DNA from: a virus
Virus record (IMG/VR): IMGVR_UViG_3300045967_000213
Location: 1-27,647 of that record
Reading direction: 5' to 3' (one strand)
DNA length: 27,647 nucleotides
The translations under genes were made by a program, and so were the position numbers. The notes beneath the pieces were generated by a model. That model saw only the letters and a program-made list of their open reading frames with translations. It was not told the origin of the DNA and searched no databases. Positions 1-27,647 of this stretch are shown here, in pieces. The first letter of the stretch is position 1; each line of letters opens with the position of its first letter.

Positions 1-122
1 CTGTTGGGATCGTCGAGCGCAGCATCCACCTTTTGCCGTACCTGGTCGGGCGACATCGAGAGCGGCTTGCCGTCGAGGTCGAAGGCCATGTCCTCGCGCT
101 TGCGTCGGGCCTCACGTCCCAT
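1..122 (-). CDS. Small phage protein of unknown function, C-terminus off the window
   Basis: This is a partial leftward gene that leaves the left edge; 40 codons are visible, beginning MGREARRKRED. The visible part has a basic N-terminus followed by an acidic stretch containing LDGKPLSMSPDQVRQKVDAAL, which would form an amphipathic helix. Its ATG lies 8 bases inside the end of the next gene to the right, so the two are probably translationally coupled in one leftward transcript. Codon choice is GC-rich at third positions, like its neighbours. I do not recognise a family, and a function cannot be assigned from 40 residues. Confidence 0.55.
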   Translation of the reverse strand, partial: MGREARRKREDMAFDLDGKPLSMSPDQVRQKVDAALDDPN

Positions 123-348
123 GGTTGCCGCTCCCATTCTCCCGGTCGAGCAACCGCGTGATCTGCTGCGTCAACTCCAGCAGCACGGCGCTCTGTCGCC
201 GCTGCAGATCAGCGACCTCATCGAGGACGCCACGAATACGGACAACCCACTCATCGTGCTCAGCCATGCGTCGGTCATGATCGGCAATCGCCCGGTCGTG
301 GTCGCGGAGCCATTGTTCGTGCTGGTCGAAGCGTTCCTCGGGAGTCAT
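112..348 (-). CDS. Small histidine-rich coiled-coil phage protein
   Basis: The gene encodes 78 residues starting MTPEERFDQHEQW. Residues 9 to 35 hold a repeated pattern of about seven residues (DHDRAIADHDRRMAEHDEW) with His at regular spacing. A second amphipathic helix rich in Leu and Gln follows. This is typical of short coiled-coil proteins scattered through phage genomes; none has a firm function that I know. The ATG at 348 is chosen because the pattern starts there; an upstream in-frame extension to 435 would run antisense to the next gene. It overlaps the partial gene to its left. Its start is only 19 bases from that of the rightward gene at 368, so no separate promoter fits between them. 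Confidence 0.6.
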   Translation of the reverse strand: MTPEERFDQHEQWLRDHDRAIADHDRRMAEHDEWVVRIRGVLDEVADLQRRQSAVLLELTQQITRLLDRENGSGNHGT

Positions 349-367
349 GTGCGATACTCTACCACCA

Positions 368-571
368 ATGCCGAAGCGTCTTAAGCAGTCACCGCCGCCG
401 CCTGATGTACTCTCCCCGCCGAAAGGGTTCCGCACCTACATGGCGGCGCTCGGCCGCAAAGGCGGCATCGTGAGTGGGGCCCGCCGCATGGACACACTCA
501 CCGCGAAGCAGCGGTCCGCGATTGCGCGGAAGGCGGCGCGCGCACGCTGGGCGAAACGCAAAGCCGGTTGA
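368..571 (+). CDS. Small basic protein with GRKGG...ARKAARARW motif
   Basis: A 67-residue basic protein. The first 20 residues are Pro-rich. From about residue 25 it has GRKGGIVSGARRMDTLT and then a helix ending ARKAARARWAKRKAG. This Gly-Gly plus ARKAAxARW pattern recurs in very small bacterial and phage proteins and suggests nucleic-acid binding, but no function is established. The start could instead be the ATG at 440, which would keep only the conserved part; no good Shine-Dalgarno marks either choice. Its stop codon lies inside the -35 element of the promoter at 568. Confidence 0.55.
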   Translation: MPKRLKQSPPPPDVLSPPKGFRTYMAALGRKGGIVSGARRMDTLTAKQRSAIARKAARARWAKRKAG

Positions 572-596
572 CATGCTAGAGCGGCTCTAGTATGCT
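568..596 (+). promoter_or_regulatory. Sigma70-type promoter with palindromic operator in the spacer
   Basis: A consensus -35 TTGACA (568-573), an exact 17-bp spacer and a TATGCT -10 (591-596) point rightwards into the recombination operon at 644. The spacer contains the perfect palindrome CTAGAGC-G-GCTCTAG (576-590). Allowing one mismatch, the symmetry extends to 572-594 with CAT/ATG at the ends. A repressor bound there would block RNA polymerase directly. The predicted start is near 603, leaving a leader of about 40 bases with a GGGAGG ribosome site before the ATG at 644. Confidence 0.72.
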
Positions 597-643
597 GGCG
601 CTGTGATTCACACTCAGTTGTATATCCCTGGGAGGATGACCTC

Positions 644-841
644 ATGGCGCTACGACTAGGCGCGTTGCAGGATGCCCTGCTTGATGCGGGCTCCAGTCCG
701 GAGAAGGCCGAACGCGCGGCGGAAGAATTGGCGGACTACGAAAAGCGCCTCGCGTCCATCGATACAAGACTGGCCGTACTGACGGCGATGGTCGGCACGG
801 TGATTGGCCTGGTACTGCTCGTCTTAGGGAAGGTGTGGTGA
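644..841 (+). CDS. Small protein with coiled coil and C-terminal membrane anchor
   Basis: A 65-residue protein and the first gene of the recombination operon. Residues 14 to 44 are charged and helical (SPEKAERAAEELADYEKRL). Residues 45 to 62 form one hydrophobic helix (AVLTAMVGTVIGLVLLVL), so it is probably a tail-anchored inner-membrane protein with the coiled coil in the cytoplasm. Similar coiled-coil plus membrane-tail proteins are common next to phage recombination genes; their role is unknown. A good GGGAGG site lies about 8 bases upstream of the ATG, and the promoter at 568 reads directly into it. Its TGA overlaps the GTG start of the next gene in a GTGA junction. Confidence 0.65.
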   Translation: MALRLGALQDALLDAGSSPEKAERAAEELADYEKRLASIDTRLAVLTAMVGTVIGLVLLVLGKVW

Positions 842-1317
842 GCATCATTGCCCGTCGCGGTGCCTCGACGACCCCCGCTCCCGCTGGCCTGCATAGTGCC
901 GTCTGCGTCGACGTGCAGGACCAGGGTCTGAAGTCCACGGCCTACGGCGAGAAACACAAAGTGCGGATCGTGTGGCAGATCGAGGCGCTCGATCAGGCCA
1001 AGGGCCGGCGCTTCGAACTGTCCCGCGTCTACACCTTGTCGCTGCACGAACGCGCCCCGCTCCGGAAGGACCTGGAGAGCTGGCGCGGCCGGAAGTTCAC
1101 CGAGGCCGAACTGACGGGCGGCTTCGACCTCGAAAAGCTCCTCGGCATCAACTGCCAGCTGCAGGCGATGCATGACACCGGCGACGACGGCACGACCTAC
1201 GCCAACGTCGTCAGCGTGCTGCCGGCGCAGAAGGGTCGGCCGCGGCTCCTGCCGGACGGCTACGTGCGGCTCAAGGATCGGCAGCAGCCGATACCGGTCG
1301 CGGCGAGGCGGGCATGA
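838..1317 (+). CDS. Phage single-stranded DNA-binding-like protein of the recombination module
   Basis: About 159 residues. The middle part (roughly 25 to 145) has the pattern of a phage family thought to be OB-fold ssDNA-binding proteins: AVCVDVQDQGLK, GEKHKVRIVWQIEA, then SLHERAPLRKDLESWRGRKFTEAEL, then LEKLLGINCQLQ, and finally a TYANVVSVLP strand. The role would be to coat ssDNA made by the exonuclease encoded immediately downstream. The GTG at 838 forms a GTGA overlap with the previous stop and has GGGAAGG a few bases upstream; GTG at 835 is an alternative. The next ATG overlaps this stop (ATGA), so all three genes are coupled. The family call comes from memory of sequence patterns and is not proven. 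Confidence 0.68.
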   Translation: MSIIARRGASTTPAPAGLHSAVCVDVQDQGLKSTAYGEKHKVRIVWQIEALDQAKGRRFELSRVYTLSLHERAPLRKDLESWRGRKFTEAELTGGFDLEKLLGINCQLQAMHDTGDDGTTYANVVSVLPAQKGRPRLLPDGYVRLKDRQQPIPVAARRA

Positions 1318-2063
1318 GGATCGTCGACGTCGAACAACGATCGGGCGCGTGGTTCCTCGCCCGCGCCGGCCGGCTCACCGGCTCGCGGGCCCAGTGCGTC
1401 CTGATGCGGGGTCGTGGGAACGAGGAGTCGATCGGGCGCGCTAGCTACCGCCGGCAGCTCGTCCTCGAGCGGCTCACCGGCGTGCCGCAGGAGGACCGCT
1501 TCTGTTCGGACGCGATGCGGCGGGCGACGGTGATTGAGCCGCAGGCGCGGGCGCTGTATGCCGAGCGGACCGGGCAGGTGGTCCATACCTCCGGCTTCGT
1601 CGTGCATGACGAGCTGGAGACCGGCACATCACCGGACGGGCATGTCGGGGCCTACGAAGGCGTCGTGGAGCTGAAGTCGCTCCGGAGCCTGACGCACCTG
1701 GGCTACCTCGGGGACCGCCGGCTGCCGGCGCAGTACCGCTCGCAGGTTCGACACCATCTCTGGATTACTGGCGCGGCGTGGTGCGATTTCGTCCTCTACG
1801 ACGACCGGCTCCCGGGGAAGCTGCAGATCGTGCGGCACCGGTTCACCCGTGACGAGCTCGACATCCCCGGCTACGAGGTGTTCGCCGTGCGGTTCCTCGA
1901 CGAGGTGCGCCGGCAGACGGCGCGGGTGCGGGCCAAGGTGCGCTCGGCTTCGACGCGGGATGTCATGGCGTGCCTGGCCGTGCTCGAGGGCGAGGCGCTC
2001 GATGCGCGGCTCGCGGACACGCCGGCGTGGCAACCGGCCTTCCTGACGGGACGGGCGTCATGA
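1314..2063 (+). CDS. YqaJ/lambda-Exo-type recombination exonuclease
   Basis: A 249-residue nuclease of the PD-(D/E)XK superfamily, which degrades one strand of duplex DNA to leave ssDNA for annealing. Visible motifs are the N-terminal EQRSGAWFLARAGRLTGS signature (7-24), an IEPQARALY helix with Glu75, the catalytic core TSPDG with Asp108 followed by VELKS with Glu119 and Lys121, and the conserved Gln in YRSQVRHHLW (141-150). Length and motif order match YqaJ-domain phage exonucleases. The ATG overlaps the stop of the ssDNA-binding gene by four bases, which supports a joint recombination role. A dedicated annealase such as Beta or RecT was not seen in the window. Confidence 0.85.
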   Translation: MRIVDVEQRSGAWFLARAGRLTGSRAQCVLMRGRGNEESIGRASYRRQLVLERLTGVPQEDRFCSDAMRRATVIEPQARALYAERTGQVVHTSGFVVHDELETGTSPDGHVGAYEGVVELKSLRSLTHLGYLGDRRLPAQYRSQVRHHLWITGAAWCDFVLYDDRLPGKLQIVRHRFTRDELDIPGYEVFAVRFLDEVRRQTARVRAKVRSASTRDVMACLAVLEGEALDARLADTPAWQPAFLTGRAS

Positions 2064-2446
2064 GGTGGTTGGGTGCGCTTCCGTTGTTCCCCGTGTGGGC
2101 TGGCATCTGTCTTGGGCTCGTCGGCCTGAACATGGCCGTGCCGTTCATCGCCATGTCGCAGCTGCTCATCGGGATCGCCGCCTCGTGGATGGTCCTGCTC
2201 GCCGTCTTCCGGTTCGATCGCCGCCCTGGTGGTTTGAGCCAGGAGCGCCTACGCGAGATCCATGCGGACCGGCTCGCGCGGGAGGCTCGGACACGACGAG
2301 CCGAGCGTGCGTTCATGAAGCAAGTGGAGGTCCGCCGCCGGGCGCGCGTAATCGCGCGCGAGATCCGCGAAATGATTCGCCGCGGACACCACGCAGACGA
2401 GGACTCAACCGGGAAGAAACAGGACGGGCCGGCCGAAGATCAGTAG
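2060..2446 (+). CDS. Two-helix membrane protein with basic cytoplasmic tail
   Basis: A 128-residue protein whose ATG overlaps the exonuclease stop (ATGA). Residues 7 to 24 and 28 to 50 are two hydrophobic segments separated by a very short turn, giving a membrane hairpin. From residue 55 it becomes strongly basic and helical with many Arg residues (EIHADRLAREARTRRAERAF and onward), then ends in an acidic and Lys-rich tail. Nothing identifies a family. As the last gene of the recombination operon it is followed two bases later by the 22-bp palindrome at 2448. It could be a host-takeover or exclusion protein, but that is speculation. Confidence 0.6.
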   Translation: MRWLGALPLFPVWAGICLGLVGLNMAVPFIAMSQLLIGIAASWMVLLAVFRFDRRPGGLSQERLREIHADRLAREARTRRAERAFMKQVEVRRRARVIAREIREMIRRGHHADEDSTGKKQDGPAEDQ

Positions 2447-2447
2447 C

Positions 2448-2469
2448 CGTTACGGCGATCGCCGTAACG
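2448..2469. terminator. 22-bp perfect palindrome between convergent genes (terminator-like or operator)
   Basis: The sequence CGTTACGGCGA followed by TCGCCGTAACG is a perfect 22-bp palindrome two bases after the stop of the rightward operon and eight bases before the stop of the leftward gene at 2478. In RNA it gives a 9-bp stem closing a GATC tetraloop on either strand, suiting a bidirectional terminator. There is no run of T after it in either direction, so classic intrinsic termination is doubtful and a protein-binding role is possible. Confidence 0.5.
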
Positions 2470-2477
2470 TCCGTCAT

Positions 2478-2729
2478 TCAGTGGCGCGGACTCAGGCGGT
2501 CATTCTGCGCGTCCAGATCCCGATCAAGGGCCGCCGCGCCCGCCGGGCCACCGAAGACGAGCAGGTTGTAGGCCAGGGCCGCCCCGACATAGAAAGCCGT
2601 TTCCGCCACATCGGCCGCAGTGGCCGGGTCTTTCAACACTTCCTCCAGCGCCGGCCGCAACCGCGCCCAGCCTTCCGTCAGCGAGGGTGCGGTCGTGACG
2701 ACCTCCGGATCATCGTCAGCGAGTGCCAT
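2478..2729 (-). CDS. Hypothetical small phage protein
   Basis: An 83-residue leftward protein that begins MALADDDPEVV. It has an acidic N-terminus, a helical middle (WARLRPALEEVLKDPATAADVAETA), and a hydrophobic stretch at about residues 46 to 64 (FYVGAALAYNLLVFGGPAG) that may be a buried or membrane helix. A TTG nine bases upstream is an alternative start; neither has a clear Shine-Dalgarno. The sequence TATAGT lies eight bases before the ATG on the minus strand, which would make a transcript from it nearly leaderless. It sits between the recombination operon and the attachment site, converging on the former. Function unknown. Confidence 0.5.
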   Translation of the reverse strand: MALADDDPEVVTTAPSLTEGWARLRPALEEVLKDPATAADVAETAFYVGAALAYNLLVFGGPAGAAALDRDLDAQNDRLSPRH

Positions 2730-2763
2730 GGGCGGCAACTATACCGCCCGAAATTGGCCGCGT

Positions 2764-2788
2764 ACTGGTACCACTTTGCTGGTACCAC
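2764..2788. repeat. Left pair of CTGGTACC motifs flanking attP (candidate integrase arm sites)
   Basis: Two copies of CTGGTACCAC (from 2765 and 2779) are spaced exactly 14 bp apart, about 100 bp left of the tRNA-Asn core. The same two-motif unit with the same 14-bp step occurs to the right of the core at 2971-2995. A single inverted half-match, GGTACCAG, is at 2835-2842. Paired short repeats on both sides of a core are the usual layout of tyrosine-recombinase arm-binding sites. Confidence 0.55.
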
Positions 2789-2890
2789 CCTGTCTGTAAG
2801 TGCTTGATTCTACGTGACCCACTCTGGACTTTGCGGTACCAGCCAAAAAGCGAACCTCTGGCGAAGTTGCGCGTTTTTGTTCTTAAAAAC

Positions 2891-2937
2891 TGGCTCCTCG
2901 GGCTGGACTCGAACCAGCAACCCTCCGGTTAACAGCC
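2891..2937 (-). other. attP: attP core: 3' half of tRNA-Asn(GTT), incomplete tRNA
   Basis: Read on the minus strand, this holds an anticodon loop CTGTTAA with anticodon GTT (complement of 2931-2933), the 3' anticodon strand CCGGA, a five-base variable loop, a perfect T arm (GCTGG, TTCGAGT, CCAGC; complement of 2902-2918), the acceptor strand CCGAGGA, discriminator G, and an encoded CCA (complement of 2891-2893). No D arm or 5' acceptor strand lies upstream, so it is not a functional gene. Phages that integrate into a tRNA carry exactly such a 3' fragment to rebuild the gene. With phage genes on both sides and an integrase nearby, attP is the best reading; attL or attR of a prophage is less likely. 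Confidence 0.8.
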
Positions 2938-2970
2938 AGGTATTTATCGGTTTTTTCCTAATGTTTTGCC

Positions 2971-2995
2971 ACTGGTACCGGAACGCTGGTACCAC
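2971..2995. repeat. Right pair of CTGGTACC motifs flanking attP (candidate integrase arm sites)
   Basis: ACTGGTACC at 2971 and GCTGGTACCAC at 2985 repeat the 14-bp spaced unit seen at 2764-2788. The two 25-bp units agree at about 20 positions, the differences being confined to the five bases between the motifs. An AT-richer stretch (2941-2968) separates this pair from the tRNA fragment. Its position between core and integrase gene fits a P arm. Confidence 0.55.
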
Positions 2996-3005
2996 TTCGG
3001 CTGGA

Positions 3006-3179
3006 TCAGGCCACACTTCGGCGACTGCGGCGGGCTTTCTTGGCGGCGTTCTTCGGCAGGTTCTTCGGGCACTGCGGGTTGCTGCACGCCCACATGGTCG
3101 GGCAGATCGTGTGCCCGCACTTTCGGCACTTCGGCGGATTCAAGAACTGCCATTCGCTGACGCCATTCGTGCGACTCAC
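3006..3179 (-). CDS. 57-residue zinc-ribbon protein at the end of the integrase operon
   Basis: A very short leftward gene starting with GTG at 3179, in a GTGA overlap with the upstream stop. The product begins MSRTNGVSEWQF. It has two knuckles: PPKCRKCGHTIC (Cys18, Cys21 and Cys26) and ACSNPQCPKN (Cys32 and Cys37). A basic tail rich in Lys and Arg follows (KNAAKKARRSRRS). Four or five cysteines in this spacing indicate a zinc ribbon or rubredoxin-like knuckle, and the tail suggests nucleic-acid binding. It lies next to attP, so a role as a directionality or accessory factor is conceivable but unproven. The main support is the GTGA overlap plus an unmistakable Cys pattern in that frame only. 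Confidence 0.7.
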   Translation of the reverse strand: MSRTNGVSEWQFLNPPKCRKCGHTICPTMWACSNPQCPKNLPKNAAKKARRSRRSVA

Positions 3180-3436
3180 TGCCGCGTGCCTTTCGTCGCG
3201 TTGACGGCCTTGCGGTACGTGGCGGCAATGTGGTCGAGCAGGTCTGCGACTTCTTCAGACGGCGACCCGAATACGCGCACGCCCAGGTCGTCGCCGCGCA
3301 TGGCGACAATCAGCACGGGCTTGCTCGCAGGATCGTCAACGATGTCCGCTTCACCGGCAGCGGCATCGGCACCAATGGCGAACGGCGCACCAGTCTCATC
3401 GAAGGCAATATCGTCGTCGGGTTTCTTCTGGCTCAT
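3176..3436 (-). CDS. Hypothetical 86-residue protein of the integrase operon
   Basis: The ATG at 3436 makes an ATGA overlap with the stop of the upstream gene and starts MSQKKPDDDIAFDE. The first 40 residues are acidic and probably disordered. The second half has a beta strand and a helix (KPVLIVAMRGDDLGVRVFGS, then SEEVADLLDHIAATYRKAV), a small alpha/beta arrangement seen in many phage orphan proteins. It is followed by the zinc-ribbon gene through a GTGA overlap. No family recognised. Confidence 0.6.
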   Translation of the reverse strand: MSQKKPDDDIAFDETGAPFAIGADAAAGEADIVDDPASKPVLIVAMRGDDLGVRVFGSPSEEVADLLDHIAATYRKAVNATKGTRQ

Positions 3437-3729
3437 TGCGGCCACACCGTCTCGCGGCTCCCCTGTCGAAACTCGCGGAAGTCCAGTAACGCCGCGGCAG
3501 CTTGCTCGGGAGCCAGTCCAACCTTCGTCGTCAGGAACGCAAACAGCAGCGTGTCAGACACGGCCGCTTCAAGCGCGGCCTGCAGCATTCCAATAACCTC
3601 TCGGGTCTTATCCAAGTCCATTTGCAGGTCGTGCCCATTGATCGATAAGTTGACCATGCCCTGCTTGGTGCGGGCACTCAGGATGGACGCCACGCTAAGG
3701 CGATTGTTGCCGTCGTTGCTTTTAATCAT
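3433..3729 (-). CDS. Hypothetical 98-residue protein downstream of integrase
   Basis: The gene starts MIKSNDGNNRLS at ATG 3729 (GTG at 3735 is an alternative), 28 bases after the integrase stop. An N-terminal beta region (GMVNLSINGHDLQMDLDKTREV) is followed by two helices (IGMLQAALEAAVSDTLLFAFL and the APEQAAAALLDF segment) and a conserved-looking end, REFRQGSRETVWPQ. The INGxDxQMD...REVxGML pattern looks like a defined family, but I know no function for it. Its ATGA junction with the next gene ties it to the same leftward transcript as the integrase. Confidence 0.6.
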   Translation of the reverse strand: MIKSNDGNNRLSVASILSARTKQGMVNLSINGHDLQMDLDKTREVIGMLQAALEAAVSDTLLFAFLTTKVGLAPEQAAAALLDFREFRQGSRETVWPQ

Positions 3730-3756
3730 AGGCACTCAAGATCGCATAATCGTGCA

Positions 3757-5184
3757 TCAGGCCGCGCCCCGCGTCCGCTTGCGCTTCTTCGGGCGGAAGT
3801 TCTTCATCGCCGTGCGCAGCACGCTGGGCACCGCGCCGAGCGTATAGCGGCGCACCATCGGACTGCCGGGCGCGAGGCCGAGCATCTCGGCGGTGACCGT
3901 CGCGTTGCCGTGCGTGTCCTGAAAGACCTGCGTGCCGAACGAATGCCGGAGCACCTTCTGCGACATGTGCGGCAGCTTGAAGTGGGGGCGCGTCTTCTGC
4001 TCCTCGCGCTCGAGCGCCGTGCAGGCGCGCCGCCAGACTCGGCCGAGCGAGGACGTATCGACCTCGCCCCAGGCGCCGGTCTCCACGTAACGCCGAAACG
4101 CCTCACGCACCTCGGGACTGTCCATGGGCTTTTTCACTTCGGCGCGCGGCGTCGATCGCCGCGCCCCTTTCCCCCGTGGCGGCAGGATGTACCACTGCTC
4201 GTCGATCGAGATGTGCCGCGGCGTCAGCCGGCCGAGCTGCCTCGGCTCCATGCCGGTGAACGCCATCAGCTCGAGGCGGGCGCGCGCGTGCAATGGCTGC
4301 GGGACCTTGGCCGCGCGCACGGCCGTCGTCGCTGCCGGCAAGCGTGGGCGCTTGGGGTCGACCGTGCCGTGGCGGTGGCTGCGCCAGTAGCCGACCGGGG
4401 GCCGCGGGATGTGCAGCATCCGGCAGACACGCGAGAGGTAGCTGCCGGAGACGTCGTAGCGGCTGGCGACCGTCTGCATCGGGTGTTGCCAGATCTCCCG
4501 GTAGAGCGTCGGCCGGTCCATCGCCACGCCGCGCTCGTCGGGGATCATCGCCAGGATGCGCTTCAGCAGGTCGTAGGGCTGCCCCTTGGCGACCATCGTG
4601 GAGGCTTCCCACTCTTGGGTATCCTTCACCGGGTTGGCCGCGCTGCGGCCGTCGAGGCGCGTGTAAAGCGCCATCAGCGCCGAGCGGAACTTCCCCACCG
4701 TGGAGGAGGCATAGCCCTCGGCGAACCATCGCTGCAGCTGCTCGTCCATCTCCGTCGCGGTGAGGGCGCCGGGGCCGTGCCGGGGCCGGGTCCCAAAGGC
4801 CTCGACCCACTTCGCGACCTCCCAGACGCGCGTCTCGTAGGACGGCATGGCCTTGGTGGTTTCGAGGCCGAGGTATCGCGTGCCGTCTGCGGCGAGGCTC
4901 GAGGCCGCCGGCGCCGCCTGGCGCGGGGCCTGCTGGCGCCGCGCCTGGCGCAGTTTGCGGGCCTCGAACTTCGCCCCGTCGCGGAGCAGTGTCAGGTCCT
5001 CGAGCTGCTGCGCGACGGGCCGCCCATCATCCGGTCGGCGGAGCGGCACCTTGCGGCTCTTGCCCGTCTCGGGATCGGGCATCCGGGTGTAGACGCGCCA
5101 GCCGTAGTGGGTTTGCGCGATGCAGGGCGCGACCGATACCTCAACACCCGGCGGAATGTCGGCGCAGCGGGCGGCGAGTTTCAT
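3757..5184 (-). CDS. int: Divergent tyrosine recombinase (phage integrase) with inserted HTH domain
   Basis: A 475-residue enzyme expected to recombine attP with host tRNA-Asn. Residues 20-60 look like an arm-binding domain, 70-100 a basic linker, and 105-190 a SAM-like core-binding domain. Residues 222-270 hold an extra helix-turn-helix module (LYREIWQHPMQTVA, VSGSYLSRVC, IPRPPVGYW) known to me from unrelated bacterial proteins. The catalytic domain spans about 300-465: box I LELMAFTGMEPRQLGRL (306-320), Lys339 in RGKG, box II VLRHSFGT with Arg413, and Tyr447 in VRRYTLG. The usual Arg of box I is Glu313 (Arg315 nearby), the His of HxxR is Lys410, and the later LGH is LGL. Its ATG overlaps the leader stop (ATGA). 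Confidence 0.85.
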   Translation of the reverse strand: MKLAARCADIPPGVEVSVAPCIAQTHYGWRVYTRMPDPETGKSRKVPLRRPDDGRPVAQQLEDLTLLRDGAKFEARKLRQARRQQAPRQAAPAASSLAADGTRYLGLETTKAMPSYETRVWEVAKWVEAFGTRPRHGPGALTATEMDEQLQRWFAEGYASSTVGKFRSALMALYTRLDGRSAANPVKDTQEWEASTMVAKGQPYDLLKRILAMIPDERGVAMDRPTLYREIWQHPMQTVASRYDVSGSYLSRVCRMLHIPRPPVGYWRSHRHGTVDPKRPRLPAATTAVRAAKVPQPLHARARLELMAFTGMEPRQLGRLTPRHISIDEQWYILPPRGKGARRSTPRAEVKKPMDSPEVREAFRRYVETGAWGEVDTSSLGRVWRRACTALEREEQKTRPHFKLPHMSQKVLRHSFGTQVFQDTHGNATVTAEMLGLAPGSPMVRRYTLGAVPSVLRTAMKNFRPKKRKRTRGAA

Positions 5185-5228
5185 GGCCGCGTGCGCTTCC
5201 TGAGGAGGTGCGTGTGCGCATCTGTCAT
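5181..5228 (-). CDS. 15-residue leader peptide coupled to integrase
   Basis: An ATG at 5228 with a perfect AGGAGG nine bases upstream opens a 15-codon reading frame, MTDAHTHLLRKRTRP. It closes in an ATGA overlap with the integrase start, which has only a distant AGGAAG of its own. The peptide is His, Arg and Lys rich. Its own ATG overlaps the stop of the upstream 62-residue gene. This looks like a translational coupling or attenuation leader controlling integrase synthesis; whether the peptide itself acts is unknown. Confidence 0.55.
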   Translation of the reverse strand: MTDAHTHLLRKRTRP

Positions 5229-5413
5229 ACGGTGTCCCCTCCTGCCCGCAAACCCCTGTCAGAAGATCGAGGATCGCGCGTGTACTTTTTCATCGCCCGG
5301 TGTGGCTGACGCCGGTAAACGCGGGCCCTTACGCAGTGGTAGTCTCTGGCTTTAGGGCCATCGTTCTGGTTGCCGCCACAGAAGGTGCATCGGGGATACG
5401 TGCCAGTCTTCAT
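5225..5413 (-). CDS. Small CxxC protein upstream of the integrase leader
   Basis: A 62-residue leftward frame starting MKTGTYPRCTFCGGNQ, with a GAGG three bases before the ATG. It has one clear CxxC knuckle (Cys9 and Cys12), one later Cys in RDYHCVR, and then a basic tail. It ends in an ATGA overlap with the 15-codon leader, and the leader ribosome site lies in its last codons. That overlap and the Cys pair argue for a real gene; the basic, loosely composed second half argues for caution. No family recognised. Confidence 0.45.
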   Translation of the reverse strand: MKTGTYPRCTFCGGNQNDGPKARDYHCVRARVYRRQPHRAMKKYTRDPRSSDRGLRAGGDTV

Positions 5414-5456
5414 CTACCTCGTCCCTGTCCCTTCCCCCTGTTTGGAGGACACCCTC

Positions 5457-5771
5457 ATGCTGTCGGCGGCGGCGATTGCGATGCAGTTCGAGGCCCTCTG
5501 CCGTGAGGCGATCAACCAGAACGTGACCGGCGTCGCGTGGCGCGTCTTGGCCTTACCACCCGAGTTACAGAAGATTTGGGTACAAATGGCGGTGGCGTCG
5601 TTAGTGACGTTCCAGACTTTTGCGCGAGCTCAAGGAACCCGACCTGCTGGAAGACATGGGTCCGGAATGGGGCCGCCAGCTGTTGAATCCGCTCCGCCAA
5701 CCCTTCGACCGCGGCATCGAGCTGCCCGCGGCCCGACAGCAAGGCGCGGCTCTGCTCGAAAGCGACATTAA
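5457..5771 (+). CDS. Rightward small gene with frame-disrupted 3' end
   Basis: A GGAGG eight bases before ATG 5457 starts a convincing helical protein, MLSAAAIAMQFEALCREAIN, continuing to about ALPPELQKIWVQMAVASLVTF (residue 52). The first part has GC-rich third positions. After about nucleotide 5620 the frame becomes antisense to the repressor and turns into Arg- and Pro-rich low-quality sequence up to the stop at 5771. The natural C-terminus therefore seems lost or replaced. It runs opposite to the lysogeny genes around it. Function unknown. Confidence 0.42.
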   Translation: MLSAAAIAMQFEALCREAINQNVTGVAWRVLALPPELQKIWVQMAVASLVTFQTFARAQGTRPAGRHGSGMGPPAVESAPPTLRPRHRAARGPTARRGSARKRH

Positions 5772-5970
5772 CCCCCGTCACCAGGTCATCGAGGCGGCAC
5801 GGAATCGCCGCGGCGATCTTGAGCAGGTTCTCGATCTGCGGCGCCTGGATGCGCCCGGTTTCCATGTCGGAGAGCCATTGCTGGTTGAGCCCGGCTTTCT
5901 GCGCAAAGGCGCCCTGATGCGTATGGCCGGCCGCGTGGCGCAGCCGTTTGATGTTGTCGCCGATCGTCAT
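5512..5970 (-). CDS. XRE-family lysogeny repressor (CI-like), with atypical C-terminal tail
   Basis: A 152-residue protein. Residues 1-60 form a canonical XRE helix-turn-helix: MTIGDNIKRLRHAAGHTHQ, then FAQKAGLNQQWLSDMETGR (scaffold and recognition helices), then IENLLKIAAAIPCRLDDLV. Residues 70-110 form a helical dimerisation-like segment. No LexA-type Ser-Lys peptidase domain is present, so RecA-triggered self-cleavage is not expected. It is transcribed away from the Cro-like gene across a 168-bp control region, the normal immunity layout. The last 35 or so residues (from SGTSLTTPPP) use AT-ending codons and look like read-through into antisense of the gene at 5457. Start ATG 5970 lacks a strong ribosome site and may be leaderless. 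Confidence 0.78.
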   Translation of the reverse strand: MTIGDNIKRLRHAAGHTHQGAFAQKAGLNQQWLSDMETGRIQAPQIENLLKIAAAIPCRLDDLVTGVNVAFEQSRALLSGRGQLDAAVEGLAERIQQLAAPFRTHVFQQVGFLELAQKSGTSLTTPPPFVPKSSVTRVVRPRRATRRRSRSG

Positions 5971-6138
5971 TTTACGTGGAGAGGCATATATACAAACTAA
6001 CACAGTTATACGTCCTAACACGTTGTCGCGAGGATTCCCTGAACGATCCGCGCGGGTCTTCCAAGAGCCCTAATAACGGGCACCGCTCGCAGTTGACACG
6101 TATATAGCCACGGGCGTAATTTAGGCCGCTCTACGGAA
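5971..6138. promoter_or_regulatory. Divergent immunity control region between repressor and Cro-like gene
   Basis: This 168-bp gene-free stretch is distinctly richer in A and T than its surroundings. It contains a direct repeat CTAACAC at 5997-6003 and 6015-6021, exactly 18 bp apart. The motif TATACGT (6007-6013) recurs inverted as ACGTATA (6098-6104), the latter overlapping the rightward promoter spacer. Leftward -10-like TATATA and TATAAC sequences lie near 5986-6010. These fit multiple operators shared by the repressor and Cro-like protein, but which repeat each protein binds cannot be told by eye. Confidence 0.5.
6093..6122 (+). promoter_or_regulatory. Rightward early promoter (PR-like)
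   Basis: A perfect TTGACA at 6093-6098, an 18-bp spacer and TAATTT at 6117-6122 lie just before the Cro-like gene start at 6139. The spacer contains ACGTATA, which is repeated inverted near the repressor end of the region, as expected for an operator that lets the repressor shut this promoter. The transcript leader would be only about 10 bases. Confidence 0.6.
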
Positions 6139-6405
6139 ATGCGGCCGCTCACCCCTGACCTCCTCACGAAGCTGCGCCGGCGGCGCCTGCCCCGCACCGG
6201 CAACAAGATTGCGATTGCCCTCGAACTGTCCGAAGCGAAGGCGATGGACATCGTCCGCGCGACCGGTTTCGCGCCGCAGTACGTCAGCGACATCAAGAAC
6301 GGGCGCACCAACAACCTGAAGATTGCCAGTGCCCGCAAGTTTGCGACGTTCTTCGGGTGCAGCATTGACGACTTGTTTCCGCCGCGCGAGGGGCTGTCGG
6401 CGTGA
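6139..6405 (+). CDS. Cro-like helix-turn-helix regulator
   Basis: An 88-residue protein. Residues 28-75 contain an XRE-like helix-turn-helix: ALELSEAKAMDIVRATG, then FAPQYVSDIKNGRTNNLK (recognition helix with QYVSDIKNGR), then a final helix SARKFATFFGCSIDDLFPP of the standard XRE ending. The basic N-terminus (KLRRRRLPR) may add DNA contacts. As the first rightward gene opposite the repressor it should be the Cro counterpart that commits to lytic growth. The ribosome site is weak (a GGAA near the ATG). Confidence 0.72.
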   Translation: MRPLTPDLLTKLRRRRLPRTGNKIAIALELSEAKAMDIVRATGFAPQYVSDIKNGRTNNLKIASARKFATFFGCSIDDLFPPREGLSA

Positions 6406-6430
6406 CGCAGTCCGACACCGGAGGTTGCCG

Positions 6431-6748
6431 ATGATGCACGAGCCGTTCGTCCCCGCGCGCGTGGCCGCGCGCTTCGTCGGTTTCGAGGTCGGCGATGGAC
6501 CCGCCGGCAAAGACGCCGGGATGCGCGCCTTCTACCAGTGGGTGCGCGAGAACCACGTCCCGAAGCATCACCGGGGCCCGCGCATCCTGGTGTTCCGGCT
6601 CTCGGAGCTCGAGGCCGCGATCACCGCGACTGAAACCCCGACGGCCGCCGACGAGACGACGGCGCTCTCGCGGCTTGAGCAGCTCGGCCGCGACCACATT
6701 CGCCAGGCGTTCTTCAAGGGCGTTGTTCGCAAGTCGTCGACGCGGTGA
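6431..6748 (+). CDS. Excisionase or AlpA-like DNA-binding protein
   Basis: A 105-residue protein starting MMHEPFVPARVAARFVGFE, with GGAGG six bases before the ATG. The pattern VPARVAARFVG, then MRAFYQWVRENHVPKHHRG, then ILVFRLSELEAAI matches the MerR-like winged-helix arrangement of excisionases and AlpA regulators: helix-turn-helix, a wing with the Arg/His turn, then a strand and helix. The C-terminal third is a separate helical segment (LEQLGRDHIRQAFFKG). It might regulate early transcription or act as a recombination directionality factor for the integrase; the sequence does not decide. Confidence 0.55.
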   Translation: MMHEPFVPARVAARFVGFEVGDGPAGKDAGMRAFYQWVRENHVPKHHRGPRILVFRLSELEAAITATETPTAADETTALSRLEQLGRDHIRQAFFKGVVRKSSTR

Positions 6749-6755
6749 AGGCGCG

Positions 6756-7304
6756 GTGAGTCTGCGACACCTCAACCATCTGCTCTACCGGATGCCTGGG
6801 CGCATCACCGATGGGCAGTTCCGGTTGCTGATCTATCTCGCCGACAAAGCCAACACTGAGGGCGAAGACATCTACCCGAGCCTCGAGCGTCTGGTGCGCT
6901 GGAGCGGGTTCGCACCGCGCTACGTCGCGCGCACGATCGAGGACTTCCGACTGCGCGGCTGGCTCCGCGGTTACTCGCGTGGCGGCGAGCTCCGGTGGCG
7001 GCTCGAGCTGCCTGTGGAGATCCCGACAGAAACGGTGGAAAACTTTCGTCAGGCGGATCGCGGATCCCGTTTTCGGGATCGCGGATCCCTGTTTGATGCT
7101 TCTTCGATCCATCGGTCGGACGACAGAAGTGATGCGGCCACGGCGGTTACAGAAAACGCGGCAGGGCCTCCCCCCTTTGATCCGTCCTTGATCCCCCCGG
7201 ATCGTCCCGACCTGGCTGACATCAAGGCCACGCTCGCCAACCTTAAGGCGCGCCTGAACGTCGCCCCCCAACAGCCTGCGAAGCGGAGGGGACGAGCGTC
7301 ATGA
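6756..7304 (+). CDS. O-like replication initiator with helix-turn-helix domain
   Basis: About 182 residues from GTG 6756, with GAAGG a few bases upstream. Residues 10-80 form a winged helix-turn-helix like those in phage O/DnaD-type replication proteins: ITDGQFRLLIYLADKANTEG, YPSLERLVRWSGFAPRYVAR, then TIEDFRLRGWLRGYSRGG and a strand. The middle (95-125) is encoded by the repeat cluster at 7055-7089 and contains DRGSRF/DRGSLF twice. The C-terminus (LADIKATLANLKARLNVA) is a helix that could contact a helicase or loader. Initiator genes that contain their own origin repeats are known from lambda. No helicase gene was found next to it. Confidence 0.58.
   Translation: MSLRHLNHLLYRMPGRITDGQFRLLIYLADKANTEGEDIYPSLERLVRWSGFAPRYVARTIEDFRLRGWLRGYSRGGELRWRLELPVEIPTETVENFRQADRGSRFRDRGSLFDASSIHRSDDRSDAATAVTENAAGPPPFDPSLIPPDRPDLADIKATLANLKARLNVAPQQPAKRRGRAS
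7019..7203. repeat. GATC-dense repeat cluster inside the initiator gene (candidate origin)
   Basis: Nine GATC sites fall in 185 bp (starting at 7019, 7056, 7063, 7077, 7084, 7106, 7179, 7190 and 7200), where fewer than one would be expected. GGATCGCGGATCCC occurs twice, 21 bp apart (7055-7068 and 7076-7089), and between them GATCCCG-TTTT-CGGGATC forms a perfect 7-bp hairpin. Iterons with a foldback inside the initiator gene resemble the lambda origin layout. Confidence 0.5.
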
Positions 7305-7648
7305 CGAAACCGCGCGTGCCGTGGGCGCAGTGGCCGCCAGCCGGAATGATGACGACGGGCGACGTCGCGAAGGTGTTGCGCTGTTGTCCGCGCACGGTGG
7401 AGCTGCTCGCCCTCGCCGGCGATCTGCTCGGCGAGGAGACGTGGGGCGGGCAATGGATCTTCCGGCGGCGCGAGGTCGAAGCCTTCCAGGCACGCACCGG
7501 CGGCCGGCTGGTGCCGACGAGGCCGCGCCTCTGGCGGCAGTTGCGGCTGCGGTTCCCGTCGCCGCATCGGGCGCAGCCGCTGCCGTGGGGACCGTTCCGG
7601 ATGCTACGGGCTAGCCTGCAGTCGCGCAAGGCACGTCGTGTCGGCTAA
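7301..7648 (+). CDS. MerR/HTH_17-type DNA-binding protein
   Basis: A 115-residue protein whose ATG overlaps the initiator stop (ATGA). Residues 15-65 hold the excisionase-like pattern MMTTGDVAKVLRCCPRTVELLA, then a loop with LLGEETWGGQWIFRRREVEAFQAR, which is the standard helix-turn-helix, wing and specificity helix of HTH_17 proteins. The remaining 45 residues are Arg and Pro rich. It is the second protein of this type in the early region (the first is at 6431), so one may act with the integrase and the other on transcription or replication. Confidence 0.62.
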   Translation: MTKPRVPWAQWPPAGMMTTGDVAKVLRCCPRTVELLALAGDLLGEETWGGQWIFRRREVEAFQARTGGRLVPTRPRLWRQLRLRFPSPHRAQPLPWGPFRMLRASLQSRKARRVG

Positions 7649-7853
7649 GAAGGTGTTGACCATTCGTGCTGGATCCGGAGGCTGGGTGACGAGTGTGGAG
7701 TATTCCATGCGCTGGTTCTGTTGGGACCAAGGCGAGCGTCACACGTTCGTAGAAAACTTGCTCGAACATCTGCGCGAGGAGCATCCGACCGAGTTTCAGC
7801 AGGCGGTGGATAACTGCAACAGGCAGCGGGCTCGCGAAAGTGGTGGATCGTGA
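7638..7853 (+). CDS. Hypothetical 71-residue early protein
   Basis: The GTG start at 7638 lies within the end of the previous gene; the ATG at 7708 (MRWFCWDQGERHTF) is an alternative start. The product has a beta-rich N-terminus and a helical end (FVENLLEHLREEHPTEFQQAVDNC). Codon third positions are less GC-rich than in neighbouring genes. The stop codon lies inside the first GATC hexamer array of the junction repeat at 7846. No recognisable family. Confidence 0.5.
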   Translation: MSAKKVLTIRAGSGGWVTSVEYSMRWFCWDQGERHTFVENLLEHLREEHPTEFQQAVDNCNRQRARESGGS

Positions 7854-7905
7854 TCGCGATCCGAAAGCCGTCACTTTGCTGAGGAAAACCCCCCATGTCG
7901 CATAA
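7846..7905 (+). repeat. Junction repeat copy 1 (GATC hexamer array plus ATGTCGCATAA)
   Basis: Three hexamers GATCGT, GATCGC and GATCCG (7846-7863) are followed, 37 bases after the start of the last hexamer, by ATGTCGCATAA (7895-7905). The TGA of the upstream gene is in the array, and the ATG is the start codon of the next small gene. The same design recurs at 8115 and 10102. Confidence 0.6.
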
Positions 7906-7945
7906 GCCGTCTTCCGTTAGACGAACAGGAGAATCGTTGCAATGA
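7895..7945 (+). CDS. 16-residue peptide gene at a junction repeat
   Basis: ATG 7895, preceded by GAGGAAAA, opens 16 codons (MSHKPSSVRRTGESLQ) that end in an ATGA overlap with the gene at 7942. The first 24 bases resemble the start of the gene at 10151 (MSHKRASV). It may be a coupling leader or a truncated paralogue of that gene. The sequence GGAG inside it probably serves as the ribosome site for the gene at 7942. Confidence 0.4.
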   Translation: MSHKPSSVRRTGESLQ

Positions 7946-8139
7946 GCACCGTCGAGAGCGTCGCGCAGAGTTTCGAGAGCTACCGTCAGCGGGTGATCCC
8001 CAAGGATGCCCCGCCAGTGCAAGTCGAGGAATGCCGGCGGGCTTTCTTCGCCGGCTCGTATTCCATGCTGATGAACATTGCCGCCAACATTGGCGACGAT
8101 TCCACGAGCCTGTCGATCTGGATCCGGATCCGGATCTGA
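7942..8139 (+). CDS. Small early phage protein with RRAFFAG motif, probably truncated
   Basis: A 65-residue helical protein, MSTVESVAQSFESYRQRVIP, then VQVEECRRAFFAGSYSMLMNIAANIGDD. The VQVxExRRAFFAGxxxM segment recurs in short phage proteins of early regions, usually with a longer C-terminal part. Here the frame runs into the GATC hexamer array, giving SIWIRIRI and a stop, so the native tail may have been replaced when the repeat was placed. It is translationally coupled to the 16-codon frame upstream. Function unknown. Confidence 0.6.
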   Translation: MSTVESVAQSFESYRQRVIPKDAPPVQVEECRRAFFAGSYSMLMNIAANIGDDSTSLSIWIRIRI

Positions 8140-8179
8140 AACCTGTGAGATTGGGTTTGTAAAGTCCCATGTCGCATAA
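8115..8179 (+). repeat. Junction repeat copy 2 (GATC hexamer array plus ATGTCGCATAA)
   Basis: Four hexamers GATCTG, GATCCG, GATCCG and GATCTG (8115-8138) are followed, 36 bases after the start of the last one, by ATGTCGCATAA (8169-8179), whose ATG starts the next gene. The upstream gene's TGA (8137-8139) is at the end of the array. It shares the 16-mer GATCCGGATCCGGATC with copy 3 at 10102. Confidence 0.65.
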
Positions 8180-8399
8180 CCCCGGTTCTGGTGACCTGCC
8201 GACCACTCACGCCGAGCTCGTGACGTTCACCCGCGAGCAGCGTGAGCGCGCGCAGGTCCACGTCTACCGCGAGGCGCAGCGCCTCGGCCTGGCGGGTGAC
8301 CCGTTCGTCACGGCGATCGCCGACGCGCTCGGCGACATCTCGCTCGCGGAGGCGTTGCTGGCGCTGATGCGGGAGGCAGCGAACCGTGACGGACGCTGA
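8169..8399 (+). CDS. Hypothetical 76-residue early protein
   Basis: The gene starts at the ATG of junction repeat copy 2 with no clear Shine-Dalgarno. The product, MSHNPGSGDLPTTHAELVTF, continues as a long helix (EQRERAQVHVYREAQRLGLA) and a second helical part (FVTAIADALGDISLAEALLALMREAAN). All-helical, acidic and soluble. No family recognised. Its end overlaps the next start by 14 bases. Confidence 0.58.
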   Translation: MSHNPGSGDLPTTHAELVTFTREQRERAQVHVYREAQRLGLAGDPFVTAIADALGDISLAEALLALMREAANRDGR

Positions 8400-8586
8400 A
8401 CGCATCGGTCGCGTCTACGTGTGCGATCAGGAGCATCCGCACTTCGGAGAGTCCGGCGTGTTCACCGGCAAGATGATTTCCCTGCTCGGCGAACCGATGG
8501 CGGAAGTGAAGCTCGAGCACTGTAAGCACGGTACGGATGGCTGTTTCGTGAAGAAGGGCCAAGTGCGGCAGGAGAAGCGACGATGA
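8386..8586 (+). CDS. Hypothetical 66-residue early protein
   Basis: The GTG at 8386 has GGGAGG about nine bases upstream. The product is beta-rich: MTDAERIGRVYVCDQEHPHFGE, then GVFTGKMISLLGEPMAEVKLEHC, then GTDGCFVKKGQVRQEKRR. It reads like a small SH3-like or KOW-like barrel that exchanges Gly-rich turns and strands, with three cysteines not in a zinc pattern. It overlaps its neighbours on both sides (ATGA with the next). Function unknown. Confidence 0.58.
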   Translation: MTDAERIGRVYVCDQEHPHFGESGVFTGKMISLLGEPMAEVKLEHCKHGTDGCFVKKGQVRQEKRR

Positions 8587-8936
8587 CGAAGATGCCCGGT
8601 GTGACCCTCGAGACGATCGGCGGCGGCGCCCTCTCCGAACTGTTCGCGGCGGAGCTGACGCGCATTCTCGCGAACATCGCGGACCCCAACACGGATCCTG
8701 CGGCGAAGCGGATCGTCACGTTCACCGTGAGCTTCAAACCGAACCGCGCCAGGGACGTGGCGGACGTGGAACTGAAATGCAGCTCGAAGCTCGCCGGCAT
8801 CATGACCGTTTCGACCCAACTATTCATGGGGAAGCATCAGGGCAAATTGATCGCGGTCGAGAGCGACCCGCGGCAAACGCCCCTCTTCGACAATCCCACG
8901 CCGACGGCGGCATTTCCGCGAAAGGTGGATGAGTGA
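8583..8936 (+). CDS. Phage replication-terminator-like family protein
   Basis: A 117-residue protein with the order LETIGGGALSELFAAELTRILANIADPNTDPAAKRIVTFTVSFKP in two blocks, then DVADVELKCSSKLAG and TQLFMGKHQGKLIAVE. This GALxE...NIxDPNTDPxxxRxxTxTIxxKP pattern is that of a phage family often labelled replication terminator protein in Firmicutes phage annotations; the label is not biochemically secure for this group. It sits downstream of the initiator and coupled by ATGA to the previous gene, and the next start overlaps its stop (TGATG). Confidence 0.62.
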   Translation: MTKMPGVTLETIGGGALSELFAAELTRILANIADPNTDPAAKRIVTFTVSFKPNRARDVADVELKCSSKLAGIMTVSTQLFMGKHQGKLIAVESDPRQTPLFDNPTPTAAFPRKVDE

Positions 8937-9673
8937 TGGACGGCGCAGCGATCGAACAAATCGTCGAACAGGTCCGTAGACCAATTGAACTGGCTGGCTA
9001 CCTGCTTCGCCCGAATGATTGGACCGTTGAGGACCCGGCGGCGCTGGTGAAGCCGGGGCCGACGCCGCGCCCGCTCGACGTGACCACGCTCGGGGCGCTG
9101 CGCGATTACCTCAAGGCGAACCGGGACGGGCTCACCCTGCCGGAGCTGATCGTCCATGTCGCGGGTGCGACGCAGGTCACGATCGGCGGCGCCCTGGCGG
9201 CGCGCACGCGGAGCCGTGAGGTCTACCTGACGGCGAAGGCGCTCGACCTGACGGAGGGCTTTCTCGGGACCTTCATGTCGCTCGAAAACTTCCTCATCGG
9301 CCTGCAGGTTCGGTTCGCGGACGACAACGACCGGCCGCGGCTCCTGGCGCTGTTGAGCAACGTGAAGTCCGAGCTGGTGAAGACCGCGCTCGATGACGGG
9401 AGGACGCAGGTCGTGCAGGCGCGCGCCGGCGTGGTGCTCGTCTCCGACGTTGCCGTCCCCAACCCGGTCACGCTGTGCCCGTTTCGGACCTTCCGCGACA
9501 TTCTCCAACCGGCCTCGCTGTTCGTCCTGCGAGTCAAGGACGGGAAGGCGGGCGGCGGGCCAGAGGTGGGGCTCTTTGAAGCCGACGGCGGCGCCTGGCG
9601 GCTCACGGCGATCGGGCGCGTAGGCGATTGGCTCCGCACGGAACTGCCGCAGGACGTGGCGGTCCTCGCGTAA
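8936..9673 (+). CDS. Uncharacterised conserved phage protein of the replication region
   Basis: About 245 residues from ATG 8936 (GTG 8933 is in frame just before it). The visible pattern is LGALRDYLKANRDGL, LIVHVAGATQVTIGG, then VYLTAKALDLTEGFLGTFMSLENFLIGLQVRF, DRPRLLALLSNVKSE, then NPVTLCPFRTFRDILQPASLFVLRV and GLFEADGGAWRL. This layout matches an uncharacterised phage family usually encoded beside the replication-terminator-like protein; here the two are adjacent and overlapping. Alternating alpha/beta, no catalytic motif apparent. No membrane segments. The function is unknown, but the conserved pairing suggests a joint role in replication or transcription control. Confidence 0.65.
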   Translation: MDGAAIEQIVEQVRRPIELAGYLLRPNDWTVEDPAALVKPGPTPRPLDVTTLGALRDYLKANRDGLTLPELIVHVAGATQVTIGGALAARTRSREVYLTAKALDLTEGFLGTFMSLENFLIGLQVRFADDNDRPRLLALLSNVKSELVKTALDDGRTQVVQARAGVVLVSDVAVPNPVTLCPFRTFRDILQPASLFVLRVKDGKAGGGPEVGLFEADGGAWRLTAIGRVGDWLRTELPQDVAVLA

Positions 9674-9685
9674 AGGGGAAAAGCG

Positions 9686-9850
9686 ATGCGCGATGTGCAT
9701 GTCGTGCCGGTCAACGACCTGCGGGAACACGCCTCGCGGCGGGACTGCTGGTGCCAGCCCCGGCTGATTCGCGAGGCGGGCGCGGCGGTCGTGGTGGTGC
9801 ATCAGAGCGCCGACGGGCGCGAGCTGGTCGAGCAGCACGGAGTGCAGTGA
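9686..9850 (+). CDS. 54-residue phage protein with CWC motif
   Basis: A short gene beginning with GGGGAAAAG four bases before ATG 9686: MRDVHVVPVNDLREHA, then RRDCWCQPRLIREAGAAVVVVHQSADGRELVEQ. The VxPxNDLREHxxxxDCWCxP signature recurs in very short phage proteins, and the Cys-Trp-Cys pair may bind metal or form a disulphide. Some relatives are longer with extra Cys pairs, so this may be the short form. It overlaps the next start (TGATG). Function unknown. Confidence 0.7.
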   Translation: MRDVHVVPVNDLREHASRRDCWCQPRLIREAGAAVVVVHQSADGRELVEQHGVQ

Positions 9851-10161
9851 TGATCCGCCACGTCTACGTTGGTGGCTGCTACGGTGACGACGGCCCGCCG
9901 GAGGTCGTCGCTGAGTCCGTTGAAGCGGCGATGCAGTCCCTCATGAAGGGCTACCTCCCGGCTGACCAATACGAATACGACGGCGGCGAACAGGTGCGCT
10001 GGGTCTGTCAGTTTGTGGACGGGTGGATCTTTCGCTGCACCGCCACCATCGGCACCTCTCAGCTCTACGTCGAACGGTTTGACGTGCTGGGCGAAAGCCC
10101 CGATCCGGATCCGGATCCGAAGGTGCCGGCAAAGGCTGGGAAAAAGGCCGATGTCGCATAA
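9850..10161 (+). CDS. Hypothetical 103-residue early protein with Asp-Pro repeat tail
   Basis: The ATG overlaps the previous stop. The N-terminal 80 residues look like a folded alpha/beta domain: IRHVYVGGCYGDDGPPEVVAESVEAAMQSL in two parts, then VRWVCQFVDGWIFRCTATIG and LYVERFDV. The tail reads ESPDPDPDPKVPAKAGKKADVA; the DPDPDP is simply the GATCCG hexamer array of junction repeat copy 3 in this frame. Its stop lies within ATGTCGCATAA, the start of the next gene. Function unknown. Confidence 0.6.
   Translation: MIRHVYVGGCYGDDGPPEVVAESVEAAMQSLMKGYLPADQYEYDGGEQVRWVCQFVDGWIFRCTATIGTSQLYVERFDVLGESPDPDPDPKVPAKAGKKADVA
10102..10161 (+). repeat. Junction repeat copy 3 (GATC hexamer array plus ATGTCGCATAA)
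   Basis: Three GATCCG hexamers (10102-10119) are followed, 37 bases after the start of the last one, by ATGTCGCATAA (10151-10161). The upstream gene's TAA and the downstream gene's ATG are both inside that 11-mer. After it, GC and CTTCCGT are shared with copy 1. The array is read in a different frame from copy 2, so protein coding does not explain its conservation. Confidence 0.65.
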
Positions 10162-10327
10162 GCGGGCTTCCGTGAACCCGGCGAAGCCAGCCAAGACGGT
10201 CGAGGTGCGGCTCGCCGATCTCGAGGCGCTCGAGGCGCGCGGCCTGATCGTCTTTGAGCACGACGAGGAGGGGCGCCTGCGCCTGCGCCTCCGCGAGCCT
10301 GCGCGAGGAAAGGAGTCCATCGAATGA
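10151..10327 (+). CDS. Hypothetical 58-residue early protein
   Basis: The ATG of junction repeat copy 3, with GGGAAAAAGG a few bases upstream, starts MSHKRASVNPAKPAKTVEVR. A basic N-terminus is followed by LADLEALEARGLIVFEHDEEGRL, a strand and short helix, and an Arg-rich end. The first eight residues match the 16-codon peptide at 7895. It overlaps both neighbours (11 bases upstream, ATGA downstream). No family recognised. Confidence 0.55.
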   Translation: MSHKRASVNPAKPAKTVEVRLADLEALEARGLIVFEHDEEGRLRLRLREPARGKESIE

Positions 10328-10506
10328 CGACGAGCGTGCATCCCGTCCTAGTCGCGTGCGTGCGTCCGGTCCTGACCTTCGGCTTCGTCACGCTGCCGCA
10401 GTGGTGGTGCTGGTGGCGCCACCGCCCGCCGACGCCGCAGGTCGTGTCCCCGCGGTGGCGCGCTCAGCGGCTCTACGAGGACGGCCTGCGGGGCGACCAC
10501 CCGTGA
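10324..10506 (+). CDS. 60-residue hydrophobic protein
   Basis: ATG 10324 overlaps the previous stop (ATGA). The product is MTTSVHPVLVACVRPVLTFG, then FVTLPQWWCWWRHRPP and a basic tail. Residues 8-24 could be one short membrane segment followed by a Trp cluster (WWCWW) at the interface. The ribosome site AGGAAAGGAG lies six to twelve bases upstream. No family recognised; the membrane character is inferred from composition only. Confidence 0.5.
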   Translation: MTTSVHPVLVACVRPVLTFGFVTLPQWWCWWRHRPPTPQVVSPRWRAQRLYEDGLRGDHP

Positions 10507-10751
10507 TCATCGCGATGGCCGGCGAATTCCTTGAGTGCTGCTGGGAGGACGACACCTTCGTCGGCATCGATCTGCATGGCCGTGTCCGCCTGCGTATCAG
10601 TTGGACCGGCTGGGGGGCGCTGACGCGGATCCAGCGGCTCACCCTGGTGTGGGACCTCTGCGCCGTCCTGGTCTTTCCCAGTTACTGGCACGCGAACGCC
10701 ACGCGGCGGCTCGATGAGCCGCGTCCGCTGCCGGCGGAGCCAGGCGCATGA
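10503..10751 (+). CDS. Hypothetical 82-residue protein
   Basis: GTG 10503 makes a GTGA overlap with the previous stop. The product MIIAMAGEFLECCWEDDTF is followed by VGIDLHGRVRLRISWTGWG, RIQRLTLVWDLCAVLVFPSYW, and a Pro-rich acidic end. It is strand-rich and fairly hydrophobic, with three early cysteines including CC. It could be a small beta-barrel; I recognise no family. The next gene starts inside its stop (ATGA). Confidence 0.5.
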   Translation: MIIAMAGEFLECCWEDDTFVGIDLHGRVRLRISWTGWGALTRIQRLTLVWDLCAVLVFPSYWHANATRRLDEPRPLPAEPGA

Positions 10752-10957
10752 CGGGGTTCGTGCTGCTGAAGCCGCCGCAGTGGTTCCTGCTGGTGGACTG
10801 GACCTGGGCGACCGCCGCCGACCTGCTGCGCTTTCGCTGGCCGGCGGTGGCGGTGTTCGCGTCCTACGCGCGCGCGGATCGGGCGCGTCGCACCTATGGG
10901 CGTCGGGCCTGGCGGGCGATGACGATCCTGCCGATCACGGGAGGGAACCATGGCTGA
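10748..10957 (+). CDS. 69-residue Trp-rich, probably membrane-associated protein
   Basis: ATG 10748 overlaps the previous stop. The sequence MTGFVLLKPPQWFLLVDWTW continues with ADLLRFRWPAVAVFASYARADRARRTYGRRAWRAM. Two short hydrophobic stretches (4-17 and 28-41) are separated by charged residues, and there is a positively charged end. GGGAGGGAACC near its 3' end is the ribosome site of the next gene. Together with the gene at 10324 it forms a pair of small Trp-rich hydrophobic proteins. Function unknown. Confidence 0.5.
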   Translation: MTGFVLLKPPQWFLLVDWTWATAADLLRFRWPAVAVFASYARADRARRTYGRRAWRAMTILPITGGNHG

Positions 10958-11168
10958 TGCCCCGGAGGACGATTCTCGCTCCCTGGCGGAGGCGCTCGAG
11001 GCCATCGAGGTCGTCGACGACGTCGACGTCGCCCGCTGCGAGGGCACGATCCATGTCTGGTCGTCGTTCTTCGCGCCGGGCGATGCCTGCGCCTGCGGGC
11101 GCTTCGCGCTCAGCCAGGGCGAGGACGGCCGGCTGCGCACGGTCGAGAGGACGACTCTCGATGCCTGA
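10950..11168 (+). CDS. 72-residue acidic protein with C-A-C-G motif
   Basis: A strong GGGAGGG precedes ATG 10950. The N-terminus is very acidic (MADAPEDDSRSLAEALEAIE, then VVDDVDVARCEG); then HVWSSFFAPGDACACGRFALSQ places three cysteines around a turn. The CxCG pair resembles half of a zinc knuckle; a partner could be the earlier Cys. The next small protein also has a CxCG pair, so the two may be related or may act together. Function unknown. Confidence 0.58.
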   Translation: MADAPEDDSRSLAEALEAIEVVDDVDVARCEGTIHVWSSFFAPGDACACGRFALSQGEDGRLRTVERTTLDA

Positions 11169-11403
11169 CCATCTGGCGCCGACGCCGGGGTCGATCGCCG
11201 CGCGCACGGCGCCGCCCGTGAGCGTCTTCTGTGCGTGCGGGGCGCAGTGGCACGGCGCGATCGTGGCGCGCGCGAAGGACACCATCGCCGCGCACCGGGC
11301 CCGCGCGAACGCGCATCATCCGGTCTGCTGGCTGGTGCCGCACCGGGTGTTCAAGCGGCGGTTTATCTGTCTCTGTCCGGACTGCAAGCGGGCACGGGGA
11401 TGA
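11161..11403 (+). CDS. 80-residue zinc-binding-type protein
   Basis: ATG 11161 lies inside the previous gene. The sequence has SVFCACGAQWHG (Cys-x-Cys and His), then IAAHRARANAHHPVCW, and FICLCPDCKRARG at the end with CxCxxC. Two Cys pairs at the ends and His residues between suggest a zinc-stabilised fold, possibly nucleic-acid binding given the Arg-rich composition. It forms an ATGA junction with the next gene. I cannot match it to a named family. Confidence 0.58.
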   Translation: MPDHLAPTPGSIAARTAPPVSVFCACGAQWHGAIVARAKDTIAAHRARANAHHPVCWLVPHRVFKRRFICLCPDCKRARG

Positions 11404-11654
11404 CACTCACGATCACGCGCACCGACATCATCGAGGTCGAGCCGGTGCCCGGCACGCCGCTCGCGGAGGCGAGTGCCGCCGCGCAGCTCGCCGCCTTCCG
11501 CGCTGCCTTCACGAAAACGATCTTCGATGACCATTCGGGCCTGGCGCTCGAAACGTCAGACGGCGAGTGGGCATACCAGTATGTCGACCACGTCAGCGTG
11601 CAAGTGGGCTTTGTGCCGGCGGACCCGCCGCCGAGAAATGGCGAGGAACCATGA
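11400..11654 (+). CDS. Hypothetical 84-residue protein
   Basis: ATGA-coupled to its upstream neighbour. The product starts MTLTITRTDIIEVEPVPGTP, then a helix AEASAAAQLAAFRAAFTKTI, then a strand part SGLALETSDGEWAYQYVDHVSVQVGFVP. It is acidic and looks like a small alpha/beta protein of the kind common in phage early operons. No motif or family recognised. The next ATG overlaps its stop. Confidence 0.55.
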   Translation: MTLTITRTDIIEVEPVPGTPLAEASAAAQLAAFRAAFTKTIFDDHSGLALETSDGEWAYQYVDHVSVQVGFVPADPPPRNGEEP

Positions 11655-12448
11655 GTTTGGCCTGCGACATCAGACCCACCGGCTCGCTCGAGATTGGCGC
11701 GCAGCGCGTCGACCGGATCGGGTTCTACAACGCGGAGGGCATGTTCATTGGATCGCTCTGCCTCGGCGGGCCGAAGGGCGACGTGCTCTTCGTCGACGGC
11801 GTCGAGGTCAGCATCTGCCAGGAGGGCGACCCGCCGCAGCTGCGGCTCGCCACGCGCGACCAGCAGGGCGTGCAGATGGGCGGCGTCGTGCAGGGCTGCG
11901 CGCTGCGCCTCGGCGAGGACGTGCATGAGAACCTGGCGCAGGTCCAGATCGGCGGCAAGGCCGATGACGCCCCACCCGGCACGTATCAGGGGTCGCTGCT
12001 CGTCAAGGTCCGCACGAACATGGGGCCGGACGAGGACGGCATGCAGACCGGCCTCGCCATCACGCCGGCCTACGAAGGCCGCATCTGGGGCGGCCTGCCG
12101 AACAGCCCGGGGAACCTCGGCAAGCATGCGAACGCCGGCGACGATGGGCCTTACATCTGCCCCGGGCACGGCGGCACGGCGCCGACGCCAGGTCCGGAGC
12201 AAGTCGACACGCTGTGGGCGCCGGACGGCTCGGCCTTCACCCAACAGCAGGGGCCGCCCGACTTCAACTTCGTTACCTACACGACGTCGGTCCCGTTCTC
12301 GAAGGCGCCTGAGCATGTGGTCGCGATCTTCGATGCCGTGAGCACGGTCGCGCGGCTCACCGCCGCTGAGGCGACGCTGCGCGACTACGACGCGCGGCTC
12401 GACCGGCTCGAGCGCAAGCACCGCCCGCCAGGGAAGCGGACGCGGTGA
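11651..12448 (+). CDS. 265-residue protein of unknown function with virion-fibre-like features
   Basis: By far the largest product of the early overlap chain, starting MSLACDIRPTGSLEIG. The first 200 residues are strand- and Gly-rich with few charged helices (IGFYNAEGMFIGSLCLGG, VLFVDGVEVSICQEG, PPGTYQGSLLVKVRTNMG, AYEGRIWGGLPN). The end is a coiled coil (VSTVARLTAAEATLRDYDAR and onward). This beta-then-coiled-coil make-up resembles trimeric fibre or decoration proteins rather than early enzymes. It lies far from the other structural genes and is ATGA- and GTGA-coupled to its small neighbours. I do not recognise a family. Confidence 0.6.
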   Translation: MSLACDIRPTGSLEIGAQRVDRIGFYNAEGMFIGSLCLGGPKGDVLFVDGVEVSICQEGDPPQLRLATRDQQGVQMGGVVQGCALRLGEDVHENLAQVQIGGKADDAPPGTYQGSLLVKVRTNMGPDEDGMQTGLAITPAYEGRIWGGLPNSPGNLGKHANAGDDGPYICPGHGGTAPTPGPEQVDTLWAPDGSAFTQQQGPPDFNFVTYTTSVPFSKAPEHVVAIFDAVSTVARLTAAEATLRDYDARLDRLERKHRPPGKRTR

Positions 12449-12528
12449 GCCAGGTGGCGGAAGTCGCTGCGTGGATTGTCGCCGTCACCGTGACGCTGGT
12501 GTTGATCTGGCTGGGGGACCGGCGGTGA
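12445..12528 (+). CDS. 27-residue single-helix membrane peptide
   Basis: GTG 12445 forms a GTGA overlap with the previous stop, and the TGA at 12526-12528 overlaps the next ATG (TGATG). The peptide MSQVAEVAAWIVAVTVTLVL ends IWLGDRR: an N-terminal short polar part, about 17 hydrophobic residues, and a positively charged end, which makes a plausible single-pass inner-membrane peptide. Perfect junctions on both sides argue that it is real despite its size. Function unknown. Confidence 0.55.
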   Translation: MSQVAEVAAWIVAVTVTLVLIWLGDRR

Positions 12529-12806
12529 TGACGTGGCAGACGGCGGCGCCGCGCGCGCGCGTCTGCGGGTTCTGCAGTCCGCCGCGGGTGATTCCGATCG
12601 GGGAACGCTACCTCGAGATCGGGACGCGGCCGGCCTCAATCCGCTGTCTCGACTGCGCAACGACGCGCTGGGGCCTCGAGCCACCCGCCGAGCTCGCGCG
12701 GCCGGAGGACACGAGCGGCAACGAGGCGTCGGACGCCCCGCCACGGGAACGCCCGTGGCTCGACTGGATGCCGCGCGACTGGAAGCAACGCGCGGCGGGG
12801 GAATGA
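12528..12806 (+). CDS. 92-residue protein with two CxxC pairs
   Basis: ATG 12528 overlaps the upstream stop. RVCGFCSPPRVIPIGERYLE and then IRCLDCATTRWGLEPP give two CxxC knuckles about 35 residues apart, the standard spacing of a zinc ribbon. The second half is acidic, then Trp- and Arg-rich (RPWLDWMPRDWKQR). It is one of five Cys-knuckle products in this phage. A nucleic-acid or protein adaptor role is plausible but not shown. Confidence 0.6.
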   Translation: MTWQTAAPRARVCGFCSPPRVIPIGERYLEIGTRPASIRCLDCATTRWGLEPPAELARPEDTSGNEASDAPPRERPWLDWMPRDWKQRAAGE

Positions 12807-12810
12807 TGCG

Positions 12811-13326
12811 ATGACCCGCAGGCCGCGCGTGGTTCGCCCGACACCGGACACTTACGCCGTGGTGGTGCGGCGGCTACGTTTCGATGAGGTGGCAGCCTTG
12901 CAGGCGTTGGTTAACCGTCGTCGTGCGGACATTCCGCCAGCTCTCTATGAAGCGGTGATTAAGGCGTGCGGATGTGCCATCGCGTTGCATGACCGGCGCG
13001 AAGAGGCAACCCAGCGAACAAAGGCATTACAGGCGAGGCAGGAAGAGGGCCGCCGACTGGCGTCGACCATCATCGAGGCGTGGAGGGATGGCCAGTCCGT
13101 TGGGCAGATTGCGAAGGCCTTGGGTCTAAGGACAGGCGCGGTGCAGTACCAAGTGGATCGTGATCGCAGACGGCGATTGTCCAACGCATTGCAGGCGAAA
13201 TATGGCGACGCGAGCGTCTCGGGCGAGCAATTCAGGCAACTGAAAGCGGAATGCAGGAACCGGAGGGCGTATGCCGTTGAAGAGTGGCCGCTCGGAGAAA
13301 GTGATTCGCCAGAACATCCGCACTGA
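12811..13326 (+). CDS. 171-residue helix-turn-helix protein, atypical codon use
   Basis: The product starts MTRRPRVVRPTPDTYAVVV. A long helical middle (EEATQRTKALQARQEEGRRL) precedes a resolvase-like helix-turn-helix at about 92-113: WRDGQSVGQIAKALGLRTGA, then VQYQVDRDRRRRL. The rest is helical. It could be a late-gene activator or a small-terminase-type DNA-binding protein. Third codon positions are clearly less GC-biased than in the genes before it, which suggests separate or recent acquisition. Its last 56 bases overlap the next small gene in another frame. Confidence 0.6.
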   Translation: MTRRPRVVRPTPDTYAVVVRRLRFDEVAALQALVNRRRADIPPALYEAVIKACGCAIALHDRREEATQRTKALQARQEEGRRLASTIIEAWRDGQSVGQIAKALGLRTGAVQYQVDRDRRRRLSNALQAKYGDASVSGEQFRQLKAECRNRRAYAVEEWPLGESDSPEHPH

Positions 13327-13405
13327 GGTCGCGCACGGGAAGCCGCACAAACAGGCGGTGGCGATCGCGCTGCGGAAGGCGGGCGTGCCGAAGAAGAGCC
13401 GGTAA
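13271..13405 (+). CDS. 44-residue basic phage protein (MPLKSGRSEKVIRQNI type)
   Basis: GGAGG four bases before ATG 13271 starts MPLKSGRSEKVIRQNIRTE, followed by HGKPHKQAVAIALRKAGVPK. This basic pattern, with SxKVIxxNIxTExxxGKPxKQAVAIAL, is that of a very common small protein of tailed phages found near the structural genes. No function is established to my knowledge; it is rich in Lys and Arg and probably contacts DNA or RNA. It overlaps the end of the helix-turn-helix gene. Confidence 0.78.
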   Translation: MPLKSGRSEKVIRQNIRTEVAHGKPHKQAVAIALRKAGVPKKSR

Positions 13406-13407
13406 AC

Positions 13408-13716
13408 ATGCCCGCTCGCCGGGCGTCTACAGTAGACGAAAATAGACCCGCGCGTCGACGCGCCAGCGAGGTGCCGAAACCGTCGTGCCCCTGGTGCGGC
13501 GGCACCCGCAGCGCGGTCTTTCGCTCGGCCTATGCCCCGTTCGGGGACGGCTACCTGCGCCGGCGGCAGTGCCGTGACTGCGGCCACGAATTCCCGACCA
13601 TCGAGATCCTTGACGCGGAGCGGTTCGAACGGCAGCTGACGCTGGCTGGCCTGACGCTCCGCGACCTGGGCCTGACCCGCACGGCGCTGGGACGGGCGAG
13701 GTCCTTTCCGCAGTAG
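13408..13716 (+). CDS. NrdR-like zinc-ribbon protein without ATP-cone
   Basis: A 102-residue protein. Residues 27-66 read CPWCGGTRSAVFRSAY, then GDGYLRRRQCRDCGHEFPTIE, closely matching the zinc ribbon of the ribonucleotide-reductase repressor NrdR (CPxCG, VxxS, GxxIRRRRxCxxCxxRFTTxE). The ATP-cone that follows in NrdR is absent; instead there is a short helical tail (FERQLTLAGLTLRDLGL). The Arg-rich N-terminus precedes it. NrdR binds DNA with this ribbon, so a DNA-binding regulator at the early/late boundary is likely; a truncated cellular NrdR is another reading. Confidence 0.68.
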   Translation: MPARRASTVDENRPARRRASEVPKPSCPWCGGTRSAVFRSAYAPFGDGYLRRRQCRDCGHEFPTIEILDAERFERQLTLAGLTLRDLGLTRTALGRARSFPQ

Positions 13717-13745
13717 CGTCCCGCTAACTCGCCGCATTAGTACCA

Positions 13746-13766
13746 GCACCGCCCATTAGGGCGTGC
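13746..13766 (+). terminator. Hairpin between early and late gene blocks
   Basis: CGCCC-ATTA-GGGCG (13750-13763) is a perfect five-base stem with a four-base loop, extended by GCA/TGC across a single bulged C to 13746-13766. It lies in the 66-base gap between the early block and the first late gene. No T-run follows, so efficient intrinsic termination is not assured; it could be an antitermination or late-promoter element. Confidence 0.38.
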
Positions 13767-13782
13767 GCACGATCAGGCCCGC

Positions 13783-14076
13783 GTGGCCGCAGGCAAGAAA
13801 ACAGGCGGCCGCACTAAGGGCACCCCGAACAAGCGGACAGAGCAGGTCCGGACGTTTCTCGATCGCGTGTTCGAGCAGGCGTTCAGGTCCAAGGCGCTTG
13901 AGAAGAAGCTGGTCAAGAAGATCATCGCGCTCGAGTTGGACCCGCGGCTGCTGACGCTGCTGCTGCACTACTACGCGGGCCGCCCGGCGGTGGCGGTCGA
14001 CCACACGGTCGAGGGCACCTTGACGCTGGCGCAAATCATCGCGGGCGAGGTGCCGGCGACCGAGCCCGAGGAGTAA
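13783..14076 (+). CDS. Putative small terminase subunit
   Basis: A 97-residue protein from GTG 13783. It begins MAAGKKTGGRTKGTPNKRTE, an AT-hook-like basic start with the GRxKGTPNK motif common to DNA-binding phage packaging proteins. A helical middle (FLDRVFEQAFRSKALEKKLVKKIIALELD in two parts) and an acidic end follow. Position two genes before the large terminase and the basic DNA-binding start suggest TerS; the size is small for that role and direct similarity is not visible to me. It opens the late block. Confidence 0.5.
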   Translation: MAAGKKTGGRTKGTPNKRTEQVRTFLDRVFEQAFRSKALEKKLVKKIIALELDPRLLTLLLHYYAGRPAVAVDHTVEGTLTLAQIIAGEVPATEPEE

Positions 14077-14080
14077 GCCG

Positions 14081-14872
14081 ATGCCGCTCACCGCGAAGGA
14101 CAACGGCCCCGAGCTCAAGCCGGGGGACTACGTGAAGATGGAGTGGGTCATCTCGCGGGTCTTCCTCGACCAGGACGTGGTCATGGTGATCCGCCCTGGT
14201 ACCGGGGGCCGGTCAGCCGCCTCGCCCCAGGTGGTGACGGTGCGGATTGGTACCGGGAAGACCTCGCTCAAACTCCTGCCGACCGGGGCGCCGCTCGCGC
14301 CCGGCACGCGCTGCCTGCTGCTCTGGCGGATCGCGCAGGTCTATCCCTCCACCGGGACAGTGCTGGTGGCGCGGACGGGCATCGGCGGCAGCATCGACAT
14401 CCCGGCGGCCATTACCTGTACCGCCGGCGCGCTGGCGGCGGAGCTCGAATATGTCCCACCCGAGGACGTGAAGGCGCCGCTCCTGCTGACGCGCTCGGAC
14501 GTGCCGTATGGCCTCGAGCGGGCCGTCGACCGGGAGGCCGCGACCGACGACATGCTGCCCTACACCTTTGAGTGGGGCGACTACGACTGGAGCGCGACCG
14601 TGGACCCGCCGCCGGTCCTGGTGGCCCTCGAGCCCGATCGCGTCCTGGCGGGGAGCCCCAATTTCACCCTCCGTGCGATCGGGGAGGCCTTCACGGTCGC
14701 CTCGACCATTCTCTGGGACGGGGTCGCGCTCGCCACCACGTTCGTGTCGCCGACCGAGCTCACCGCACCCATCAACATGGGACCCATCGGGGCTGACAGT
14801 ATTGCGGTCACGGTGCGCAACGGGGACGGCGCCCAGAGTGCCCCGCTCACGTTCCTCGTCACGCCGCCCTGA
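14081..14872 (+). CDS. Virion-type protein with duplicated barrel and IPT/TIG Ig-like domain
   Basis: A 263-residue protein. Two similar segments come first: ELKPGDYVKMEWVISRVFLD (11-30) and LAPGTRCLLLWRIAQVYPST (72-91), each followed by a strand and a GTGG/GIGG turn, so the N-terminal half is a duplicated small beta-barrel. The C-terminal 85 residues (from about 178) have the IPT/TIG Ig-like pattern: PPVLVALEPDRVLAGSPNFT, a strand with ILWDGVALATTFVSPTELTA, then SIAVTVRNGDGAQSAPLTF. Ig-like domains in phage are usually displayed on virions and bind carbohydrate weakly. It sits between the TerS candidate and TerL. Confidence 0.62.
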   Translation: MPLTAKDNGPELKPGDYVKMEWVISRVFLDQDVVMVIRPGTGGRSAASPQVVTVRIGTGKTSLKLLPTGAPLAPGTRCLLLWRIAQVYPSTGTVLVARTGIGGSIDIPAAITCTAGALAAELEYVPPEDVKAPLLLTRSDVPYGLERAVDREAATDDMLPYTFEWGDYDWSATVDPPPVLVALEPDRVLAGSPNFTLRAIGEAFTVASTILWDGVALATTFVSPTELTAPINMGPIGADSIAVTVRNGDGAQSAPLTFLVTPP

Positions 14873-14874
14873 CG

Positions 14875-16455
14875 ATGTGGGCAGTCCTGACGATGTGGGT
14901 CGGCCTGCTCGTCGTGGCAGGGCTCAGCGTGTTTGAGGCCGAACGCGCGGCCGCCGCGCGCCTGGCGTCGTGGCGCGAGCTGCCCTACGGCGCCTGCCGG
15001 TTCGTGCAGGACCAGTTCGGGGCGACGCCCGACCCGTGGCAGGAGCGGCTCCTCGTCGCCTTCGCCGACCCGACCATCCAGCGCATTTCGCTCCAGGCCT
15101 GCGCCGGCCCCGGCAAGACCTGCGGCGAGGCGTGGTGCGGCTGGTATTTCCTGGCGACCCAGGTGTCGCGGGACGGGGACGGGTTCGAACACCCGAAGGG
15201 GTTCGCGACCTCGATCACCGAGGTCAACCTGCGCGACAACCTCTGGGCCGAATTCGCCAAGTGGCAGGCGCGCTCCGACTACCTGCGCCAGGCGTTCACC
15301 TGGACGAAGGAACGCATCTTCCAGAACGACTTCCAGGCGACGTGGTTCCTGGTCGCGCGCACCTGGCCGAAGACGGGCACGGCGGACGAGCAGGGCCGCA
15401 CGTTCTCGGGGCTCCACGGCAAGAACGTCCTCGTCCTGGTGGATGAGTCGGGCGCGATTCCGCCGACGGTCCTCCGCGCCGGCGAGCAGGCGCTCCCGAA
15501 CACGCGGTTCGGGAAGATCCTGCAGGGCGGGAACCCCATCTCCTACGAAGGGATGCTCCACGAGGCGGCCGTCCGGCTCCGGCACCTGTGGCATGTGATC
15601 CGGGTGAGCGGGGATCCGGACGATCCCGAGGCCTGGGTGAATGCGCCGCGGGTGGCGGTGGCGCTGCCGGGGCAGCAGACGCCGGCTGAATGGGCCCGCG
15701 AGCAGATCCAGACCTACGGCCGCGAGAACCCGTGGGTCAAGGCCTACATCCTCGGCAAGTTCCCCGAGAAGAGCATCAACACGCTGCTGACGCTGGAGGA
15801 GGTCGAGGCGGCGATGGCGCGCGAGCTCGCCCCGCAGCAATACCAGGGCGGGCAGAAGCGGCTCGGGATCGACGTCGCGCGGTTCGGCGACGACCGGACC
15901 GTCATCTTCGCGCGGCAGGGATTGAACGCGCGGGTGAAATCCTCGCCCGTCGTCATGCGGGGCGCCCCGACGACCGACATCGCCGCCCGCGTCCTGATGG
16001 CGAAGGCGCGCTGGCAGTCCGAGGTGGAGCTGATTGACGACACGGGCCACTGGGGGCACGGCGTCCTCGACCAGCTGCGGGCGACCGGCGTGCCGGCGCT
16101 CGGCATCGTCTTCCACGCCCAGGCGATCAATCCCCGCTACCGGAACCGGCGGGCCGAGATGTGGCTCGAGATGGCCGAAGCGGTCAAGGGCGGCGTGGCG
16201 CTCCCGGCGCATGTCCCCGAGCTCGTCGCCGAGCTGACCACCCCGACCTACACCTTCGTCGGCGGCGCATTCGCGCTCGAGGAGAAGGACCAGGTCAAAA
16301 AGCGCCTCGGGCGCTCGCCGGACATCGCGGATGCCCTGGCGCTGACCTTCGCGATCCCTGACCAGCCGAACGAAGTGCTCGCGCGTCTGGCACAGGGCTC
16401 CATGGGCAAGGCCGACACCGACTACGACCCGTTCCGTCCAGGAGCGTCGTCGTGA
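14875..16455 (+). CDS. terL: Terminase large subunit (packaging ATPase and nuclease)
   Basis: A 526-residue packaging motor. The ATPase half has a P-loop variant ACAGPGKT (75-82) and Walker B VLVLVDES (185-192), followed by the coupling region LQGGNP. The RNase-H-like nuclease half has GIDVARFGDDRT (Asp333), VELIDDTGHWGHG (Asp388/389) and SPDIADAL (Asp483, Asp486). This is a complete TerL. The first 20 residues (MWAVLTMWVGLLVVAGLSVF) form an unexpected hydrophobic helix; starts at ATG 14893 or GTG 14929 are alternatives, and the latter would remove it. The 14-bp CCTGACGATGTGGG is duplicated at 14868 and 14886, giving two candidate ATGs. The next gene overlaps by GTGA. Confidence 0.9.
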   Translation: MWAVLTMWVGLLVVAGLSVFEAERAAAARLASWRELPYGACRFVQDQFGATPDPWQERLLVAFADPTIQRISLQACAGPGKTCGEAWCGWYFLATQVSRDGDGFEHPKGFATSITEVNLRDNLWAEFAKWQARSDYLRQAFTWTKERIFQNDFQATWFLVARTWPKTGTADEQGRTFSGLHGKNVLVLVDESGAIPPTVLRAGEQALPNTRFGKILQGGNPISYEGMLHEAAVRLRHLWHVIRVSGDPDDPEAWVNAPRVAVALPGQQTPAEWAREQIQTYGRENPWVKAYILGKFPEKSINTLLTLEEVEAAMARELAPQQYQGGQKRLGIDVARFGDDRTVIFARQGLNARVKSSPVVMRGAPTTDIAARVLMAKARWQSEVELIDDTGHWGHGVLDQLRATGVPALGIVFHAQAINPRYRNRRAEMWLEMAEAVKGGVALPAHVPELVAELTTPTYTFVGGAFALEEKDQVKKRLGRSPDIADALALTFAIPDQPNEVLARLAQGSMGKADTDYDPFRPGASS

Positions 16456-16826
16456 GAGTGGCGCGCGGGCGGACTGACGCGGAGCTCGGGCAGGCCCTGT
16501 TTGGGCCGCCGGGAGATCTGGGCCTACTTGAGGCGGGGAACATCGATCTCCGCAAGCAGCCGCGCGTGAAGAACCCGGACGGCACGACGAGCACCGTGCG
16601 CTCGATGAGCATCAACGAGGACGGTATCGAGATTCTCATCCCGACCGTCGAACACGCCGGCAAAGGGCTGCTGAGCGACGAGGACGCCATCAAGCAGTGG
16701 CACCGCACGGGGAAGCATCTGGGCAAGTTCAAGACGCCCGAGGCGGCGACGGCGTACGCGAAACAACTGCACGAGGCGTATGCGCGCGGCGAGTACGACA
16801 CGCCGGCGAAGGGATCAGGCCGATGA
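16452..16826 (+). CDS. Phage virion-module protein (NIDL...VKNPDGT...STVRS type)
   Basis: A 124-residue protein. The central block GNIDLRKQPRVKNPDGTTST, then VRSMSINEDGIEILIPTVEH, then LLSDEDAIKQWHRTGKHLG and KFKTPEAATAYAKQLHEAYA is a well-known module of tailed-phage virion proteins, where it usually forms part of a much larger internal or tail protein. Here it stands alone. Its enzymatic or structural role is not established. GTG 16452 overlaps the TerL stop, and the acetyltransferase gene overlaps its own stop. Confidence 0.72.
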   Translation: MRVARGRTDAELGQALFGPPGDLGLLEAGNIDLRKQPRVKNPDGTTSTVRSMSINEDGIEILIPTVEHAGKGLLSDEDAIKQWHRTGKHLGKFKTPEAATAYAKQLHEAYARGEYDTPAKGSGR

Positions 16827-17269
16827 CGGTGCGCCCGGCGACCGAGGCCGATGTGCCGGTGCTGATCGAGATGGGCTGTCGGTTCATTGCGTCGAGCCGG
16901 TATGCAGGCCTGATGGCCGCGGTGCCGGCGCAGCAGGCGCAGGTCACGGCGACGCTGCTGGCGCAGGGCGGCTGCTGGGTGCTCGAGGGACCCGAGGGCG
17001 TGGTCGGGATGCTTGGGCTGGTGCTCGCGCCGCTCCCGATGACCGGTGAACTGGCGGCCCTGGAGTGCATGTGGTGGGTCGAGCCCGGCTGGCGGCACGG
17101 CGCGTCCGCGCTGCAGATGTGGGAGGAGGGCGAGGCGTGGGCGCGGAACCAGGGCGCGACGTGCATCCAGATGATTCAACCGGTCGGGCAGGAGGCGCTC
17201 GGGGTGCTGTATCGGCGCCGCGGGTATGTCGCGGTGGAGACGACGTGGCAGAAGCCGCTGGCCGCCTGA
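16823..17269 (+). CDS. GNAT-family acetyltransferase
   Basis: A 148-residue protein with N-terminal VRPATEADVPVLIEMGCRF, central VVGMLGLVLAPLPM, LAALECMWWVEPGWRHG (the position of the acetyl-CoA-binding strand, V-x-P-x-x-R-H/G-x-G), and C-terminal EAWARNQGATCIQM and LYRRRGYVAVETTWQ. The GNAT fold order is complete, and the close GxWxVEPxxR form is typical of phage copies between terminase and portal genes. The substrate is unknown; relatives may modify a host or virion protein. The Gly of the R/Q-x-x-G-x-G/A loop is partly altered (RHGAS). Confidence 0.8.
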   Translation: MTVRPATEADVPVLIEMGCRFIASSRYAGLMAAVPAQQAQVTATLLAQGGCWVLEGPEGVVGMLGLVLAPLPMTGELAALECMWWVEPGWRHGASALQMWEEGEAWARNQGATCIQMIQPVGQEALGVLYRRRGYVAVETTWQKPLAA

Positions 17270-17287
17270 CGCGGAGGAGTGAGGACC

Positions 17288-17530
17288 ATGGGCATGAACA
17301 CGATGGCGGCGGTCGCTGGGGCCATGAAGGGCGCGACCACGCCGGTCACCGGCGGCAGGCCTGGCACCGTGGCCGATCAACTCAAGAAGCGGAAGAAGCA
17401 GCTCCAGGGCGCGGCGACGGCGGGCGCGGGCGACCTGTCGACCACGGGGCTACTCAGTGGCGGTGTGGCCGGGACGCACCTGGTCGGGCCGGCGATGCGC
17501 GCCGCGGGGCGCGGGTTCTTCGGGTACTGA
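17288..17530 (+). CDS. Hypothetical 80-residue Gly/Ala-rich late protein
   Basis: ATG 17288 follows GGAGGAGTGAGGACC; GTG 17279 and ATG 17294 are alternatives. The product MGMNTMAAVAGAMKGATTPV, then a basic helix QLKKRKKQLQGAAT, then Gly-rich TTGLLSGGVAGTHLVGPAMR, ends in GFFGY. The composition suggests a minor head or tail component or an internal peptide. The weakly hydrophobic start may insert in membranes. No family recognised. Confidence 0.5.
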   Translation: MGMNTMAAVAGAMKGATTPVTGGRPGTVADQLKKRKKQLQGAATAGAGDLSTTGLLSGGVAGTHLVGPAMRAAGRGFFGY

Positions 17531-17534
17531 GCCG

Positions 17535-17780
17535 ATGCCGTCCTCGCAAGGTCGTCGTGTCGCGCCGCCGCGAGACGTGCTGGTGCTCGACCGACGCGGG
17601 CATGTCAGTCCGGCGTGGTCGCGCTACTTCGCGCAGCCGGCCATCGGGGTCGAGGGCGAGGGGGACGGCGGCGCCGGGGCGGACGGCTACTGGTCACCCA
17701 TCACCGACGGCGTGACGCCGATCCCTGAGCTGCTCTACGACAGCAACGGCGATGTCGTCATGGGATTTGTGACGCCCTGA
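17535..17780 (+). CDS. Hypothetical 81-residue late protein
   Basis: ATG 17535 starts MPSSQGRRVAPPRDVLVLDR. The motif RDVLVLDRRGHVSPAWSRYF resembles the opening of short phage proteins that precede fibre genes, with WxRYF as the recurring element. The second half is Gly- and Asp-rich, then DGVTPIPELLYDSNGDVVMG. It overlaps the fibre gene start (TGATG). Probably a head-tail or fibre accessory protein, inferred from position alone. Confidence 0.55.
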   Translation: MPSSQGRRVAPPRDVLVLDRRGHVSPAWSRYFAQPAIGVEGEGDGGAGADGYWSPITDGVTPIPELLYDSNGDVVMGFVTP

Positions 17781-18736
17781 TGCCGACGGTCCCTGACATT
17801 CATCGTCGCGGCACGCGCGCCGCCCAAGGGGCAGCGACGTCGCTCACCATCGGCACGCTCTGGTTCGTCACCGATGAGGGCGTCACCGAGCGGTGGACGG
17901 GCACCGTCTGGGAGAGCTGGAGCGGCGTCGCCGCGCACGCCGCCTCGCACGCGAGCGGGGGCAGTGACCCGGTCACGATCGCCGAGAGTCAGGTCACCGG
18001 CCTGACGGCGGCGCTCGCCGCGAAGGTCGCCACCACTGACCCGCGTCTGAGTGACGCGCGCACGCCGACCGCGCACGCCCCGACGCACAAGAGTGGCGGT
18101 AGCGATCCGATCAAGCTCGACGAGCTGGCCGCGCCCACCGATGTCACGACGCTCAACGCCACGGCCAGCGCGCATGGCCTGCTGCCGAAGCTCTCCGGCG
18201 TGGCGACCGATGTCTTCAAGGGCGATGGCACCTTCAGCGCGCCGGCCGGTGGAGCGCCGAGCGCGCATCACGGCTCGCATGAGACGGGCGGGGCCGATGC
18301 GATCGTGGCGCTCGATGCCGGCGTGCTGACGACCGGCACGATCGCCGCCGCGCGCCTGCCCCCGCGTCTCGGCACGATCGGGCTTGTCATCGACGGCGGC
18401 GGCAGCGTCATCACGACCGGCGTGAAGGGCTTCCTGCGTGTCCCGTTCGCCTGCACGATTCTCGCGGCAACCCTGCTCTCGACGGATGCGGCGGCCACGG
18501 CCGGCTCGATCGTCATCGACATTTGGAAGGACACCTACGCGAACTACCCGCCCACGGTCGCGGACACGATTACCGCCAGCGCCAAGCCGACGCTCGCCAG
18601 TGCGAACAAGAGCGAGGACACGACGCTCACCGGCTGGACGACCGCCGTGGCGGCCGGCGACGTGCTCGGCTTCACCGTCGACAGCATCGCCACGCTGACG
18701 CGCGTGGCGCTGTCGCTCACCGTCCAGGCGAGCTGA
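17780..18736 (+). CDS. Tail-fibre or decoration protein with HxSGGxD repeats
   Basis: A 318-residue protein. Residues 1-45 hold a WTGTVWESW strand cluster. Three repeats follow in the middle: HASGGSDPVTIAESQVTGL, HKSGGSDPIKLDELAAP and HETGGADAIVALDAGVLTTG. The H-x-S/T-G-G-x-D motif with following strand and linker is typical of trimeric phage fibre shafts. The C-terminal 130 residues are a beta-rich head (IVIDIWKDTYANYPPTVADT and a C-terminal LTRVALSLTVQAS). It would sit at the virion surface. Its location between TerL and portal is unusual for an adsorption protein; a head decoration role is possible. Confidence 0.65.
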   Translation: MPTVPDIHRRGTRAAQGAATSLTIGTLWFVTDEGVTERWTGTVWESWSGVAAHAASHASGGSDPVTIAESQVTGLTAALAAKVATTDPRLSDARTPTAHAPTHKSGGSDPIKLDELAAPTDVTTLNATASAHGLLPKLSGVATDVFKGDGTFSAPAGGAPSAHHGSHETGGADAIVALDAGVLTTGTIAAARLPPRLGTIGLVIDGGGSVITTGVKGFLRVPFACTILAATLLSTDAAATAGSIVIDIWKDTYANYPPTVADTITASAKPTLASANKSEDTTLTGWTTAVAAGDVLGFTVDSIATLTRVALSLTVQAS

Positions 18737-18739
18737 CCC

Positions 18740-19852
18740 ATGGCGCTGCAGTCGATCCCCGGCGGCGTCTGGATTCCGGAGGGCTTTACGGTCGGCGTGA
18801 CGCCCGCGCTCGTCGCGACGGGCAACCTGAATGCGGCAGCGCACAAGACGGCCATGGTCGTCACCATTCCGAAGGCGGGGGCCGTCCGGAAAGTGATCTG
18901 GCGGACGGCGACGGTCTCGACGGGCGCCACGGTCGATGTGCGTCTGGAAACACTGGATGCGGCGGGCCTGCCGAGTGGCACGCTCTGGGGGGCGTCGACC
19001 AACGGCGCGCAAGTGGTCCTGGCGGCCGACGACAACACCACCTTCGCCACCGCGTTGACGGCCGACGCCACCGTCGCGCGGGGGGATGTGCTCGTGGTCG
19101 TCATTGCGAATAATGCCGGGGCGCCGGGGAACTTCTTCGTCGCGGCGGCGAGCATCAATAGCAGCATTGCCGGGGCCGCCGCGGAGCGGCATGCGTTCCA
19201 GTACCAGTTCACCACGGCGTGGGCGGTCGACGGCGGCATCGGGACGTGTGTGGCGCTGGAGTATAGCGACGGCTCGTATGCGCCCTTGGTGGGCGCACGG
19301 CCGCCCGGACTGGTCACGGCCACGAGCCTCTCGACGAGTACGTCGCCCGATGTCTTTGGCCTGCGGTTCCGGCTCCCGGTGGCGGCCAGCGTGGGCGGGG
19401 CGTGGGTGGCGATCGATGTGGACGGCCCCTGCGACGTGCGGCTGGTGTCGACCGCCTACAATCAAGCCGCCGCGACCGGCATCCTCACCAGTCTGACCGT
19501 CACCCGGGCGCGCAGCGCGACCACCGGCGGGGCCTACCGGGTCGTCTTTCCCAGTGCCGTGACGCTCACGGCGAACACCGATTACCGCCTCGTGGTCGAA
19601 CCGACGACGACCACCGCGATTGCCGCGTACGACACGACCATGCAGTCGCTCGCGCAACTCGATGCCTGGCCCGGCGGGCGCGACTGGCATCTGACCACGG
19701 CGAAAGATCCGACGAGCGATGCGAGTTGGACCAACTACAACAGCGGGACGTTCCGGCGGCCGTTCATGGGGTTACTGCTCGAGGGCCTGGATGACGGGGC
19801 GGGCGTTGGCGGCGGCGAACACGCGCACGCCTTTATCGGAGGCCTCGCCTGA
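18740..19852 (+). CDS. Beta-rich virion surface protein
   Basis: A 370-residue protein starting MALQSIPGGVWIPEGFTVGV. The segments VRKVIWRTATVSTGATVDVR, LAADDNTTFATALTADATVA, VLVVVIANNAGAPGNFFVAA, then LRFRLPVAASVGGAWVAIDV and the YRLVVEP strand form two jelly-roll-like halves. Few Lys and Cys, many Thr, Ala and Gly. The make-up resembles collagen-free fibre heads or capsid decoration proteins. It directly overlaps the portal gene (TGATG). It pairs with the fibre gene before it and I expect the two to be displayed together. No named family. Confidence 0.58.
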   Translation: MALQSIPGGVWIPEGFTVGVTPALVATGNLNAAAHKTAMVVTIPKAGAVRKVIWRTATVSTGATVDVRLETLDAAGLPSGTLWGASTNGAQVVLAADDNTTFATALTADATVARGDVLVVVIANNAGAPGNFFVAAASINSSIAGAAAERHAFQYQFTTAWAVDGGIGTCVALEYSDGSYAPLVGARPPGLVTATSLSTSTSPDVFGLRFRLPVAASVGGAWVAIDVDGPCDVRLVSTAYNQAAATGILTSLTVTRARSATTGGAYRVVFPSAVTLTANTDYRLVVEPTTTTAIAAYDTTMQSLAQLDAWPGGRDWHLTTAKDPTSDASWTNYNSGTFRRPFMGLLLEGLDDGAGVGGGEHAHAFIGGLA

Positions 19853-21648
19853 TGCCACCCGCCCTCGCGCTCGCGCCGCGTGACACGGTCGCCTCGGGCC
19901 TCACCAAGCGCCAACGCTATGAGCAGACCAAGCAGGCGCTGCTGACGGAGCGGTCGAGCTTCGACAGCCACTGGCGCGAGCTCGGCGACTACTTCATGCC
20001 GCGGCGCACGCGGTTCGTGGTGACCGACCGCAACAAGGGCGACCGGCGCTCGCAGAAGATCATCGACTCGACGCCGCGCTTCGCGGCGCGCACCCTCTCG
20101 TCCGGGCTCCATGCCGGGCTCACGTCGCCGGCGCGGCCGTGGCTCAAGCTCGAGACCCCCGACCAGGACCTGAACACCTACGGACCGGTCAAGGAGTGGT
20201 TGCACACCGTCACGCAGCGCATGCTGGCGCTCTTCCAGAAGAGCAACCTCTACAACGTGTTGCCGATGGCCTATCTCGACATGGGCATCTTCGGCACGGC
20301 CGCCTTCGCCGGCTTCGAGGACCGCGAGGCGGCGCTGCGCTTCTATTCGTATCCGGTCGGCAGCTACGTGGTCGGCCTCGATGACCGGCTGATGCCGCAG
20401 ACCTTCATTCGCGAGTATCAGCTCTCGGTCGCCCAGACGGTCGAAGCGTTCGCGGTGCGCGACCCGGCGCGGCGCGACATCGACTGGTCGATGGTGTCGG
20501 TGTCGGTCAAGAACCTCTGGGACACCGGCAACTACACGGCGCCGGTGGACATCACCTGGGTGGTCACGCGGAACCTTGAGGAGTATCGCCCCGGGGCGCT
20601 CGACGCGCGCTTCCGCTTCCCTTACCGGTCGTGTCACTACGAGAGCGGGCGCACGGACGCCGATTTCGGGAACGCCTACGGCCTGCTGCGCGAAAGTGGC
20701 TTCCGCGTGTTCCCGGTGTTCGTGCCGCGCTGGGACGTGACCGGCGAGGACACCTACGGGACCGATTCGCCCGGCATGACGACGCTCGGCGACGCCAAGC
20801 AGCTGCAGCTCATGCAGCAGCACAAGGCCAAGGCGATTGCCAAAGCGATCGATCCGCCACTCAAGGGGCCGCACGAACTGAAGACCGCGAAGGTGTCCCT
20901 CATCCCCGGCGGCGTCACCTACGTCGAGGACCCGCGCACCGGCGGCAGCAGCGCCGGCCTCTCACCCATTCACGAAGTGCGGCTCGAGGGCCTGGGGTTC
21001 CTGATTCAGGACATGGCCGAGACGCGCGAGCGCGTGTCGCGCGGCTTCTTCGAGGACCTCTTTCTCATGCTGGCGCTCTCGCCCTACGGCCAGCGCGGCG
21101 GCACGCCGATCACGGCGCGCGAGGTCGAGGAGCGGCACGAAGAGAAGCTGCTGGCGCTCGGCCCGGTGCTCGAGCGGCTCAACGACGAACTGCTCGACCC
21201 GCTGGTCGATCGCACGTTCTACATCATGCTCGACCACGGGCTGATTCCGCCGCCGCCCGACGAGATGATCGGCGTCGACCTGCGCGTGGAATACATCTCG
21301 ATCCTCTCGCAGGCGCAGAAGCTGGTCGGCGTGAGCGGCCATGACCGGTTCCTGCAAGCCTCGATGCTGCTGCAGCAGGCCTACCCCGAGGTGCGGCACA
21401 AGGTCAACGCGTTCAGGGCCGTCGACGACTACGCGCAGATGCTCGGGGTCGACCCGCACATCGTGCGCGAGGACGAGGAAGCGCAGGCGCTGTGGGATGC
21501 CGAGCAGCAGGCCGCTGCGCAGGCGGCGCAGGCCGAGCAGGCGAAGACCATGGCGCAGAGTGCGCAGGCGCTCGGGCAGACGCCGGTGCAGGGCGGCACC
21601 AGCACCGCGCTCGATGAGATGGCGGCGGCGATGTCGCCGGTCGCGTAA
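19852..21648 (+). CDS. Portal protein (T7-type head-tail connector)
   Basis: A 598-residue portal. The N-terminal hallmark of the podovirus head-tail connecting family is clear: SFDSHWRELGDYFMPRRTRF, then a basic loop, STPRFAARTLSSGLHAGLTS and PARPWLKLETPD (about residues 36-105). The wing and stem follow (YLDMGIFGTAAFAGFEDREA and HKAKAIAKAIDPPLKGP), then LGPVLERLNDELLDPLVDRT and DLRVEYISILSQAQK, the crown-side helix that is standard in this family. The C-terminal 60 residues are Gln- and Ala-rich and helical, as in many portal barrels. Length matches the family. This gene sets the podovirus (short tail) assignment. Confidence 0.92.
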   Translation: MPPALALAPRDTVASGLTKRQRYEQTKQALLTERSSFDSHWRELGDYFMPRRTRFVVTDRNKGDRRSQKIIDSTPRFAARTLSSGLHAGLTSPARPWLKLETPDQDLNTYGPVKEWLHTVTQRMLALFQKSNLYNVLPMAYLDMGIFGTAAFAGFEDREAALRFYSYPVGSYVVGLDDRLMPQTFIREYQLSVAQTVEAFAVRDPARRDIDWSMVSVSVKNLWDTGNYTAPVDITWVVTRNLEEYRPGALDARFRFPYRSCHYESGRTDADFGNAYGLLRESGFRVFPVFVPRWDVTGEDTYGTDSPGMTTLGDAKQLQLMQQHKAKAIAKAIDPPLKGPHELKTAKVSLIPGGVTYVEDPRTGGSSAGLSPIHEVRLEGLGFLIQDMAETRERVSRGFFEDLFLMLALSPYGQRGGTPITAREVEERHEEKLLALGPVLERLNDELLDPLVDRTFYIMLDHGLIPPPPDEMIGVDLRVEYISILSQAQKLVGVSGHDRFLQASMLLQQAYPEVRHKVNAFRAVDDYAQMLGVDPHIVREDEEAQALWDAEQQAAAQAAQAEQAKTMAQSAQALGQTPVQGGTSTALDEMAAAMSPVA

Positions 21649-21661
21649 CGAGGAGGATGCC

Positions 21662-21862
21662 ATGGCGCTCGTGAAGTTGATCCGATTGAACGAGGCGTTC
21701 AACGAGAACGGCGAAATCCACGTCAACCCACTGCAACTCGTGGCGGTCATCGGCGAGGACACGGCGCCGAATGTGCGCGTGGTGACCACCGGCGGGTCGT
21801 TCGACGTCGCGCAGCCGCAGGGCGAAGGCACGACCTCGGTGCGCGCGCAGCTGAGCGCCTAA
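21662..21862 (+). CDS. Hypothetical 66-residue protein after portal
   Basis: A GAGGAGG five bases before ATG 21662 makes this start firm: MALVKLIRLNEAFNENGEIH, then VNPLQLVAVIGEDTAPNVRV and VTTGGSFDVAQPQGEG. A small, probably beta-stranded protein; the pattern VNPxxIxxVxxD...TxVxTxG.xxxV resembles short DNA-flanking proteins in phages and plasmids whose role is unknown. It lies in the head gene block between portal and the Bbp19-like gene. Confidence 0.6.
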   Translation: MALVKLIRLNEAFNENGEIHVNPLQLVAVIGEDTAPNVRVVTTGGSFDVAQPQGEGTTSVRAQLSA

Positions 21863-21868
21863 GTCGGC

Positions 21869-22270
21869 GTGGAGGAGTTCACCTACAACGCCAACGACCC
21901 AGAGCAGGTTGCTTGGGTGCAGGGTCGGCAGCGCGAGCGCGAGCTCCGGCTGCAGGCGTTGTGGAAGTGGGTGCTCGACCATCCGATGGGGCGCGAGTTT
22001 CTGATGGAAGTGCTGTTCCTCGAGACGGGGCCGTTCAACGCGGTCGTGAACACGCCGCCGGAGCAGACCTACGGGCAGGTCGCGCTGCACAACCTCGGGC
22101 GCAGTTGGTTGACCGAGTACGTGTGGCGCTTCCGCGACAAGTACACGCAGATGGTGGCCGAGGCGCTGACGCGGGCGGACCTCGATCGCAAGTCGCGCGA
22201 GGCCAAACAGCTCGAGTGGGCGCAGCGGAAAAACCGCGAGGCGATGGGTAACGAAGGAGTGCAGGAATGA
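21869..22270 (+). CDS. Bbp19-like phage protein
   Basis: A 133-residue protein from GTG 21869: MEEFTYNANDPEQVAWVQG, then LQALWKWVLDHPMGREFLME, VLFLETGPFNAVVNTP and TYGQVALHNLGRSWLTEYV. The order ALWxxVxxxPxGRxFLxxxL, S/T-x-F, then YxxGxxxLxxxL matches the Bbp19 domain described for Bordetella phage BPP-1. The rest is a charged helix (RDKYTQMVAEALTRADLDRK). Bbp19 proteins lie in head gene blocks; a precise role in assembly is not known. It overlaps the scaffold gene by ATGA. Confidence 0.7.
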   Translation: MEEFTYNANDPEQVAWVQGRQRERELRLQALWKWVLDHPMGREFLMEVLFLETGPFNAVVNTPPEQTYGQVALHNLGRSWLTEYVWRFRDKYTQMVAEALTRADLDRKSREAKQLEWAQRKNREAMGNEGVQE

Positions 22271-22971
22271 GTGACCAGGCAGCGACCCCGAGCGGCAACG
22301 CCGGAGCGGGGCAGGCGGCCAGTGCGCAGCAGGGCGCAGGAAGCGCGACGGGACAGTCAGCACCCCAAAGCGGCCAAGGCCAGACGACCGGCCAGGGGCA
22401 ACAGGGGGACGGCTCGGGGACCGCGCAGCAGACCGGGACCACCACCGCGACAGCCGCGGCGACGACCACCACGGCCGACGCCCCGCCGACCGCGACGGTG
22501 CCGGAGCGATACGAGTTACGCCTGCCGGAGCAGAGCCTGCTCGACCAGTCTGACATCGACGTCGTCGCGAACCTCGCGAAGACGAAGGGCTGGACGAACG
22601 AGCAGGCTCAGGCGGCGCTGACCGAGATGCACACCACGCTCTCGGAGCAGGCGACGCGCTTCCGTGCCGAGCTCGACGCGGACCCCGAGGTCGGCGGCGC
22701 CCATCTCGAGCAAGCGCAGATGTTCGCACTGCGCGCGCTCGATCGCTTCTTCCCCGCCAGCGAGGAGGACGGCAAGGCGTTCCGCCACGTCATGAACAAG
22801 AGCGGGTGGGGCAACAACAGGTTGCTTGTGAAATTCCTCTCCCGCATTGGCAAGGCGATGAGCGAGGACCAGCCAGGCAGCGGGGCGACCGGTCGCGTCT
22901 TCACCCAGAGCACGCGGTCCCAGGCGGACCGGCTGTTCGGGGACGCGAGCGGCATTCGCCCGCCCACCTGA
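22267..22971 (+). CDS. Probable head scaffolding protein
   Basis: A 234-residue acidic protein. Residues 1-75 are a disordered Gln/Gly/Ala/Thr run. Residues 78-100 (VPERYELRLPEQSLLDQSD) form the short segment that precedes the helices in many phage scaffolds. Residues 105-150 are long helices (ANLAKTKGWTNEQAQAALTE, then MHTTLSEQATRFRAELDADP), followed by a helical end with GSGATGRVF. Position immediately before the major capsid gene, size and composition fit a scaffold. Processing by a protease cannot be judged; no protease gene is beside it. Confidence 0.72.
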   Translation: MSDQAATPSGNAGAGQAASAQQGAGSATGQSAPQSGQGQTTGQGQQGDGSGTAQQTGTTTATAAATTTTADAPPTATVPERYELRLPEQSLLDQSDIDVVANLAKTKGWTNEQAQAALTEMHTTLSEQATRFRAELDADPEVGGAHLEQAQMFALRALDRFFPASEEDGKAFRHVMNKSGWGNNRLLVKFLSRIGKAMSEDQPGSGATGRVFTQSTRSQADRLFGDASGIRPPT

Positions 22972-23003
22972 CGCGGCGCGCGCGTCGCCGGGAGTGAAGG
23001 CCC

Positions 23004-24005
23004 ATGGCCCTACTGGCGGCACAGAACCCGACGTTGCTGGACCTGGCCCAGGTGCTCGGTCCGGACGACAAGGTGGCGACGATTATCGAGATTCTCAACC
23101 AGACGAACGAGATTCTCGACGACATGGTGACGATCGAAGGGAACCTCCTGACGGGTCACCAGACGACGGTGCGGACCGGCATCCCCGCGCCGACGTGGAG
23201 AAAGCTCTATGGCGGCGTGCAGCCGACCAAGAGCACGTCGGTGAAGATCACCGACGCGTGCGGCATGCTCGAGAACTATGCCGAGGTCGACAAGGCGCTG
23301 GCGGATCTGAACGGCAACACGGCGGCGTTCCGGCTCTCGGAGAACCGGCCGATCCTCGAGGGGTTCAACCAGGAGGTGGCGCAGAGCCTCTTCTACGCGA
23401 ACGAGGACAACGAGCCCGAGGCGTTCACCGGGCTCGCGCCGCGGTTCAACACGACGGTCGCGGTCGAGAACGCGCAGAACATCATCAAGGCGGGCGGCGC
23501 TGGCAGCGATAACACCAGCGTCTGGCTCGTCGTCTGGGGCGAGAACACGGTCCATGCGATCTACCCGAAGGGGAGCCGCGGCGGGTTCTACATGGAGGAC
23601 AAGGGCCAGCAGACGATCGAGAACGTCGACGGCAGCGGCGGCCGGATGGAAGCCTACCGGACGCACTACCGCTGGGACATCGGCCTCTCGGTGCGCGACT
23701 GGCGCTACGTCGTCCGCATCGCCAACATCGACCTGTCGGACCTGACGAAGACCGGCTCGACCGGCGCGGACCTGATCGACCTGATGACGCAGGCGCTCGA
23801 GCTGGTGCAGTCGCTCAACATGGGCAAGCCGGCGTTCTACGCGAACCGGACCGTGAAGAGCTTCCTGCGGCGGCAGATCGTGAACAAGGTGGCCGGCTCC
23901 ACGCTGCAGATGGAGCAAGTGGCCGGCAAGCACGTACTCACGTTCGACGGCGTGCCGGTGCGGCGGTGCGATGCGCTCGTCAACAACGAGGCCCTCGTCC
24001 CGTAA
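23004..24005 (+). CDS. Major capsid protein (GP7-type, BPP-1-like)
   Basis: A 333-residue protein with a strong GGGAGTGAAGG site. The N-terminus TLLDLAQVLGPDDKVATIIE and ILNQTNEILDDMVTIEGNLL, then PAPTWRKLYGGVQPTKSTSV, are the N-arm and E-loop-like part. LTGLAPRFN-type sequence (FTGLAPRFNTT), IYPKGSRGGFYMEDKGQQ, and TFDGVPVRRCDALVNNEALV at the end complete the HK97-like fold of this podovirus family. The size and the scaffold/cement neighbours agree. This should be the most abundant virion protein. Confidence 0.88.
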   Translation: MALLAAQNPTLLDLAQVLGPDDKVATIIEILNQTNEILDDMVTIEGNLLTGHQTTVRTGIPAPTWRKLYGGVQPTKSTSVKITDACGMLENYAEVDKALADLNGNTAAFRLSENRPILEGFNQEVAQSLFYANEDNEPEAFTGLAPRFNTTVAVENAQNIIKAGGAGSDNTSVWLVVWGENTVHAIYPKGSRGGFYMEDKGQQTIENVDGSGGRMEAYRTHYRWDIGLSVRDWRYVVRIANIDLSDLTKTGSTGADLIDLMTQALELVQSLNMGKPAFYANRTVKSFLRRQIVNKVAGSTLQMEQVAGKHVLTFDGVPVRRCDALVNNEALVP

Positions 24006-24029
24006 GGGCCGCAGGAAAGGAGCAGACCC

Positions 24030-24473
24030 ATGATTCTTGACGAGCGATGCGAATTCGCCGATGCCCTGGCGCTGGGCCTCTCGACCGGGCGCGCCAATCT
24101 CGGCGACCAGATCCCCCTCACGGTGGCGCGCAATGTCGGGTCCCCGCCGCGCCCGCTCTACTTCGTCGTCCAGGTGACCACCGCGATCACCGGGCCGACC
24201 AGCGTGGCGTTTGAACTGGTGAGCGATACCAGCAACCCGCCGCTGACCGATGGCACGGCGACGGTGCATGTCGCCTCGCGGTCGGTGCCGGTGGCGTCGC
24301 TGACGGCCGGCACGGTGGTGTGCTGCATCCCCCTGCCGGGGGAGCCGCCCGCCTACGAGACGATCCTCGGCGTGCAGCAGAACGTCACCGGGTCGGCGGT
24401 CGGTGCCGGCGCGGTCAATGCGTTCCTGACGCACGACCCGAAGCAGTGGAAGGCGTACCCGGACGCCATCTAG
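24030..24473 (+). CDS. Bbp16-like capsid cement protein
   Basis: A 147-residue protein, AGGAAAGGAGC upstream of ATG 24030: MILDERCEFADALALGLSTG, then LYFVVQVTTAITGPTSVAFE and LVSDTSNPPLTDGTATVH. MILDxxxxFxDAxAL at the start and the later strands match the cement protein Bbp16 of BPP-1, which sits over capsomer joints and stiffens the shell. Position directly after the major capsid gene is as in BPP-1 relatives. The family call is from recognised pattern. Confidence 0.75.
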   Translation: MILDERCEFADALALGLSTGRANLGDQIPLTVARNVGSPPRPLYFVVQVTTAITGPTSVAFELVSDTSNPPLTDGTATVHVASRSVPVASLTAGTVVCCIPLPGEPPAYETILGVQQNVTGSAVGAGAVNAFLTHDPKQWKAYPDAI

Positions 24474-24495
24474 TCAACCCGAGTGAAGCCGGACG

Positions 24496-24521
24496 GGTCC
24501 AACTTGCATCCAAGTTGGATC
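24496..24521 (+). promoter_or_regulatory. Strong hairpin between cement gene and next gene
   Basis: TCCAACTTG-CATC-CAAGTTGGA (24498-24519) is a perfect nine-base stem with a four-base loop, extended by a G-T pair and a G-C pair to 24496-24521. It lies about 22 bases after the cement stop and 23 bases before the next ATG. No T-run follows; it could lower downstream expression or protect the 3' end of the capsid message. Confidence 0.58.
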
Positions 24522-24544
24522 CGCTCCCCGGCGGAGACACGTTC

Positions 24545-24814
24545 ATGACCGACCAGTCCCTGCGCGTGCGCGCAACGAAGATGGTGTTCTACGGCGGGAT
24601 GCGCATCCGCCCCGGGGTCACCTTCACGCTGACGGACCCGGCCCACTTCTCGGCGTCCTCGATGGCGCGCGTGCCGCCGGAGACGCCGGACACCTTGGCG
24701 GCGGCCGTTGAGGCCTCGCCGAAACAGCGGGGCGAGGGGGGCGTCACGCTCAAGCAGAAGCGGGCCCATGTGAAGACCGCACCGGGGGTCATCGATCCGG
24801 ACCCCGGCATCTGA
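24545..24814 (+). CDS. Hypothetical 89-residue head-region protein
   Basis: ATG 24545 with GGAGA upstream: MTDQSLRVRATKMVFYGGMR, then IRPGVTFTLTDPAHFSASSM. The first half, VRATKMVFYGGMRIRPGVTF, resembles the RVxATxxxxYxxxxRxxGxxFxI segment of short phage proteins that follow capsid genes, and then MARV. The second half is basic and disordered. It probably contributes to the head or the head-tail junction. No function is known. Confidence 0.65.
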   Translation: MTDQSLRVRATKMVFYGGMRIRPGVTFTLTDPAHFSASSMARVPPETPDTLAAAVEASPKQRGEGGVTLKQKRAHVKTAPGVIDPDPGI

Positions 24815-24838
24815 CACGACCCGTAGAGCAGGCGCGCG

Positions 24839-27647
24839 ATGGCGAAGACGCAGATTCTCGAATACACGGTCTGGCTACGGGATGCCGCGCTCGTGGCGAG
24901 CCTCCAGGCCGAGATCGCCGACGGCCCGCCCGGCCCGGTGCTCTCGGAGGTGCTCGGTCCGACGCGACTGATTAAGCTCCCGCTCGGCGGCTACGGCTGC
25001 TCGACCGCGCCCTACTACGCGGGCATCGAGTTCGACATCGCGGCCGGCGGCGACGGGGTGCCGGGCTTGCCGCAGATTGAGAGTGGGCAGGCCACGCCGG
25101 CCACGGGGCTCGGCTACATCACCTCGCCGTGGTTCACGCCGGATAACGGCTTCCCGCGCACGCTCTACACGTTCAAAATTTCCGAAGGCTGGTGGATCTT
25201 CGGCCGCGAGACGACGTTCTACTGGGCGGGCCAGGTGGCGCTCGCGCCCGGGTCGGTGGTCATCATCGGCACGCCGGGCGAAGACATCCCCGGTGCCTCA
25301 GGCGGGTTCTCGCGGCGCTACTGGCTCCACGGCGCCGAGTTCCCGATCGCCGGCGACCAGGCCGGGACCGGTGGGGTGCCGACGCTGACGAAACACTCGC
25401 CCGCCGCGTCGCGCACCGGCGATGGGCTCGGGCAGCGCAACATCAGCACGGCGGCGTATCTCGGCGGGTATGACGAATACCTCCTGAGCGGCCTGCGCCC
25501 CGCCGTGACCGACTGCCAGGACCTCTGGCAGCGGTTCTACATTCGGCCGCTCCGGTTCGGCTCGAGCACCGTGCGCTTCTGGCAGACGACGGAAACCAAC
25601 GGGGGCAAGGGCTTCTCGATCGGCCTCACGGCGACGGGGCAATTCGCGCTCTTCCACGACCCCGACGCGAATATGAGTGTGCCCGCGGTGCTCATCCAAA
25701 CGTTCGGCCAGGCCGTGCTCCACCAGTGGACGCGCCTCGACTGTCTGCTGCATTGCACCGGGCTCAAGAACGTCTCGATTGACGTGCGGATCAACGGCGT
25801 GCCGCTCGCCACGGGAGCGTATCTCGCCCCGTTCAATGACGCGACGCGGCACTGGACCACGGCGCGGCTCGGCTGGGGGGTCCACGCCCTCGGCCCGGCG
25901 GGCATCGCCACGAGCGATCATGAGTTCGACCTGGACGACTGGATCGGTGCCGCGGTGCCCCTGGCCCAGTCGGCCAATGTCCCGGCGTGGTCGAGCGCCA
26001 CGCCCTACGCGGTGGGCGCGGTCGTGCGCCATGGCGGCCTGACGTATGTCGCGACCGCGGCCTCGACGAACCAGCCGCCCGGCGGCGCGAGCAATGCGTA
26101 CTGGGCCCTGGTCGGCGATTCGTCCGATCTGGCGCAAGGCTCGCACCTGGTGCGCGTGGCCCCCGATGCCTTCGGCGCCGGCCATGATCCCGCGTGGGTC
26201 GGCGACCTGCGTACGTTGCAGCACCGCCTGCACGGGTACGGCACGCCCCCGGCGCCGCTGACCTGCGCGACGGCCAACGCACGCCTCGAGGTCACGCTGC
26301 CGATGGCGACCGTGATCGATAGTATCCCCACCAGCCTGGGGTGGATCGCCCTCCGGGTGGTCGTCCTGTCGCAGCGAGGTACCACGGATGGCACGCTCGG
26401 CTATCAAATCGGTGCCGCCGCGGCCGTCGATACGCCGATCGTGGAAAGCACCCTCGCCGCGCACACCTACGAGGCGATCACCGGGACGATTCTCGGGGCG
26501 GCGCCGCTCACCGGCGAGAGCCTGACGCTCCGCTACACGAAGGGGAACGACAGCGGGGCGGGCGCGTGCGCCCTGCTCGGGGCGGTCGTCGAGCTCGTCG
26601 GGGCGTTCGGGCCGGAAGACGGCCAGCCGACGGCCGGGGCGCTCACGTTCCCGCGGGATGCCGTCACGCATCTGAATCAACATCCGTGGTCGCCGTGGGC
26701 GCGCGATGTCATCCCGCTCGGGCCGGTGCTGATTGTGGGGGGCACCTATGTCGGCACGGGCACCGGCCTCGACTTGCCGTTCAAGCTGCCACCGGCGTGG
26801 CTCCTGATTCGGGAAGCCGCCGCCACCAACCACGTCATCCGCTGGTGGCCCTCCATGCTCGGCTCGCATTACGACGGCGAGGGCTCGTTTGTGATCGGGC
26901 ACGGCTCGCGGCTCCTGCATCATGAGCGCGACTACAGCTTCGTGCCCGCGGGGCCCACGGCCGATCAGCAGATGTCGTTTCGGGTCCGCCTCGGCGGGGG
27001 GTCCGGGGCGAGCAGCGGCTCCATTAACACCAGCGGCGTGACCTATCAGTATTGCGCGCTGCTCGATCCCGCGGGCCGGTTCTCGCGGGCCTTCGCCACC
27101 ATGCTGCGCGAGGCGGGCAGCACCAGCGTGCTGGGGGTGCCGCGCAGTTGGCCGCTCGATGACCCGGCCTTTCTGGCTGAGGTGGCGGTGGCCTACACCG
27201 AGTCCATCGCCGTGGGCGCGGCCCCGGAGTGCCTCTGGAAGACGCCCGCCCACGCGGTCGATGCGGCGCAAGTGATCGATGCCGCGGTGCTCCCGGATGC
27301 GCTGACGTTTGGCACCGGCGAGCTCACGCTCCGTGCCGGGCTCGTGCCTGACGCCGACTCCGCGGAAAACCTGGCGATGCTCCTGTTCCGGCGCAACGAC
27401 GGCAACCTCGACGCGAACGGCAAGGTGCTGTTCACGGGCACCTATGTCGGGGACGGGGCGGCGAGCCGCACCATCACGTTCGGGGCGACGGGGCGCCGAC
27501 CGCTCTACGCGATGGTCGGCGCCACGACCGCGAGCACTGCCTATCATCGCGACCCAAGTCATGTGGGCACCAACAGCAGTCAGGCCCTCGGCGCCGCCTC
27601 GGGGGGTGTCGCGACGGCCATTACCGGCGGGGGGCCGGACAGCTTCA
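24839..27647 (+). CDS. Very large tail or adsorption protein with lectin-like and chitin-binding-like domains, C-terminus off the window
   Basis: The frame from ATG 24839 stays open to the window end (936 codons and no stop). Residues 1-220 are an unassigned, strand-rich N-terminal part (FPRTLYTFKISEGWWIFGRE). Residues about 228-371 look like a concanavalin-A/LamG lectin: LWQRFYIRPLRFGSSTVRFW, then QWTRLDCLLHCTGLKNVSID and EFDLDDWIGA. Residues 383-427 match a CBM5/12-type chitin-binding domain: WSSATPYAVGAVVRHGGLTY, then WALVGD. Two later segments (about 470-600 and 610-800) are further beta domains. A glycan-binding adsorption protein at the tail is the likely role. The ribosome site is weak. 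Confidence 0.78.
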   Translation, partial: MAKTQILEYTVWLRDAALVASLQAEIADGPPGPVLSEVLGPTRLIKLPLGGYGCSTAPYYAGIEFDIAAGGDGVPGLPQIESGQATPATGLGYITSPWFTPDNGFPRTLYTFKISEGWWIFGRETTFYWAGQVALAPGSVVIIGTPGEDIPGASGGFSRRYWLHGAEFPIAGDQAGTGGVPTLTKHSPAASRTGDGLGQRNISTAAYLGGYDEYLLSGLRPAVTDCQDLWQRFYIRPLRFGSSTVRFWQTTETNGGKGFSIGLTATGQFALFHDPDANMSVPAVLIQTFGQAVLHQWTRLDCLLHCTGLKNVSIDVRINGVPLATGAYLAPFNDATRHWTTARLGWGVHALGPAGIATSDHEFDLDDWIGAAVPLAQSANVPAWSSATPYAVGAVVRHGGLTYVATAASTNQPPGGASNAYWALVGDSSDLAQGSHLVRVAPDAFGAGHDPAWVGDLRTLQHRLHGYGTPPAPLTCATANARLEVTLPMATVIDSIPTSLGWIALRVVVLSQRGTTDGTLGYQIGAAAAVDTPIVESTLAAHTYEAITGTILGAAPLTGESLTLRYTKGNDSGAGACALLGAVVELVGAFGPEDGQPTAGALTFPRDAVTHLNQHPWSPWARDVIPLGPVLIVGGTYVGTGTGLDLPFKLPPAWLLIREAAATNHVIRWWPSMLGSHYDGEGSFVIGHGSRLLHHERDYSFVPAGPTADQQMSFRVRLGGGSGASSGSINTSGVTYQYCALLDPAGRFSRAFATMLREAGSTSVLGVPRSWPLDDPAFLAEVAVAYTESIAVGAAPECLWKTPAHAVDAAQVIDAAVLPDALTFGTGELTLRAGLVPDADSAENLAMLLFRRNDGNLDANGKVLFTGTYVGDGAASRTITFGATGRRPLYAMVGATTASTAYHRDPSHVGTNSSQALGAASGGVATAITGGGPDSF

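Follow-up and report, generated by a model that had tools for sequence, protein, structure and literature searches.

A phage tyrosine integrase with a helix-turn-helix module within its catalytic domain and a possibly relocated catalytic arginine

The gene at positions 3757-5184 raises the question of whether an integrase that carries an inserted helix-turn-helix (HTH) module and lacks the box-I arginine can still be a working recombinase. We analyzed it within the complete IMG/VR virus record IMGVR_UViG_3300045967_000213, a stretch of 27,647 bases that we refer to as the window (features in Table 1). The reading frame is uninterrupted, running on the minus strand from an ATG at position 5184 over 475 codons to a stop, and its product is a tyrosine recombinase with the layout of lambda Int, consisting of an arm-binding, a core-binding, and a catalytic domain. 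The cI-like and Cro-like gene pair just upstream of it fits a temperate phage. Podovirus-like structural genes (terminase, PF12236 portal, PF20911 capsid, and Bbp16) are found at window positions 14875-24473, and the terminase shows a 41% match to that of Xanthomonas phage SAC. As the capsid genes of the window resemble those of BPP-1-type phages, we also looked for a diversity-generating retroelement in the window and found no reverse transcriptase. A search of the window for att-site repeats gave none that was convincing, and an integrated copy was likewise not found.

The AlphaFold model of the integrase, which was generated from a nine-sequence alignment, had a mean pLDDT of 75.5, with values near 90 for the core-binding domain (about residues 95-188) and for the greater part of the catalytic domain, and near 60 for the N-terminal arm-binding part. 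It was structurally most similar to complexes of lambda integrase, with a Foldseek E of 1e-6, a Z of 15.3, and an rmsd of 6.2 over 257 residues. The core-binding domain of lambda Int (2oxo) matched the model with a Z of 12.2 and an rmsd of 2.1 over 87 residues. Together with the PHROG_1 match (E 1e-8), these comparisons place the predicted core-binding and catalytic fold in the tyrosine recombinase superfamily. The window protein scored below the gathering cut-off of PF00589 (15.5 versus 27.1 bits); the relative L012 scored 26.3 bits on the protein and 27.2 bits on the DNA, and the module-less relatives described below were over the cut-off. Sequence searches of the PDB returned nothing useful.

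Table 1. Position of the integrase gene, its domains and active-site residues, and the neighboring regulatory genes in the window.
Feature	Position	Strand	Basis
Tyrosine integrase gene, 475 aa	3757..5184	(-)	Open frame; PHROG_1 integrase E 1e-8; predicted fold similar to lambda Int, Z 15.3
Probable arm-binding domain, residues 17-88 (three strands and a helix)	4921..5136	(-)	Predicted secondary structure, pLDDT about 60; tentative
Core-binding domain, residues 95-188	4621..4902	(-)	pLDDT about 90; lambda Int 2oxo match
AlphaA, first catalytic-domain helix, residues 204-212	4549..4575	(-)	Alignment, model, lambda 1ae9 match
HTH insert, residues 222-284 (resembling RWP-RK and modules of homing endonucleases)	4333..4521	(-)	tblastn, profiles, model
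Rest of catalytic domain, residues 296-462	3799..4299	(-)	Model and structural matches
Glu313 at box-I Arg position	4246..4248	(-)	Asp in both insert-bearing relatives
Arg337, proposed relocated Arg I	4174..4176	(-)	Two residues before hairpin Lys339; coupling with box I
Lys339, beta-hairpin catalytic Lys	4168..4170	(-)	Invariant in all 14 family members
Lys410 at HxxR His position	3955..3957	(-)	Lys in three insert-bearing, Tyr in 11 module-less proteins
Arg413, Arg II	3946..3948	(-)	Invariant in nine-sequence alignment
Tyr447, nucleophile	3844..3846	(-)	Invariant in all 14 family members
XRE/cI-like repressor gene upstream of integrase (phage immunity region)	5512..6021	(-)	HTH_31, HTH_3 over cut-off
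Cro-like gene, divergent	6139..6405	(+)	HTH_26 over cut-off

The presence of the module, which the original prediction had located at residues 222-270 between the core-binding and catalytic domains, was borne out, with residues 222-283 scoring 74.5 bits against a profile built only from 24 non-integrase modules. Its extent proved larger, reaching about residue 284, and the interdomain location was ruled out by the alignment and the model, which both put the module inside the catalytic domain. The catalytic core of lambda Int (1ae9) aligns with the model from residue 199 onward, so that the helix of residues 204-212 is part of the catalytic domain and the module consequently separates the first helix of this domain from the second. 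The insertion point is the alphaA-alphaB loop, after helix 204-212 and before helix 296-310 that leads to box I; in the module-less relatives, this loop comprises about 13 residues. Against the same non-integrase profile, two insert-bearing relatives scored 64-65 bits, and 600 controls made by shuffling the three insert-bearing integrases reached 9.9 bits at best. In tblastn searches, proteins of phages and plasmids contained the module stretch, with identities of about 27-52%. Predicted alone, the module is a tri-helical HTH to which a further helix, the fourth, is added behind the IPRPPxGYW turn, and its core reaches a pLDDT of about 90; one structure-prediction alignment was restricted to rows from the window and viral contigs. 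When the module by itself was submitted to Foldseek, none of the matches was significant; the hits were generic HTH domains only, with E values no better than 0.8 and Z scores of at most 4.1.

This module usually forms the N-terminus of uncharacterized proteins of about 400 residues; other carriers are fusions with a GIY-YIG nuclease, with PD-(D/E)XK and HNH nucleases, and with Exc-type excisionases. The endonucleases of GIY-YIG, HNH, and PD-(D/E)XK type that carry it C-terminally are L118 (3307-4491), L134 (5100-5897), L033 (1898-2572), L036 (3359-4141), and L153-L155; in L069 (12578-13153), L086 (2108-2740), and L080 (1691-2260), it precedes an Exc-type excisionase domain (best E 2.5e-13). 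The excisionase fusions provide a second link, apart from the integrase, between the module and site-specific recombination. Several carriers are named HNH homing endonuclease in independently annotated phage records, and both these annotations and the fusions support DNA recognition as the probable task of the module. Tandem pairs of the module were seen in proteins of about 560-640 residues (L014, L015, L018, L023, L025, L026, L081, L099, and L119), and on a Burkholderia ubonensis plasmid (L009, 2002-4176), the gene of a module protein directly follows a tyrosine recombinase gene.

No Pfam family reached its cut-off on the module, no NCBIfam model covered it, and none of the 25 modules matched a Pfam NUMOD model at E 1. 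RWP-RK (PF02042) was matched by 15 of the 25 modules with a best E of 3.4e-5, and the window module itself gave an E of 0.0016 and 18.7 bits, which is under the curated cut-off of 29.3. This likeness is distant, and the motif of the module is IPxPPxGYW rather than RWPxRK, but the module could possibly be a prokaryotic relative of that plant and algal family. Judged by sequence, the module is associated with nucleases, probably binds DNA, and has neither a name nor a Pfam model to itself. The modules of NUMOD type at the ends of HNH, GIY-YIG, and PD-(D/E)XK endonucleases appear to be the same module, whereas the copy in the window has no Pfam NUMOD match and sits inside a recombinase catalytic domain. 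Because of its HTH fold, the RWP-RK likeness, and the nuclease and excisionase fusions, it is best read, by analogy, as a mobile DNA-binding module.

The same insert was found at the same place in proteins of two further phage contigs, P0003 (IMGVR_UViG_3300045932_000082) and L135 (IMGVR_UViG_3300045926_000049), which share 39-47% identity with the window protein and 55% with each other, and whose phages are related in many genes. Finding them required an alignment of the module, as single-protein searches of viral contigs with P0002 or with the module alone gave no match. Eleven module-less relatives were also present in viral contigs, and these and the three insert-bearing proteins constitute the 14 members used for the residue comparisons. 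Two scans of GTDB genome contigs gave no relative with the patterns used, a result that does not prove absence. The insertion and the altered residues common to three phage contigs agree with the expectation of a small, undescribed recombinase group, and the occurrence of the same module in fusions with nucleases of several types and with excisionases favors, by analogy, the view of the insert as a DNA-recognition add-on.

Of the residues that characterize the superfamily, the Tyr nucleophile, Arg II, and the hairpin Lys are present as Tyr447, Arg413, and Lys339, while the positions of Arg I in box I and of the His of HxxR are occupied by Glu313 and Lys410. The original prediction had correctly assigned Glu313, Arg315, Lys410, Arg413, LGL435-437, and Tyr447. 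Its suggestion that Arg315 stands in for Arg I can be dismissed, as this residue is not conserved and is replaced by Gly in the two insert-bearing relatives. Arg337 is the better candidate. All seven family members without the box-I Arg have an Arg at position 337, and all seven with the box-I Arg have a Ser there, a 7/7 and 7/7 coupling that corresponds to about one event on the tree and hence counts once. From this pattern, Arg337 looks like a relocated catalytic Arg. An Arg two residues before the hairpin Lys is also found in some recombinases that keep Arg I (e.g., in L009), and the hairpin loop is poorly modeled (pLDDT under 50 at residues 340-346).

In the tree, the proteins without Arg I form one well-supported clade in which the three insert-bearing proteins are nested, indicating that the arginine exchange came first and occurred once, and that the module was acquired later. 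An altered box I is thus not tied to the insertion, since module-less relatives already lack Arg I. As Cre mutants in Arg I are severely impaired (PMC4499138), some compensation would be expected if the window enzyme works. Arg II, Lys339, Lys410, and the Tyr are kept in both insert-bearing relatives, which supports an active integrase; the loss of the LGH His in the window protein counts against it. This exchange of LGH to LGL is private to the window protein, the insert-bearing relatives having LQH and LGH. The active site is altered, yet probably not dead.

Variation of Arg I and of the HxxR His is already known in other subgroups of tyrosine recombinases, e.g., IntCTnDOT and IntDes. In the CTnDOT integrase, as far as the cited account describes it (PMC8138268), the box-I Arg is absent and another Arg further downstream is used, and the residue pattern of the window family, with positions compared by description, fits an apparent substitution of this kind. 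Differing from this subgroup, in which there is no module, the window family has Tyr or Lys for the HxxR His, and we saw no subgroup-specific similarity. The alternative Arg of IntDOT is presumably Arg285, two residues before Lys287, which would equal the place of Arg337. The IntDes enzymes, in what the same source states of them, have a shifted first Arg and a Tyr in place of the first His, and are known only from Desulfovibrio (PMC8138268). The module-less relatives resemble them in the altered box I and the Tyr for the HxxR His, whereas the window protein has Lys, and the part of the source that deals with IntDes reports no comparable insertion (PMC8138268). With the lambda-type (arm-binding) integrases of PF00589, the window protein shares the three-domain layout, Arg II, the hairpin Lys, the Tyr, and the predicted fold, but it differs from them in the 63-residue HTH module of the alphaA-alphaB loop, the Glu or Asp at Arg I, and the Lys at the HxxR His.

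Taken from sequence and model, the most probable reading is that of a working integrase of a temperate podovirus-like phage with a relocated catalytic Arg and an added HTH DNA-binding module, to which we assign a probability of about 0.62. The core-binding and catalytic domains would hold the att core DNA, Tyr447 would cleave it, and Arg413, Lys339, and Lys410 would grip the scissile phosphate together with the relocated Arg337 in place of the box-I Arg. The module in the alphaA-alphaB loop, an HTH of the homing-endonuclease and excisionase kind, would make an additional sequence-specific DNA contact near the core site. A bolder extension, which is possible but rather doubtful, is that the homing-endonuclease module adds a third, independent reading of sequence and that the choice of the site in these phages is partly set by a swappable module in an enzyme whose catalytic Arg had already moved to the beta-hairpin. 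If this were true, the core-binding and arm-binding domains would not alone determine the site.

The main rival to an active integrase is a protein that has lost recombination and serves as an integrase-fold DNA-binding regulator like MrpR of the SPbeta prophage, with the inserted HTH binding an operator. In MrpR, a repressor, catalytic residues are altered, with Arg and His residues lost (PMC10516654), and the missing Arg I and LGH His of the window protein, as well as the structural matches to MrpR (8a0a, Z 10.0) and YopR (8bpz, Z 10.2), are in line with such a role. Unlike MrpR, however, all three insert-bearing proteins keep Arg II, Lys339, a basic HxxR residue, and Tyr447, and no HTH insert is described for MrpR or YopR, which share the integrase fold with altered catalytic residues but less of the active site. 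Moreover, a cI-like repressor gene is already present in the window, and searches of the record with the PF00589 and PF00239 profiles for tyrosine and serine recombinases gave no second recombinase beside the integrase, a negative that is limited by the fact that the PF00589 profile in this record-wide search overlooks even the 3757-5184 integrase. We therefore regard a regulator as unlikely.

It is similarly improbable that, instead of reading DNA, the module is a structural or protein-protein insert for contacts in synapsis, in the tetramer, or with a directionality factor. Its placement in a loop of the catalytic domain, the fact that its DNA-binding residues could not be distinguished, and the many carriers without known function would suit this role, but the predicted HTH fold and the repeated fusion to site-specific nucleases and excisionases speak for DNA binding. 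That homing-endonuclease debris landed by chance in a dying integrase, leaving a decaying or chimeric gene, is very improbable. The low PF00589 score and the additional loss of the His in LGL could be taken as signs of decay, but three phages carry the same insertion in open frames at 39-55% identity with a conserved module core, and the two insert-bearing relatives thus largely refute it.

With the integrase read as active, an inserted DNA-binding module is apparently tolerated in the alphaA-alphaB loop of a tyrosine recombinase, which is relevant to the retargeting of recombinases and may be a way for phage integrases to acquire new DNA contacts. The family also offers naturally occurring examples of proteins that have lost the nearly invariant Arg I and in which a different residue apparently fills its role. 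In addition, it brings into view an unnamed bacterial and phage DNA-binding module that is common to nucleases, excisionases, and an integrase and that bears a distant likeness to plant and algal RWP-RK. As a side aspect, a small gene lies directly downstream of the integrase gene on the minus strand (window positions 3436-3735) and has a 42% relative in G002 (5451-5912).

What the first reader, a model, noticed from the sequence alone, without database searches (positions are those of the whole stretch)
7846..10161. Three copies of a gene-junction repeat: GATCNN hexamer array, fixed 36-37 bp step, then ATGTCGCATAA at a start codon
At 7846, 8115 and 10102 there is a run of 3 to 4 GATCNN hexamers. 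The distance from the last hexamer to ATGTCGCATAA is 37, 36 and 37 bp. In each copy the upstream gene stops inside the element and the downstream gene starts at its ATG. The array is read in different frames in copies 2 and 3 (IRIRI versus DPDPDP), so the DNA, not the protein, is conserved. This resembles the start-associated sequences of some mycobacteriophages and could be a regulatory element or a shared crossover sequence that lets small genes be swapped in and out. I know of no description for this group.
Basis: seen in the sequence. Interest (0 to 1): 0.78.

Follow-up and report, generated by a model that had tools for sequence, protein, structure and literature searches.

The report
Dif-like junction repeats bounding phage genes
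A bacterial virus carries several copies of a short DNA element between small genes, and a near-identical relative has gained or lost a 1.6 kb block of genes at one of them; the element looks like a weak form of the sites where bacteria cut and rejoin circular DNA, so it may act as a swap point for genes.

Summary
The repeat is real. The window has three copies of a junction element: 3-4 GATCNN hexamers, a 30-31 bp spacer, ATGTCGCATAA, and a partly conserved tail. A near-identical virus contig (G002) adds a fourth copy and a variant of the second. Across four distinct copies, conservation falls into 11 + 6 + 11 bp blocks: 11/11 invariant, 0/6, then 5/11. That is the layout of a dif/Xer site. 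One arm fits well (ATGTCGCATAA as XerC arm or, read the other way, TTATGCGACAT as XerD arm; the orientation is ambiguous). The other arm is weak, but sits at the canonical 6-bp spacing.

Where they overlap, G002 and the window are almost identical. They differ by about 1.57 kb of genes ending at element copy 2, where 13 of their 14 substitutions also lie. A gene next to one element has 19 homologous loci elsewhere; 16 stop within four codons of where the array begins here, and none has the element.

Best reading: cassette boundaries in a temperate podovirus, probably Xer-type crossover sites (about 0.5). Main rival: junction patches used by ordinary homologous recombination. The start codon looks largely incidental. 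My searches found no published description. Recombinase, host and activity are untested.

The parts
7846..7861 (+). element copy 1: array of three GATCNN hexamers
7895..7922 (+). copy 1 dif-like core: good arm ATGTCGCATAA (7895-7905), central 6 bp (7906-7911), weak arm TTCCGTTAGAC (7912-7922)
8115..8136 (+). element copy 2: array of four hexamers
8169..8196 (+). copy 2 dif-like core: ATGTCGCATAA / CCCCGG / TTCTGGTGACC; hybrid relative to G002 (left part differs, right part identical)
10102..10117 (+). element copy 3: array of three hexamers
10151..10178 (+). copy 3 dif-like core: ATGTCGCATAA / GCGGGC / TTCCGTGAACC
8109..8175 (+). indel and substitution tract against G002: left breakpoint 8109/8110 inside gene B; 1573 bp of G002 absent here, ending at the left edge of the array; 13 of 14 substitutions at 8144-8175
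7638..7853 (+). gene A, stops inside array 1
7895..7945 (+). 16-codon ORF opened by copy 1, stop overlapping the ATG of gene B
   Evidence: sequence
7942..8139 (+). gene B, shorter than in G002 (65 versus 165 aa, first 56 residues identical), ends IRIRI in array 2
8169..8399 (+). gene C, ORF from copy 2 ATG
9850..10161 (+). gene H, reads array 3 as DPDPDP and stops at the TAA of ATGTCGCATAA
10151..10327 (+). gene I, ORF from copy 3 ATG
3757..5184 (-). phage integrase (phrog_1, E 1.2e-8), a possible alternative recombinase

Best explanation
The three copies belong to a family of gene-junction elements, about 77-100 bp long, in the early operon of a temperate podovirus. Each has a GATCNN array, a 30-31 bp spacer and a 28-bp dif-like core: a good arm ATGTCGCATAA, a variable 6-bp centre, and a weak arm TTCYGNNNNNC. 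The element sits at the 3' end of a small gene or gene group and marks a cassette boundary. Shown: the architecture, the column conservation, one gene-block indel that ends at an element with a substitution tract inside that element, and a gene whose homologues mostly end within four codons of where the element starts. Inferred: a tyrosine recombinase, most likely host XerC/XerD, makes the crossover at the core between sites on different phage genomes that share a central region, exchanging cassettes; the array is an accessory protein-binding stretch beside the good arm. Because that arm contains ATG and the element carries stops, it also works as a ready-made gene junction.
For: Conservation over four distinct copies: first arm 11/11 invariant, centre 0/6, second arm 5/11, 36 columns before 11%, 32 columns after 3%. 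With 36 published dif sites the XerD matrix fits the second arm best at offset 6 of offsets 0-30 in all four copies; summed -12.2 against -57.3 for the next offset (same outcome with 31 sites). The elements hold the five best dif-matrix hits in the window, counting both readings; the best unrelated hit is 7.3 against 12.4-14.4 forward. 0 hits at or above 11.5 in 100 Markov simulations, and in the real window 4 hits with a 6-bp centre against 0-2 for each of 15 other centre lengths. TGTCGCATAA-N6-TTNTGTTAA gives 52 stretches (53 sites, some near-duplicates) in viral contigs; at bases the query left open, 49 of 53 read TTATG and 34 of 53 exactly TTATGTTAAAT (no control pattern was scanned there). 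Published XerC arms include AAGTCGCATAA and ATTTCGCATAA (PMC2731167 passages). Window against G002: 13 of 14 substitutions at 8144-8175, the last two inside the arm, only one more in the remaining 19.4 kb. B5 homologues: 16 of 19 loci end at 151-154 aa, the array beginning at codon 151 here; 0 of 19 has the element.
Against: One arm is always poor. Read forward, the second arm has TTCC/TTCT where known sites have TTAT and a negative log-odds score. Read the other way, the good arm becomes a XerD-type TTATGCGACAT and the weak one a poor XerC arm; that reading scores higher in 3 of 5 elements (copies 3, 4, 2') and puts the weak arm at offset 6 in 3 of 4 copies. So the site's orientation is undecided, and the array's place 'on the XerC side' with it. 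The copies are related, so the offset test is not four independent tests. A divergent inner motif went with poor recognition in A. baumannii (PMC11705084 passages). The four central regions differ, so excision between these sites within one genome is not expected. Only one recombination event is seen; its left breakpoint (8109/8110) lies inside gene B and is not dif-like; its right limit cannot be bounded because the donor's right half is unknown. Three of 19 B5 homologues are longer (161, 164, 173 aa). No host, host dif or assay. The full element was found in no other phage.
Confidence: 0.5

Rival explanations
1. The element is a conserved gene-junction patch. Cassettes are exchanged at it by ordinary homologous recombination, and no site-specific recombinase is involved (works like T4 PeSL or lambdoid linker sequences).
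For: The array and flanking bases give short homology between copies (copy 3 against copy 4: 73.5% over 102 bp). The single seen event is also compatible with this, and its left breakpoint is not at a core. One arm of the core is weak in either reading.
Against: The 11-6-11 pattern, with a fully variable centre between conserved arms at the exact dif spacing, is not needed for homology. Spacers are only 10-19 of 30 identical between copies.
Confidence: 0.3
2. The element is a translation or transcription control sequence of early genes, comparable to start-associated sequences, and its presence at a cassette edge is secondary.
For: It lies at or just before start codons. Copies 1 and 4 open short ORFs whose stops overlap the next ATG. 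By eye, copies 1, 3 and 4 have purine-rich stretches upstream of the ATG.
Against: No sigma-70-like promoter or terminator-like site was found in 7600-10400 (phage-specific promoters are not covered). RNA and DNA folds are not better than shuffles. By eye copy 2 shows no clear Shine-Dalgarno sequence. The conserved bases extend past the ATG into an 11-bp block that resembles a Xer arm.
Confidence: 0.15
3. The copies are passive remnants of an old duplication, or low-complexity coding repeats, with no function.
For: (GGATCC)n arrays can arise as DP/GS/IR coding repeats.
Against: The array is read in three frames, ATGTCGCATAA is invariant amid diverged spacers, and flanking proteins share only element-encoded ends.
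Confidence: 0.05

Closest known systems
Xer recombination sites and pdif (dif) modules of Acinetobacter plasmids (PMC10132070 and PMC11705084, passages)
   Same: Genes bounded by dif-like sites; 11-bp arms around a 6-bp centre; several sites per replicon with differing centres; near-identical replicons that differ in the flanked parts.
   Different: Here in the early operon of a tailed phage; all sites in one orientation, while plasmid pairs are often inverted; one arm departs from the ATAA/TTAT inner motif; a GATCNN array lies 36-37 bp upstream; sites overlap gene ends and starts.
IMEX phages with dif-like attP (CTXphi, VGJphi, TLCphi; PMC5357621 passages)
   Same: Phage-borne dif-like sites with one good and one degenerate arm are known; the attP of TLCphi is highly divergent at the XerD arm.
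   Different: Those sites integrate a whole phage at the host dif; here there are several internal sites and the phage has its own integrase.
Start-associated sequences of cluster K mycobacteriophages (PMC3203893 passages)
   Same: Repeated, mostly in one orientation, at starts of small non-structural genes, with an upstream inverted repeat in about half.
   Different: Different sequence, a few bases from the start; here the invariant block contains the ATG.
PeSL elements of T4-type phages (Arbiol 2010 and Comeau 2014: titles seen only in the reference list of PMC4503421; content recalled)
   Same: Repeated junction elements said to mediate modular shuffling.
   Different: PeSLs are promoter-terminator composites; neither part was detected here.

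Membership tests
dif / XerCD recombination site | 28 bp as 11 + 6 + 11 | tested here: met
   conservation blocks 11/11, 0/6, 5/11 in four distinct copies; forward reading: best second-arm offset 6 in four of four; reverse reading: in three of four
dif / XerCD recombination site | at least one arm matching known Xer arms | tested here: met
   ATGTCGCATAA is among the top XerC-matrix hits of the window (p 7e-5); published arms; read the other way it scores 11.3 as XerD arm
dif / XerCD recombination site | both inner motifs, ATAA before and TTAT after the centre | tested here: not met
   ATAA met, but TTCC/TTCT in place of TTAT; read the other way TTAT is met, but GGAA/AGAA in place of ATAA
dif / XerCD recombination site | bound and recombined by XerC/XerD | not testable with these tools
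   needs host and biochemistry
pdif module | gene cassette bounded by dif-like sites that varies between near-identical replicons | tested here: inconclusive
   one indel, with an element at its right edge only
Start-associated sequence (cluster K) | 13-bp GGGATAGGAGCCC within a few bases of the start | tested here: not met
   sequence and position differ
PeSL | early promoter plus stem-loop terminator | tested here: not met
   no sigma-70-like or terminator-like site in 7600-10400; folds not better than shuffles; phage-type promoters are not covered by the scan

The most novel reading that the evidence does not exclude
A tailed temperate phage has built an integron-like or pdif-like cassette array in its early operon. 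Each small gene or gene group carries at its 3' end a Xer-type site with its own accessory array, and host XerCD exchanges these cassettes between co-infecting or prophage genomes, supplying gene turnover by site-specific rather than homologous recombination.
Probability: 0.4. Interest if true: 0.82.

Novelty: new variant of a known kind. Interest (0 to 1): 0.62.

Why it matters
How small accessory genes come and go between phages at clean gene boundaries is an old question, usually put down to illegitimate or homologous recombination. Multiple dif-like sites at the ends of small genes would give a site-specific route that borrows a widespread host machine, and would tie phage mosaicism to the dif modules that move genes between plasmids. 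It makes a direct prediction: crossovers fall within a 28-bp core, need a tyrosine recombinase, and pair sites with like centres.

Tried and rejected
Protein-coding repeat: rejected, because the array is read in three frames. RNA or DNA hairpin as the conserved feature: five elements folded, z between -1.4 and 0.4. Promoter or terminator: none found in 7600-10400. L001 from the first pattern scan: its two GATCs match the query but form no longer array, and a few such hits are expected by chance by my arithmetic. L020-L022: the same 11-mer opens a gene alike in the three and has no array upstream (by eye). L019: no other homology to the window, but carries ATGTCGCATAA-GACAGC-TTCTGTTAACC, not at an evident gene start; it was first found by a query that fixed part of it, so its nhmmer E-value is biased. 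TTCTG-type cores elsewhere: only L019 and L199 with the stricter pattern. dif-matrix scan of 122 relatives' loci: uninformative, 2008 hits at or above 10 against 2386 in shuffled sequence, because the matrix background suits only GC-rich DNA. Short core pattern in 39 relatives' records: one hit (G004/L220), about what chance gives by my arithmetic; in the window, G002 and G003 it finds 3, 3 and 1. Element pattern in genome contigs: 0 hits; terminase there: 111 stretches, none a relative; so host and host dif are unknown. Homologues of gene B: none in phages or held loci, so that the G002 version of B is the older one is inferred only from a weak match of its C-terminal part (phrog_35296, E 0.0043).

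Mended while checking: a note of '14 mismatches all in the element' was wrong, it is 13 plus one at 10515. The dif matrix used 31 of 36 published sites visible (left out: Caulobacter, Novosphingobium, Rhodoferax, B. mallei chromosome 2, and Yersinia as a duplicate); searches use all 36. I left the odds as they were, since the enzyme class does not depend on it. An early note that window and G003 make a simple circular genome is tempered: G003 seems to join two related phages.
Full report
WHAT IS THERE. The window is a piece of what I infer to be a temperate podovirus: a head-tail connector and a GP7-type major capsid protein, a terminase, an integrase on the minus strand, a repressor and a replication-initiator-like gene. 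The elements lie between the initiator/HTH genes and the packaging genes, in the presumed early operon. ATGTCGCATAA occurs three times, all on the + strand, each preceded by a GATCNN array whose last GATC begins 36 or 37 bp upstream.

RELATIVES. The combined pattern finds three viral contigs. L001 has only the two GATCs that the query asks for. G002 (L002) and G003 (L003) are the same phage, 99.9-100% identical to the window where they overlap: G002 from window 7815 on, G003 from 9730 on. G002 carries copy 1, copy 3, a new copy 4 and a variant copy 2' with ATGTCATATAA; G003 holds copy 3. A second pattern finds only these two again. Array plus ATGTCGCATAA was not found in 43 other loci of terminase relatives (one, L037, has a GATC array inside the terminase gene), of which only 15 reach far enough upstream to hold copy 3 and 9 to hold all three; nor in 79 other loci of relatives of gene 8936-9673 (80 of 448 were kept); nor in 19 other loci of relatives of gene B5. 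DNA searches of the phage collection with window 7300-10700 and 8110-8215, and of plasmids with 10096-10200, found nothing. The pattern is absent from genome contigs. So the element is so far known from one phage species.

THE CASSETTE EVENT. Window 7815-8109 equals G002 exactly; window 8119 onward aligns with it again, but G002 has 1573 bp in between. That block holds the rest of a longer gene B (165 aa against 65 here, first 56 residues identical), B2, B3, element copy 4, B4 and B5 up to the array of copy 2'. Of 14 substitutions over 8119-12274, 13 lie at 8144-8175, that is in the spacer and the first arm of copy 2; one is at 10515. From 12275 to the window's end there is none. The three hexamers next to the spacer are identical; the window copy has a fourth. 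So copy 2 in the window is a hybrid: left part from another element, right part shared with G002. The left breakpoint is inside gene B and not dif-like, so this was not a clean two-site exchange, and how far right the crossover lies cannot be bounded. The spacer of copy 2 was found in no other held locus, so the difference is not a shuffling of known copies. An assembly error is not excluded without reads.

GENE ENDS. Gene B5, just upstream of copy 2', has 19 relatives' loci elsewhere at 63-77% identity, some of them near-duplicates. Counted from the start of the match, 16 of 19 end at 151-154 aa and three at 161, 164 and 173. Here the first GATC of the array is codon 151 (...QVLV|DPDPDLKPAK), so 16 of 19 stop within four codons of it. 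None of the 19 loci has the element. The simplest reading is that the element took the place of the gene's stop. Upstream genes enter the arrays in all three frames: IRIRI (copy 2), DPDP (copies 2' and 3), GSRSGS (copy 4). Among 11 proteins flanking the elements, the only matches between different genes are the element-encoded MSHK.. starts and the DPDP tail, at E 0.09-1.

WHY DIF-LIKE. Anchoring the four distinct copies on the ATG gives 11/11 invariant columns, then 0/6, then 5/11 (TTC.G.....C), with 11% in the 36 columns before and 3% in the 32 after. A matrix from published proteobacterial dif sites (PMC2731167, passages) puts the second arm best at offset 6 in each of four copies among 31 offsets, with 36 sites as with 31. 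The copies are related, so this is not four independent tests. The full matrix ranks the elements above everything else in the window, 100 simulated windows give no such score, and other centre lengths give 0-2 hits against 4. TGTCGCATAA followed 6 bp later by TTNTGTTAA occurs in 52 viral stretches, 53 sites; I would expect about two in a collection of some 60 Gb, a size I assume, and I scanned no control pattern there.

WEAK POINTS OF THE DIF READING. One arm is poor in either direction. Read forward, the second arm departs from TTAT and scores below zero. Read backward, the good arm is TTATGCGACAT, a XerD-type arm, and the other a poor XerC arm; three of five elements score higher this way (copies 3, 4, 2'), two the other way, and the weak arm is best at offset 6 in three of four copies (also visible). 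So which arm is XerC is undecided. A defining feature, both inner motifs, is not met in either reading, so I do not file the elements as dif sites, only as dif-like. A divergent XerD arm has precedent in the attP of TLCphi (PMC5357621 passages), while one A. baumannii site with a divergent inner motif did not support catalysis (PMC11705084 passages).

HOW IT PROBABLY WORKS. In A. baumannii, plasmids with several Xer sites did not lose the flanked pieces but recombined with other plasmids at sites with like centres (PMC11705084 passages). The same logic fits here: four sites in one orientation with four different centres should not excise from each other, but a site could cross over with its counterpart in another phage. 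The hybrid copy 2, whose right part including the CCCCGG centre is shared, is what that could leave. The role of the GATCNN array is inferred: cer and psi depend on accessory proteins, and I recall that their accessory DNA lies on the XerC side. Host XerCD, the phage integrase or another tyrosine recombinase could be the enzyme.

RIVALS AND LIMITS. Ordinary homologous recombination at a conserved junction patch explains the event almost as well and is the main rival. A regulatory role is possible, but no sigma-70-like promoter, terminator or significant fold was detected. One event, no host and no assay keep confidence near one half for the Xer mechanism; that the elements are real DNA-level junction repeats, one of which bounds a variable gene block, is much firmer.

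LITERATURE. Searches for Xer/dif with phage and Acidobacteria, pdif and modules, the string TGTCGCATAA, PeSL, start-associated sequences, dif-like with tailed phage and cassette, gene cassettes with site-specific recombination in phage early regions and prophage with dif sites and Caudoviricetes showed, in the capped listings I saw, no description of several dif-like sites bounding small genes inside a tailed phage. The library holds open-licence papers only.

Noticed in passing
L018:1116-2555; L017:3456-12137 and L018:2809-8865 (record G003): G003 holds a second integrase (phrog_1, E 9e-41) and two long related proteins (2893 and 2018 aa, both phrog_9880) whose genes share 3.8 kb at 97.9%; its last 127 bases equal window 1-127. 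It looks like two related phages joined (tandem prophages, recombination or assembly).
   Followed up: partly
L019:2104-2131: A virus contig from a sample with a nearby IMG number carries ATGTCGCATAA-GACAGC-TTCTGTTAACC, with the same TTC-type second arm as the elements, without an evident gene start or other homology to the window.
   Followed up: partly
L148-L198: Fifty-one virus stretches besides L019 hold dif-like sites with the arm NTGTCGCATAA; several share flanks, and L170 has two in opposite orientation near one end. Possibly phages that use host Xer.
   Followed up: no
L220, minus strand, near base 1501 (record G004, a relative with 72% identical terminase): A single dif-like sequence GGATCGCATAA-GGCTGG-TTACGGTTACC; one hit in 39 records is about chance.
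   Followed up: partly
window 8583-8936: Gene matches PHROG 997, annotated as replication terminator (E 2.2e-24).
   Followed up: no
L023:1421-1900: Gene B5 has a 61% identical relative in the record of Methanosarcina virus MetMV, a very different recorded host.
   Followed up: no
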